DNA from: Branchiostoma floridae
Lineage: Eukaryota > Chordata > Leptocardii > Amphioxiformes > Branchiostomatidae
Assembly (NCBI RefSeq): GCF_000003815.2
Contig: NC_049987.1
Span: forward strand, 12,050,778-12,114,777
Length of the DNA stretch: 64,000 bases
Reading direction: 5' to 3'
Shown piece after piece: positions 1 to 64,000 of the stretch. The position numbers and the translations under genes are program-made. Under the pieces are notes generated by a model. The model ran no database searches. It saw nothing but the letters and a program-made list of their open reading frames with translations, and was not told where the DNA came from. How positions within the stretch are numbered: the stretch's first letter is position 1; every line of letters starts with the position of its first letter.

Positions 1-199
1 GGAAAGCATAAAAGGCAATAGGAATAGAATAGGTGTGTAGATACATTTGGTCTGTTGACAAATTTTAGAGTCAAGCTTTCGAGGGCAAAAGTCAGATATT
101 CCTGACCAAATAATTGCAAATCTGGATCACCCGAAGTGTCCAGGCAAGTTTGAAATTAAGAAAAAAACACTTACGTTTCCTTGCTACTGTTGTCCGCAG

Positions 200-2920
200 G
201 TTGGCACCCGAGTCTCCCCGCTGGCTGATAACCAATCACAAGGCAGAGGAGGCGAAGGCGGTCATCAGGAAGGCGGCCAAACAAAATGGCGTCGAGATTC
301 CAGAGAAAATCTACGAACTCATCGACAACAAAGCCGGGGAACAGGTAATACTGATTTCTGTGCATCTATGTATAAGAAGTTGGCATGTTGTTTCATGCAT
401 TGTGTGATCTCTATGCAAAAAAACACAACCTCAAACTCCTCTTTCACTTAAGGAGGATTCGTTAACGAATCCAGGGAAAGGAATAGAGAGGAATAGAGTG
501 GGTTTGATGTCGACAAGTCACAAGGGACGACACAAACAGGAAGAGGAAGCGACGTAAGGATGGCAGGCAGGTAAGAACAACAACAAAAAAGCATGCTTTT
601 GCCAATTGTAAAAATTGACATACAGTTGGCCTTTTTTCTGCACCACGAAAGACGACTGACTTGCAAAATGTGTTTCTGTATCTCATCTTTAGGGTTCCGA
701 TGCCCATGACTGTGGACCACGGACCTACACAATGCTGGACCTGATGCGCACACCCAAACTGAGATCCACAACCATACTGATATCCATCAACTGGTGAGCT
801 TTCTTTTCCAAATCCTGGAAGCTATACCTGTAACATTTTGTAAGCTTGAATCGCAGTACTGTTCACATTTTTATTCTTCACATTTCATTGTTAATTTACC
901 GAGCTTTCGTTGTGTAAGAAAGGAGTAAAAACAGTCTCCTGGCTCCCGGGATTCGAACCCGCACCGAGCCTAGGCCGCCATCGCCCAGAACCGCAAACCA
1001 CTACGCTCACAGCCTTTGGCATGGTCATTACAGTTGCAGGTGGCGTTACAGTTGCAATATTGACCTTAAAAAACGACGTCTCCATCCAGGTTCGTCCTCT
1101 CTGCCGTCTACTATGGTCTCTGCGTGGGAACCGCGACTCTGGCCGGGGACCACTACGTCAACTTCATCACCAGCGCATGCGTGGAGCTTGTGGGCGTGTT
1201 CCTGGCGTGGTTCACCATGGAGCGGTGCGGCAGGAAGCTGCCCTCCGTGGTCTTCATGCTGCTGGGCGGCTGCGCATGCGCCGCAACTGCCGCTGTACCG
1301 GAGAGTAAGTCCAGATTTTTTTCTACCAAAAAGGGATTTTTTCTACCATAAAGGAAACCACAAGTGAGGGGGTTGACTGTGGCAAAGCTATTTCTACCAA
1401 ACTCATAGCCTCTACCAGGCTCAACATGTCCCTGGAAAATACCAGTAGTAGAAATAGACAGACAAATAGACAGAGATAACATACCAGAGGAGTTAGCAGT
1501 CTCATAATATAGCTCGCTAACTGTAGTGTTTGGCCAGCAAACTCCTCTGGTATGTTTTCTATCTATTTGGCCAACTTTTACTATTTTCCACGTGGAACCT
1601 TGGTGGAGACAACCAAACTCATCCTACAGTATCATTGGGCCTTCAATCATGTTTGTATCTTTATCATATTCTACTTGTTCCTTCTGTAATGACCTCAATG
1701 AAAAGTGGCTGCCGACTTGATTTCAGGAGTAAACAAAGGTTCAAACAAACCTTACGCCTTGAAGTAACTTAGTAAGCTCCGAACATTCTCTCACCTTCCA
1801 GACTACCGTATGATCTCTACCGTGCTGGCCATGGTGGGGAGGTTCGGCATCAGCGTCAGCTTCAACGTCTTCTACGTGTACTCTGCAGAGGTGTTCCCAA
1901 CTGTCGTAAGGTAAGCCTTCTAGATGTATATGTCTTAGGAAGTCTTCTCACTGTCTTGAGTCTTCCGTGTCTGTAGAATATTATTCTTCACTGTCGAAAG
2001 AATCTATTTGTATTCTGCAACTTACATGTATGTTCTAATGCCTATGTTTCTAGCGCAATTACTGAAGGCTCTAGGGCCAACAGGCCCCCAAGGAAAATCT
2101 ACAGCAGCCCCCCTGAGCTAGACCCTGATAAACACGCACGATAGATATTAATGAGATCGGACCAGGGTTTCCACATGCAACCTACTTTGTTTCCTAACCG
2201 ACCGTTTGTTTCCGTCCACCAGAAACATGGGGCTGGGTGTGGCGACCATGTTGGCTCGGGTGGGCGGTATCATTGCACCGTTCGTGTACCTGCTGGCGGA
2301 CACCTGGCGGCCCCTCCCCCTGCTCACCTTCGGCATCATGTCCATCTTCGCCGGCCTCACCATGCTGACCATGCCGGAAACGCTGGGGAAACCGCTGCCA
2401 AACACCATTGCCTCCGTGGAGAACGTTAGGTACGCCTGAGACGGTTAGCAAAGCACAGCACCAGTATTGATTTCCACAATGCTAGAGCTGTGTGTTCGTG
2501 TATTCCTTCCATTTCATGTTGCTTGTCGTCTATTATCTGAAAATAGAAGATAGAAATATACGCCCAAAAGCCGTTACTCAAGCAGCTGGATATGATTTTG
2601 GAAACGGTCAGACGTTTCAGATAGTATCCACTATCTTTCGTCAGTGGCAATGAAGTGATATGGAAGAAACTGGTCTTTTATACCCTAATTATGAAAGAAG
2701 ACACTTTTACTGTCCAATAGGAGACATCGTAAGATAAAGTCAAGCTGAAGACAACTTGGATTCCATTAGAAACATTTCTTACATCCACACAGAAGTATTT
2801 ACACAACTCAATTTGTTTTCCAGCCAACTGCCCCCGCCCATACTGGTGCCGGATGGAGTGGTGCTCCCGGGCGACTCCGACAAACCACTGGTCGTCTTCC
2901 AGAAACTCACAGTGATGTAG
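200..2920 (+). CDS. SLC22-family organic ion transporter, 3' half (5' exons outside window)
   Basis: Six exons splice in frame: 200-344, 693-793, 1090-1304, 1802-1910, 2223-2429 and 2824-2920 (TAG stop). The translation begins with the PESPRWL motif that follows the sixth membrane helix in SLC22 transporters. An intracellular loop follows (YTMLDLMRTPKLR), then hydrophobic segments of the second six-helix bundle, including YYGLCVGTATLAGDHYVNF, a MERCGRK loop, the YSAEVFPTVVR signature and GLGVATMLARVGGIIAPFVY, and a PETLGKPLP end motif. SLC22 proteins are plasma-membrane major-facilitator carriers for organic cations, anions or carnitine; the substrate cannot be read from this half. Splice sites are canonical GT-AG and phases agree at every junction. 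A possible polyadenylation signal AATAAA lies at 3083-3088. The N-terminal half, with the large extracellular loop, must lie left of the window. Family assignment is firm; the subfamily is not. Confidence 0.88.
936..1018 (-). repeat. tRNA-derived SINE-like sequence in the SLC22 intron
   Basis: On the minus strand the sequence carries an exact RNA polymerase III B box (GGTTCGAATCC, complement at about 949-959) and, about 45 nt upstream, an A-box-like GAGCGTAGTGG (complement at about 1002-1012). It does not fold as a complete tRNA cloverleaf by eye and lies inside an intron, so a tRNA-derived SINE head or tRNA pseudogene is more likely than a working tRNA gene. Confidence 0.5.
2568..2652 (+). 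repeat. Dispersed repeat family A, copy 1
   Basis: Lies in the last intron of the SLC22 gene. The core (GTTACTCAAG, then GATTTTGGAAAC, then TTTCAGATA and ATCTTTCGTCAG) recurs at about 10117-10192 in the same orientation and at about 44094-44175 in reverse. It has no coding capacity of its own. Copies on both strands at unrelated loci indicate a mobile, non-autonomous element. Confidence 0.7.
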
Positions 2921-3540
2921 ACATGGACGCATCTTCAAAAGGAAAACAATACAGATATAACCTACAGATCTAAAGGATTCTTCAACATTACACAGATGAA
3001 GGTTATCGTATATCCCTTAACAATAACCATTGGCTAGTTGGGTAACCTTAATTGGCTGATTGTACAGCCAAACAGATAAATCAATAAATTCATAATGAAA
3101 AATGTATGTATTGGCAACACCTTTCCTGTGACATAATGAGTGCAGGGGCCATAGGTTGAGTTATCTAAAACTTTAGACCTTCAGTGAAACATGGCGACAG
3201 ATAACGTTAGCAGTATCAAAATAGACCACCGAATGTCACCTTGGTCAAAGCTACTTATGTGTGTTTTACAACTTGTACTGTACTTGGGTACAAAGGTATA
3301 GTGTTTACGGATTTTCATCAAATTATCTCAACTCTTACTGGTCTTTCCTGTAAAATATACTATCACTGAGACTTTGTTGCATTGCTTCTTAGAGATGCTG
3401 TTTGTACATACCATGTATTAATGAATCAGTATTATTTTATCGGAGAAAAGTGAGATGTGAATTGCCATAAAATTGGAATTTTCCATTCTGCAACGGTTGT
3501 TCCGATTGGAAGTTGCCAAGAGAAAGTTAAGATATTGGTG

Positions 3541-4122
3541 TACGAGGGGCGTGCAATTAGTAATGGTCCTGACCCATTTCCCATAGCAGGAGATTAATGA
3601 AACTTGGCACAGTTATTAGTCTTTCTCTTCATAGGAATCACCCAGAGTTATGCATTTCTCCCATCGTTTGATGCAGCTCTGGACACCGATTTTGTAGGAC
3701 ACCCCAGGTGGTCCTCCAACTGATGCCTCATCAATGGCACAAGAGGGACGACCAGGTCTGGGAGCTGTTTCCACAGACTTCCAGCCACGTTTGAATTCAG
3801 GATGCCAGCGTTTTACAAGGTCATATGATGGGGCATCATCACCATAAGTTTCATTTATTTCATCAAAAGTCTTCTTTGGTGTGCGTCCTTTCAAATACAA
3901 AAACCGGATCACTTGCGCGACACTCAACTGGTTCCATTTCACACCTGGTCCATTTCACACCTGACTAAGTTCAAACACCAGTAAATCAGAAACCACAATT
4001 AGTTCAGAGCTGTCTTTTGCAACATAACCCATAGAGATATGAATCATTACACATACAAAATTTCATTTAGATCAGACAACTGGAAGTGGGTCAGGACCAT
4101 TACTTATTGCACGCCCCTCGTA
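3541..4122 (-). mobile_element. Mariner-type transposon, internally deleted copy with transposase remnants
   Basis: Terminal inverted repeats of about 30 bp open with CGAGGGGCGTGCAATTAGTA on the left and close with its near-complement on the right, each next to a TA (3541-3542, 4121-4122), the target duplication of Tc1/mariner elements. On the minus strand 3616-3942 is open and encodes a helix-turn-helix N-terminus (LSVAQVIRFLYLKGRTPKKT, then a DLVKRWHPEFKRG-like stretch) joined directly to what reads as the transposase C-terminal end (QSCIKRWEKCITLG). The catalytic DDD core between them is absent, so this copy cannot make an active transposase. It is an ordinary deletion derivative. Confidence 0.85.
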
Positions 4123-4679
4123 TGTCAGTATGTTGTCGATGTCAGTCAACAGCTTGAATAGCTGGGATTTAAAAACACGCATTTCACGCGGAGAATCTTA
4201 CTTACCCAATTGAGTAGTTGACATGTGTTTTCATGAAAGTCTTTCATCATGTCCCCAAGTTTTAGATGTACCTGCATGTACCTGAACTTTAGTGCCATTG
4301 ACTTGCCTACGGCATCGCCAGCATTTGCATATAACGCTCTGTTTTTCTCGTGAAAGATATGGCTTGTAGACGTCATCCTCACAGATGATAAGTTATGTTT
4401 CTTACTTATGTTAAGTAATGGATATCCTATCCGGTGTACTTACTTAATACAACATGTATATTCCTCACAGGAATTATTCATATACGTATTATATACCTAT
4501 CACCGGCGTGTAAATATGCCAAATATGTATAAACGTAACTGACTGTCTTGCTGGTGTAGATATTATGTAGATATGTTTATACGTGTATAAGAACGTCTGT
4601 GTTATATTTTAGCTGTTACTGTCACAAGTCATGACATAAAAAACGATTGAAGCTGCTGCATATTAAAATGGTATTGAAC

Positions 4680-5618
4680 TACGAGGGTGGTTCAAAAAGT
4701 AATGCCACTGGTTTTATAACAGGCTCATGTTTTCATCGAAAGAGTTGAAATTTGGCACAAATGTACAAGACTATATCCTCTTGAGATTGAGATATCTCAA
4801 TTTGTGGTTCCGATTTTTATGAGCAACTGAGATGATTTTAAGATGACCACACCCTTAAAAGCTTGTCAGGAGATCAGTTCCTCTAGATCTTAACATTTTA
4901 AAACTAACATAGGAAGCTGAGATTGCACCTGTATAATAACAAATGTCTCTATAGATTACATGCCAAACTTCATGTTTGAACTGTCAACGGTTCATCTTTT
5001 ACAGCCACTAGAATGGAGCGAATTGCTATATTACAGACAGTTTGATTAATAGCCAAATACGTGATTTGTTGAATAAAGGTTTTTGTAGACTGCTTTCTTA
5101 TTAGCTGAAAGATGCGAAACTTGGCACAATTATTAACTGTTTTAAGATCAGGAAGTGTGTTAAGTTTGATTTTTCTCAGTTAATAAAAATAGTCGGTTAT
5201 GGAAACTTTAAGCAGCCCACCCCTAATCCACCGCTAATTACGACCCTGACGACCTTACTTCAAACCAGGAACGAAAAAATAATAAGTGATTGTATATAAA
5301 AGTTAAAAATAGGCATGTGGCTTATAGAGAACTGCAACTTGATACATGTTCAATTTTACTTTCTTACAATAGCTAAAAGTGATTTAAAGACATTACCAAT
5401 TGCACGTTAATTGACCCTCTAATTTCTTCCGACGGGATAACAAGGGTGTGGTCAACTTGAACTCAGCTCAGTCACTCAGAAAAATCTTAAAAACAAATTG
5501 AGATATGTCAATCTCAAGAGGACATATTCTTGTATCTTTGTGCCAAATTTCAACTCATTCGATGAAAAAATGAGCCTGTTATAAAACCAGTGGCATTACT
5601 TTTTGAACCGCCCTCGTA
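4680..5618. mobile_element. Non-autonomous mariner-like element with long inverted ends
   Basis: Left end CGAGGGTGGTTCAAAAAGTA (from 4682) and right end TACTTTTTGAACCGCCCTCG (to 5616) are near-perfect complements. Pairing continues inward about 130 bp on each side, through GTTTTATAACAGGCTCAT and the GAGATTGAGATATCTCAA region. TA dinucleotides flank both ends. No transposase reading frame is present in the 939 bp. The terminal sequence differs from the neighbouring element at 3541-4122, so two mariner lineages inserted close together. Confidence 0.82.
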
Positions 5619-6312
5619 TTTGTTTGTTTGCTGTGGATCCTTACTGTAGTCATAAATGCCAAAATAAAGTGAGGACCATGTCCCACCACATATGGGGGTC
5701 CTGGCCCATCTGGTTTATGTACCAATTTAAACGCACGTAACGTTCTGGAGACATACCACCGGAAATACAACAAACACACACACTTGTAACATTGCCTCCA
5801 TCTTATAAAAGAGATAAAACACGTTACGGACAGGTGCTACATAAGCTTCAGCTAGTGTACAAGACACTTCAACTGCACATACACAGCCTTAGCCTCTGTG
5901 AAAACATGACGCCATTGCCATATTCATGTAATATTGCGTGTGTCCTAGGGGTAAGGTGTGCAGAACTTCACGTTTTTTGTGACATCTAACGTTATTCGGT
6001 GCCAGTTCCTCCTCTTAATCACAAGTTTCACACGGAAATGGTCATCGTTGGGCACGAAATGGCGACTATTTTGTTTTCGGGGTCCTCTCCGCGGAACAAC
6101 TTTCCCGGAGCGATACAGCAAGCAGACAGTGCACCCACTGTCATTCGAAAAGTTGTTCCATAACACGTATACAAAAATCCTTGTGTTCTAGACTAGCAAC
6201 GGAGTTCGACGTACCTTGTTTACAGTTGCGACTAGCCGTTCGAAGAGACGGACGTACACATTTCAGTTCCTCTGGTACTCTGCTCTGGTCCTAAGTTCAG
6301 ACTCCTGACGAT

Positions 6313-8798
6313 ATGTCCAGAAGACGCGGCAGACGGAGACACGGGCGGTCACCTTTCCGTCCTATGTTCCCTCAGGCACAAAAGCTGGCAAGAACGCGTA
6401 CGATGGACGTCAGCGGTACCTGAAGATAGCTGTGGTTTCCGCGATGCTACTCTTTGCTGTGACAGCGGTGAGTTTTCTACAACAACAGTTTATCATTTCA
6501 CCACTTAAAACAGTAGTAGCTTTAGTATAGTAGCTTTAGTACACTACGGAATCCAGACACAATGTATAACAGAGCAGGCTAGGTAGGCTCTTGTTGCCTG
6601 TCTTTCTTACACTGAGTACGTTGATCCGATATATTGATTCTTTTCAATTGACTTGAGAAAATTTACAAAATTGGATAGAAAAGTGATTCGAAGAGGCCGA
6701 GTGAACAAGTCATGGAAACACAAGCCTTTATTCTGAATGAATGAACAAATGCATGAGTTCACTTTTTATAGGTAGCTGCTGTGACTATGACAGCACACTT
6801 CAACACCGACGTGGAAGCGACTTCCACCAACCTTCCCGAGGATCCCCCGTACCGAAGCTGGGGAGACAACCGAGCAGATGAACCCGACGGTCTCTCCGGG
6901 CAGAGCGGATGGGAAAGTGTCCGGGTGAAGCGCGACTTTGCTGTAGACGACTCTCAACATTATGGCGTTCCCGACAGCATGACCTCGACTGATGCCCCTC
7001 CATTGTTGGATGCCCCAACGATGTTGGATCCCGAGTCCACGACCCGTCCGACAGGTGACATGAAGAATGCCAAAGTTCCTGACCAGACGGAGACTCTCAA
7101 GTCTGAGGGCTGGAAAAGTTTCCGTGTTGAGGAGTTTTCCACGGGTGACGTTGACAGTCACACTCAGGTCCAAACGGTCCGGCCACAGCTTTCAGATGAA
7201 GAGTGGGATGGATACGAGGGCTGGAGCTTCACGGCCGAAGATACTAGTAACGGCAGCACCGGTACCGTCAGGGTTCGCCGCCGTGCGTCAAAGATCCCCG
7301 ACGACTCCTCTCCAGAGACCAACGACAGCCCCGCCCCTAACATGACCCAGCTTGAGCTCAAACCGAACACTTCACTTGAGAGGAAAGCCAGCGGTGACAT
7401 CGACAACACGGGCACTACCGCTATGGAGAATGTACGAATGATGAACACTACAAATTTGAATCTGTGCGTGCTGACCGACCGTATGAAGAGCCGCGAGAGA
7501 AAGCACTTGAGCCATGAAACGTATCAAGAAGGCCCGAGCTATCGTGCTGGTCGTGGTTGGTGTCCTGATAGCGGGAGTACACGTTCCTGACGTAAATTCC
7601 TCTGTGAAAACAGCCTTGACTTGTTCCAAACTTTGCTTATGAGGTGCTACATGTGAAATAACACTTCTCACAACTAAAAGTACGGATTATATTCTCCAAA
7701 TGTTACCGGTGCTAAATCTATGATCCGATTGTACAAAAACTCACAGCTCTTGAATTACCATAGATGACATTTACTTGCATGCACGGATCCTTCTGGACTA
7801 TGTCTAACCTCTATGTTACATGGTGATCTTTTGTAGTATTTGTCCCCAACACTGATGAAAATAAAAACAGGACAGCCTTGGTGGGAGACAGGTGTCTCTT
7901 ACCTTTCCACGGAACCCAGTATCGTAATCTCGGCTGATGTTTCGTAATGTTTTTGTTTGTGTGCATGCGTGTGTGTGCATGTGCATGATGTTCAGCATGA
8001 AGGGCGAGTATAGTTTTCTGTGTGTTGACCTTGATCAGCACCAAGCACCAAGGACAGGTATGTTTGCCCTGTGTGTGGATGCTGTTCAGCACCAAGGACA
8101 GGTTTGATTGTATGTGATGATGGTGTTCAGAACCAGCGACAGATATGTTTCTCTATGTATGTGGATCTTGTTCAGCACCAAGGACAGGTATGTGGAAGGC
8201 GTTCAGCACCATTACATGTGTGTGTATGTGTTGATTACCAAGATGTTCCCCAGCCACTCACTACCTGTTTCAAATTATTTTTGCATAGAAGTTGAGCTTA
8301 AGTTTATCATCCTCTCTATCATTTAGGTGTGGTAGGAGGTTCATGGTTCGACCACCAAGGTGGTGGGTTCAACTACCAGTGTCTGCCGACCAACCCACAG
8401 TGGGGAATGTACCAAGATGGTGTCAAAGGGAACAAGCTTACATGTGGGGGGCTGAGTTTGAGTTGACCACAAACGGCTCCACCTCCCTTAACAACGAAAA
8501 GGCCAAGTGTGCGGTGTGCTACGTCCCAACCCGCGGCAGTAAATTGATGATCCCCGCCCGTAACACCTGCCCCACCGGCTGGACCCAGGAGTACCATGGG
8601 TACCTCATGGCTGGTTTCTGGGGCCACCCCGGCGTTACAGAGTTCGTCTGTGTGGATGAACAGCCCGATGCGGTAATGGGTACGAAGGTCAACGAGGATG
8701 GAACGCTTTTCTGTCCCGTGGAGGCCCGCTGTGTGTCCCTGCCGTGTCCTAACTATGTGGAAGGGAGGGAGCTCACCTGTGTCGTCTGCACAAAGTAG
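6313..8798 (+). CDS. Short-chain collagen C4-like membrane protein, reading frame disrupted
   Basis: The last exon (8327-8798) encodes the C-terminal domain I recognise from invertebrate short-chain collagen C4-like proteins: GGSWFDHQGGGFNYQCLP, AYMWGAEFE, CAVCYVPTRGSKLMIPARN, CPTGWTQEYHGYLMAG, EFVCVDEQPDAV and an ending of VEGRELTCVVCTK, with many paired cysteines. Upstream, 6772-7590 is an open exon of acidic, low-complexity sequence with recurring GWESVRV / GWKSFRV motifs, preceded by a likely exon ending at 6467 with a hydrophobic segment (VVSAMLLFAVTAVVAAV across the junction). A second hydrophobic helix after a KRIKKAR basic stretch lies in another frame at about 7515-7580. No Gly-X-Y collagen repeat is visible. 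The frame breaks near 8435, where one base seems missing between GNK and AYMWG, and probably again near 7445-7515 and in the first exon. This is either a decaying gene or an allele with assembly indels. Exon structure upstream of 8327 is tentative. Confidence 0.6.
8036..8215 (+). repeat. Degenerate tandem repeat (GTTCAGCACCAAGGACAGGT unit)
   Basis: Four to five imperfect copies of a roughly 45-65-bp unit built on TTCAGCACCAAGGACAGGTATGT lie in the intron before the last exon of the collagen C4-like gene. Spacer lengths vary, so this is an old, eroded minisatellite. Confidence 0.6.
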
Positions 8799-10109
8799 TA
8801 CATTTATGTTAGACCTGGAAAATATATTTGTCTAATTGAGCTTAGTGACTGGTTTTAGATTTTTGTGTGTACATGTACATGTACACTTACAAAATTCAAA
8901 GCATGTCTGTGTATGAAGCAAAGTTTAAAATATGTATCAAGTTTCAGTTTGCAAAGAAGTATAATATTGTAGGCACTAGTAGTTAGAGAGTCATACAATG
9001 AAGTAAAGTTTGAAGTATTTTCTGTGGTATGCATATAATGATCACAAAACAGGATATCTGTCTTCAATAAGCAGTTCTATTTATTGTGTTCAATAATAAT
9101 GCTGAAGCTGTGTTCTAAATACTGTTAATTCTATATGTATAAGCTGTTAGAACTGTTGAGCAGAGCACTATTAGAAGCTGTACAAATAAAGATTTTCTTT
9201 CGTATATTCCATGAACAGAAACCAGAACATTCAGAGACATTTAGCCGTACACACAAGTACAACTTGTTGACTCCCCACCGAGTAAATAGAAAGCAAAGAT
9301 AAACACAACAGAGAAAAGAGTTTTCTAGTTTGTCAGACTACTCCATGTTGTTCATCAAAGCATACATCATTTAGTTATCTGTCAATTTTAGAAGCTGTAA
9401 AAATTCAACTTCTAACATGCCAGAAGTCAGTGACTGGGGTAGTGAAGGTATAATGGTCCAAGATTGTTGATTGTTACAAGATTGTGACTAGAATAACAAT
9501 TACCGAACACAAATGAATAGATATTGTCACAGGAAATGTTGTACATCAAATGACAAAAAAATAGTGGTTCCAAATTTACAAATGTTATAGGAACCTAGTT
9601 CATCTACAATGAAAGTAACTAAAGTCTACTCAAAGCAAATATCAAAAGAAGTTGGCCTAGCCTTAAATTTAGTTGTACCTGGTGCTAATAGTAATACAAA
9701 AGCAAACACATCTCAGTAATAAGCACATACATTCACATAAAGATTATAGAAATATATAGATTTGATGCAGGATACTTTTATGTACAATCAAAGGCACTCT
9801 TCATCTGTCAGTCCTGGGCTGACTATGGCCTGCCTGCAACAGAAAACAACAATACTTTAGTCTTGACATCTATTAAATTATAGTCTTCTGTAAGCTACTT
9901 ACAGGATGAATAGATGAATACATCGTAACATTCTTTGTTCATTATTACAACATATGGTGGGAGCTTTGAATAAAGAAGCAAACATGTAACAAGTTGTCCT
10001 ATGTACTACAGTTATATGTGTATAACCAGTTGCTACTGTGTGCCTGTGAACAGGTGTGCTATACTAGTAAAGATGCGTTGATGAAGGTTAGATATCCAGG
10101 TAATTAGAT

Positions 10110-10198
10110 ACGCTAAATAGCAATTACTCAAGTATCTGGACATGATTTTGGAAACAGACATTTCAGATAACATCCATTATCTTTCGTCAGATACTCAT
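10110..10198 (+). repeat. Dispersed repeat family A, copy 2
   Basis: Shares ATTACTCAAG, GACATGATTTTGGAAAC, TTTCAGATA and ATCTTTCGTCAG, in that order and spacing, with the copy at 2568-2652. A third copy in reverse orientation is at 44094-44175. Confidence 0.7.
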
Positions 10199-10407
10199 GG
10201 ATGCATCACCTTGTAGTCAAGCAAAAACTAGTACCATTTGTAGGTGATACAAAGGCTTTAATAAAAAAAAAGGGGAAAACATTCATAATAACATGATTCT
10301 TTCATTAATTTCCATTTGCAAATTTCAAAAGTACAATTTGTTAAAAGAGGACAACTTCTGGACAGAAAACCAAGGGAAAGTCTAAAAATGAATTGAGATT
10401 TCTCTAA

Positions 10408-10580
10408 TACAGTAGAAGCCAGTTAATTGCACAACAGATTAATGCACACTTCTGTTATATGCACAGAATCCCCAAATCCCGAACCAGTGTGGTTCAGCTG
10501 AATAACTTTGCATTATTGCACCAGCCAGATAATTGCAAATACGCTGGCAAATAGGCTGTGCAATTAAATGGCTTCTAGTA
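10408..10580. mobile_element. Short MITE with pogo/Tigger-like ends
   Basis: Left end CAGTAGAAGCCAGTTAATTG and right end CAATTAAATGGCTTCTAGTA are inverted repeats of about 22 bp with a few mismatches, each at a TA dinucleotide. The 173-bp interior has no coding potential. The CAGTAGAA...TTAATTGC terminal style resembles pogo/Tigger elements; that family call is inference. Confidence 0.7.
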
Positions 10581-10929
10581 CCATAGCTAGGAATGATGTC
10601 CACACAACGTTTACATACCCAGTGTGTGCTCTGAGGGGGGCCTGGGGAGTGCATGTGGCAGTGTGCACCCCGGGCCCTTCCTGAGCAAGTGTTGTGGAGG
10701 AAGGTTCTCCTGGTGAGGAAGGAAACCACTGTCAGTCGCACTGGTTTCTTCAAGTGTCACATGACAAACTCTTATTTCGGTTACACACAAAATCATACAT
10801 CTGATGCACAACAACTTTCATCAATTAAAAAGGTCCTATTTCAACTGGAAATGTTAAGTGCACATGTTGGACTGATGATTAGGACTCTAACTAAAAAAAT
10901 CATGCTTTCTGCATACATGTAGTTCAGTG

Positions 10930-13900
10930 TTATACATCCCACATGGCCACCTTTGTAATGGCTACATTTTCACACACTGTTTCACACACCTTATCCAGGC
11001 TGGGCCCTTGATTCTTCCTAAGCACTGCAGAAAGATCAGGGGCCTGTCCACTCTGTAGCTGGGCAGCCAAACCCTGGAACAAAACAGAATGGTTACTAAT
11101 ACTAGTAGGTATTTTTTTAGCAAAAATGCACAAAGTGAAGAAGGAACAACTTGAATCACATTTAAACCATCTGTCATCATTGTAATATCATCAAACTTTA
11201 CTTAGTTAGTCATATTAATCATATTTAGACCCTCATTGTTTCATATCAAGCCTATATACATGGTCGCAGTTGGTCCCAACTTCTAATTTGTAACATAAGC
11301 AGTTGTCCCTAACTAAGTAGGTTGTAGATTTCTGTTCATTGACCTTTTATTACATCAGTTATCTAAAACCCTTTTCAAGTTATTTCTAGTAATTTCGGTA
11401 GAAATAAATGTCTCTTACATCGTAGCTAACTAATTACTTTCACATTCCTAGTAATATCTGAGTCTGACTTGTAGATCTGACCTTTGACACCGTGGAGATG
11501 GAGTTGGGTGACATGCTCTGTGCCTGAGACAGCTGTGTCAGGAGCTGCTGGATGTGGTCAGCCGTCATGGGGAGGGCAGGGGTGGCCGGACAGGGCGGCT
11601 CCGAGGCACCTGATGACCGCTCCGAGTTCAGGTAAGGGTGGGCCAGCAGGTCCGCAGTGGACGGTCGGTTGTAGGGGTCCCGTATCAGACATTTCTGGGT
11701 GGGGGCAAATACAGAACATGGTCAGTACTAAAGAACTCAAGTCTCTAAGTTAAGAATACATTACGAACATTTACTAAGTTTTAACTAAATAATGTACGTA
11801 AATAACCTTGGTCATTCAGATTTGACAGCAAATTACAAAACTTGTAAAATGCCATGTTGGAGTTGTGGTCTGAAAGTGTGGTCTATCTTTTTCCATCAAA
11901 ATCTGTCAAAAATATCTACACATCATGTTCATCAATTCATGGTCCACAACAAAGTTGAAAATGATTGACTCAAGTCTGGTTTAAAGCAAATACAAGACAC
12001 CACTAAGAACTGCCAACTTCTAAGAACTGTCTGTCATACCTTCAGCATATCCAGGAGCAGTTTGTTCTTGATGGGAGGGAACTGGATCTCATAGTTTGGG
12101 TCCACGATGGCCTGGAGCTTGGCGAAGTGGTTGGGGATGTGCTGGAACGGAGTCTTACCATACACCATGTAGTACAGGATACAGCCCAGGGACCACACGT
12201 CACTACGGCAGTTGATCTGTACAAGAGGAAAGGTCATCATTTGTACAGCATTCCCGTTTTCTAACAGGAGAATATCTGAAGACACATGTACCAATAAGAC
12301 CATACAAAGATTCCAACCAAAATCGTTCCATAGCTACTATTGCTTGACAGTAGGCACGTTTTGTTCCACCCTTAGCTTAAGGCTTAGAACTGGATTTTTT
12401 TATTCATTTGCACTGAACTGGATTTTATCGGAATAACAACAAAATTCTGGTGGTGACCAAGGAGCTACAGATGCAGAAATGTTTGCGGTGGTTTTATGTC
12501 TGCAGTTTTTTTGATGGCCACTTCACTGCAGAGTTAAAACCACCGTGAACATTTTTCCATTATAGCGACTACAGTCTAATGGCTCTACCGCGAACTTAAA
12601 ACCACAGCAAACATGCAAAAGTAATTCCCAGGAAAACTTTGCATTTACAGTATTTTTTTTCTGCATGTTTCCATGATTTTCAAGTGTCAGAGTGAGGAAT
12701 ACTGAACTTGGTTCTTCATACACATACCTTGAACAACTTCTTACTGTTGCCGTCTCGGTACTGAGCAGGATTGTACTCCCTGATGGTCTCAGGGGACATG
12801 TAGTTCAGCGTGCCCACTTGCTGGTCCTTTATCACACTGGTTTTGTCACTCTGGATGGCATTGGCAATCCCAAAGTCTATCAACTTCAGGTCACCATCCA
12901 CAAACAGGAAGTTGGCGGGTTTCAGGTCACTGTGGACAATGCCTGCAAAAAGGAGGACAGAAAGGTAAGGCTGGAAAGATATCTCAGCAATACACAAACC
13001 AAATACATGTACAAATAGAGTTGTACTAGGACATTATCAACGTTCAACAATGTTTGTGCAGAACATAGAATATACCATCCCAAGTGTGTATCCTCTCCAT
13101 CATCACAGTATTCTATCTTTTTCAGTTTACATACGGTTGGAATTTGTATGATTGGTTCTGTGCCAAAGATTATAATTGTGCTGACTTGCAGGAGTTGCCA
13201 CAAATTCTACAGATGAATTCTGTTGTTTGACACAGTGCCTGATGAGTATCTATACTGTAACTTGCTGTGCCAACCTTACATAGTTATGATGTTCAGCAGG
13301 CTCATAAGATAAGGCTTGCAACAACTTGTACAAAGGATAAGAAAACATTAGTAATCCCCACCCTGTCTGTGAATGGTGTCCACAGCCTCCAGCATGTGTC
13401 TCCAGTAGAACCACAGCACGTCGTCAGCGATGCTGCCCTGCTGTTTCTTCTTGTTCCTGAGGAACGTGGCCAGGTCCACACTTCCCTTCTCCATCACCAG
13501 CACGATACGCTCCTCAGTCACTTCACTGCAAGTGGAGAAAACTGGTTTACTACTGACTCAAGTTTTTATGGAAAAAAAAATCTCAACATCTAAATTCTAA
13601 TTCTAAACCACTTTCAAAATTATTTGGTTTTGCTCTTTCTCCTGTTTTTGTGCACCTTTCTTTCTCAAACATTTTCATGATTTGGTTTTCTTTCTTCCTC
13701 CCAGCAGAAAAGGTTTCTGGAAAAGGCTTGGCTGGCTACCTGGGCTAGTTGTCACGTCAGGCTACTCAAATACCCCCATTCATAGCCCCAATTCTTTTCA
13801 CTCGCATACACTACTTTTGGGCAAGCCTAATGGTATAGTACTGTATTTTATGTGAGTAGCTTGACTCAAGGCTAGAGGGAAAACATTCTGCATTTGTGCA

Positions 13901-16900
13901 AAAATGTTGCCTTTCTAGTTTTCTTTCTCAATTTGAAAAAGGCTTCATCAAGCACCAGTTTCTAATGCTAATCTGAAGAAAACAAGCTGACTTACAAGTC
14001 ATAAAGTTTGATGACTCTTGGGCTGTGTTGGAGGTTGGACAGATGGGTGATCTCATTGATGTAGCCCTGCACGGTTGTCTCATCAGCCTCCTCAAGATTC
14101 ACCAGCTTCAGTGCATATACCTTCCCTTTCTCATCGTACACCTGGTACACCTGTACAGAACAACTCATATCAAACACCTTCCCTTTCTCATCATACACCT
14201 GGTACACCTGTACAGAACAACTCATATCAAACACCTTCCCTTTCTCATCATACACCTGGTACACCTGTACAGAACAACTCATATCAAACACCCGGGCAGC
14301 ACATTTTGCTTTCATGAAACACCTGATACAGCTGTAACCAAAACTTAATATCAAACACATGGGCAACACATTCTCTTCCTCATGATACACTTGCAAGTAT
14401 AATGAATGCTAACTTTCATACTTACATTAAAATCTTCCACAAAAGCATGTTCTATTCAATATCATCTGTGCCTGGTCATCAAGTTTTTCAATGCCTGAAT
14501 CCTGTAATTAAACTGTCCAAGACAGGTGACGTATTCCTCACCTTACTTGACCCTCCCTTCCCGATGATACTCAGTATACGGAACGGTTTCCCCTTCACAT
14601 ATATGAGGTCACTCCTTTCTGCAGGAGCACAAGGCATCCTGGGAGTTGCAAACTGAGGCTGAGGGGGTGGAGCCACCTGCTGGAAGTTCTGGCTGCGTGG
14701 CTGTTGAATCTGCTGCTGGGCCCCCGGCAGACTAGCAGATGGTGTGAAGAACCCAGGCATACTTCATAGGGAAAGAAAAAATCTGTTGAAATCATTGAGA
14801 GACTGGCCACCAAAAAGAGGACATTCTCTATATTATGATATACTATATAGAACATAAATGTTGTCTCATAAAGGAAAGTTCAGAACATTTTTGCACCCGT
14901 CCCCACATTCCCACTTCATTTTCATGCTATGTACAGCATACTACAGCATACTATTTTGACTACCGTTATCTTCAATAACAGTACGACAACCTAAGTTACA
15001 GTACATGTAGCAAAAGAGATTTAAGTATCACTCACGTGTTCTGGTTCCCAATGTTTGGTGTGGGCATTTGAGAGTTTTTAGGCACAACAGTTGGTCCTGT
15101 AGCTGTTCTACTCCCGGTCCCAAGCTGCATAGAGCCTTGCCCCCCTGACATCTCGTGAGGCACCCCACCTGTGTGCATACTGGTACTTCTTACTTCAGGA
15201 ACGGCACTTGGCATCTTGGGTTCTTGATGAGCATGTTGAGAAGGAAGTAGCTCTATTGTCTTATTTCCAGGTGGTAGGTTCCTTGAGACATGAGGAATAT
15301 GCATTTGAGGGGCCAGGGCACCTGGCACCTGTATGGGATTGAAAGCGACTGTAGCTGCATCAGCTGTGTCAGATGAACTCACCACTTTGGCAGACGGCAG
15401 CTGCCTCTCTGGAAAGCTGACCACTGTGTTTGTGGGAGAAATGCTGTGAGCTTTCCTAGCACTGTCTGTGACCTGGTTTGTATCTGTTGAGTGATGTCCA
15501 GGATTAGATACAAGTGGAGCTTTACTGGTCTCTCTCAGTGGTTCAGTTGGTTTGTTACTAGTTGTGTTCTCAGTTGGACTTGCCTCTTTGGTGGGCATCT
15601 GGCCACGTGGTGTTGTGTGTGACAACAGGGAGGAAGACTTGGAGAATCTGCACAACGATAGTCCTTTAAAAGTTTTTGAGTCATTTATAGTGGTGTTTGT
15701 GTTTGACTCTGGGCTGACTTTCCTTCCTGTTAACGGGAGAGGAGGTTTTGCTTTTGCTGCTGAAGTGTCCGTTCCTTCTGTTGGGGGACTGACGTTCTTC
15801 AGGGGACGGACTCCAAGGAAACAGTCGGTGTCGTCTGAGTCATCGTCATCATCCGCGTTCTCCGCAGACATCTCACGTAGCTTTGGTAGGGAACTGCGTT
15901 TAACCCTCAGTGGCACACGGGCAGGTTGTCTGAGGAAATAAGGACAACTCTGGAAAACTCACATACCGATCAACAATGCAAGACAACACACTATATTAAG
16001 ATGACTACTGGACTGACTAACAAGCTAGAAATCAACAATAGCCAAACAACTTATGCTATCTGAGGGCACAATATCATTACTTTCAAAAGCTATTTGGCTA
16101 TCATGAAGATTGAAGGTGTGTTAAAGATACTAGATCTTAAGAATTTCTACTTTCTTCAAGTATTAAATCCAAAATAGGCATGATGGATACACATACCTTT
16201 TGTTTGCATTGGGCCCTTCTGTGTGGCTGGTTACCACACGTTGGGTCTGAGAATGGGGTGTGTGCAGTTCTCGTCCTGGCAGCTTGGAGGCGCTCCATGT
16301 GGACCGTGAAAGCTGCAGTGAAAAATGACAGTCTTTACATTTGCTTAATAGTTCTATAGTTTGATCTTTGCTTCCATAGACGTAGCCATAGCCATAAAAG
16401 ATTTGAAGTGTGTGGAACTAAAAGATAGTAACTCAGAAGCCATTCAAGTAGGTACAGGTTCATTGTATAAATACAGTACCTGGGGTGGTTTCTCCCTATG
16501 ACCCCATAGGAGGGGCAGGGTGTCATTTTCATCCAAACTGCTGCTGCCACCACTGTCATTCCTGCAGCCCCCTGGCTTCTGGAACACTATGGTAGAGTCC
16601 ACAGCTACAACACTGGGGGAAGGGTTCACTGTAGTCTGGCTTGGGGGAGGTTGCAGCTTTGTCAGTGTTGGAGCCTTTGTTTTAACTGCACTAAAAGATG
16701 GCTGCACACTGTCTGGATAACATATTCCTAAAAAAAAATGGCAAGCTGAAATGTTTTTTTGAAATGATTACAGAATGTTGTTGAACATGGGAAGGACTAG
16801 GAAGAATGTGTTTTGTGTGGTGAAAATACTGTTAGTGCTCAGTTCAAGAGTTCGTGCATGTTATTTATGATTTTATACATTATGTGGTACTTCATGTGTC

Positions 16901-18303
16901 AGAAAATTGTACACCTCAGTGATTTTCTCAGATTTGATCAAATCATTATAGACAAGGCCCCTTACCCAAGGCATTTTCCTTGTCCTCCATGAGTAGTTTC
17001 TCCTTGTTGCCCAGCCTGATGAGGGCAGTGTTCAGCATCTCCGTGGGCTCAGCTCCCACATCCAGGCCTTTCTGTAGGATACTCTGAGCCTTTTCTTCTC
17101 TGCCTGGAATAAACAGCAGTGTTAGGACTATTGCAAAAAGACTAAAACTGGGGGACATCATGGCAAGTAAAGAAACATTGGTGAAGAGGGTCAAAATTAC
17201 AATCCGACAGTGAGTAAGGTAGTACATGTAATACAGAGGTTTAGATTACATCAGTTCTAAATCTAATACCAGCAATTTCCTCAGTCCTTACCTCGGCTCA
17301 GCTCGAACTGTGCAGCAGCTACATGAACAAATGCAAATGTCTTGGCATTCACGCGGGCAAACTTGAAACCTGTCTGCCCGTCCTCTTCATTATGATCTCT
17401 GGAAAAAAACATTTGCCCATAATTTCCTTATCATTGATTTAACAATATCATGATCACTTTTTACATACTGTTCCAAAGCACAATTTAATATAAATGCAGC
17501 CATTATGCAGGTATAGGTAACTTAAAGCTTGTCTCTTTGCAAGGATGTCAGCACTACAATATGAACTGTCAACTGTTTCTCCTAAAGTTTCTTTTCTATT
17601 ATTTAATTTTGGAACTATTCGGACCAACACTTACCCCTTGATGTGAGCCAGCTGTATGAGGATCTTGGCATAGCTCTCGTCTCTCCGACACAGCTCCACC
17701 GGCATGTGGTGCAGTGCCTTGTCGTACACCGACAGCAGGTATGTGTACCGCGCCTGCGGGCTGCTGAAGCTGGTCCGACCCTGGGCCTGGGTCAGGAACT
17801 CCAGCCAATCAGAAGGCTTGTTACCTGCCGCTGAGATGCGGTCTATCCAGGAGGTGTGGTCTGAGGGGGCAGGAAGTAGACTACTGTAAATTCATCTATT
17901 TTCATGGGGATTAAATTTCACGGCAGAAGTGTAAAGCACTCTTTCATGCTGTTTTATGTTCACAGTCACAATAATGATGTACTCTAGCACAAATAGATCA
18001 AAAACATTTTGGCATAATGTTGCAGTGGAGAGGCGCCACAAAAATAAAACTGCAGACATTAAAAGATTTACGGTAACGGTAACCGTTCAACCTCTAATAG
18101 AACAGAAGAAAATTCAACAGTTCAACTCCTTTGGCAAACAATATTTTGGGCAATGTCTATTGCTGAAAAGAAGCGTGATTGCACCCACCTGTGAGATTGT
18201 AGGTGCCCGTGCCTGTGAGGTTCCCGGTGTTGTTAGTGTCGTCCCTCTCATCACGACTGTAGATACTCTGCAGACGGCTCTGCAGGGACTTCAGGCGCGA
18301 CAT
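10930..18303 (-). CDS. TTK: Dual-specificity protein kinase TTK (MPS1), spindle assembly checkpoint
   Basis: Fourteen coding exons on the minus strand: 18189-18303 (ATG at 18303), 17635-17860, 17292-17398, 16966-17103, 16480-16727, 16197-16312, 15036-15929, 14542-14761, 13996-14150, 13362-13525, 12728-12942, 12040-12216, 11482-11694 and 10930-11073. They total 3132 nt, 1043 aa; human TTK has 857. The N-terminus resembles the TTK kinetochore-targeting extension ([11 protein letters not shown]), then a TPR region ([30 protein letters not shown]), then a long disordered acidic/Ser-rich linker. The C-terminal kinase has the glycine loop GKGGSSKV, catalytic Lys in [38 protein letters not shown] and [13 protein letters not shown]; all catalytic residues are intact. 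TTK phosphorylates kinetochore MELT motifs to recruit BUB1/BUB3. A triplicated splice acceptor (14119-14289) lies at the start of the 13996-14150 exon. Non-coding 5' exons probably lie toward 19150. Confidence 0.93.
12462..12656. repeat. Dispersed MITE-like repeat family B, copy 1
   Basis: Between TTK exons. GATGCAGAAATGTTTGCGGT at the left and ACTTTGCATTTACAGTA at the right are roughly complementary ends. Inside are GTGGTTTTA, CCACTTCACTGC, TTATAGCGACTACAGTCTA and ACCGCGAACTTAAAACCAC. The same ordered motifs occur at 35638-35846 (inverted) and 46724-46912, so it is a dispersed element. Confidence 0.7.
14119..14289 (-). repeat. 57-bp tandem triplication spanning a TTK splice acceptor
   Basis: Three units of exactly 57 bp start at 14119, 14176 and 14233 and are nearly identical. 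Each unit, on the TTK coding strand, contains a TGTACAG acceptor followed by coding sequence [10 protein letters not shown]. Because 57 is divisible by three, the sequence stays open through all copies. Confidence 0.9.
17882..18080. repeat. Possible divergent relative of MITE-like repeat family B
   Basis: In a TTK intron. The ends TACTGTAAATTCA and GATTTACGGTAA are complementary and resemble the family B terminus (TACTGTAAATGCA), but the interior is diverged and I could not align it with confidence. Confidence 0.35.
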
Positions 18304-18780
18304 GTTGTGTCGGTCACTCTCCTCAACCTGAAGTCAAACATAAACATTTTCAATCGACCTAGGCGTATCTTATGTATGACATGACAGGAACACCTTTGCC
18401 GGACTCTGGCGTGCCGGATTCTGGCAATCACCAGAGGCAAAGAAATTTATTCACTGAAGATTTACGAAACATCCTGTCAACTCGCCCTCTCAACATCAGC
18501 CTTAAAGGTAATTTTCAAATTCAAATTATATAACTAGTAACCTGACATATTACCATCTATTGATAACAAAACTATTCTGAATCCAAATCTCTTTGTGATA
18601 TACAAATCTTTTCTGAATAAACGAAATAAACGAAATACTACATGTAGTACATTATAAGGATATTACTATGTGCCAAAGCCAGGTTGGACAACTATAGTAT
18701 AAAAGCGAATTTCTCACAATTTGTTCAGACAAGCGACATCATGATGGGTCATGCATGCGTTTGGACATCATGCAGAACCT

Positions 18781-18819
18781 GGTAGATCAAGGAGGTTTTT
18801 AACCTCCTTGGGTAGATCA
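18781..18819. repeat. 21-bp palindrome flanked by 9-bp direct repeats
   Basis: The palindrome AGGAGGTTTTTAACCTCCTT (from 18790) is bounded by identical 9-mers GGTAGATCA at 18781-18789 and 18811-18819. It looks like a tiny insertion with a target-site duplication. Related palindromes occur at 27917-27942, 44068-44088 and 45235-45269. Confidence 0.65.
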
Positions 18820-18858
18820 CAGACACGGGAGAAAATCATACGGTTTCCCATATCTGCT

Positions 18859-18948
18859 TAGCCTGGTTACCAAACCCCAGCCCGATCTCAAGTATCTATC
18901 GTGCAGGGTATATAAATTTTTGAGGTTGGGGTATGGTATCCAGGCTAA
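18859..18948. repeat. Fold-back repeat with AGCCTGG ends
   Basis: Left arm TAGCCTGGTTACCAAACCCC pairs with right arm GGGGTATGGTATCCAGGCTA. The arms are about 22 bp and imperfect, with a spacer of about 45 bp. The end motif recurs in the long hairpin at 62780-62872. Confidence 0.65.
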
Positions 18949-19139
18949 ATCTGCTGTGCATCATGATTCATGCAAGATTGCCGAACGAACGGCACTCATG
19001 CGCTACTAGGTATAAACATACATGTCCAAAACATTCCATGGTCCCAGAAATTATTCATACATACCTAAACAGGAAAATACGTTCCGTTGAGACGCAGAAA
19101 CCAGACACAAATCTGCAAAAACTGGAAATCTTCAGATGC

Positions 19140-19250
19140 ACGAAAACAACTCAGTCCGAGTCCACCATTTTGTTTTCCTCAACTTGCTCCGCGCTGATTG
19201 GTCTATCCTAAACAAGTGACTGAAACGGCTTTTGTGATTGGTCAGTTTGT
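19140..19250 (-). promoter_or_regulatory. Putative TTK promoter with two CCAAT boxes
   Basis: Read on the minus strand, two CCAAT boxes in good context (GACCAATCACAA and GACCAATCAGCGCGG, complement near 19232-19243 and 19189-19203) lie about 42 bp apart, upstream of the first TTK exons. Paired NF-Y sites are typical of cell-cycle genes. I cannot place a CHR element or a start site. The region up to 19550 may also drive SETX on the other strand. Confidence 0.4.
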
Positions 19251-19948
19251 GGAATGGTACCGAATTCAAACTTCTACTGAACAACAAGCAGTTTTTATCG
19301 ACTGATTGACGTTGATGATGGTATGTGAACTGGAGGTAGTCAAATATTGTTCTGGATGGAGATATTTACACTATGAAAGGAATGAAGAATATTGAGGCAC
19401 TTTCCATCATGGTAAATATTCTAAGACTATATAAGTGCAGTTTGCTAACCTACCGCCAGAGGACGTCCTCGCGAGGTTAGCAGAAAGGGGTCAAAAAAGG
19501 TCAGCAGTCAGGATGGCGGGGAATGTGTGGCTTCAGTTTCATAGATTATTTTTGTCTTGATAAATCCCTTCATGTCGTTTCTTAGTCCCTGGAAGCTCAG
19601 TATCTACATAAGAGACGTTGACATTACAACCTCAGCCAGCAGAGGTTCATTTTGAAGATGTCTGGAATGCAGGGCGTAAGTATGCAGATTCGCAAAAACA
19701 CTAGCTGCTTTGTGGATTTGTGATGCACGATGATAGGCAGAGGGCTTGTTGATATCTGGCCCATGGATGGATGCGGGTGTCATCATAGTTTACCATTACG
19801 CTATACACGTGTCACTGTTACATGTTGGTCATTGTGTATATACATAGCGTCTCATATTTCGAGCTACCTAGCTGTTGTAACGGCCAAGCTTGGAAAAGGA
19901 AAGCTTCATTTGCATTGCAAAACTATTGCTTGTGTTGGAATTTATGCG

Positions 19949-20447
19949 GTCAGCCTTTTTACCGGAAAACAGAGGAAAACACAGTTAAACACCGGAAAAC
20001 ACACGAAGGAGTGTATAATCTACTGAAATACAGTATGTTTTGATGAGTAAACATGACAGGTCGCTATGTTTTGTCACAGAATAATCTACATATGGCCCTG
20101 GAATGAAGAAATCGTCAGAAAATGCATGAGACTACGGGCCGGACCGCCGCCAGCATCCGGCGGACTGGACGTGCTGATTGTGCAAAATTATGTAACGTTG
20201 CAAGCTTTATTAAGAAATACAGAAAACAGATTCTTATCACAATCCGATCACGGTCCGGCCCGTCGTCTCATGCATTTTCTGACGATTTCTTCATTCCAGG
20301 GCCATATGTAGATTATTCTGTGGCAAAACATAGCGACCTGTCATGTTTACTCATCAAAACATACTGTATTTCAGTAGATTATACACTCCTTCATGTGTTT
20401 TCCGGTGTTTAACTGTGTTTTCCTCTGTTTTCCGGTAAAAAAACTGA
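19949..20447. repeat. Large inverted repeat, arms of about 200 bp
   Basis: The left arm (about 19949-20148) runs from CAGCCTTTTTACCGGAAAAC through CACATGGCCCTGG-like sequence to GGGCCGGACC. The right arm (about 20252-20447) starts GGTCCGGCCC and ends GTTTTCCGGTAAAAAAACTG. Matching blocks include CATGACAGGTCGCTATGTTT and AGAAATCGTCAGAAAATGCA with their complements. A spacer of about 100 bp has no ORF. It resembles a fold-back element or MITE; no target duplication was identified. Confidence 0.8.
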
Positions 20448-20596
20448 CCCGAATTTATGCGGGCTTTGAAAATTAAACGTGAGCTGGCTGTGCTTATTGC
20501 AATTCAAAAACCAACTTACCCTCTACACATGTATGTCATACATAGCAATGTGCAAAACATATTTAACGTTAATGTTATAAGTAATATTTTTGTTAT

Positions 20597-20627
20597 AATA
20601 ATAATAATGATAATAATAATATCGGGT
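20597..20627. repeat. ATA trinucleotide microsatellite
   Basis: A run of ATA/ATG triplets (ATAATAATAATGATAATAAT) about 30 bp long. Confidence 0.8.
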
Positions 20628-20718
20628 GTATTTTGTAATGAATGAGCAAGGTTATTATATTCGAATGAGAGATGTAACAAAAAATACCTCTGGACCAGTC
20701 TGGTCAACTGGTTTACCT

Positions 20719-20822
20719 CAACACAACACAACACAACACAACACAACACAACACAACACAACACAACACAGCACAGCACAGCACAGCACAGCACAGCACA
20801 GCACAACACAACACAACACAAC
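20719..20822. repeat. Pentanucleotide microsatellite with an internal variant block
   Basis: About twenty copies of CAACA/ACACA-phase pentamers. The middle block (about 20769-20803) is uniformly CAGCA instead of CAACA, so one unit variant has spread as a contiguous block by slippage. Confidence 0.9.
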
Positions 20823-21254
20823 TGACTTTATTCAAACTTGTGAAGATATACAAAGTAATTGGTTGGTACTCAAAAGTATCTATAACTGCATTTTTTCAGT
20901 ATAATGGCTCAACCACTATTAGAATATTAAGTGTCCTAGTGCCAACACGGCACCCAGGCTTCAACATCCGACTGCACACCCTCAGAGTGACACTGGTACC
21001 GACTATTTTGATTGGTTAGCACATAGAAGGGTATGGAATTCAAATTTCTATCAAAGTTTGGTACCATTTCGGAGTCATGATACACAAAATAAACACTGTT
21101 TCCGTAACTATCAGCAATGGCCATGGTCTCTGCTGCTGCTGCTGGTTTGGTGAGACGGTCTCTCCTCAACCTGTACCAAAACCACTGTACATGAATTTAA
21201 CACGGCCCTACTTTTAGGGCCCAGAAAAGTCTGACTGTTGCTGTCTCTCCCCAG

Positions 21255-24200
21255 ATGCCGGGGTCCTGCCTGTGGTGCACCTGCCCAGAGCGTATGCAGC
21301 AGCTGCTCCCGGACAGCTTGTCGTCCCCGCGGCCGGCGTGGCTGGACACGGTACACCAGGACCTGCTGTACTGCTGGGACTGTGTGCTGGAGTATCATCA
21401 TGGCAGGGAGGAGGTCAGGAGGGCAAGGCCAGAGCTAGCAAAGGTATGCTAACTTGGGTATCGCATATGCATCATATTTCTACCTCTGTATAAACAGAAG
21501 AAATATATAAGAAGGGAAGAGTACCTCCTCAGGAGCTACAAAACTGGCTCCAAAAATGATGTAATTCAAATGTAAACATTTTCCTCCGTCATAGGTCTTG
21601 ACACAGAAGGAAGTGGCAAGACTGGAAGAAACTTTCATTCTCAGCTTGGATCATGATGACAATATGGATGATGCTGTTTCCATGGAAACACTACATCTAC
21701 CCCTGTTGGAAGTGCTGAAGTTCCCTTACCTCCTGTTGCATGAGAAGTTGGGTAAGTTTGTATAATAAAGAATTGCTACACTCACCTCTTTTACTCTAGA
21801 AAGCAAGCAGATTGACAACTGCAGAAATTGTATTCACTCTAGAATGTAGCTATGAGTAATGCAGGGGCAAGAACCTTATAATATTATATATAGAGAGGTT
21901 TGAAAAAATCCTTCCTGCCACCAAATACTACCAGTAGTAGTGCATTGGGCAGCACCCATCTCTATTCTTGTAGCCCTGGGCCACACAACATTGTGTAATC
22001 ACTATAGAAGGGGGCTAGTCCACTGGTAGTGTCTACATGTTCAACTACCATACTTTTTCCAGTGCAAAGCAGAGAAGGCAGCATGGACTGTTTTTACAAT
22101 CATGGGTATGACTCTGCCAGGATCAAACTCGAGACCTACTGAACAGCCAGTGCTCCGGTTGTCATAGAGGTAGACCATGATATACATGTATATTGAACCC
22201 TGGACTACTGGTATCAGCATTGTATTTGGATAAATAAGAGGTCTAGTTGACCATTCTCCTGTTTTTCCCCAGCTGCCCTGGTAGAACGTGCTATCCAGGC
22301 CTTGTCCAGGTCCGGCCGGCCCCTGATTCTGGAGGAGAAGTCAGCAGGGATCTATCTGCTGCTGGTACATCCCAACAGACAGGTGATTCTTCTGTGTTTT
22401 TCATCTAGACCTCTAGATGAGTTGTGAATCTGAATGCATAATCTGTTGCACATACAATTGTATTATAATCACAGATGGCGTTGTGTTTGCACAAGGACAG
22501 TCTGGAACTGTATTAGTGGGCTGAATCATATTGAACAGTCATTTGAGATCAGTGTAGGCAGAGCATTCTACCAATTTTTGCTTGAGTAAGTTCTATATTT
22601 TAGAAGTCTCAGGAAGTTAAATAATCCATGGATATTGTAATACAAAATGCACTTTTATTTTGATGAAACTTTGAAAGCAATCTGAGTTCCAGCATGCTAG
22701 GTTATTGGTGTTTCATACATGTGCAAGTGTAGTGCACAAAAGATGTGTGCTATAGAACTCTTGTTATTAGTATACATCTGTTTTGTAAAGAATAGACCAG
22801 GAAACAGTGTACTGTCCCCTTTTACACATCCTCACATCCCTGTGGCCTCTCCTTGTTGCCTTACAAGTTAGTTTCTACTCTGTCCTCTGTACACAGATAA
22901 GAAAATGGGCTATCAAGTCAGTGCGCTCCCTGGGCATGGTCCACCCGCATCAGTACGAGGAGATCGAGCCTGTGGTTGGCTGGCTGCTGTCAGTGGTGAA
23001 CTTTGACCTGTTTGAGAACCCTGGGATAGCTCTGGATGTGGATGACCCCCCCTGCGGGATGGAGGACTCTGTGGTCCTGCCTCCATTCCTGTTTGACACC
23101 TGTGGCTACAAGGACTACTGGCTAGGTATGTTTTCTTGTGAGAAAAGGTAAGAGTTAGTATAAAACATAAAATGGTTAGTGATTGACATGTATATCCTAG
23201 ACTACACAGTTCTCCAGTGTTCATGGTGTGCTTTGTTATTCAGTGTGTAACTTAACGATAAGTCAGGTCAAATTGTAAAACAGTAAAGTTGAACATAATT
23301 TAAACATTCTGTGTTTCTTCCAAAAATGATTTCATCAGCTTGGTATGATATAGGATATAGGATATACGTATCGATGTCTCTTAGACACCTTTTCCAGAGC
23401 TTCTTAGTGAAGTTCTGCTTCTCACCGCTATGTGTAGAAGATGTAGTTGGCGCTCTCTACATCTGCAGAACTGGAGTTAGAAGCTCTGAGGAAGGTGTCT
23501 GAGAGACAGCAAAACGTAAGAAAATATCCATTCATACTGGTCTTGTACAAGAATTCTCCTATATACTATTCTGTGTTTTGTAGGCATCTGCCTCCTGCTG
23601 TCCTCCCTGGACCCCTCCACCATGAGGACCCAGATGTTTGGGGCCAGGGGACACAGGCACATCCCTGATGCAGTCCTGAATGCCATGGAGCCACAGCAGG
23701 GTAAGGGCAACCCTTCTTATCCTAGCAGTACAAAAATACCTGTATGTTATACTCTTGTCAGCATTATCAAAGTTTGGTGGCAATTAGATCTTCCTCAAGT
23801 CAAGTCAAGACCTTCTTATACAAAATGTACATATCCACATGTAGAGAAAGCAGAGAACTGTCACATGTCTTCCTTCTCAGAATACAGCAATTTTGTTCCA
23901 AATCTGATATAGCAGATACACCATATGTCTATGACTGACTGACTGTCATAGCAGAGTATTCTGAATGGGCAATTTCACCTTACAGGTATGAAGGCAGGTG
24001 GTTTCTGGCCGGCGCTGCAGTGCCTGGTTGTGCTGTTTGACCGGCTGGGTTCACGGATCTGGCAGTTCCTGTCACATGACCCAGCAACAGTCTTCTCAAC
24101 CATCACCAAGAACCCACTGTTCCAGACAGAACTTCTCAGGCTGGAAACATGCCAGGGGAGGAAGAGGTGAGTTTTGCCAATTTATATAAGGTATTTCATA

Positions 24201-27200
24201 TTCAAATTGATGATTGATATGAACTTGTCTATATGAATATTGAAGGAGGATAAGTCAATGATAACTGCAGATACTGTAGATTCAAATCCTCATGCTAGAA
24301 TTCATAGTACTGAATTTTTCCTTGCAGCAGTGGTGCCATGGTTTCTTCAACATCCAAACAAACTCCAACTAAAAGCCAGCCCAGCCAGTTGCCTGCTTCC
24401 CCTTCCCTTTTCTTGGAAAGATATTCAGTGAAACAGGAGTGTGATAGCAGCTGCCAATCATCAACGAGCTTTCATAAGCAAGAGCCAATCAGAGATATTG
24501 GTACAGGAGAAGATGACTGGAGCAGTAGTCAACCAATCACAGACAGTCAAGCTGTGTATGAGGCTGCTGATTGGTCCCTGCATCAGACCAATGAAGCCAT
24601 TGCTCTCAGAATACCTGAGGATGACTTTCCAGAGACCAAACTTTACTCCAACATTCCTGATGTTTTGACAGACCAAACAAGGGCAACAAATGTGCATACT
24701 TGTGCCTTTACCTGGTTTATCCCATATGTAAGCTCACTTATTGAGTTTGGTGAAATAGCAGGAGAGCACATATCAGCGTCAGTAATGTTCCTTGCTGAGC
24801 AGGCAGACCATACTGAGCATGGGACTCCCTCACATCAGTGTAAACTGGTAGAGCAGTGCCTTATGGTATTGTTGCATCTTCTTGAACTGTTGGTGTCCAA
24901 AGACATGCACAGACTGTTGTTGCCTACTTGTAGGATCTGGGTTTCACTTGCCTTGAAACACTGTACCGGTCAGAAGGTGTCAAACAAGACAATGTGGTCA
25001 TTGGCTAAACACGGCACACATGGAGTCAACCAAACATGCCTCAAGCTGCTAGTGAACCTTTTGAAGCAGGGAGTGAAGCTCCGGCAGGATGACAGATGTG
25101 TGCAGTTTCTGGACAAGCTGAACTTGCAGTTGCTTAGAAAGAGAGGTCCTGATGCAGGGGACCCGACTTCTGTACTACTGTCTGAGGTTGATGTGCAGGA
25201 AATGCAGAAGTGCATGGAAGGGATTCTGAAGGCAAAAGTAACATCAAATGAATTTTCTGCCATTGCAAGCACCAGCAAGCAGTCAGTGTCTACCAGGGGA
25301 TCATTAGCAGTAGTTCTGTCTTCCCTACAGCATGGCCAATCAGAAGGCACGGAAGTTCTGCCCCAGCCAATCAAATGTGAGGATGACAGTATGACGTCTC
25401 CATCTGCTGGTCCATCCAGGGAATCATTTGCTTGTGAAGATGACGATGTGGACCTTCTTACTACCTCCAGTGACGACATTGACTTGAGTGAAGCAATAAA
25501 GTCTGTACAGAGAGAATTGGATAGTCTAAACCAACTTGAAGTACAGAAGGAAGAAGATCACCCGTTTGAAGTATCATTGTCAGTTAAGGAAGAGCCGATA
25601 GATGCTCATGAAGAGAGCAGTAAGAGAACTCCTGGAATCAAGTCTGGAACTACAGGTAAACCCCATCACACCAAAGCTGTTATGGACTCAGATAGCCTAC
25701 TACTTGAAGAACTGACAAGCTTATACAATGAGAGTGTAGCTCAGAAAGGCTCTCAAGGAATGTTGAAGGGAGTATCTCTCACTCCGACTGCAACAAAAAA
25801 GTCCAAAGCTAGAACCAGCCCAGCTTTCAACACAGACACAGGAGTACAGATTAAAACTGAACACCAGACTGGACCCTTTGATGGGAGTTCCCAAGTGTCT
25901 TCAGGTTCATCCAGACTGCAGGAAACAGAGCCCCCAATTCATACTGCACGTAAATCTTTCCCATCCTCCCTACCAGTTGTCAACAGAAATTCCAGTAGAA
26001 TTTCCTCAACTAGGGTAGATACCACCTCACCAGTGGAAAGTACCAAAATTCGAACTGCAAGGAAAAGCATCATGCCTTATATCCAAGATGGTGGAAGCAA
26101 GGAGCCTTTACCTTCCAGCAAGAGAAGTGCCAAAGATAAGACTTCTGACCTACAAAATGTTTGTGTCAAATTAGAGAAAGAACCAGCTAATGTTGGGTGG
26201 AACACAGTCAGGGATAAGGTCTTTGATCCCTCAGATTCAGAAGATTCTATCATTCTCATCAGTGATGATGATGATGATAATGATGAAGATGATGATGTTA
26301 AAGATGATGATGATGATGACATAGAGGACCGAATGACAAAGCCTGTAAAGAGAGAGCAAGGTGGGTGTTCTGTTGTTTTTTTACTTTATTCTAGGTCAGT
26401 ATACAAAAATGTAGATCTTCATCATAAGCCATTGTTTAGTGCAATATGGCTCTAAAGCTGCAATAAGATACACAAGCCTAATACAGACCTTGGGGTATCT
26501 TAAACCCACATAGTAAACCACATTTAAAGCATAGACTGTGTAGGGTTTCCATTTATTGCACATATAGTTGATGTTCTTATCTTCTGATCGAAAAAAAACA
26601 ACTTTCATTGACATCTCTTGGAAGGTGTGCATGGGAACAGAGTCAACCACCTTCATTTGGACCTGACTAGCAGTAGCATGCAGCCACAAGTCCTACTGAG
26701 GAAACTCTCACCTCGCACAAGTGAGTCAGCTCATTTCTTACAAGTACCAACCTGTAGGGCTTTGATAGATGAGGGAAAAGGCATGAGAATGATTGTTGTG
26801 ATATTTAGCATCAGTTCTCTCAATATTCCACCAGGTGCCATTGAACAGCCACATCAAATCATTGTTATAGAGGCCTTCTCAAGATTATCTTGAACACTTA
26901 AATATCTAAACTGTCTCAAGTGTATCTACCTCAGCATTGCCGATACTGAATTGGCACATCTCTTTAGAATTCAATCCCTAAATCCCTGAATTGTATGTAC
27001 CTCAGGACTACTGTTGTTGCAATGGTACATCTCTTTAGATGACCTTGAATGCATGTACTTCTTCTCGTGCGGTATTATGTCACCTGTTGGACTTATGAGA
27101 GTTGGTGTTTATTTTTGTTGAGAAATAGCAACAAAGCAACAGTATGAAGTGTCTATGAATATAAGAAATACTTTGTATTCCTCTCATCTCTACCCTCTCC

Positions 27201-30200
27201 AGTTGAAGCACACACATCTGGTAATAAGAGGGTCCCACAACATTGTACAAACTGGGAAGACTCCACATCTGACAGTGACCAGGGTGATTATCCCATGCCT
27301 AAGGGAAGGATAGGGAGAAGGAAGATGTTCAGTAGCAGCAGTGATGAGTTGTCAGACATTGACTCTGTCCCTCTATCTACCCTTGCACAAATGTCTTCCA
27401 CAAAGGCAGACAGTGGTAAGTATGATTGCTTTTTTATCTTTATTCCTTGGGTCACACCGAATTGATTAGTCTCTTCTCAGATATTTTGAGAAAAAAATGG
27501 ACAGACTGCAAAAAGAGAGGAGAGGCAGTGAATAGTGAATAGGAGTTGTGGCCATTTTTAAATTTTAATTGGGAAAAATAGGATCACCGATTCCAAGAAG
27601 CAGGAACTTAATTTGGTGTGGCCTTGTCAGACAATTTCATTACCATAGATGTTGTAGTGGTAAAACAGATTTGAGAGATACAAAAGAGCATCACTACTTT
27701 CAGGAATTGTACCAAACTGAAAGCAAAAGTGTCTGGAGGCATGTTGAAAAGATTTTTGGATTGATTTTTAGACTTTTTTTGGGGATCATTTTTAGTCAAA
27801 CCCAGTATTGCGTTAATGGACTATTAAGATTAACAGATGCTGTTGTGCCTTGCAACCAAGTGTCCCGCATATGAAAAGGTGATTTGATCCGTATTTCTTC
27901 CTTATATTATATTACATCAAGAAGGTTATATCACCTCCTTGATTACATGTTCTTAATGTGTCAATCAACAGATATCATCAGCATCTCTGACTCAGATGAG
28001 GAGCCTTCCTCACCAGACAGAGAACCCCAGGGAACATCAGCCTCTAGAAATACAAGTAAGGTTGGAGACAGATGGAAGCAGAAGATCCTGACTAAGAGGA
28101 GGAGAAATGTGATCCTGTGTGATAGCAGTGATGTGGAGGAGAATGTGACAAAGCCCAGCCTGCAACAAGGTATTTAAATCATTAAACAATGAAACTTTTT
28201 TCGCAAAAAAATTGGTTGCTCTGACATGAAACATTGGTACGAATATGATATATTAAGTTTACTGAAAATTTTCTTTTGCTTCAGCTGTGAAGATGGAAAA
28301 AGACCCACTTGCCAGTCCAGGGATGCAGCGGAAGATCAAGTCAAAAGTGAGCAGATTATTTGGTGACTCCAGCTCAGAATCAGAGGGTGAGAAAGGTCAC
28401 GAATCAATCAAGGAGCAGTGCAGAGACATCCCTCCCTCTGGTACAACAAATGTAACTAACCAGGAGAAGAGTAGAGAGACTGTGTCATCAAAATGCTCAA
28501 ATCAAGAAATGGGACAAAGGCCATTGTTCAAACCAGAAAAGACCACACCTGTGTCCTCTAGAATCTTTAACAAACTGTCCCTGAAGTGTAGACAGATAGC
28601 CAGCCAGCATAGCACCCAGGATAGCCAAGCCAGCTGGCAACCTGGTCAGTGTAAGAGCCAGCCAAGTGTAAGTCTTGAAAGAAGAACAACCACTAAGTCA
28701 GGCAGCACTGTTGACAAGTATGGTGATGAAGGCAGTATTAAACACCAGACAGACATAATTGACAGGTTTGCCTTCCATGCATCAGACTCAGAGGACTCTA
28801 CAGGGGTTACAGTGGGCTCTGGGAAATCAGCAATATGGAGCAAAGTGCAGGAATCCCCTCTTAAGATAAGTACCTCTGTGGCAAGTAAAATCAGGTGTCA
28901 GCTTTTGCAAAACCAGCACCGGTCATCAGATGATAACCAGAGAAAAGAACAAACTGATGATGCCAACAAGGGATCTCATTCATCAAAAGAACCAAAGGAG
29001 GGAGCAGAGTTAGAACTAACTGATATGGAGCTTCTTGCAGCAGCCGATGAGAAGAACTCAGGAACAGATTCCCAGGAGGATACCCTGGCTGCTTTCCTTG
29101 CGGATGACAATGCTGAGGACCATGCCTACCTGATGGAGAGTAGTGATCAGGCCTGGATGGACAGCGAATCAGAGAGGGATGAAAGACAGAAGAGCTTCAA
29201 TACAAAGAAGTTTTACAAGTCTGGCAGAAAAGATGTTGAGTCGACATCACAAGACTCCTCCACTACCCTAAAGAGGAAAGAAAGTCACCTGGATAATATA
29301 TCCTCTTCTGCTGTTGCTCCTGGGAGAAAAACAGCAGAAAATAACACAAACAAGAAGAGGAAAATAGGAGATCAGGAATGCGGTTCTACAATTACAAGTA
29401 AAAGTAGACATACAAGCCGAGAAGCAGCACATCCTCTTGCTGATACTTGGCACAGAGAAGATGCCTTGGAAGCAACAAACAATGTTGAGAATGATGACAA
29501 CATAGATTATGATGAGCCTGTTTACTTTGACTTTGACCTTGACGAGGTTCCAGAGGAGGAACAGGAACATTTCCTGGCAGAAAAGTTTGCCTCCTCACAG
29601 GAGACACCAAAGAAGACAACAGCACATAAGAAGAAGAGTCAGCACGTACAGGCATCAAAGAAACTTATACATGGAAAAGGTATTTTGCTCCTTTGGAATG
29701 CATTGATGATAGTGGCTAGGTATTGTATCAGATCTCTTGGAAGAAAAAGTAACGGATATGTTTCTGTGAAGTGTTAAAATCTTGCCTTTTGCATCTGAAA
29801 GGTATTAGTAATATAGTTGAAACCTAAGCTTGTGTGACATGTTACAGATGTATGTACTGGAGTTGATGGATGAATGGAGTACTGGCAGGATTGTTTGGAT
29901 ACAGAGTTGGGGAAGTATAATCATGGTGGAGTTTAGTCCATAAAGGACTGGTTTAGGAAATTGATGTACTGAAATGAAACTTCACAATTTTCTCCAGGAG
30001 GGAAAAGGGCAAAGACTGCAGCCAGGCTTCGTCTGACATCTCGTAGCACCATGCTGACAGAAACCATGATCCAGACCAGGCCACACAGCAAGGTGAACGC
30101 AGATAGGGTGGGACCAGCTCGAACCAGTGCCAGCCAGTCAAGCTCACTTCAAACCATTACCAATCAGTCACGTGCTCTTGAAACCAGTGATGGCCAATCA

Positions 30201-33200
30201 GCTAGGATCAGTACCAACCAGGCAGAACCAGCTCAAACTGGTAGTAACCAATCAGAAGCTCCAGAAGCTGAACCTGAAAGTGCCTCAGACAAGACCGCAA
30301 TCACACAGGTGAAGTAAAGAACATGTTATTTTCAAAGCTATGTATCTTAACTGGACTCCATGCAAAGCTTTTATAGCTTATATTCTTTGATACCAATCCT
30401 TCCTGGTATTGGAGCAAGGAGAGTGTTGAAAATGCATTCAATTTAGAAGTAACTGTGCTGACTTTTGCTTGTTTCATCTGTCTCCCAAGGTCTCAGCCAC
30501 TACACCATTTGCCTCATACCAGCAGAAACCAGCTGTAGTAAAGAAACCTGTAATAAAGGAGCTGCCTGCCCCCAAAGTAGATCCCAGCAAACCTATTAAC
30601 CCGGATTACTTCTTAACCTGCATCCTGCAGTGGAACCCACAGCAAATGGAAGGATCAAGTACGCTTTAACGTTGCTCTTCATGCCATTTATAAATATATC
30701 AGAAGGGGTAGTTAGGAACATTTTTGTTGCTCCTTTTTCAAGAAAGTTAGTGTCAATTTTGCATAAGGCTGATCAAGTTGGCATTGTGATGTGTGGTGAA
30801 GATTAACTGCCTCTCCTGTTTCCTGACCCACTGCATGTATAGGCAGGAAAGAGTTACCCATCCCTTGCCATGACCTGCAGCCCATACCTCAGATGTTTGG
30901 CTCGTTTGACGACTACCTGAAAACATTCACACCTCTCCTGTTGCTGGAGACATGGGAAATGGTAACTACTTTCTTAATTATTACTTATTGCTCATAGCAG
31001 ACTATTAGTACATACTTACACCCAGCGTTCCCGCCAGGTTTTTGAAAGTATGCGTCCAAATATTTGGGAGGGGCGTAATGAGCGCCGGAGGCGCGAGACG
31101 AGCGCCGCAGGCGCTCGCATTCTATGGGGGTCCGGGGGCATGCTCCCCCGGGAAAATTTGGATTTTCAAACCCTCTAGAACACAATTTCCTGCAATTTGA
31201 GAGGATAATCATGCACTTGAGATTGGATGTCGGTTGCCTCTTTTACTCCCATTTTCAGTTATCGACGACCACCCTCTTCATCAAAATACGTTATATTAAA
31301 AAAAACTGTAAGCACAGGGAATCAGCCTTCCGTGAACTGGCCCGGGTATTATTTGTCCAGACATATCTATATGAAAATTTTGGATTTTTGATGCTTCGAA
31401 ACAGGGCTCTAGCCTGTCCGTCAGCCCGTGGAAAAATTCTGCCAATTTTTTTCCGTCATTGAATAAAAAAATGTCTAACGTTACCTCGTGCGATCGATGT
31501 TGCGCCCTCCCGCATCAAAAATTTTTCCGAGACGATAAAATAATGGCGCCATCACACTTTGTGTCTTTTTTCTATTTTGCCCGATGATTTTAGTCAAATT
31601 TTTCGAATCGGTGGGGTTTTACAAGGCCTTGCCGTCATTTTCCACGAGCGTGCGTTTGTTCCTGCGACCTCAGGTAACCCCGTTTTAGGCGTGAAATCTT
31701 TGGCTGGATTTCTTTTTAAATAGATCAAGAACGTTATAAATTACTCGAGGAGGACGATCTGCTGCCTCTTTGACAGTGATCATTGCCGGTGTAACCTTGA
31801 AGCAGTAGCCAGAAAGACGGCGCTGCGATCGACGGTCAGTCTGGGGAGGGGGGCGTGCCGCGCCATGTGCCACGGAGTGCACAGCCGACTCGATCGACGC
31901 TTGACAACAATATTGCGGCCCCTTTTCTGCCGCAAATTTTGTCTTTTTGAAATAAAAGAAATTTTGTAAATAAGAAATAAAGTGTATAGTTTTGGATTCT
32001 TCACTTATTTACCGCGCACCGTTTTTTGTTAGCAGCTAGGGAAGAAACTCAAGTTGCCAGACGACACGGGCGGCTACCAACGTCACGTGCGCTAATACTC
32101 GGTAACTTTTTTTTTTTTTCGGTGACCAATATCAGAGTGTAACATTACATTTATCAAACGCTGATTGGTTATTAAGATGATTGGATTTGGACCTGGTGGC
32201 CAATCTAGACTGCTTGGCGCTAGCGGCCTGTTGTCAACGATACCGACTGCCAATCAACTGCCCACAGTGTGAGAACTTTTGTTGAGATGTGCAGCACTCG
32301 CGCAGAGCAGTTTGCTTGTTCAATACTAGTATTACCCACAAATCTTTAACAAATACGTGAAACTGAGGACGAGTAAGTATCATGTTAATATCAGAATATA
32401 AAATCTGCATAAGATTTCTTCGAGTGTTAAAGAATGCTGACTGTCAGACGTATTTCACAGACTACAAAAAATTACATTGCGCAACGGACGGCTCAGACTG
32501 GCGTGTGGCTGGGTGTGTCGTACATGGGTCCGCTAGTTGTAAAACGTACCCCATCCGCCCCATGCCCAGACTACTGGGATGACCGGAAAGTGAAGAATTT
32601 GAAGTATAAATTGTAAAGGTAGGATTCCTTCGTATAAAGACAGATTTTTAAAAAGATTCCAGATACATTTTGTACACTGGTGGTACAGGTCAGCCTTTCT
32701 TTCAGATTTTTTTATGGACGCATTCAGCTGAGCCGAGTGCGTCTTTCCAGAAAAAAATGCGTCCAAAGACGTAAAGACGTATGCCTGGCGGGAACGCTGC
32801 TTACACCTAACATCACAATATCATGTTTCTTTGATTAATTTTGCAAAGAACTTACACTAGTGGAATTCACTATCTTTAACCCATGTCACTTTCATGTATT
32901 ACTGAGAAATTTGACATGTGCATTTACAGATTTGTAAAGAGTGGGAGAGTGCCAACTCCAAAGGACCTATTGCCAAGATGAAACTTACTGTGGGGACCTG
33001 TTTTGAGGCACGATGTCTTCAACTCATCCATACCCAAAGTACGTAGAGCACCTTTTTGATGCATATGCAGAATAAGGTGTTGTTAATGTTGTATAGTATT
33101 CTGTTAGTAAAGGACAGGGAAACAGTTATCACCAGGGACAGGGAAACACAGTCAGCACCAGGGACAGGGAAACACAGTCAGCACCAAGGATAAGGAACTG

Positions 33201-36200
33201 GGACAGGGAAACACAGTCAGCACCAGGGACAGGGAAACACAGTCAGCACCAGGGGCAGGGAAACACAGTCAGCACCAGGGACAGGGAAACACAGTCAGCA
33301 CCAGGGACAGGGAAACACAGTCAGCGCCAGGGACAGGGAAACACAGTCAGCACCAGGGGCAGGGAAACACAGTCAGCACTAGGGACAGGGAAACACAGTC
33401 AGCACCAGGGACAGGGAAACACAGTCAGCAACAGGGACAGGGAAACACAGTCAGAACCAGGGACAGGGAAACACAGTAAGCACCAGGGACAGGGAAACAT
33501 AGTAAGCACCAAGGACAGGGAAACAAAGTATCAGACAGAAACATGCCAGTGTCATGTTCCATGTAGTCATGGAATGATGACTGCATTCCATGACTGCTTT
33601 CCATGTGGTCATAGAGTGATGAAATAAAAGATCTTCAGTTAAATTGACAAATGTTGAATCAGAGACAAATTACTTTGTGTCTCTAAAACCCTGGCTTAAT
33701 CAAAACCAGGGCTCAAACTTGAGGGATATAACCTAAATTCAACATAAAGGATTTCTTAAAGACAACTTTAACATATTTTTTCAGCCCTGTTGAAGAAACA
33801 AGCCCCCAGCCCTTCTGAAGGTGACCTTCTGGTGTTGAGTTCTGCCTGGAGAGGAGACCTTGGACAGGAGGGTCTCACACAGGCATTTGGTGTGGTGGAA
33901 AAGGTGACCAAACAGCCGAATATAGGTAAGTGCATCAGGCACAAGCACCGATCTACCGTATTCTCATACATTTATACTCTGCATGTCTGCACCTGCACAG
34001 CATAAGCTAGAACTGTCTCTTTGAACTTTTTACCAAAATTAGTGCATCAAGGATTCAAGACGATTTACCCAATTACTGGGCCAAATTCATGATTGCATTC
34101 TGCTGAAAGATGCTATACAAAATGAACCGTTTGATTTTCCAGGTGGAAGTTATGATTACTGGAAGCTGACTGTTTGTATCAAAGTCAATGGAACTACCTT
34201 CCCTGTGACAGAGGGTCAGACTATCACTATCCAGGTAAAGGCCTTTTGTACAGTAGTACTAGTAGTCTCACCTTTACTCCCTGGTAAAGGTGAGACTCCC
34301 TATGCTCAGTTATAGTAGTACCGGTAGTATCCATTATTTGATTGTACTGCTGCTGAGTTCTCTGACACATGGGCAGGCAGCAGTCGGCTAGTCTTCACAC
34401 TGCGCTTCCAAGCGGCTCTATCCAGTGGTTTCACGATGGTTAGGCCGCACATTGGTTTCACAATCATTTGTGTGGTATTATTTGATAGATTTGTTGTAGG
34501 ATGGGATAAAACACCAAATGACAGATATTGAAGATATTGACTTTTAGTGTTACCCACATGTGAATGATATTGGTTTACTGCTAGTAGCTCCTGCATCTTG
34601 TTTAGATCAATAGATTTTTGCATTGCTGCCAAGATAAGTAAGTGAGCATAAACTCCTGATCCCTTATAGCCAGTGACATCATTGGTGGCATGTCAGCGCC
34701 AGTGGAGTGGTCTGACGTTCCTCCACCGCTCCCTGCTGGCCAGGGACATCCTCCGTCCCAGGGGACCATCAGTCTTCGCTGTCGACACAGATCCTTCCCA
34801 GAGAGCACATGTGGTAAGCTTGTCATCGACATGGAAACCCATTTTCTAGACCTAACATACAATAGTAATACTGTAATGATTAAAAATTGAATATCTGTGT
34901 ATCTACAAGAGGCAAAAGGAATTAATAAACACCTTAAATTGCCCTACATAATTGATGAAACAAATGCATAAATATGAAATGACACAACCAATAAAAGGTT
35001 ATACACAAAAACATGATTGTAATGGGTAACAATTGTAACAGGTACATGGTAGTTGAGTTTTTTGTAAGTAATGATTTTAAGGAACTAATCTACTTTCATG
35101 AATAACAGTTAAGACACTGTGTGTGCATGGTAATGCTCTGAAAGCTCATAAACTTTAAACTTTGATAACAGTATGCTGCATCCAATGAAATTCATTCATT
35201 CATTCATTCATATGTATCAGCAAATATTGGATACCTCATGACTTGTTGAACCAGGAAATTCAGCTTGTAAGTAGTGAATGTGTGTAATGCCTGTGCAGGT
35301 TGGGAGGTACAACCCCATGCAGAGGGCTGCCATCGCTGGTGCAGCCCACTCGGCACTTCGGCCCTTCCCCCTGCCCAGGATCTGTCTGCTACAGGGGCCG
35401 CCGGGAACAGGGAAGTCTCACACCATCGTGGGACTGGTCAAGAAAATCATCCAGGTCTGCCATGATGTGGTTTATTCTATGTTGGATATATAACAATATA
35501 TATTGTGTATTTCTTCTGATAGGAAAAATTCCTTTTTGATGAACACAGAAAGGAGGATTGGTGTTGTGCCCAAATCGAAGTAAATAAATGTTGCTAAGGG
35601 AGGATGATAAGAAGTAGTTTGCTGTACAATGTATTACTTTAAGTGCAGTTCGCGGGGATTTACTTTGGCGGTAGCGGGAAAATGGAGTATTCGCAGTAGT
35701 TTAAAGTTTGCGGTAGCACCATTGACTGCAGTCTCATACTATAATAGAAAAATGTTCGCAGTGGTTTTAAGTTTGCGGTGAAGTGGTCACCACGAAAACC
35801 GCAAACATAAAACCAAGGTGAACATTTCTGCATTCACAGTATTATTAGATAGTTGATCAACGAGATGTAGAATGTACGAAAATAAGAAATGTACATATTA
35901 GAATTTGTTGGAAGCATGTTCTAACTCATGTTTATTTTCCTCTTGTTTGTGACTGTAAGAATGTCCAATTATGATACAAGTTTTAACACTGCTCAAACTT
36001 TTCATACCCCCCAGGCTGGCGAAACCCCCCCAGATGGTAACCCCCCTACCCCACAGAACTCCAAGCCCCGTGTGCTGCTGTGTGCCCCCTCCAATGCCGG
36101 CATTGATGAGCTGGTGCGGCGCATGATCCGAGATGTTCATGAAGGGGAGGAGGAGAAGGAAAACAAGAGGAGGTTTTATAAAGGTAGGGGCGTGAAACGT

Positions 36201-39200
36201 TTGGGGGGTGTTAACTACTGCAAATGATGGACTAGAAAATCAAAGTTGTTATCTAATATGTACATAATTGTACATATTAGATAACATGTTAGATGAAGTT
36301 AGACGTCTGCCACAGGAAACATCTGCGTGCAATCACAGGTCTCCAATGGCCAAAAAGCATGGTATCCAACAACACCCTGTACCGTATCTGTAACACCATA
36401 CCTCTCTCCGAAAAAGCTGAGCAGGCAAGGTGGTCTATGTTTGGACACATCCTCAGGATGCCACAAGACACACCTGCACAAAAAGCCCTTGAAGTCGCCA
36501 TGCTAGGTTCAAATAGATTCAAGGCATGCAAGGGAAGACACTGTGTCAACCTGCTCAGCCTGCTGAAAGCAGACCTAAAGCACAGAGGTCAAGTTTTTCC
36601 TACAACAGCAAAGAAACTCCAGGAGCTAAGGAAGCTTGCAGGATGCAAATCACAATGGAAAAGGATGAAGAAAGACTGAATGCAGCTATAGGACTTTCCA
36701 GACTATAGATGCAGAACCCAGTGACTGATGATGTACATAATTATTCATAGCTGAAAATCATCAGGACAAACCAATAATTTGAGTTCATCCTCACAAAAAG
36801 TTTCACTGTGAACTATTGTCAGGTTGTACTAACTGTATAGCTCTTGCCAGGTAAGAGAAGTCCATTGGCCAGATTGCTTGAGGCTAGGGGCAAGTGAAAG
36901 TGCTGATCAGCCAAGCACATGTCGTCCTGTACTTGCCAGCTTGATTTAGATAGATATTGTCCACCAGCCTGACTAAATTGTGATACATGCTGCCTGCCTG
37001 GCTGACCGGCCCTAGAAGCATAAAATTAGCAAGCTGAAAGAGTCCATACTTTCTCTTGTAGCAAAAACATTGTTACTTACAGGCTTAAGATTTAAGTGTA
37101 GTTAACTAGAAAAATTTAACAAAGTGTGCCCAATAGGTGCAGGGGATTCTTGAAAACTTGTCCAACCCCGTGTTGGTTGTAATGACTCTCAAACAACTTC
37201 TCTGCAGGGAACTGTGGGGACCTGAACCTTGTCCGTCTGGGCCGCCCGGCCTCCATCCACCCAGATGCACAGGGCTTCAGCCTCGACAACATCGTGGAAA
37301 AGCAACTCCAGTCATGTAAGTCTTTATGGTGGAGCTATTTTATTGTTACAATCAGGTAGTTATGGCTTTGACATCTTGTATCAGGCTTAAGAAATGTCAG
37401 AAAATTTGTAGCAAACAACAGATCATAGCTAAAGTTGTGTCAAAGTTGGTGCTTTAAGCCGTGCTGACTGTTTCTGTTCCCAATGGCTTTCTTGCAGTCA
37501 CCAAAGAAGTAGAGAGCAGCAAGGAGAGGCACATTGTGGTGCAGCTGACAGCCCTGGATGTGAAGATAGCAGACCTGGAGAGGGAGTGTGGCATGCAGCG
37601 GCTGATGGGGAACACACAGAAGCAGAGGGAGGTGGAGAGGAAGAGGGACGCACTGCAGGCACAGAGGGACAAACTGGACAAGACAAACAGACAGGTGTGG
37701 GGAGAAACACACATACCAATCCTGGAAATGGGAAAAAATGTTGCAGATATGTTGAAAATTAGTTGCAAATGCTTTAGATGCAGAATATTTGCAGTTTTGG
37801 ATCTAGAATTCAACTGAAATATGTACCTAAAATTAAGGTCAAAACCCTGGAGATAAAAAGCACCTGTTGTCTGGTTGTGGTTATAGTGATGACATGACTG
37901 ACATTCTGTGTGTCCTGATAATCAGGTCCAGCTGAAGAATGAGGAACGGCACAGGGAGGGAACCAAGATCAGACAGCGGGTACTGATGGACGCAGATGTG
38001 GTCTGCTGCACCCTCAGTGCCAGTGGATCCAACATGCTGGAGCAGGCCATTACTAAGGCGGGGGTGGCCAGGAGCATCCACTTTACATGTGTCATCATTG
38101 ATGAGGTATTGTAATCATAAACAACAAATTTGATGGCCAAGAAACTTAAAAGATATTTCAATACTATAGGGTTCAAGATGTTGTACTTTCAAATTGGTGA
38201 TTGTCTTTTTTGGTTGTAAGTGATACAGAGGGTACCTGAGGAACATAACTAACCCTATTATCATTTCTTTCAGGCTGGCCAATGTAATGAACTGGATGCC
38301 CTGATCCCATTGCAGTATGGGATGTCCAAACTTATCCTGGTAGGAGACCCTGAACAACTGCCAGCAACTGTGCTGTCCAAGGTCGGGAATTTGTGATCTT
38401 TGAATTTGTAAAAAAAAAAAGAGATGGGATGGGATCATGGCATGGATTGTTGGATTGAATGTGTTTGAAAATTTCTGCATTTTGTACATGTTTTCTTCTC
38501 ATGTTCATCCTTTTCGTCAACACTGCATAGTTGTTTGACACAGTATGTTTTCCCATCACAGAAAGCCCAGGACTTGAACTTCCGCCAGTCCCTGTTTGAG
38601 AGGCTGTACCGTGTCTTCAAACCTCGACCAGACAACCCAGTGTTGATGTTGAACACCCAGTACAGGATGCACCCAGCCATCTGTGGCTTCCCTTCCTACA
38701 ACTTCTACAGTGGAAAATTGAGAACTGATAAGTAAGCTAAGCATTCAATTTATTCTCTCATACATGCCACCACACCCTCCAGGTTCCCCGGAGCGCGCGG
38801 CGGGAGCCCCGGTAACCTGATACCCTACGTTCCAATGGAAACTTTGGGGCCAAATTTGGCCATCGTGTTGTATCTGTAGCAACGATGATTTATAAGTCTG
38901 TAATATATTGGGTGCTGATTTTTCCTGTATGCTATTCGCAGAGATGTGGCTGAAGATCGGCGCCGCTGCAGTTTTAAGCCATATGTCGTCTTCAACATGC
39001 TGGATGGACGAGAGCAGGAGAGCCGTATGAAGGCCGGGTGAGTTGGGAAGATTGTGGGGAACTGGCTCAGAACAAGGAGGTTATCTACCATACAATTATC
39101 CGAGGATGTTCAAACCAAGATATTTGTGTGTATGTTTGGGGGGGGGGAGTGTTATATGTATACAGTTCAAAATATAAAAACAGGAGGTTGTTCAAGTAAG

Positions 39201-42200
39201 ACTGCTTTCAATAGAAATATAATTCATTCAACTATCATCAGTATCACAGCAAAAGATTACAAGCAGGTCGACAGAGTTTGTCCGAAAATTTAGAGGGGTA
39301 AGTCCCTACAGTCTTAATTCCAGTGTCGGAAGTAAAGCTTTGACATTTTTGTATGATGCAGGTCATGATGTTTGTTTGTTTTCCTCTGACAGGGGGATCT
39401 ATAACCACACAGAGGCAGTGATGGTGGCACAGCTGGTAATAGCCCTGAAGGAGAACCCTGCCATAGACACACGCAACATTGGAGTCATCACACCCTACCA
39501 GAAACAGAAATGGCTCATAGAGACACAGCTCATCAGGAGGTGTGTGGAGCACATGTGTAGAACTGTGTACATAGATTTTTTGTCTATTGCAAAGAACATA
39601 CAGATATATACTTATATAAGTAGCCTTCTACAAGTTAGCCAAATGGTGTGATAGGGAGAGGATGATTTCTTCTTCATTTTTTGTGTGGAAATTTTAGGGC
39701 TGTCTCCAGGACCCGTTCTTCCATGCCAGGATACAAATTTGCTTGTTGGGGTGGAAAATAATTCGCTCCAACCGTCCAAAAGCCCAAACTTCATGACACA
39801 AAGTTGATAAAATGTATTTTCCTAGGTTTAATATGACAGATTCATTCATAGCAAATTAACAAGATGAGCTCCCAAACAATGAGTGGACAGAAAAAAATTT
39901 AAAGCTGGAGACAGCCCTGGGAATATAAGTATTTTAGATAAGTTGTTGACTGTGTTTGAGCTAAGTTTAAGCTTTTATTTTTTCATTTGAGGCATGTAAC
40001 TACCTTTGAGGCCTTTTGAGTCATCATTTATGTCTCCCTTACTTCACACAGTGGTAACAATCAGGTTGAGGTCGGCACTGTTGATGGATTTCAAGGTCGT
40101 GAGAAGGACATTGTCATCCTGTCGTGTGTACGGGCTTGCAGTAGCTCGGGAAGTATCGGTTTCCTGTGTCATCGGCAGCGGATGAACGTGGCGCTAACCC
40201 GTGCCAAGTTCTGTCTCTACGTCGTCTGTCATGAAGCCTCACTCAGGGTAGGTCTTTCCACTTTTCTTTAGCATCATTTATCATATTTCCTTTGGCACAT
40301 AAAGATTCGCTTGCTTCCATATTGCTGGTATTAGGGGAATTGTTTGATATGTCAAGTGTTTCTTGCTTACATTTTTGACAGGAATCTGTCAGGAAATTGC
40401 AGTAATGTCTGACAGTAAACCTGCATACATGTAAACTATATACATGTACATGAAGACAAAACCTTTCCAACTTTTATATCAGTTTTGCAGTTTGTAACAA
40501 GAGGTGACCTTCAAGAAGCTTGATACTTAGCATTTACTGTTAAGGCATAATACAGCATTTAATGTGAAGAACACAGACTTTATTATGATCTATGGCTGTC
40601 CCTTTCTTGACAGACTAACCTTGACTGGCACTCATGCATGGAAGATGCTCGGAGACGGGAGGTTCTTGTAGATGTGAAAGGCCTCGGCTCTGAGGAGGAC
40701 TTCCACCAGTTGGGTCGAGCAGCCCGGCTCAACGTGAAGAAACTCTGTCCCAGGCCTGGCCCATCTGCTATCACTCATGAGGAAAACAAGCAGGTGCAGG
40801 AAAGAAGGGGAGAAAATGACACCAAGCTGAAGAAAGGCAAGACTGCTAAGGAAAAACCTGGCTCTCAACACACTGCAACTCTGAAGAAGAGTATGCAAAG
40901 TAAAGGAGGTAAAGAACAAAGACATGAAAGTGACATTCCAGCACATAGTAAGAAAGGCAAACACTATGAGAAGAAATCATCCAGAGATTGTCCAACATCT
41001 TCAAAAGGCAAGACAACAAATGCAGCAAAGGGCTCCTCACAGGAAGGTAGGAAGTATGCAGCAGAGGCTGGCAGGAAAGTGTCAGCAAAGGCTAGAAAAG
41101 GAGAAGCAACCAAGAGCTCTTCTGTCAACAGTTCATCAAAAGAGTCTAGTAAAGGACATGAGAAAGCCAGCAAGAGTACTGGCCACAGGAAGAATGTTGC
41201 TCACAACAAACACAAGACAAGTGAACGAACCTCCACAGTTACAACCAAACATGGAACAACAGGAAGACACGATGGGAAGAAGAGACTGCCAGCACAGGGG
41301 AAGAACAAATTGAGCGGATTCAAAATACCAAAGGTGGTGGTCACTTCTACACAAGAGTCGGTTCAAAGCAAGTCAGTGAAAGAAACTCCTACAGCCACAT
41401 CTTCAGGGAAAGAAACTCCTGCTACATCTTCTTTGGTGAAAGAAACTACCACTGCAGTGTCTACAATAAAAGAAACTACTGCCACAACATCAACAGCAAG
41501 TACATCAAGGGGGCAAGTCTTTCCTCTTGATTCTATTCTTGGTCAAATGTCTTCTGCCACCAAAGAGGATGATGTTGTTGCCAATGGGTTTGGTTCAGGG
41601 GCAGGAATCTCCAATGATGATGTATCGCTACGTAATGGCTCCAAGGAGGATTCACATAGTGTTCACACAGCTGACAAGGCTAATTCAGGTGCTGTAGAGA
41701 ACAGACAGGCACTGAAGAGGAGAGGGGACAAAACTGATGATAATCTCAGGCACTTCAAAATCCCCAGAAGGAACAGCCAGGATGTAGTCCATGTTCCTGC
41801 AAATACTTCTGATGGGAGCAGACAGTCAAGTAGCCAAGCAAAGATTGGCACAAACAATAATAAGCCCTGCCCTGTGGATACTAGGGGCCATACAGGGCAA
41901 AGCTCCAAAGTCATGTCAGACTCACAACAAGGTGGTCACAGGGCTAGGGTTGGATCGGTGGGAGGGCAGGATACGGACCAAAGGGAAGTGAACCATCTGC
42001 GAAGAGGGCAGCACGCCAAGCACACAATACAGCAGGAAAACAGCTCTAACATTCGATCTACGATTGTGTCCAGAACAGATGCATCTGGAAGGATTGTCAG
42101 GACCAGGTGGGAAAAGTTAAAGTCAGTTTTGAAATCACCCACCAGACGGACATCTAAGAGACTGAAAGTAACCTTTGACTCCTCTATTGTGAATACCCCA

Positions 42201-42914
42201 TCTAACACCCGAGAGTTGACAAACTACTGTGGAAGTTATGAGGCACGGATGGCAGAAATGAAATCTCTTCCAAACACAACGAGATCTGATGTGGGCTCAT
42301 TTGTGCCAGATGAAGCAGACAATTTCAGGAACACACAAGCTTTCCAAAGAAGGGGAGCTCTGTCAGTTACTGTCAACACACAGTCAGGGGGCAGAGCTGC
42401 ACAATTATCACACTCAGAGTCAGAACTACCAGAACTCTCTTCTACTCAGTCTCCACTGAAAGACCAGGACAGATCATTCAACCATAGCTTGAGAGGCAAT
42501 CCAAGCCAGGAGGCTGCAGTTGGCAATGTAAGGACAGGGGGCAGCTCTGCTAGGTCTGGCAACCAGACAAAACTGACATCCAGCCATCAGATAGCCTCAG
42601 ATCCTAGTCCAAGATCAGGGGCTCAGGGTAACAGGATCAGGATCAGCAACTTTGTACCCGCAGCGACAACTCGCAGGGATTCAAATGGCACTGTTACATT
42701 CCAGAACCACATGGCATCGGCCAGTCACCAAAGGGAGAGAGGGGAGAACAATAGTAGCTCAGGTACGAGGTCGAACTATCCCAGTATTATCACAGGCCAA
42801 ATTGCGAGGATCCCACACAGCAGTAGCACATCAAACCCTGCCGTGTCAGGCAACTCCACACGGGACCCACGTCTTGCCCGAGTTCATCGAGGCGCCATGA
42901 TCCAACCCCCCTGA
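21255..42914 (+). CDS. SETX: Senataxin, Sen1-type RNA/DNA helicase
   Basis: 28 coding exons: 21255-21443, 21595-21751, 22273-22382, 22897-23125, 23584-23700, 23986-24166, 24328-26360, 27203-27415, 27972-28169, 28285-29679, 29998-30308, 30490-30658, 30843-30961, 32930-33038, 33785-33925, 34143-34234, 34670-34813, 35299-35454, 36015-36183, 37208-37315, 37498-37694, 37926-38105, 38274-38381, 38562-38731, 38942-39037, 39393-39539, 40052-40247 and 40614-42914. They total 9735 nt, about 3244 aa. The N-terminal domain matches senataxin (CLWCTCPERM start, YCWDCVLEYHHGREE, LLEVLKFPYLLLHEK, FWPALQCLVVLFDRLGS). A long disordered middle follows. The SF1B helicase has GPPGTGKSHTIVGL (Walker A, near residue 2003), VLLCAPSNAGIDEL, IIDEAGQCNE (Walker B), LVGDPEQLP, LNTQYRMHPAICGFPS, GVITPYQKQK, GTVDGFQGREKDIV and MNVALTRAK. 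The last exon encodes a Lys/Ser-rich tail of about 770 aa. Senataxin resolves R-loops and assists transcription termination in the nucleus. The ATG directly follows a splice acceptor, so a 5' UTR exon lies upstream. Near 42916 a donor and near 43122 an acceptor suggest a 3' UTR intron. Confidence 0.93.
21950..22195. repeat. Possible SINE remnant in a SETX intron
   Basis: On the minus strand a B-box-like GAGTTTGATCC sits within GGTCTCGAGTTTGATCCTGG (complement near 22117-22136). No clear A box was found; weak evidence. Confidence 0.3.
23376..23507. repeat. Fold-back MITE-like repeat in a SETX intron
   Basis: The left arm from GTCTCTTAGACACCTTTTCC pairs with a right arm ending GGAAGGTGTCTGAGAGAC. 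Arms are about 45-50 bp with mismatches, around a short loop. It lies between the fourth and fifth coding exons. Confidence 0.7.
27917..27942. repeat. AAGGAGGTT-type micro-palindrome in a SETX intron
   Basis: TCAAGAAGGT pairs with CACCTCCTTGA with one mismatch, and ATTACAT occurs on both sides (27911-27917, 27942-27948). Same style as the palindrome at 18790-18810. Confidence 0.4.
31023..32799. mobile_element. Non-autonomous hAT-like element in a SETX intron
   Basis: Left terminus CAGCGTTCCCGCCAGG and right terminus CCTGGCGGGAACGCTG are perfect 16-bp inverted repeats. They are flanked by an identical 8-bp direct repeat CTTACACC (31015-31022 and 32800-32807), the target-duplication length of hAT transposons. 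ATGCGTCCAAA also recurs in inverted form near each end. The interior of about 1.8 kb has no long ORF; it contains a GC-rich CGCCGGAGGCGCGAGACG stretch near 31081. The SETX intron is enlarged by this insertion but both splice sites are intact. Confidence 0.88.
33110..33532 (+). repeat. 26-bp minisatellite in a SETX intron
   Basis: About fifteen copies of CACCAGGGACAGGGAAACAC plus AGTCAG, mostly identical, with single-base variants (CAGCGCC, GGGGCAGGG, CAGAACC, CAGTAAG). The second-copy region near 33185-33205 carries a diverged unit. The array begins about 70 bp after the exon ending at 33038. Confidence 0.95.
35638..35846. repeat. Dispersed MITE-like repeat family B, copy 2
   Basis: In the intron after the Walker A exon of SETX. 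It holds GCAGTTCGCGGGGATTTACT, GACTGCAGTCTCATACTATA, GCAGTGGTTTTAAGTTTGCG and GAACATTTCTGCATTCACAG. This is the inverted order of the copies at 12462-12656 and 46724-46912. Confidence 0.75.
36247..36286. repeat. Perfect 18-bp-arm palindrome
   Basis: TGTTATCTAATATGTACA, loop TAAT, then its exact complement. It lies directly upstream of the LINE fragment at 36290, so it may mark that insertion edge. Confidence 0.85.
36290..36705 (+). mobile_element. Non-LTR retrotransposon fragment (C-terminal end of the RT ORF)
   Basis: An open stretch of about 128 codons (36293-36679) encodes RKHLRAITGLQWPKSMVSN, LSEKAEQARWSMFGHILRMP and QDTPAQKAL. This is the conserved post-thumb region (R-W-x-GH-x-LRM) at the C-terminus of LINE reverse transcriptase ORFs. 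Endonuclease and RT catalytic domains are absent, so the copy is 5'-truncated. It lies in a SETX intron in the same orientation and is not a SETX exon. Confidence 0.75.
38781..38867 (+). mobile_element. Fragment of the Harbinger-like MITE found at 54109-55099
   Basis: GCGGGAGCCCCGGTAAC, GATACCCTACGTTCCAATGG and GGCCAAATTTGGCCATCGTG match the right end of the 54109-55099 element (GCGGGAGCCCCGGTAAC, CGTTCGAATGGAAAC, CCATCGTG). Only this end is present, inside a SETX intron. Confidence 0.7.
39695..39919. mobile_element. hAT-like MITE in a SETX intron
   Basis: TAGGGCTGTCTCCAG at the left and CTGGAGACAGCCCTG at the right are near-perfect 15-bp inverted ends. The element is 225 bp with no ORF. The flanking 8-mers (GGAAATTT and GGAATATA) are only partly alike, so the target duplication is eroded or uncertain. 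Confidence 0.65.
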
Positions 42915-43707
42915 TCCTAAGTAAGTATACTGGTACCCTGCAACATATCTTTGTAATGTAAGAGACAACATATTCTAATAAATTTCTTGCACTATAATGT
43001 TCCATTTACATGTACTGATATAGCCACTCACAAAACAACCTAAAAAAGATTACTGTAGATAAATAAGTGTTTATAAAGCTTGTACCCCAGTAGTTTTATA
43101 CCTTGTCTTCCATTGTTTCAGGTCTAGGTAACCAGAGGCTGTGGAATGACAGGTCATGCGTCTTCATAAACCCATAAGGCTGGACCAACCTCCTTGGCTG
43201 GATGACATACGCACCATGTATATCAAGGAGATGGGGATGTGGCAAACCAACTGAAAAGGGTAGCTAAAAACTGCTGAAAAGTCTGAATATATCCGGCATC
43301 ATCCATCTAGTATTGATGGAGTGGTGAAACCATCTGGAGAGTACCTAGGGACATGAATTTTACTGTAAGTTATAATATCCTAGTTGTTGAGCAATATTTG
43401 TTTTATATGAGCAACAAGTGGAACTCATTTAAGGTTTCTCGGTTGGCTAAATTGGCATTTTGACCTTCCACTGTTTTCTTATTAATGAATTAAGAACGAA
43501 TGGAGCCGTAACGAATGTTGATAGATGGGCATTAAAGAATTCTAAATCTGATTTTTGGGGGGCCAAATTGATGACGTCATCATTTTTATCGCCTCTGATA
43601 TTATTTTTTTCTATGACAAAATACAGCACTTTGGTACATACCACTGTAATGAAACTTCGTTTTTCGTTTGTAGATATCAGTTTGCGCAACCGTGAGTTGT
43701 AGCTTCA
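42915..43707 (+). other. SETX 3' UTR and downstream sequence
   Basis: AATAAA at 42977-42982 could end a short transcript. Alternatively the CTAA|GTAAGT donor at about 42917 and the TTTCAG acceptor before 43123 form a 3' UTR intron. From 43430 to the gap the sequence is AT-rich with no gene that I can support. Confidence 0.45.
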
Positions 43708-43807
43708 NNNNNNNNNNNNNNNNNNNNNNNNNNNNNNNNNNNNNNNNNNNNNNNNNNNNNNNNNNNNNNNNNNNNNNNNNNNNNNNNNNNNNNNNNNNNN
43801 NNNNNNN
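43708..43807. other. Assembly gap (100 N)
   Basis: Exactly 100 unknown bases, the conventional placeholder for a gap of unknown size. ORFs crossing it are artefacts. Confidence 0.99.
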
Positions 43808-44058
43808 GGCTGATAATAACCGGTTACCAGCTGCGCTAGAATCAATTAATAGAAAGCACGATAAAAACGACTAAAAAAACGTTAAAAAACAGCCGGAGCC
43901 TAACCTCTGCTTGGAGAGTAGCTATTGTCCACATTTACAAACCTAATACATGTACCGGTAGTAATGGTCAGGGGACACTAAGCCTTTTAACGCATATCAA
44001 TGCATAGTAAGTACATGTGGATATAGAGTTTAGAATCTGTTTTAGACCACATCTCCTC

Positions 44059-44176
44059 AGTGACACTAAGGAGGTTAAAACTCCTCGGTGTCGCTAACGA
44101 AAGGTAGTGAATGCTACCTGAAACTTTTGACTGTTTCCAAAATCATGTCCAGTTGCTTGAGTAACAGTTATTGGCA
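44059..44176 (-). repeat. Dispersed repeat family A, copy 3, with a palindromic end
   Basis: 44094-44175 is the reverse complement of the family A core (GTTTCCAAAATCATGTCC, GCTTGAGTAAC). It abuts an imperfect palindrome at 44059-44095 whose arms CAGTGACACTAAGGAG and CTCCTCGGTGTCGCT pair around GTTAAAA. Confidence 0.65.
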
Positions 44177-44357
44177 AGGCTGTTGCCCCATCATTATAAT
44201 TCATTGTTCCCAGGGCTTGAACTTGCCAATCATATTAGAAAGTAAACTTGGACACTTTCAACTTTTTCACCAAGTTCAAGCAACACTCAGTCGTAACAGG
44301 CATTTGTAAGAATGTCGTATGCATAATGCAAATATACAAAAGTAACGGTCTCCTCTG

Positions 44358-44590
44358 TCAGCACTGGAACACCAGTGCTGAAGTGGTCGTCAGCACTGGA
44401 AGTCCAGTGCTGAGCCGGCGTCAGCACTGGAAATCCAGTGCTGAGGCAGCTTCAGCACTCGAAGCCCTCCTGTCAGCACTGGAAACCGAGTGCTGAGACT
44501 ACAATCAGCACTAGATTTCCAGTGCTGAGGACATTTCATCTCTGGAAATCCAGTGCTGACAAATATTCTGCACTGGAAACCGAGTATAAA
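44358..44590. repeat. Hairpin array, left
   Basis: Seven to eight copies of a 24-bp palindrome TCAGCACTGGAA-NN-CCAGTGCTGA, at 44358-44381, 44390-44413, 44421-44444, 44473-44496, 44505-44528 and two degenerate copies to about 44587. Spacers are 7-12 bp and unrelated. The arms pair over 9-11 bp even where bases differ from consensus (for example CACTAGATTTCCAGTG). Confidence 0.9.
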
Positions 44591-44670
44591 ATGTATAAAG
44601 TTGGTGAAAAGAACTTACATTCTGTAACAAAATATAAATGGACAACTGTATTATACAATGTTTTTTAAAT

Positions 44671-45100
44671 GATGCTTCTTTGCCGCACAAGCAAAATGTG
44701 TCGTCCACCTGTAACTACCTATTCTTTGTAAAAAAAAAAGCGATCTCTTTACCACACAGATAGACCAACTGTTTGTTGTCTAACTCTGACTACCTATTGT
44801 TTTTTTAATTGATGCTACTTTGCCGCACAAGCAGAATGTGTCGTCCACCTGTAACTACCTATTCTTTGTAAAAAAAAGCGATCTCTTTACCACACAGATA
44901 GACCAACTGTTAGTTGTCTAACTCTGACTACCTATTGTTTTTTAAATGATGTTACTTTGCCGCACAAGCAGAATGTGTCGTCCACCTGTAACTACCTATT
45001 CTTTGTAAAAAAACAAACAAGCGATCTCTTTACCACACAGATAGACCAACTGTTAGTTGTCTACCTCTGACTAAAAAGACACTACTTTGCCACAAGTATA
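44671..45100. repeat. Tandem repeat, unit about 137-140 bp
   Basis: Units start at 44671, 44811 and 44948, with a partial fourth near 45085. Each runs GATGCTACTTTGCCGCACAA, GCAGAATGTGTCGTCCACCT, GCGATCTCTTTACCACACAG and AGTTGTCTAACTCTGACTAC. Copies differ mainly in the length of an A run. Confidence 0.92.
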
Positions 45101-45227
45101 GAATATGTGATTTGTTGATTTAAAATTTCCGTATCAATTGACCAAAGTGTCTACTCTAGTCTAAATCTAGTAAAAGCTAGTGCCACGCAAGATCTGCCTG
45201 GAGATTAAATAACACGCACAGATATAC

Positions 45228-45276
45228 CTAAGTCCAAGAAGGTTAAAACACTGTGTTTTAACCTCCTTGCTAAGTC
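45228..45276. repeat. Micro-palindrome flanked by CTAAGTC direct repeats
   Basis: AAGGTTAAAACAC and TGTTTTAACCTCCTT pair around a short loop (45235-45269), with CTAAGTC at 45228-45234 and 45270-45276. Same AGGAGGTT style as 18790-18810. Confidence 0.6.
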
Positions 45277-45335
45277 TAAAGGAAATAACTCAGACAGCCG
45301 TACGGACGCATGCTACTAGTACACGAATATTACGT

Positions 45336-45796
45336 TCAGCACTGGAACGTTCCAGTGCTTTATAAACGTCAGCACTGGAAGCCCAGAGCTGAAGTTTTTA
45401 CAGCACTGGTCTTCCAGTGCTGAAAAGTTCCCGAGCACTGGTAAATCCAGTGCTGAACCCGTTACTTTTGTATATCAGCACTCGGTTCCAGTGCTGACGG
45501 CGGTTTCAGCACTGGGTAACCAGTGCTGAATGACCTCTGCCGTGAGTTCAGCACAGTGGTACCCGAGTGCTGACGGCAGTTCAGCACTGGAAAACCAGTG
45601 CTCGGAGAAGTTCAGCACTGGAAATCCAGTGCTCGCATTGGGTTCAGCACTGGAATTCCAGTGCTGAGGGAGCTTCAGCACTGGAACAAGGCCGTTCAGC
45701 ACTGGAAAACCAGTGCTGACGTTTCTTCAGCACTGGAAAACCAGTGCTGAGGCCGATTCGACCCATTGATTCAGCACTGGAACACCAGTGCTGAAC
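45336..45796. repeat. Hairpin array, right
   Basis: About fourteen copies of the TCAGCACTGGAA/CCAGTGCTGA palindrome with spacers of 6-20 bp, including full copies ending at about 45670, 45718, 45750 and 45795 and one half copy near 45675. Loop dinucleotides vary (AC, AA, AT, TT, GG). Confidence 0.9.
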
Positions 45797-46039
45797 CCGT
45801 TACTTTTGTATACTTGCATGAATAATATGCAATATCTGTTGTTTTGTTACTCAAAAGTTTCCAAATTCCAAAAAAATCTGGCTTCTCCCGTCAATGTCGG
45901 GGATTCCCCCTCAGTAGTGACGCGTCACAGATACTACTAGTAGTACTTCGGCCATATTCGGGAAACCGAGGAACGTTAACACCGTAGACTTCCTAATTTG
46001 GTCATTTCCGTACGGCGGACATTCCCGAACGTCCCTCCT

Positions 46040-46200
46040 ATAGAAACCCGGAAGTGGACTGGGGCTTTCCCAGAAATTCGTGCCCTGAAATATTTTCACG
46101 TCTTTGAGAAGTGTACCTTGGCAATCGTGGGCTGTGACAGCTCCTCCTGCGAGCATTAGTCGGCTCAGTGGGCTGTCAGTGACTCAACAGGGCACAGTAA
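46040..46200 (+). promoter_or_regulatory. Putative promoter and first non-coding exon of the TAZ-pseudokinase gene
   Basis: An ETS-type site CCCGGAAGTG (46048-46056 region) is followed by GGGGCTTTCC at 46061-46070, which fits the GGGRNWYYCC kappa-B consensus. A candidate first exon ends at the CACA|GTAAGT donor at 46196/46197. A second candidate UTR exon is 47392-47475, between a TTTAG acceptor and a GTAAGA donor. The start site is not determinable. Confidence 0.35.
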
Positions 46201-46723
46201 GTAAACCCTGTACTGTAGCGTTTGTTTGTAAATTAGCGCGATTACATCCGATAATTTTCGATGGGGAGGGGAGGGGGGCACTGGGCTTTGGCCATGACAT
46301 ACATTTGTTCTTTGTGCCCAACTCTGACACTTTTGCCATTAATATAAGAGAAATACATTTAAATGAAAATTGGAACAGAATTTTTCATGTTTCCATAATA
46401 TTACACGGAGTCTCAGTTGTGACCAAAATGTCAAACTTTTGAGTAATACCCCTGTGGCATAAAAACCCGGAACAACAAACACATAAACATTCATTTGACA
46501 CCATAGTTAGTCGTCCGACAACTTGCTGGAAGACCGTGGGCCAGTTTAAGTTCTGATGCAAATTTCATAAGTAACATATGTTGGGCTAATTTTTAAAATG
46601 TTGCATTAATTCAACAAAGCAATTGCAGATGTATGTGTACTAGTAAGTAACAGATCTAGGATCCATTGTAAATGATTTTACAATCATAAAGTCTGCAAAA
46701 CTCACAATTAGATAGGTACTGTA

Positions 46724-46912
46724 AATGCAGAAATGTTCGCGGTGGATTAATGTTCCCGTTTTTTGCGGTCACCACTTCACCGCGAACTCAAAACCACTGC
46801 GAATATTTTTCTATTATGGTATTAGACTGCAGTCTATGGTGTTACCGCGAAATTAAATCCACCGCAAAAAGTTCTTTTTCCCGCTTCCGCGAAATTAAAT
46901 CCTCAAGGGCAT
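46724..46912. repeat. Dispersed MITE-like repeat family B, copy 3
   Basis: Starts TACTGTAAATGCAGAAATGT and holds TTCGCGGTGGATTAATG, GGTCACCACTTCACCGCGAA, GACTGCAGTCTATGG and CCGCGAAATTAAATCC. Best-preserved of the three copies; it lies in the presumed first intron of the TAZ-pseudokinase gene. Confidence 0.75.
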
Positions 46913-47765
46913 TTATATAGAGGGGGATGTAGATCACAACTTGGAAACCCTTCAAAACAATGTATTTTCATCAACTCTATATTATTTTTAGCAGTGAGTC
47001 ACCATATTGCAATGCTCCCACCCCATTGACTGGGTATTTTATTGTGTGAAAGGGGAACCCCAACTTCAACATTCAGTTTCAACTATGACCTATACTTGTA
47101 TGTGTCATGTGGGTTGTACCATCAGGTAATAACCAATGGGGATACAGTCATTATACATATTTTAATAAAAACACCATTGATTAACAATTTACAACTTTCT
47201 TCCAGTGGTAACATGTATTTGATCTATTCAAACTGATTGGAAAGGGTAAAAATGATAACTATTTGTGTATCATTAGTATAACTTCACAAATAAGAAGCAT
47301 ACACATGGTTATTACCCCTTTTAAGGCTTTAGAAAGAATGTCCTGTACTTAACAACAGGAGTGTCAGTGTTAACCCTTATTCTTGGTTTAGATAAGTAGG
47401 AAGCAATTGTCACAGCCTTATCAGATGAGCTAGACATTACAAATATCAACTGCACTGCGACAATCACTACAGCAGGTAAGAACTAGATTATAAAAAACTG
47501 CTGGTTTGATTAGCATATTCTAGATAATGAATTGTCCTTGATGAAAATCAGATAAAACAGATAAAGTAGATAAGTTGGTACCATACTTTCAGTGGTTATG
47601 GGGTTTAGCGTTTTAAATTGTTTTGTTTTTATAATGAATTATCAGCACACATGTCCCAATGTCCTGGAAGTTTTAAATAAGTCATAACTGCTTCTTATTT
47701 AGCAGGTGGTCTGACTTAACTGTTTCCATTTTACAGATCTGTAATCACTTTCACTACATCCTCTG

Positions 47766-50700
47766 ATGGCAACAATCACACATGCTCATGCTAAACATCC
47801 ACCAAGACAGCAGGAGAATGTTGTACCTGGACACAGCATGAACGGGGCCAGTGATGATCACCTACCTTCATACCTTCCAGAAGATGAACTGGACGCCTTC
47901 CAGGAAACCATTCCTTCCAACAGCCAAGAACATTTACTTCATCTAGCTAATCCAGAACATTTCACTTCATCAGAAGATTACGGAGATCTGTATAGAAGCA
48001 GTAGCAACAGCAGCAACAAAAAAGTGCTTCAACCTGGGTCCTTGAGTAGCAGATATCCCAGTTCCCTTCCAGAGTCAGATGAAGACACAGAAAGACTGGA
48101 TATCAATCACCAATCACACCTATCTGGAAATGCCAAACTCCATGCCAGAAGTGGAAGACATCCCTCAGTTAAAACTGAAAACAGGAAACCATTGAATGGA
48201 GTAAAGAAATCTTACATGAAACAGGTAACCCAAGGAGATGACAGAAATAGTAATTTATACTCTGGACTAGGCAGCTTGTCTTCATGTCTTTCTAACAGCA
48301 TTGAAGATAAAGTCCATGTTTCAGTCCAGAAAACAGCAACAGCTCCTGTCCTTGAAGAAGTACCACTGAGCTCTCATAGGGGTTCAAGTATTCCTGAATC
48401 TGTAGGAAGGATAAGCCTTACCCAGCAAACACTGTCAGGTGATTCAGTCGACTCTTGTCAGTCAGCCAAGACTGCTTTTGCACAAGAACTTGGAGAAGCA
48501 TCAAGGGAGAAAAGTCTGACAAAGGCAAACTCTAAAAACTCTCACAAAGATCAGCTTGCTTTGTCTGTCAAGGAATGTCCAGAAGGAGTGACTGAGGCCT
48601 TGAGGAACAGTCCAATACGTTCAGAAGGTGCTGCAAAAAGTTCTCCATGGCAGCAAGATCAGATGCCAAATAATACTGGACAGCAAACCCCCATGCAGAC
48701 CCACACAAACACTCCCCCCACAGACATCCCTGTGACATCCTTGCCCACAGATAGCAGCAGCAGTGCAGAGATTTCTGAAAGTTTGTCAGGAAGCCTAGGG
48801 CAAAGCCTTGGCCCCACAAGTGGTTGGTCTGTCCACTTACCTGGAAATGGCATGCGCATGGAAGTCCCGAAATCAAAGTCCTCTTATAGTACAGGTGTGA
48901 AAGAAGAGGAAAAATCTCAACAAGATAGAAGCATGTTACGATCCTTATTTTCAAGTCAAGTCACAAGTCATCTCAGTGAGGAAGAACTGGTCAATGAGGC
49001 TAAGATGACAGCACTAATTCGAATTGTTCAGGAAAAGCCTATATACCTTGACTCACATCCAGATTCACTGTTGAGCCAGCTTTCAGATTTAATCTTTCAA
49101 AATCAAGAAAATGAACCAGCAAGCGGAAATAGTTTTGCGCCACTGAGCTTAAGGTCTATGGTCAGCCAAAGTCTGGGCACAATTGAAGACATGCTTTCAA
49201 TTACCAGTTCAATAGCAGGTTAGTATTGTGGGAACATTGCTTTCTGGTTGTTTTACATCTCTTAAGGATTTTTTGAGATTTGAATTGTTGTGGTTCAGGT
49301 TATGAGATGTCTTTGATCTAATAGGAGATTTAAAATCATTTGAATGAACCTTATATCAAAACCATAAAATGACTTCAATGGAGAAATTGTGTACTACAAT
49401 TTGTCTTTCAAAATATTCCCTCCTTATTGTATTTACTTATTCTCTTTCCATATGATAAAGAAAATCAGCCAGGAGCCATGGCCCCATCAAGAAATCAGTC
49501 CCAGGGACAAAATCCATCCGGCCAATCAAGACATTATATGACCAATGATCTGCTATCAACCATCTTCATCAGCCAACCAGGGGCAGCAGCTGCCCGAACC
49601 AATGAACAGAATGAATTGTTGACAACCCTCCAATCTGCAACTGCTAGGCTGTCATTGGTGCAGGAGAAAATTCAATCAGATAAAGTTGGAGAGGTGATGA
49701 AGAATGGACAAGAATCGCAGCAGGTAGTTGAATTCCTATTAGTATACATGTATGACAATCAGGGTACTGGATTGAAATGTCAAACATTATTACAATAAAG
49801 GATGACAATGATTATCTTTCAACCTTCTCAAAAGTCATACACAATGTTAGAGACATTGTTACATACTATCCATCCATTGGGCAGGTTAGGTACATTGGAA
49901 TGTTACTGAAAAGAAAATGAACTATTCAAACGGGAATTTTGATCCAGAGTTTGTTGTAGTTTACTTCTTGTTATACAGTTCTTTAGGCTTTTCTAACTCT
50001 ACTTGGATCACTTTGAATGATTAATTGAAAAGAAAAGAAAAGAAAAGAAAGGAATTCAAGTGATTCTGACTTTGTGTATCTACTGTATTCGTCTTCTTGT
50101 CCACAGCATCGCCATGCCAGGATAATGGACATTTTGGAGCGGCTGTGCCCTGAGTCCTTGAAGCAGGTGTTGGTCAGTGCAGCGTATTGCTATGGAAAGT
50201 GTAAAGAGCCAAACTGCATGCTGGTAAGATACCATTTGTTAAATTAAATCTAAAACATAACATTTAAATCAATGTTGAAGTCGCCTTTTCAAATCTGCCT
50301 TTGACTTGATATCAGTGAACATTTTTCTTGCAGTCATTTTACAACAGAAAACGACTAAACATTTGTTTTATGCTTCAAGTTTTGTAGATTTTTAGAAACA
50401 AGGATAAATCTTATGATGAAGTCTAATTAACCCTCTGATTTTAAAAACTACATCCGAATCTCTAAGTTCTTGTAGCCCGACTAAAATCGTACTCCTAGTG
50501 GCTGGCCTTACAGTTGCCACGACCATAGTAGGAGGATTGGGCGAGGGGGTCATTAACCCCATCCAGCAAACAGGCTAATAGCTCTTGTTGTTGCAGCATT
50601 TTCAAATGATATAATCAGCCACAAACTCCATCAACCTAAAAGATACTGTATGAATCCTCCAGGCACATGAGGTGTTGTCATACCTGGTGGAGTGTGTGAA

Positions 50701-53656
50701 GGAGGGGACAGTACTGAGGTGCCGAGGCTGCTGTGCTGTCCTGTCTCATCTACTCCATCACCACGTTCCCAGGTGCACTGAGAGGAGGTGTCTTGTTCCT
50801 TACTGTGTCCATCTGCAAACAGGGTAAGCTTGCTGTACCCTTCTATCTTTTTGGTCTAAGAATGGTACAAAGCAAATTAAAAAAAATGAAACCAAAACAT
50901 CACACAATTTGGTTGATTGCCAACCTCTTTTATGCATTGAGAGAATGATTAACTTATTCCTCTATTGTACAACTTACATAAGTAAGAAAGGAAATCAAGT
51001 TCTCTAAACTAGATATTGCTGAAGGAAAAGGAAGTAAAATGCAATATTTTCCGCAGAACTCCATCATCAGTGCAAGAAGCTGTAAGGAGGATCAATGCAG
51101 AGATAGGCACAGTGGGCCTGTATCCTGAGATAGTGGTGCGGACATCAGATCCCAGCTTTCAAGGGGTAAGTTTTCCTTGACAAGAATGTATAGTCGTATC
51201 ATCAGGCTTTGCACGTAATGTCATCATGCGATGCTTTTTCCTTAAGAAAATGTACTTCTTTAAAGTAATCTTGGAGGTGAAATGCTTTCTATGGTACTCA
51301 AGTACTCAATGAACATATTAAAAGGTTTTGGACTTACCGGTACTTTCAATTTGTTGATCTAGCTGGCCATGGCCCACCCCTGGTGTTGAAAAGCTGGAAC
51401 CTGTGCTACCATTGGGGGCCTTTGGCAGAAACATTCTGGCTATTGCCAAGGACAAATATGTGACCATCAAACAGGTAGGATTTTAAAGATAACTTTCAGT
51501 AAGTATGCATTGTATCTCCTCTTGGCACATAATGGAGGATAAGAATGGGAATAATGCAGCTTCAAAGTATGTTTATCCTTACCTTCCATCCCTGAGACAT
51601 GATTTGTACCTTATTTTCCAGATGGACAGAGAATGTCTGGAGGTGTTGCGTAGGCTGGATGGCACCACACCCCACATCGTTCAGTTCTTCTGGGTGAAGT
51701 CTGCTGTAAACCGTCAGGAGGAGCTGCAAGTGTGTGCTGCTTTTGAGCAAGGTGAGGAGATCTCCAGTGCAGCCTGTTACACAACTAGAGTTTTAATCAT
51801 TAGCAAGATAACCTTTTGTGAGTACATGTGTATATGGTTGTAGAGAACAAGACAAAGCCTATTAATAACATAGAACAACAGAATGAGGATACCTTTGTAA
51901 AGATCAAGTCATGTATAATGTGAATGACATGCCAACATAACATTTAACTTTTCTCCTTTTGACTTCAGGTGGCAGTCTGCAGAGCCTGCTTACAGACCAT
52001 GGTGGGTTGAAGACTGAAAGGATATGGATGTACCTACAGCAGGTGTTGCAAGCTGTGATCTACCTGCACAACCTGGACATTGTGTACTTAGCTTGGACAG
52101 GTGTGTATGTTTTAAAATTTTATTGTCTGTGGCTCTAGTGGTTAGCACCACTCCCTGCTTGGTACAACTGTTTTTGGTTGCATTCATCCTTTAAGATGGA
52201 GATGTAAAGCCAGCCTTTCAGATGGGGATGTATTATAGTTGTTAAGTACAATGTCTTTTGTAATGAATTATAAGCCCATAGTCCTTTCAGATTCATACAA
52301 AAATATCATTTCAAATTGTATTGCACACAATTATCTATTTACTTAATATCACGGCATCCTTATTTTTCCTCAGCTGACAACATAGTCCTGGATAGCAGCC
52401 ATCAGATGGCCAAGCTGTCCAACCTCTCCTATGCAGTTCATCTGACTGAAGAGACAACTGAAGACGCCTGTGTACAGGCTGTCACTGGCCTTCCTCCTCA
52501 GATTTTGGCACCAGAGGTAATTTTTTTAATGTATGCTTTTCTCAACAAGGGCTGCTATCCTTGAGGAAGAGGATAATAGTGGTTGTCCTAATGAAAAGAA
52601 GACAAAATATCACACAAAAAAAGATGACATTAAGGAGAAAAATACCAGAAAACAGTGCAAAATCATAAGTATAATTTTGTAGTTCCAAATATGTGAAGTA
52701 TAGACTGAAAATGAATTAAGATTCTATATGCCAATCCCACTGACACTCGCAATATATAACACTGATACCCTATCATTGTCATTAATGGTGGTGTTTTTTC
52801 ATATGAATTTATGCCACATATTTGTTTATGGTTACAGGTGCATGCTGACCTGTCAGCTTATCATCAGTCAGACATATGGGGCCTTGGCTGCCTGCTATTC
52901 CAGCTGAGGGTGGGCAGGCTACCGTATCCTCACCTCAGTCATGACCACCCTGAGTCCATCAGACAGAAGGTTAATATTCAAACTTTTAGCAACAAGACAA
53001 TGAGTTCTAATGATAATTTTGTTGGTTCTCTTTGAATTTTTCAGTGCCAATTTCTATCACAAGATAAATTATATATGTAAGGCCAGTATTTTTGTGTACG
53101 TGTTACATCATCTTTATAACGTTTCATGTTCAGTACAAAAACTGCATCTGAGGATTTTTTTGTCTCTTACAGTTTTTGGCATAGAATTGGCAAGTGCTAC
53201 GTATTTGATTGCACTCATTTAAGATGTTCTCTTCATGTCCAGATTGGTGAGGACAGAGAACTACCCATGATTCCACAGTCTTGGCAGGGACAGGAGAGGG
53301 AAGTGTTGGAGGCCTGCTGGCAGGTGAGTCAGGCGGTTGTTGGACTCAGAGTCTGAGAGATATTGTAGAAAATTATACTAAACTGCAGGTGATAAAAATC
53401 ATAATATTATGCATTTTATTTTGAGGAGAATCTATGTAGTTAAATTTAGCCCATCCAACAGCAAAGTGTTCCTGTACCTTTTCCAATTATTAAAACAAAT
53501 CCCTGTCAGCCTGTACTAAATTTATATACCTCACATCTATTGAATTCATGAAGTTTGTACATGAGTTTTTTTACCTGATGTTTTTTTTTATAGGAGGAAG
53601 CAACATCAAGACCATCTGCCCAGCAGCTCCAAGCCCTTGTTAATAGATATTGCTAA
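47766..53656 (+). CDS. TAZ zinc finger plus MAP3K/NIK-like pseudokinase protein
   Basis: Twelve coding exons: 47766-49218, 49461-49723, 50107-50223, 50663-50823, 51057-51165, 51394-51474, 51622-51751, 51969-52100, 52374-52516, 52838-52969, 53243-53323 and 53594-53656 (TAA). They total 2865 nt, 954 aa. Residues 1-570 are Ser/Thr/Gln-rich, probably disordered, with one SUMO-type VKTE. Residues about 573-665 fit a TAZ zinc finger: CYGKCKEPNC, twelve residues to VEC, then LRCRGC, HHVPRC, TERRC and LVPYC, the Cys/His spacing of CBP/p300 TAZ2. The C-terminal 250 residues follow a protein-kinase fold resembling MAP3K14/NIK (LGAFGRN loop, VTIKQ, GGSLQSLL, VIYLHNLDIVY, ADNIVL, LAPE, SDIWGLGCLLFQL, SRPSAQQL). 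The catalytic HRD Asp is replaced (YLAWTADN) and DFG reads SNL, so it is probably a pseudokinase. The acceptor at 51393 is uncertain, because an upstream AG at 51362 would hit a stop in phase. Known TAZ domains bind transactivation segments; the role here is unknown. Confidence 0.8.
52122..52245 (+). repeat. tRNA-like SINE fragment in an intron
   Basis: GTGGCTCTAGTGGTTAGCAC resembles a tRNA 5' part with A box, followed about 40 bp later by a degenerate B box (GGTTGCATTCATCC). It lies in an intron of the TAZ-pseudokinase gene. Confidence 0.5.
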
Positions 53657-54108
53657 GTTATTAAGAATGGGTTGATTTATTGATTTGATTTTGAGGGAAT
53701 TATTGTGAATTGAGGGAATCAAGTGCAGAATTCTCCCCCATAGGCCTGCTGGTAGACAGGCGGGGGCTAATATGGGCATATTTTGCTGTTTTCTTTAATT
53801 GTTGTCAATTTGAATAATGAACTAAATCTACATGCTGTAAGAAATTTTCCTATGTGTTATGACATGTTGGCTTTGAAGGTGTGAGAGAACACATTGTATA
53901 TAAACTCAAAGTTAAATTTATTGTCATGAATATGATATTGTGTTCAACATGTGATGTTGCTTGCATATTTCAATATTGCGTGCATCCAGAACTAGAACCA
54001 GACACAGAGAGTGAACAATAGATGCTGAACAAGTAGAAGTTCTAGTAGATTTTAAGATCAAATAGAGGTTACATGTTATATTGTTTTATTGATGAGCATT
54101 GCACCTAA

Positions 54109-55099
54109 CACGATGGTAAATTTTGGCCCCAAAATTTCCAGACTTCTATGTGGGGATTTAGAACACGAATCATGTTCCATCGAACAGAACGCTGGCGTGA
54201 TCGAACAGAACGGGCGTTCTATTTGGGGTCATCCGAGGTCACCCGCAGGTTGTTACAGTAAACACGCAGAAAACACCCTCATTTTCCCGGGTGCCGTGCG
54301 TCAGAAGAAAAACAAACATTTTCACAAATATAAACCGTTATTTGGCAAGCTTAGTTTTGCTGCCGCTTAGTTTGGAACATGTGACATGTAACAAAGCTGC
54401 TGGCGTCATTATTGGTGACCTTGAATGTTACAACACTTGTTTACGGCGGTATCAATTACTCTATGTCACTATCAGTGCGACTCGACATAGGACCAAACAT
54501 GGTATTTAAATCGCTTGCAAAACGCGTGCAAATCAACTCTTTCAGGACTTATATTGTCGACAACTAATATCTCCAGCTTTGTGTCTTAGGGATTTTTTGA
54601 ACATGGAGGCAATTTTGAATTACGAGCCTTTGAGTGTGAAAACTTGAAAAAATGACGATTTTTCGACCTAATATTGGCTGTAAAAATAGTTCTAAGTAGA
54701 AGTTGAAAAATCCCTAAGACAGAAAGTTTGATCTTAATATCATTACCTATATGAAATAAAAGATTTGGATTTTCAGTCAAATTTAGGACCAATCTAAATA
54801 TGGTATTTGTTTTTTTGGCCCACCGAACACCCTTTCTAAATCAACCGACTATGCACATTTCAGAAGACATTGAGACAAAACTGTGTAGCACACGTACACA
54901 GTAAGACTTGAAGTGTACACACTGCCAGTCTTCATTTAATATCGACGAGGTACGTGCGAGAGGTTGTTTTTCAAACTATCACGATCTTGTAGAAGATGTT
55001 TCAGTCACCGTCAGCCCTCCGCGGGGACCGCGCGGGAGCCCCGGTAACCCGATACTCTGCGTTCGAATGGAAACTTTTCGGCCAAATTTGACCATCGTG
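54109..55099. mobile_element. Harbinger-like MITE, 991 bp
   Basis: Ends CACGATGGTAAATTTTGGCC and GGCCAAATTTGACCATCGTG are inverted repeats (about 20 bp, few mismatches). They are flanked by TAA at 54106-54108 and 55100-55102, the three-base target duplication typical of PIF/Harbinger elements. No transposase ORF. A fragment of the same family is at 38781-38867. Confidence 0.8.
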
Positions 55100-55742
55100 T
55101 AAGGGATGTATCAGTGGTTTGACACTGTGTTATGCAGTTAAGTGACCTGTATTGTACTACAATGCACAATGAGTTTAACATGTTATCCACACATCTGGCA
55201 CATGTACTCATCATGTAGTACAAGTTGTTTGTTGTATAACAAATTAGGAGCAGGGGAAAACTGGAGCCAGTAAAACATGTTTATAGATTGTTGTCCAGTA
55301 AGGTTAAGATGGGTTGATATTAGGCTGGTACCTGAAGGAAAGTGTTTTTCAAGAAAAACAGGCTTTATTTTCTATTGATCAACAGATGACGTGTGCATTA
55401 TGTAAATGTACACATTTGGTATAAAATGATGTTCAAGATTTACTGGAAATGTTTACGAGGCACATCTAATTTTTAGGCAGTAAGGGCTTTATATGATGAA
55501 ATTTCGTAGCAGTGTATAACAGTTGTTGTAAAAAGAAAGAGTCATGATCAAGGTTGTTTCAGATTATCTTTAATGTAGTTTCCAAGAGAATAAACGTTCA
55601 GTACTCCAATGTCCAATCTTCATGTTGCAGGTTTCATCAGATAAATTTCACTACAGCTAGAATCTTAATTCTTTCTATATTATTTCAATTATCAGTTCAG
55701 TTCAGTTTATCTTCAACTATCACAAAAAGGAATTGTCCATAG

Positions 55743-58700
55743 TTATGTTTTCTCCTCTTCATCAGCCTTTTCTGCTGTTTCTTTTTTCCGCCTCACCGCG
55801 TTTTCAAAGTACTGCATGTCCTTGAGGACGTCCTGCTCCACCTGTGTGGTGTCGTACTCGTACATCAGGTCAAACTCCATCCAGGGTTTCCTGTGCTTGT
55901 CCATCTTGTCCAGTCTCTTCTGGCTCAGGTGGTTCTCCCTCATGTGCTCCCTGTTGATCCCCTGCAGCTCCACTCTCTCCCAGCGCCAGTACCACGGCGG
56001 GGGCTTCAGGATCACCTTGGTCTGAAGGATCAATTGAAATGTGTTTAACCAGGAATGTTGGACACCTTGGCACCTGGCAAACCAGGACAACTGGATACCA
56101 TACCTAGAAGAGTTTCTAAACATTTCCCATCAAGAAGACACCTGACTATAACGTAACCCTAACCTCAACCCTAATCCTTGAACCTTAACCATTACTGGAG
56201 TTGTCCTTGGCATGGTGCTAAGTTGTCCTGCTTGACACCTTTTACCAGGCCTTCAGGTTTTGTAAAAAAATGTATACATCAATATCTAATAAATAAAACA
56301 TTAAAATACTTCACAAGGAAAAAGGCATAAACAACCTGATTGGTCAGGAACATTTGTATAATTACTTCATGATATCTTAATTTTATGTCTGAAGGCAAAG
56401 AATCATCCAATAAGACACGAAACTGCAGATACTGGGTCTTTGTTCAGTCAGATGGAGGAAGGACAGTTATACCAGAGATCTGTATGTAAATGAATCTCCT
56501 GGTGAAGAATGGTTATTGTACACAAAACAAACATTAACTTACATCGAGTATTGGCACAGGATCCTCAGGGTTGTGTTGTACTGGTTCTAAGTTGAAGTCT
56601 ATGGTGCTGTACTCAGGTAGGGCGTCCCTCAGGTACACCATGTGGGGGTCCACTGACTTCTGTAGCTTCAGGACCTGCACCTGGTGGATGGTGGGGTTGT
56701 ACAGCTCATAACAGATCTCTATACCTGTGGGCAAAACAATGTAAGGTTTTTTGTCAGATATTCTTGAACAACACTGCAGATAGATAGACAACAAAAGGGA
56801 AAATGTTCATCTTTTAAACCTACATAGTGATGAAACACAGGACAGGCAGTCTGTCATCAAGCCACCACATATGTGAGCAAATACCTCCAACCCTCCTGAC
56901 ATGGGGAACAGCAGACAATAAACTGAATAGTGATTGTGTGAGCGACCAAGACTTACACATGTATGGTTAAGGCGTGACAACTTTTGACAGCTGTTGGCCC
57001 TGCAATGTGTTAAAATGTATTGTGCCAAAGGGTAGCTACATGGGTTAGCCGATAGCAGTTTTGATACATGTATCAAGACTGCTGACTCAAAAGACTTACC
57101 CTGTCCATTAACAATATTCCTGAGAGTGAAGGTGGCCCCAAGCCCGTACCCTCCCCTCTTGATACAGATGCCCACAAACTGCTGGTATTTACCAGGTGCA
57201 TAGGGGTCAGCAGTTAACACTGACAGGATGCTACCTGAAAACAACAACAGCACAAAATCTTTATTCATTGTTGAATCTAGATGAAGTGATAAGGAGATGG
57301 AGGAAAAAAAATTCCTGACTGATATTATGTCATACCTGCGACGTGAAAACGTTCCATACGGGACGGGGTGTTCCAGACCGTGTGATAACTTTCCGTATCA
57401 CACAGGCTCGAAAGTTGTATCACACCCTAGTAAATCTAACTATTTCGAATGGGCCGAATACGGCAAGGTTGAAAATTTGAATACCGGATTCGGACCTTAG
57501 AATTGCTGTTGTTACAATCTTTTGTTCGAGGACACGACATTTTCTCAACTTCTGGTGCATTTCGCATTGAAATATGTCTTTTCTCAGGTGGGTATGACAT
57601 AAATAAAATACAACACGGTGTATTCCGCATCACCCTCAGTCCCAGCCCTCCAGTGGGTCGAATCACCCTCCGGCCTTCCCGCGGTTGGGCTGGTACCTCG
57701 GGTGATAGTGATACAGAATACACCGTGTTGTATTCTATATTTTTATCATCATCATCATACATACTCACCCACATAAAACTCAGGAATATCTATGACAGAT
57801 CGCCGGCGGAGCATGTCCATCCGCTCCATATGGTTCTTGGTGGGAAAATCTGCCTTCATTCCTCGGGGAATGATGAACTCAGGACTGATGAACCTACAAT
57901 TGCAGCAAATCGAATGTTATGATCATCTTTTTTTGAGTTTGATTAATACATGTATTATGAAACTTATGAAGCATCAGTGTCAAAGATATTTAAAAAAAGA
58001 ACTGCTACAATACCATAAGCTTTTATTTTACAAAGCTCATGTACTGTTTTGCAGATTATCAAAACTAGCAAGATTGTAAGCCACAAGGAACGCAAAGTCC
58101 ACCAGCTGAAACGCAAGTTAGGAAAGTGTGCAGTATGCACTTCATATGTTATATATTGTGCAAGAAATACAGTTGGGTGGGAAAAACCTTTGGGTCTATT
58201 CTCAAGCTGCTGATAGTTGTAACCGTTACAAGAGATAGTGCAATATGCAATTAGTGCAATATATGAGTTTTGCAATCTTCTTGTGCAATATGTTTCAAGA
58301 ATTTTTAAAACAGTCTGTACCTCAGTAGTCCGACGCACACGATTGTTCATTTTAATATGTTTTACCTTGCGCCCTCTGGACGTCGTAAGTCGAAAAAGGG
58401 TCGACCTAGGTATTTTAATCTTTCATCTTGTATTTGTATGTCTAATTCTAAGGCTCAATAAAGATGATTCTGACCCCCCTTTTCTGTTAATCTAACAACC
58501 AACCAACAAACAGAAATATGTCCAAGTTATATTTTTTTCACATGAGCTTGACATATGTCAAAACAGTACCCAAATCATGGGTCTGGTCTTACACACGTCA
58601 GTCTGGTCTTACAAATTTAGAGCTTGTGCCTAGTTCACATAACCGGTGTGTTATGTCTGTGGCTGTGCAGATCAAACAAAAAACAAACCTGTACCTTTGT

Positions 58701-59456
58701 GTTTTGTTTTTCTGCCCCTGTGTTAACTCGGTGATGTCAGGACTAGCTGCTGCTGCTGGTTTAGCTGCCTCCACAGTAGAGGACGACCAGCGCAAGCACA
58801 CTGCAAATGAAATCATAAAAATTATATCAATTGACAGGAGCTCTCACAACCCCCTTGCTTCAACTAAACCTTCTGGATATAGAATAAGATAAATAATTAC
58901 TTCTAAGATAGAGCATTGTAAAAGAGAGCAACTTACAAGATTGCTTTACAAAACATGGTTTAGTTAAAAGACTGCACCCCTGAATATGTTGAGCATATAT
59001 GCCCTTTCACAGAGACCAGAACACATGTGCGGCGACAGGAATTTCTAGCTAGGTGATATGTCAGGAGAAAAGGTCCCAAGAAAACAAGACCAGTCTGGAC
59101 GTAATGTTTATGGAAATCGAAACAATTTTCGAGGCAAGGACTGTTTTCTTTTTCAGGGCTTTTACCTTTGACATATTGCCTTTGACATATTGCAAAGTAA
59201 AAATTGTCGCGCAAGTAAGTTTCAAGGTTTACAGTAACTTAGTAAGTTGAGCCATAATATATGGGGGGGGGGGCTAGAGTGAAAGGTGTCGTTTCCAACT
59301 CTAAAAATGAATGAATCATGTCTTTCTGCGCATATGTTATCGCTATGGTCTACATGTTATCAACAAATCATAGTCTATGTCTAAAATGAGCACAAAAAGG
59401 GGAAGAAACTCACGATTTTGTCTCGACCTCAGCAACACGCGACCAAACGCCGCCAT
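55743..59456 (-). CDS. MRPL19: 39S mitochondrial ribosomal protein L19 (bL19m)
   Basis: Six coding exons on the minus strand: 59414-59456 (ATG at 59456), 58695-58800, 57769-57893, 57100-57234, 56543-56724 and 55743-56021 (TAA). They total 870 nt, 289 aa, close to the vertebrate protein. The N-terminus [14 protein letters not shown] followed by LCLRWSSST is a typical mitochondrial targeting peptide. The body matches MRPL19: [103 protein letters not shown] and a [15 protein letters not shown]-terminus. It is a component of the large subunit of the mitoribosome. All junction phases agree. It converges with the TAZ-pseudokinase gene, with a Harbinger-like MITE between their 3' ends. The promoter would lie just right of 59456, close to the gap at 59785. 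Confidence 0.94.
57607..57734. repeat. 128-bp hairpin MITE in an MRPL19 intron
   Basis: Perfect 19-bp ends AATACAACACGGTGTATTC and its complement enclose a GC-richer interior whose halves also partly pair (CATCACC with GGTGATA, CCAGCCC with GGGCTGG). Confidence 0.75.
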
Positions 59457-59784
59457 GTTGATGACGTGCAGTGCGCAGACTCGTGACCTTTGCCCGGCAC
59501 CGGCCGGAAGTAGCTGAAGACCTGCTGAAAAAACCTGCCGGGTTTGGTCCAGAAAAGATCGTCAAAATCACGGTTTGTCTGAGGAAGATACAAGGTTAGT
59601 GAGTTCTGTAAATATTCAGACATTTCTGTAGTCAAGCACTGTACTTAAAACCCCCGAAACGGTCCGTAGGTTGCAGAAAGCATTCCCACAAAAATCGGAT
59701 TTTCACAGTGCTCGAGCGGGTGTAAATGCGTTACGTTTGGATCGTAATTGAGTCAGACTTGAGTCGTATATCTCTGTTGACCGT
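59457..59784. other. MRPL19 upstream region up to the gap
   Basis: GC-rich near 59480-59520 (CCCGGCACCGGCCGGAAG, with an ETS-like core), compatible with a housekeeping promoter for MRPL19 on the minus strand. No other gene seen. Confidence 0.4.
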
Positions 59785-59884
59785 NNNNNNNNNNNNNNNN
59801 NNNNNNNNNNNNNNNNNNNNNNNNNNNNNNNNNNNNNNNNNNNNNNNNNNNNNNNNNNNNNNNNNNNNNNNNNNNNNNNNNNNN
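59785..59884. other. Assembly gap (100 N)
   Basis: Exactly 100 unknown bases; ORFs crossing it on either strand are artefacts. Confidence 0.99.
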
Positions 59885-60339
59885 GAATCCCTTGAGCCCG
59901 GTCGATAAAACACGACCGATGTTTTGACTAATATACGACGAGGTCGGTAATCAGACGTATACAGTCGGATTTTGGTCGACGTCCAGAGGAAAGGTCAATA
60001 GAGGTCATCCGATGCGTTAAAGCCTGGTTATCCAAATAAACAAACTGTAAGTTAGTCGGATGAGCTAGGCGTTTATTACGTTCATCTGCCTTGTTCAGTT
60101 GCTGATTTTTAACCCCCTTAGGCAAAATGAGGTCGCATATTTTTTTTTTCGAAACTATTTTCATTTCTTTTGCAGGATATTACTTGTAAAATTGTGCTAT
60201 AGGCTAACGTTAACGTTACAGTTCCTTTGATCCAACCTATAAAGTTTTATCAAAATGAAAGCTGGTAAATGGTAGCTGGTCTTTTGACGTCCTAGGCGTC
60301 TACGTTTATTTCAAGTTTTATAATTAGGCCGTTCCATTT

Positions 60340-61292
60340 CGTTTCTACCAAATTATCGTTCCGCTTCGTTCCGTTTATTTCATTTTGGTTCTGTGGTTCT
60401 GTTTCGCTCTATTCCATACTGTTCCATTTTTATTAATTTTGCGTTGTTTCGTTCATTTTCGTACCGTTTTGTTCCATTTCATCCATGTCGTTAAATTCGG
60501 TTATGTTTCGTTATATTTCGTTACGTTTCGTTACAGTTCGTTCCGTTTTGTTATAGTTCGTTGTATTTCGTTCCGTTTCGTTACAGTTCGTTCCGTTTTG
60601 TTATAGTTCGTTGTATTTCGTTCCGTTTCGTTACAGTTAGTTTTCTTTCGTTTTGTTCTGATATGGTTCGTTATATTTCGTTCCGTTTCTTTACATTTGG
60701 CTCCGTTTCGTTTCTTTCGTTCCATTTTGTAACAGTTTGTTCCATTCGTCACATTTAGCTCCGTTTCGTTACATTTTGTTTGCATTCGTTCCGTTCTGTT
60801 ATAGTTCGTTATATCTCATACCATTGCGTTATATTTCGTTCCGTTTTGTAACAGTTTGTTCCGTTTCGTTACATTTCGTTCCGTTTTGGTTCATTTTCTT
60901 TCGTTCCGTTTCGTTATAGTTCGTTATATTTCGTTCCGTTTCGTTACAGTTCGTTTTCTTTCGTTCCGTTTTGTAACAATTTGTTACAGTTCGTTATATT
61001 TAGCTCCGTTTCGTTACATTTTGTTTTCTTTCGTTCCGTTTTGTTATAGTTCGTTATATTTCATTCCGTTGCGTTACATTTCGTTCCGTTTTGTGATAGT
61101 TTGTTCTGTTTCGTTACATTTCGTTCCGTTTCGTTATAGTTCATTTTCTTTCGTTCCGTTCCGTTTTGTTTTAGTTCGTTATATTTCCGTGACCTTTCGT
61201 TCCGTTTTGTAGCGGTTTGATGCATTTCGTTATATTTCGTTCTGTTTTGTTATAGTTCGTTATATTTCGTTCTTTCTCGTTCCCGTTTCATT
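60340..61292 (+). repeat. Degenerate TTCGTT-rich tandem array, forward
   Basis: Nearly 1 kb made of variants of TTCGTTCCGTTTCGTTA, TTTTGTTATAGTTCGTTATA and TTTCGTTCCGTTTTG. Units drift between about 16 and 60 bp. All three frames are open for long stretches because the repeat lacks stop-prone triplets; the F/S/V/R-rich ORFs are by-products. Confidence 0.88.
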
Positions 61293-61697
61293 GTTCTTGT
61301 CAAAATTGTTTTACTATATGTTGTTTAGATGTCTGTTGAGGCTAGTCGAAACCTGAATATTTCTTGAGTCCCTGTGCAAATACGAAAAACATAAGTTATG
61401 TGAAATGTCAAAGTTGTTAGCCAATATACCTGTACATTGCATAGTTATCCGTCTATCTGTAGTTATACTTTATATTGTAATTGTCGAACTTGTGAATTGA
61501 ATCAATTGACGAACTCGAGAGCTGGTAATAATAGTAAGGTAGTAATGTTTTACTGGTGGTCCGCACCATGTTCGCCGTCTATGTTTAGGTATTCCAATCT
61601 TTCTTAAAGTGCAAACTGTTACTTACCTTGTTTAGACGACGTGTGTAGTTTTCATTGGCAGTTTCTCTCATCCGAAATGACGGAATAAGAGAAGTAG

Positions 61698-61779
61698 CCT
61701 GAGTATCATCCTCCGTAGTAACCGCTGGCTCACGACTTTCGCTTTCCGTGGTTAGCAAGCGAGGAGGATGATACTCAGG
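61698..61779. repeat. Inverted repeat with 17-bp arms
   Basis: CCTGAGTATCATCCTCC (61698-61714) and its exact complement (61763-61779) flank 48 bp. This has the form of a small fold-back insertion. Confidence 0.8.
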
Positions 61780-62164
61780 TTATAAGAGAAGCACATGGGA
61801 TTCGGTTTTGAAAATCGTGTCGTTATTCTGTGTATGTGCTTGACTGCTTGTGTATATTTATCGTATGGCGTATAACATTGTGCGTATGTATAATAAAGTT
61901 TTTTTGTTGTTGTTGCGACATTTAGATACAATGTTCCAATGATACGTAACATAATTAAGTTATGAACGATTTCTTGAAGCAAGTTGTGATACATTCTAAC
62001 ATCTGAAGGTTATGTTTATTACGAAGATCAAAGGAAGTGGATTCTGATACTTGGCGTTGTATTAAATCTCTTATATTTTGTCCACTTTGACCATGAATGG
62101 TGTTATAGAAAATTGAATAATATGGCGGCGGTCAGTTTTTCCCATCCAGGTACGGCAAGGAGAG

Positions 62165-62345
62165 AAGAGTACGAAGGCGCCCTGATACATGATGCCATCA
62201 GCTGTAGTTAAAGAGTATTCATATTGTACACGTTCGATGAGTGGAGAGTCTAAAGAAGTGCGACCGTGCCAAACTACGCTGCCATATTCGAGTAGGGGAC
62301 GGATACAAGATTTTTACAAGTATATGATTTTTACAGCTTTACAAG
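62165..62345 (-). mobile_element. Degraded non-LTR retrotransposon fragment
   Basis: On the minus strand, one frame across 62205-62310 reads CIRPLLEYGSVVWHGRTSLD followed by SPLIERVQYEYS. This is the conserved thumb segment after the reverse-transcriptase palm in LINE ORF2 proteins (Y-x-x-P-x-x-E-Y-x-x-x-V-W). Upstream and downstream frames are interrupted. Confidence 0.6.
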
Positions 62346-62779
62346 GAGCTTAGATTTAAGTTTACTGGAGATTGAAACAGTTTTATATGCATTGGCTAGC
62401 ATTAAAATTTTTTATTCGGACGCTCGCATCAGTTTTTGGATTCCAAGAACATGTCATCCATATAATCAAATCAACATAGCCTTACCTAGTCGGAGGGTTG
62501 GATGTGGAGGAGGACTGGAGAGTTTTGTTTTGTTACGTACTTTTTCTCTCCTCCCTGATTTTATACTGTACGATTATAATGAATTCGGACAAGATCGATG
62601 AGATTACAAATAGCTATATCTTTCACAGAATAAACATGTGATACACTCTAGCTTTCAATGTTCTGTATTCATGACATCGTCGCCATGGAGCCACTTGATA
62701 TTTGTAAGTCCTTATCGTTGCCATGCTTCAGGGGCACTGCACACCGCCTCCAACACAGTTGTCCGCTTTGCTAACGTTG

Positions 62780-62872
62780 CCTGGTATCCAGCCGTAATTA
62801 TAGCTCCCGAGTCTCTTCTCTGCGAAGAGGAGAGAAGAGACTCGGGAGCTATAATTACGGCTGGATACCAGG
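62780..62872. repeat. Perfect 42-bp-arm hairpin
   Basis: The left arm from CCTGGTATCCAGCCGTAATT to 62821 and the right arm 62831-62872 are exact complements with a 9-base loop (GCGAAGAGG). Imperfect pairing continues outward (GCTAACGTTG with TATTGCTAACG). The end motif matches the fold-back at 18859-18948. Confidence 0.92.
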
Positions 62873-63149
62873 CTATTGCTAACGTGTTTGCAAAGTTCAG
62901 ACCTTGAAGTCAGGATTTACGACGTGTTTGTCTCCTACAAAATCCATTTGTGATTTCTAACTTGGCAAGTTATACCGTAGGTAGCATGTACATACTCCGT
63001 GACATAATTATGTTTGTCATGCTGCGTTGTGTTTTCTTTCATATTGAGTGTGAGATAGTGTTGATTATGGTTTCACCAGTATTTGTTACCGAACCTGGCG
63101 TCTTTGTGTGTATTGTGTTTAGTACTAGGTTGATGTTTGCTTGACTGTG

Positions 63150-63388
63150 TGCTGTCAATATAACGGACTATAACAAAACGAAATATAACGACACGGAATA
63201 AACTGTTACAAAACGGAAAGTTAAGGAAACGGAACGAAATATAACGAACTATAACAAAACGAAACGATAGTAAACGAACTGTAACGAAATGCAACGAAAC
63301 GAAACGTAACAGAATGTAACGACGTGAATAAAATGGACAAAACGGTACGAAAATAAACAAAATAGAACGAAAAATTAATGAACAGCTG
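63150..63388 (-). repeat. TTCGTT-rich tandem array, reverse orientation
   Basis: GGAACGAAATATAACGAACT, ATAACAAAACGAAACG and similar strings are the complement of the array at 60340-61292. The two therefore face each other across about 1.9 kb. Confidence 0.85.
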
Positions 63389-63684
63389 GCAACACGTCGT
63401 GCACAAAACAACCAGAGAAAATCACACAGCATTTGCTTGGCAGTATCCAATTACCGCGAGCCGTAAAGCAAACAGAGGCAACGCTTACCTGGTCCACAAT
63501 ACCGGAAACACGTGAATGCAGCAAAACGGAACATCACCCAGCTTCAATATACCGTCTGAGTAACAACACCGAGGGACTTCGAATTTGACTGTATAATCCC
63601 CCTGTCAGCATGAGTAAAAATGTTATTGATGATATAGAAATCAATAAAGTCATTTGAAGATAAGATTCGGGGAGAAAAAAAATA

Positions 63685-63778
63685 CCGACATTCAGCTGGA
63701 CTCGATCCGACTTCCTCACAATTCTAATAGAAACCGCCAAACCCACTTTCTTATGCCACTGAGCCACGGAATACATTC
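63685..63778 (-). repeat. tRNA-derived SINE or tRNA pseudogene
   Basis: The minus strand carries a canonical A box TGGCTCAGTGG (complement near 63759-63769) and a B box GGATCGAGTCC (complement near 63702-63712), 47 bp apart. I could not form a full cloverleaf by eye, so a working tRNA is not claimed. Confidence 0.5.
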
Positions 63779-64000
63779 TTCATTATCGTCGTTGACTAGA
63801 GCCTTTATACATGACGGTGCGTGATTGCGCAACGAAAACAAAATTAATGATCGTGTAAAAACTTGTCATTGTTCCATCTTTACAGTAAACGGAGTATTTA
63901 CACATGGTGTTTAAAACTGAACCTAGCTCGAAAAGATTAATATGCAACGTTATAAATATATGCTTCATTGTTTCCCTGCGTTCTTGAATAGTACGTAAAC
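63779..64000. other. Right edge, no feature recognised
   Basis: AT-rich sequence without an ORF, repeat or splice pattern that I can support. Confidence 0.5.

Follow-up and report, generated by a model that had tools for sequence, protein, structure and literature searches.

The LOC118422616 locus and its surroundings

The window analyzed was a stretch of 64,000 nucleotides from Branchiostoma floridae (NCBI RefSeq assembly GCF_000003815.2, contig NC_049987.1), with positions counted from its first letter. On the + strand, the LOC118422616 locus comprises 12 coding exons (47766-53656) that can be read as one open model of 954 aa, bearing out an earlier sequence-only reading in which a single frame ran across the exon junctions. 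Residues 1-702 of the model were 100% identical to RefSeq P0003 (LOC118422616 isoform X1, B. floridae, 709 aa), an agreement that also supported the junction proposed at 50823/51057. Two further Branchiostoma proteins were available for comparison: P0001 from B. lanceolatum (named MAP3K1, 670 aa), whose start corresponds to residue 310 of the model, and P0002 (LOC144925711, 1009 aa) from a B. floridae x belcheri hybrid. In the gene product, a long N-terminal region of low complexity would precede a derived TAZ2-type domain, which in turn would be followed by a pseudokinase. These parts are distributed over the following features.

47766..49218, + strand: coding exon 1 (aa 1-484), mostly low-complexity N-terminal region; identical to RefSeq P0003
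49065..49115, + strand: SLLSQLSDLIFQNQENE (aa 434-450), candidate activation-domain-like helix; invariant in 3/3 Branchiostoma proteins
49461..49723, + strand: coding exon 2, ending at aa 572; from the model and tblastn with P0001, P0002, and P0003
50107..50223, + strand: coding exon 3 (aa 573-611), TAZ2-like part 1 with C600, C604, and C609; from the model, profile, and tblastn
50663..50823, + strand: coding exon 4, from aa 612, TAZ2-like part 2 with C622, C631, C634, and H645-C649-C654-C659
51057..51165, + strand: coding exon 5, linking the TAZ2-like domain to the kinase fold, ending at aa 701; from the model and tblastn
51363..51474, + strand: exon 6 with the acceptor implied by RefSeq X1; in-frame TGA at 51387-51389
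51394..51474, + strand: exon 6 as in the sequence-only reading, acceptor 51394; the kinase fold starts here, with the beta3-type Lys kept at 51469-51471
51622..51751, + strand: kinase exon, N-lobe; from the model, Pfam, and tblastn
51969..52100, + strand: kinase exon; Tyr-Leu-Ala at 52085-52093 in place of His-Arg-Asp
52374..52516, + strand: kinase exon; Asn-Leu-Ser at 52421-52429 in place of Asp-Phe-Gly, APE kept at the exon end
52838..52969, + strand: kinase exon, C-lobe, DxWxxG kept; from the model and tblastn
53243..53323, + strand: kinase exon, C-lobe; from the model and tblastn
53594..53656, + strand: last coding exon with the stop codon; from the model

Elsewhere in the window, a cluster of short inverted-repeat units, CAGCACTGG-N4-CCAGTGCTG, was found at 44359-45793, roughly 2 kb upstream of coding exon 1, with 9 intact hairpins and 15 and 13 half-sites. 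Two runs of exactly 100 N (43708-43807 and 59785-59884) resemble scaffold gaps. The 3' part of another gene lies on the + strand at 40000-42911; by eye it looks like a senataxin-type helicase, and Pfam returned nothing at E<=0.01 for its 766-aa tail. On the - strand, P0001 matched a kinase C-lobe fragment at 12136-12207, presumably TTK/Mps1-like, while 56537-56806 weakly matched the Pfam model of ribosomal protein L19 (PF01245), below its cut-off; we assume this to be MRPL19.

A TAZ2-like domain and a kinase-like domain

The sequence-only reading had described the cysteine-rich region as a TAZ zinc finger, and this held up in one type of search but not in another. Pfam zf-TAZ (PF02135) aligned positions 6-72 of its 72 with model residues 592-659 at 11.7 bits, against a curated cut-off of 25 bits, and the isolated domain reached 16.3 bits (E 0.014), still below that cut-off. 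All three orthologous Branchiostoma regions were matched at E<=10; in the full proteins, P0001 (12.1 bits) and P0003 (12.2 bits) again scored below the cut-off, and a Pfam scan of full-length P0002 returned no zf-TAZ row at E<=1. Because the Pfam match fell below cut-off in every test, we rejected it as the sole support for TAZ identity. In contrast, when a three-species Branchiostoma profile was compared with the PDB, all 15 matches at E<=10 were p300/CBP chains, eight with E-values of 4.7e-6 to 6.8e-5, five at 0.006-0.08, and two long chains at 6.3 and 8.6. The best match covered profile columns 13-102, and the five printed alignments all show one p300 stretch, which entry 3t92 labels TAZ2; we take the remaining p300/CBP chains to be TAZ2 as well. 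In the top chains, Ala is printed where, we assume, wild-type p300 has a non-ligand Cys, and this may raise their profile scores. Engineered p300 constructs of the Cys-to-Ala kind are mentioned in PMC3534135.

Two permuted control profiles were included, one of each kind: in the first, mostly-Cys/His columns were kept and the rest permuted, and in the second everything was permuted. Neither produced a PDB match at E<=10. A chance arrangement of Cys and His was rejected on the result of both controls, which indicate that the similarity to TAZ2 is more than cysteine spacing. Judged by these profile comparisons, the cysteine-rich domain is a derived rather than canonical TAZ2 homologue. Structure prediction, suggested earlier as a check, was useful for one half of the protein and not for the other: AF2 models of P0001 from 3 and 10 sequences left the TAZ region at low confidence (block means ~27-54) with no confident fold, the first model having a pLDDT of 31.9 and the second being informative for the kinase only. 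A VIA-align fold comparison, reported for the best 50 of 1000 chains, fell within residues 340-670 of the AF2 model and barely touched the TAZ part.

TAZ2 binds three zincs, each with one His and three Cys as its ligands (PMC12022988). We assigned ligands by aligning the three Branchiostoma sequences to the p300 chain from the profile search. The TAZ2-like spacing noted previously was present throughout (C609-x12-C622, C631-x2-C634, and H645-x3-C649-x4-C654-x4-C659), as was the partial degeneracy of the first two zinc sites. Site 3 is complete (H645, C649, C654, C659). Site 1 keeps Cys 600, 604, and 609, with its His replaced by Ser or Gly; site 2 keeps Cys 622, 631, and 634, with its His replaced by Tyr618, or by Cys in B. 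lanceolatum. Ten of the 12 canonical ligand positions are therefore kept, invariant in 3/3 sequences, and the three complete HCCC sites required of a canonical TAZ2 were not found, sites 1 and 2 lacking His in every sequence.

The kinase half was recognized by the Pfam Pkinase model above cut-off (E 2.4e-23), and kinase families were the only Pfam families above cut-off in the 954-aa model. An NCBIfam scan returned distant bacterial kinase families alone, far below cut-off. The predicted absence of the HRD aspartate and of DFG was confirmed, with YLA in place of HRD and NLS or NFS in place of DFG in 3/3 Branchiostoma sequences. Four residues are substituted in all of these sequences, namely the catalytic Asp, DFG Asp, loop Arg, and loop Lys; the beta3-type Lys and the catalytic-loop Asn are kept. 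By these residues, the kinase half is a pseudokinase; its closest resemblance seems to be to MAP3K-group kinases. Among the best 50 of 1000 chains in VIA-align, it shared 22-27% identity with ASK1 and NIK, with AKT, Eph, HCK, Aurora, and ACK1 scoring almost as high; the label "NIK-like" names one of several resemblances that come close to a tie.

Conservation of the fusion and an apparent frame break in B. floridae

Both P0001 and P0002 contain the TAZ-like domain followed by the kinase, in the same order as the 954-aa model. The model was 84% identical to P0001 in the TAZ part and 81% in the kinase, and 76% identical to P0002 in the TAZ part, 79% in the kinase, and 46% in the linker. That two proteins share the fusion at these identities speaks against two models having been joined by chance. 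With its 72% identity, P0002 probably represents the copy derived from belcheri, and no floridae-derived copy from the hybrid was among the proteins listed in our homologue searches. These searches covered 5.8 billion proteins and required shared 5-residue words within length limits, and they may therefore overlook distant relatives. With the TAZ part of P0002 as query (E<=10), 3/3 listed proteins were from Branchiostoma. The search over ~525-1670 aa listed ten proteins, three from Branchiostoma and seven others (P0004-P0010) that were kinases by Pfam families, and the search over ~212-674 aa listed one from Branchiostoma and two other kinases, similarly assigned (P0004, P0011). The TAZ part was not found outside Branchiostoma in these three word-based, length-limited searches. 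A literature search, with most subscription papers outside its scope, found no paper on a TAZ finger combined with a kinase or pseudokinase and none naming LOC118422616. Collectively, the protein comparisons indicate that the TAZ2-like domain plus pseudokinase is a real combination of domains, observed to date in lancelets only. The proposed fusion thus stands in the two congeneric proteins, but the RefSeq product of B. floridae lacks the kinase half.

RefSeq X1 implies a splice from 51165 to 51363, and P0001 and P0002 both have 16 residues from FQ to VLPLG, a length that agrees with acceptor 51363. From 51363, the B. floridae frame reads L-A-M-A-H-P-W-C and then TGA at 51387-51389, giving 709 aa. 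The kinase continues in another frame, and the stretch 51363-51389 is one base off relative to the protein frame of the congeners, which were read as proteins. The acceptor at 51394 bypasses this stretch and keeps the frame. On a rough score built from the 10 other acceptors of this gene with leave-one-out, 51394 scored -1.7 and 51363 scored 4.3, compared to 0.3 to 12.3 for the others; this score is weak evidence, since it also preferred, with 7.5, an AG at 51247 that serves as acceptor in none of the models. The junction 51165/51394 of the sequence-only reading was not supported by RefSeq P0003 or by the 16-residue stretch of the congeners and is probably wrong for this genome, where a 954-aa fusion would depend on a different acceptor or allele. 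No support emerged for decay of the kinase half in B. floridae. Lineage-only changes in the kinase exons numbered 21 of 252 in B. floridae, 15 in P0001, and 21 in P0002, and the share of B. floridae-only changes did not differ between the kinase and the N-terminal plus TAZ part (Fisher p 0.86).

One explanation of these observations is that the B. floridae gene is now TAZ-only, with the break at 51363-51389 fixed, a 709-aa product, and kinase exons left as untranslated remnants. X1 ends at the break, and neither the ~212-674 aa nor the ~525-1670 aa search listed a B. floridae protein that includes the kinase half, the hybrid P0002 apart. We consider this unlikely, as the kinase exons past exon 6 contain no further stop or frame break and show no excess of B. 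floridae-only changes, while a recent truncation, a segregating allele, an assembly error, or use of the 51394 acceptor would fit the break too; X1 was the sole isoform compared, and others may exist. Annotation pipelines can fuse neighboring genes, and the end of the RefSeq protein at the TAZ/kinase junction would also suit two adjacent genes, one TAZ-like and one pseudokinase, joined in error. This is very improbable: annotated proteins from two other Branchiostoma genomes carry the same fusion with a 16-residue junction, and no kinase-only B. floridae protein was listed at ~212-674 aa, a range that excludes P0002 (1009 aa) and P0003 (709 aa).

Two further alternatives concern the domains themselves. 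The cysteine-rich region may derive from TAZ2 and no longer be a zinc-dependent binder of activation domains (TADs), serving instead as a structural or dimerization element, which would be compatible with the other readings. The loss of His at two of three sites in every sequence points that way, as does the zinc requirement for p300 TAZ2 folding (PMC3534135), but ten invariant Cys/His positions and an intact site 3 make it somewhat doubtful. Atypical catalysis by the kinase half could draw on the retained beta3-type Lys and catalytic-loop Asn, but with all four substitutions listed above present in 3/3 sequences, we regard it as extremely improbable.

A putative adaptor and its relation to known systems

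Our preferred reading, to which we assign a probability of about 45%, is that this Branchiostoma gene encodes a lancelet-specific, non-catalytic TAZ2-type plus pseudokinase adaptor that binds activation-domain helices, with B. floridae making mainly the 709-aa form. A hydrophobic groove in TAZ2 domains accommodates amphipathic helices of activation domains (PMC3534135), and an adaptor role is plausible: the TAZ2-like domain would grip such helices of partner transcription factors, and the pseudokinase lobe could offer partners, among them perhaps a MAP3K-type kinase, a surface for docking or switching. In B. floridae, the TAZ-containing form would predominate, and the kinase half would be made solely via another acceptor or another allele.

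An alternative ligand may lie within the protein. No invariant stretch is longer than SLLSQLSDLIFQNQENE in the N-terminal residues that were compared (310-572; three Branchiostoma proteins), and both AF2 models place a low-confidence helix at the corresponding P0001 residues 119-135. By eye, and without a statistic, it resembles SLSEALDLIE, the predicted TAD helix of B-Myb (PMC3534135). The p300 TAZ2 can also be an internal brake that transcription factors release (PMC10475075). A cis lock, in which the TAZ2-like domain would hold its own SLLSQLSDLIFQNQENE segment, is speculative. It is distinctly unlikely that the full scheme holds, in which the lancelet TAZ2-bearing pseudokinase competes with CBP/p300 for activation domains or diverts them, its own TAD-like helix closing it and a partner opening it, with the B. 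floridae form separating the two halves. If true, it would amount to a kinase-shaped switch for TAD recognition, and the B. floridae break would split the protein into a TAZ half and a switch half.

With a TAZ2-derived module on a pseudokinase, kinase-type scaffolds would have gained a new way to recognize activation domains, and the gene poses a clear test of whether a TAZ2 that has lost two zinc His ligands still grips activation domains. The B. floridae frame break also cautions against taking a fusion directly from one genome. Domain shuffling in the lancelet lineage is reported to be unusually extensive among innate immune genes (PMC2575513, which does not mention TAZ). The joining of TAZ2 and pseudokinase would be a further case of such shuffling.

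MLKL, STRAD, and Tribbles are kinase folds without the full catalytic set that are used for binding, and we know of no such pseudokinase scaffold that carries a TAZ-type domain. Unlike the MAP3K-group kinases ASK1/MAP3K5, NIK/MAP3K14, and MEKK2, the lancelet protein lacks the catalytic Asp and DFG. Known carriers of TAZ domains are CBP/p300 and the BTB-TAZ proteins of plants; the latter likewise have a TAZ-type domain outside CBP/p300, but the 954-aa model has no BTB Pfam row up to E 1. KIX, bromodomain, HAT, and ZZ also gave no Pfam row up to E 1 in this model, in contrast to CBP/p300. Compared with the CBP/p300 TAZ2, the lancelet domain has Ser or Gly for the site 1 His and a first Cys spacing of C-x3-C rather than C-x4-C, and at site 2 it has Tyr or Cys for the His and a long spacing extended by one residue, whereas the C-x2-C of site 2 is kept and the third-site spacing, H-x3-C-x4-C-x4-C, is identical.
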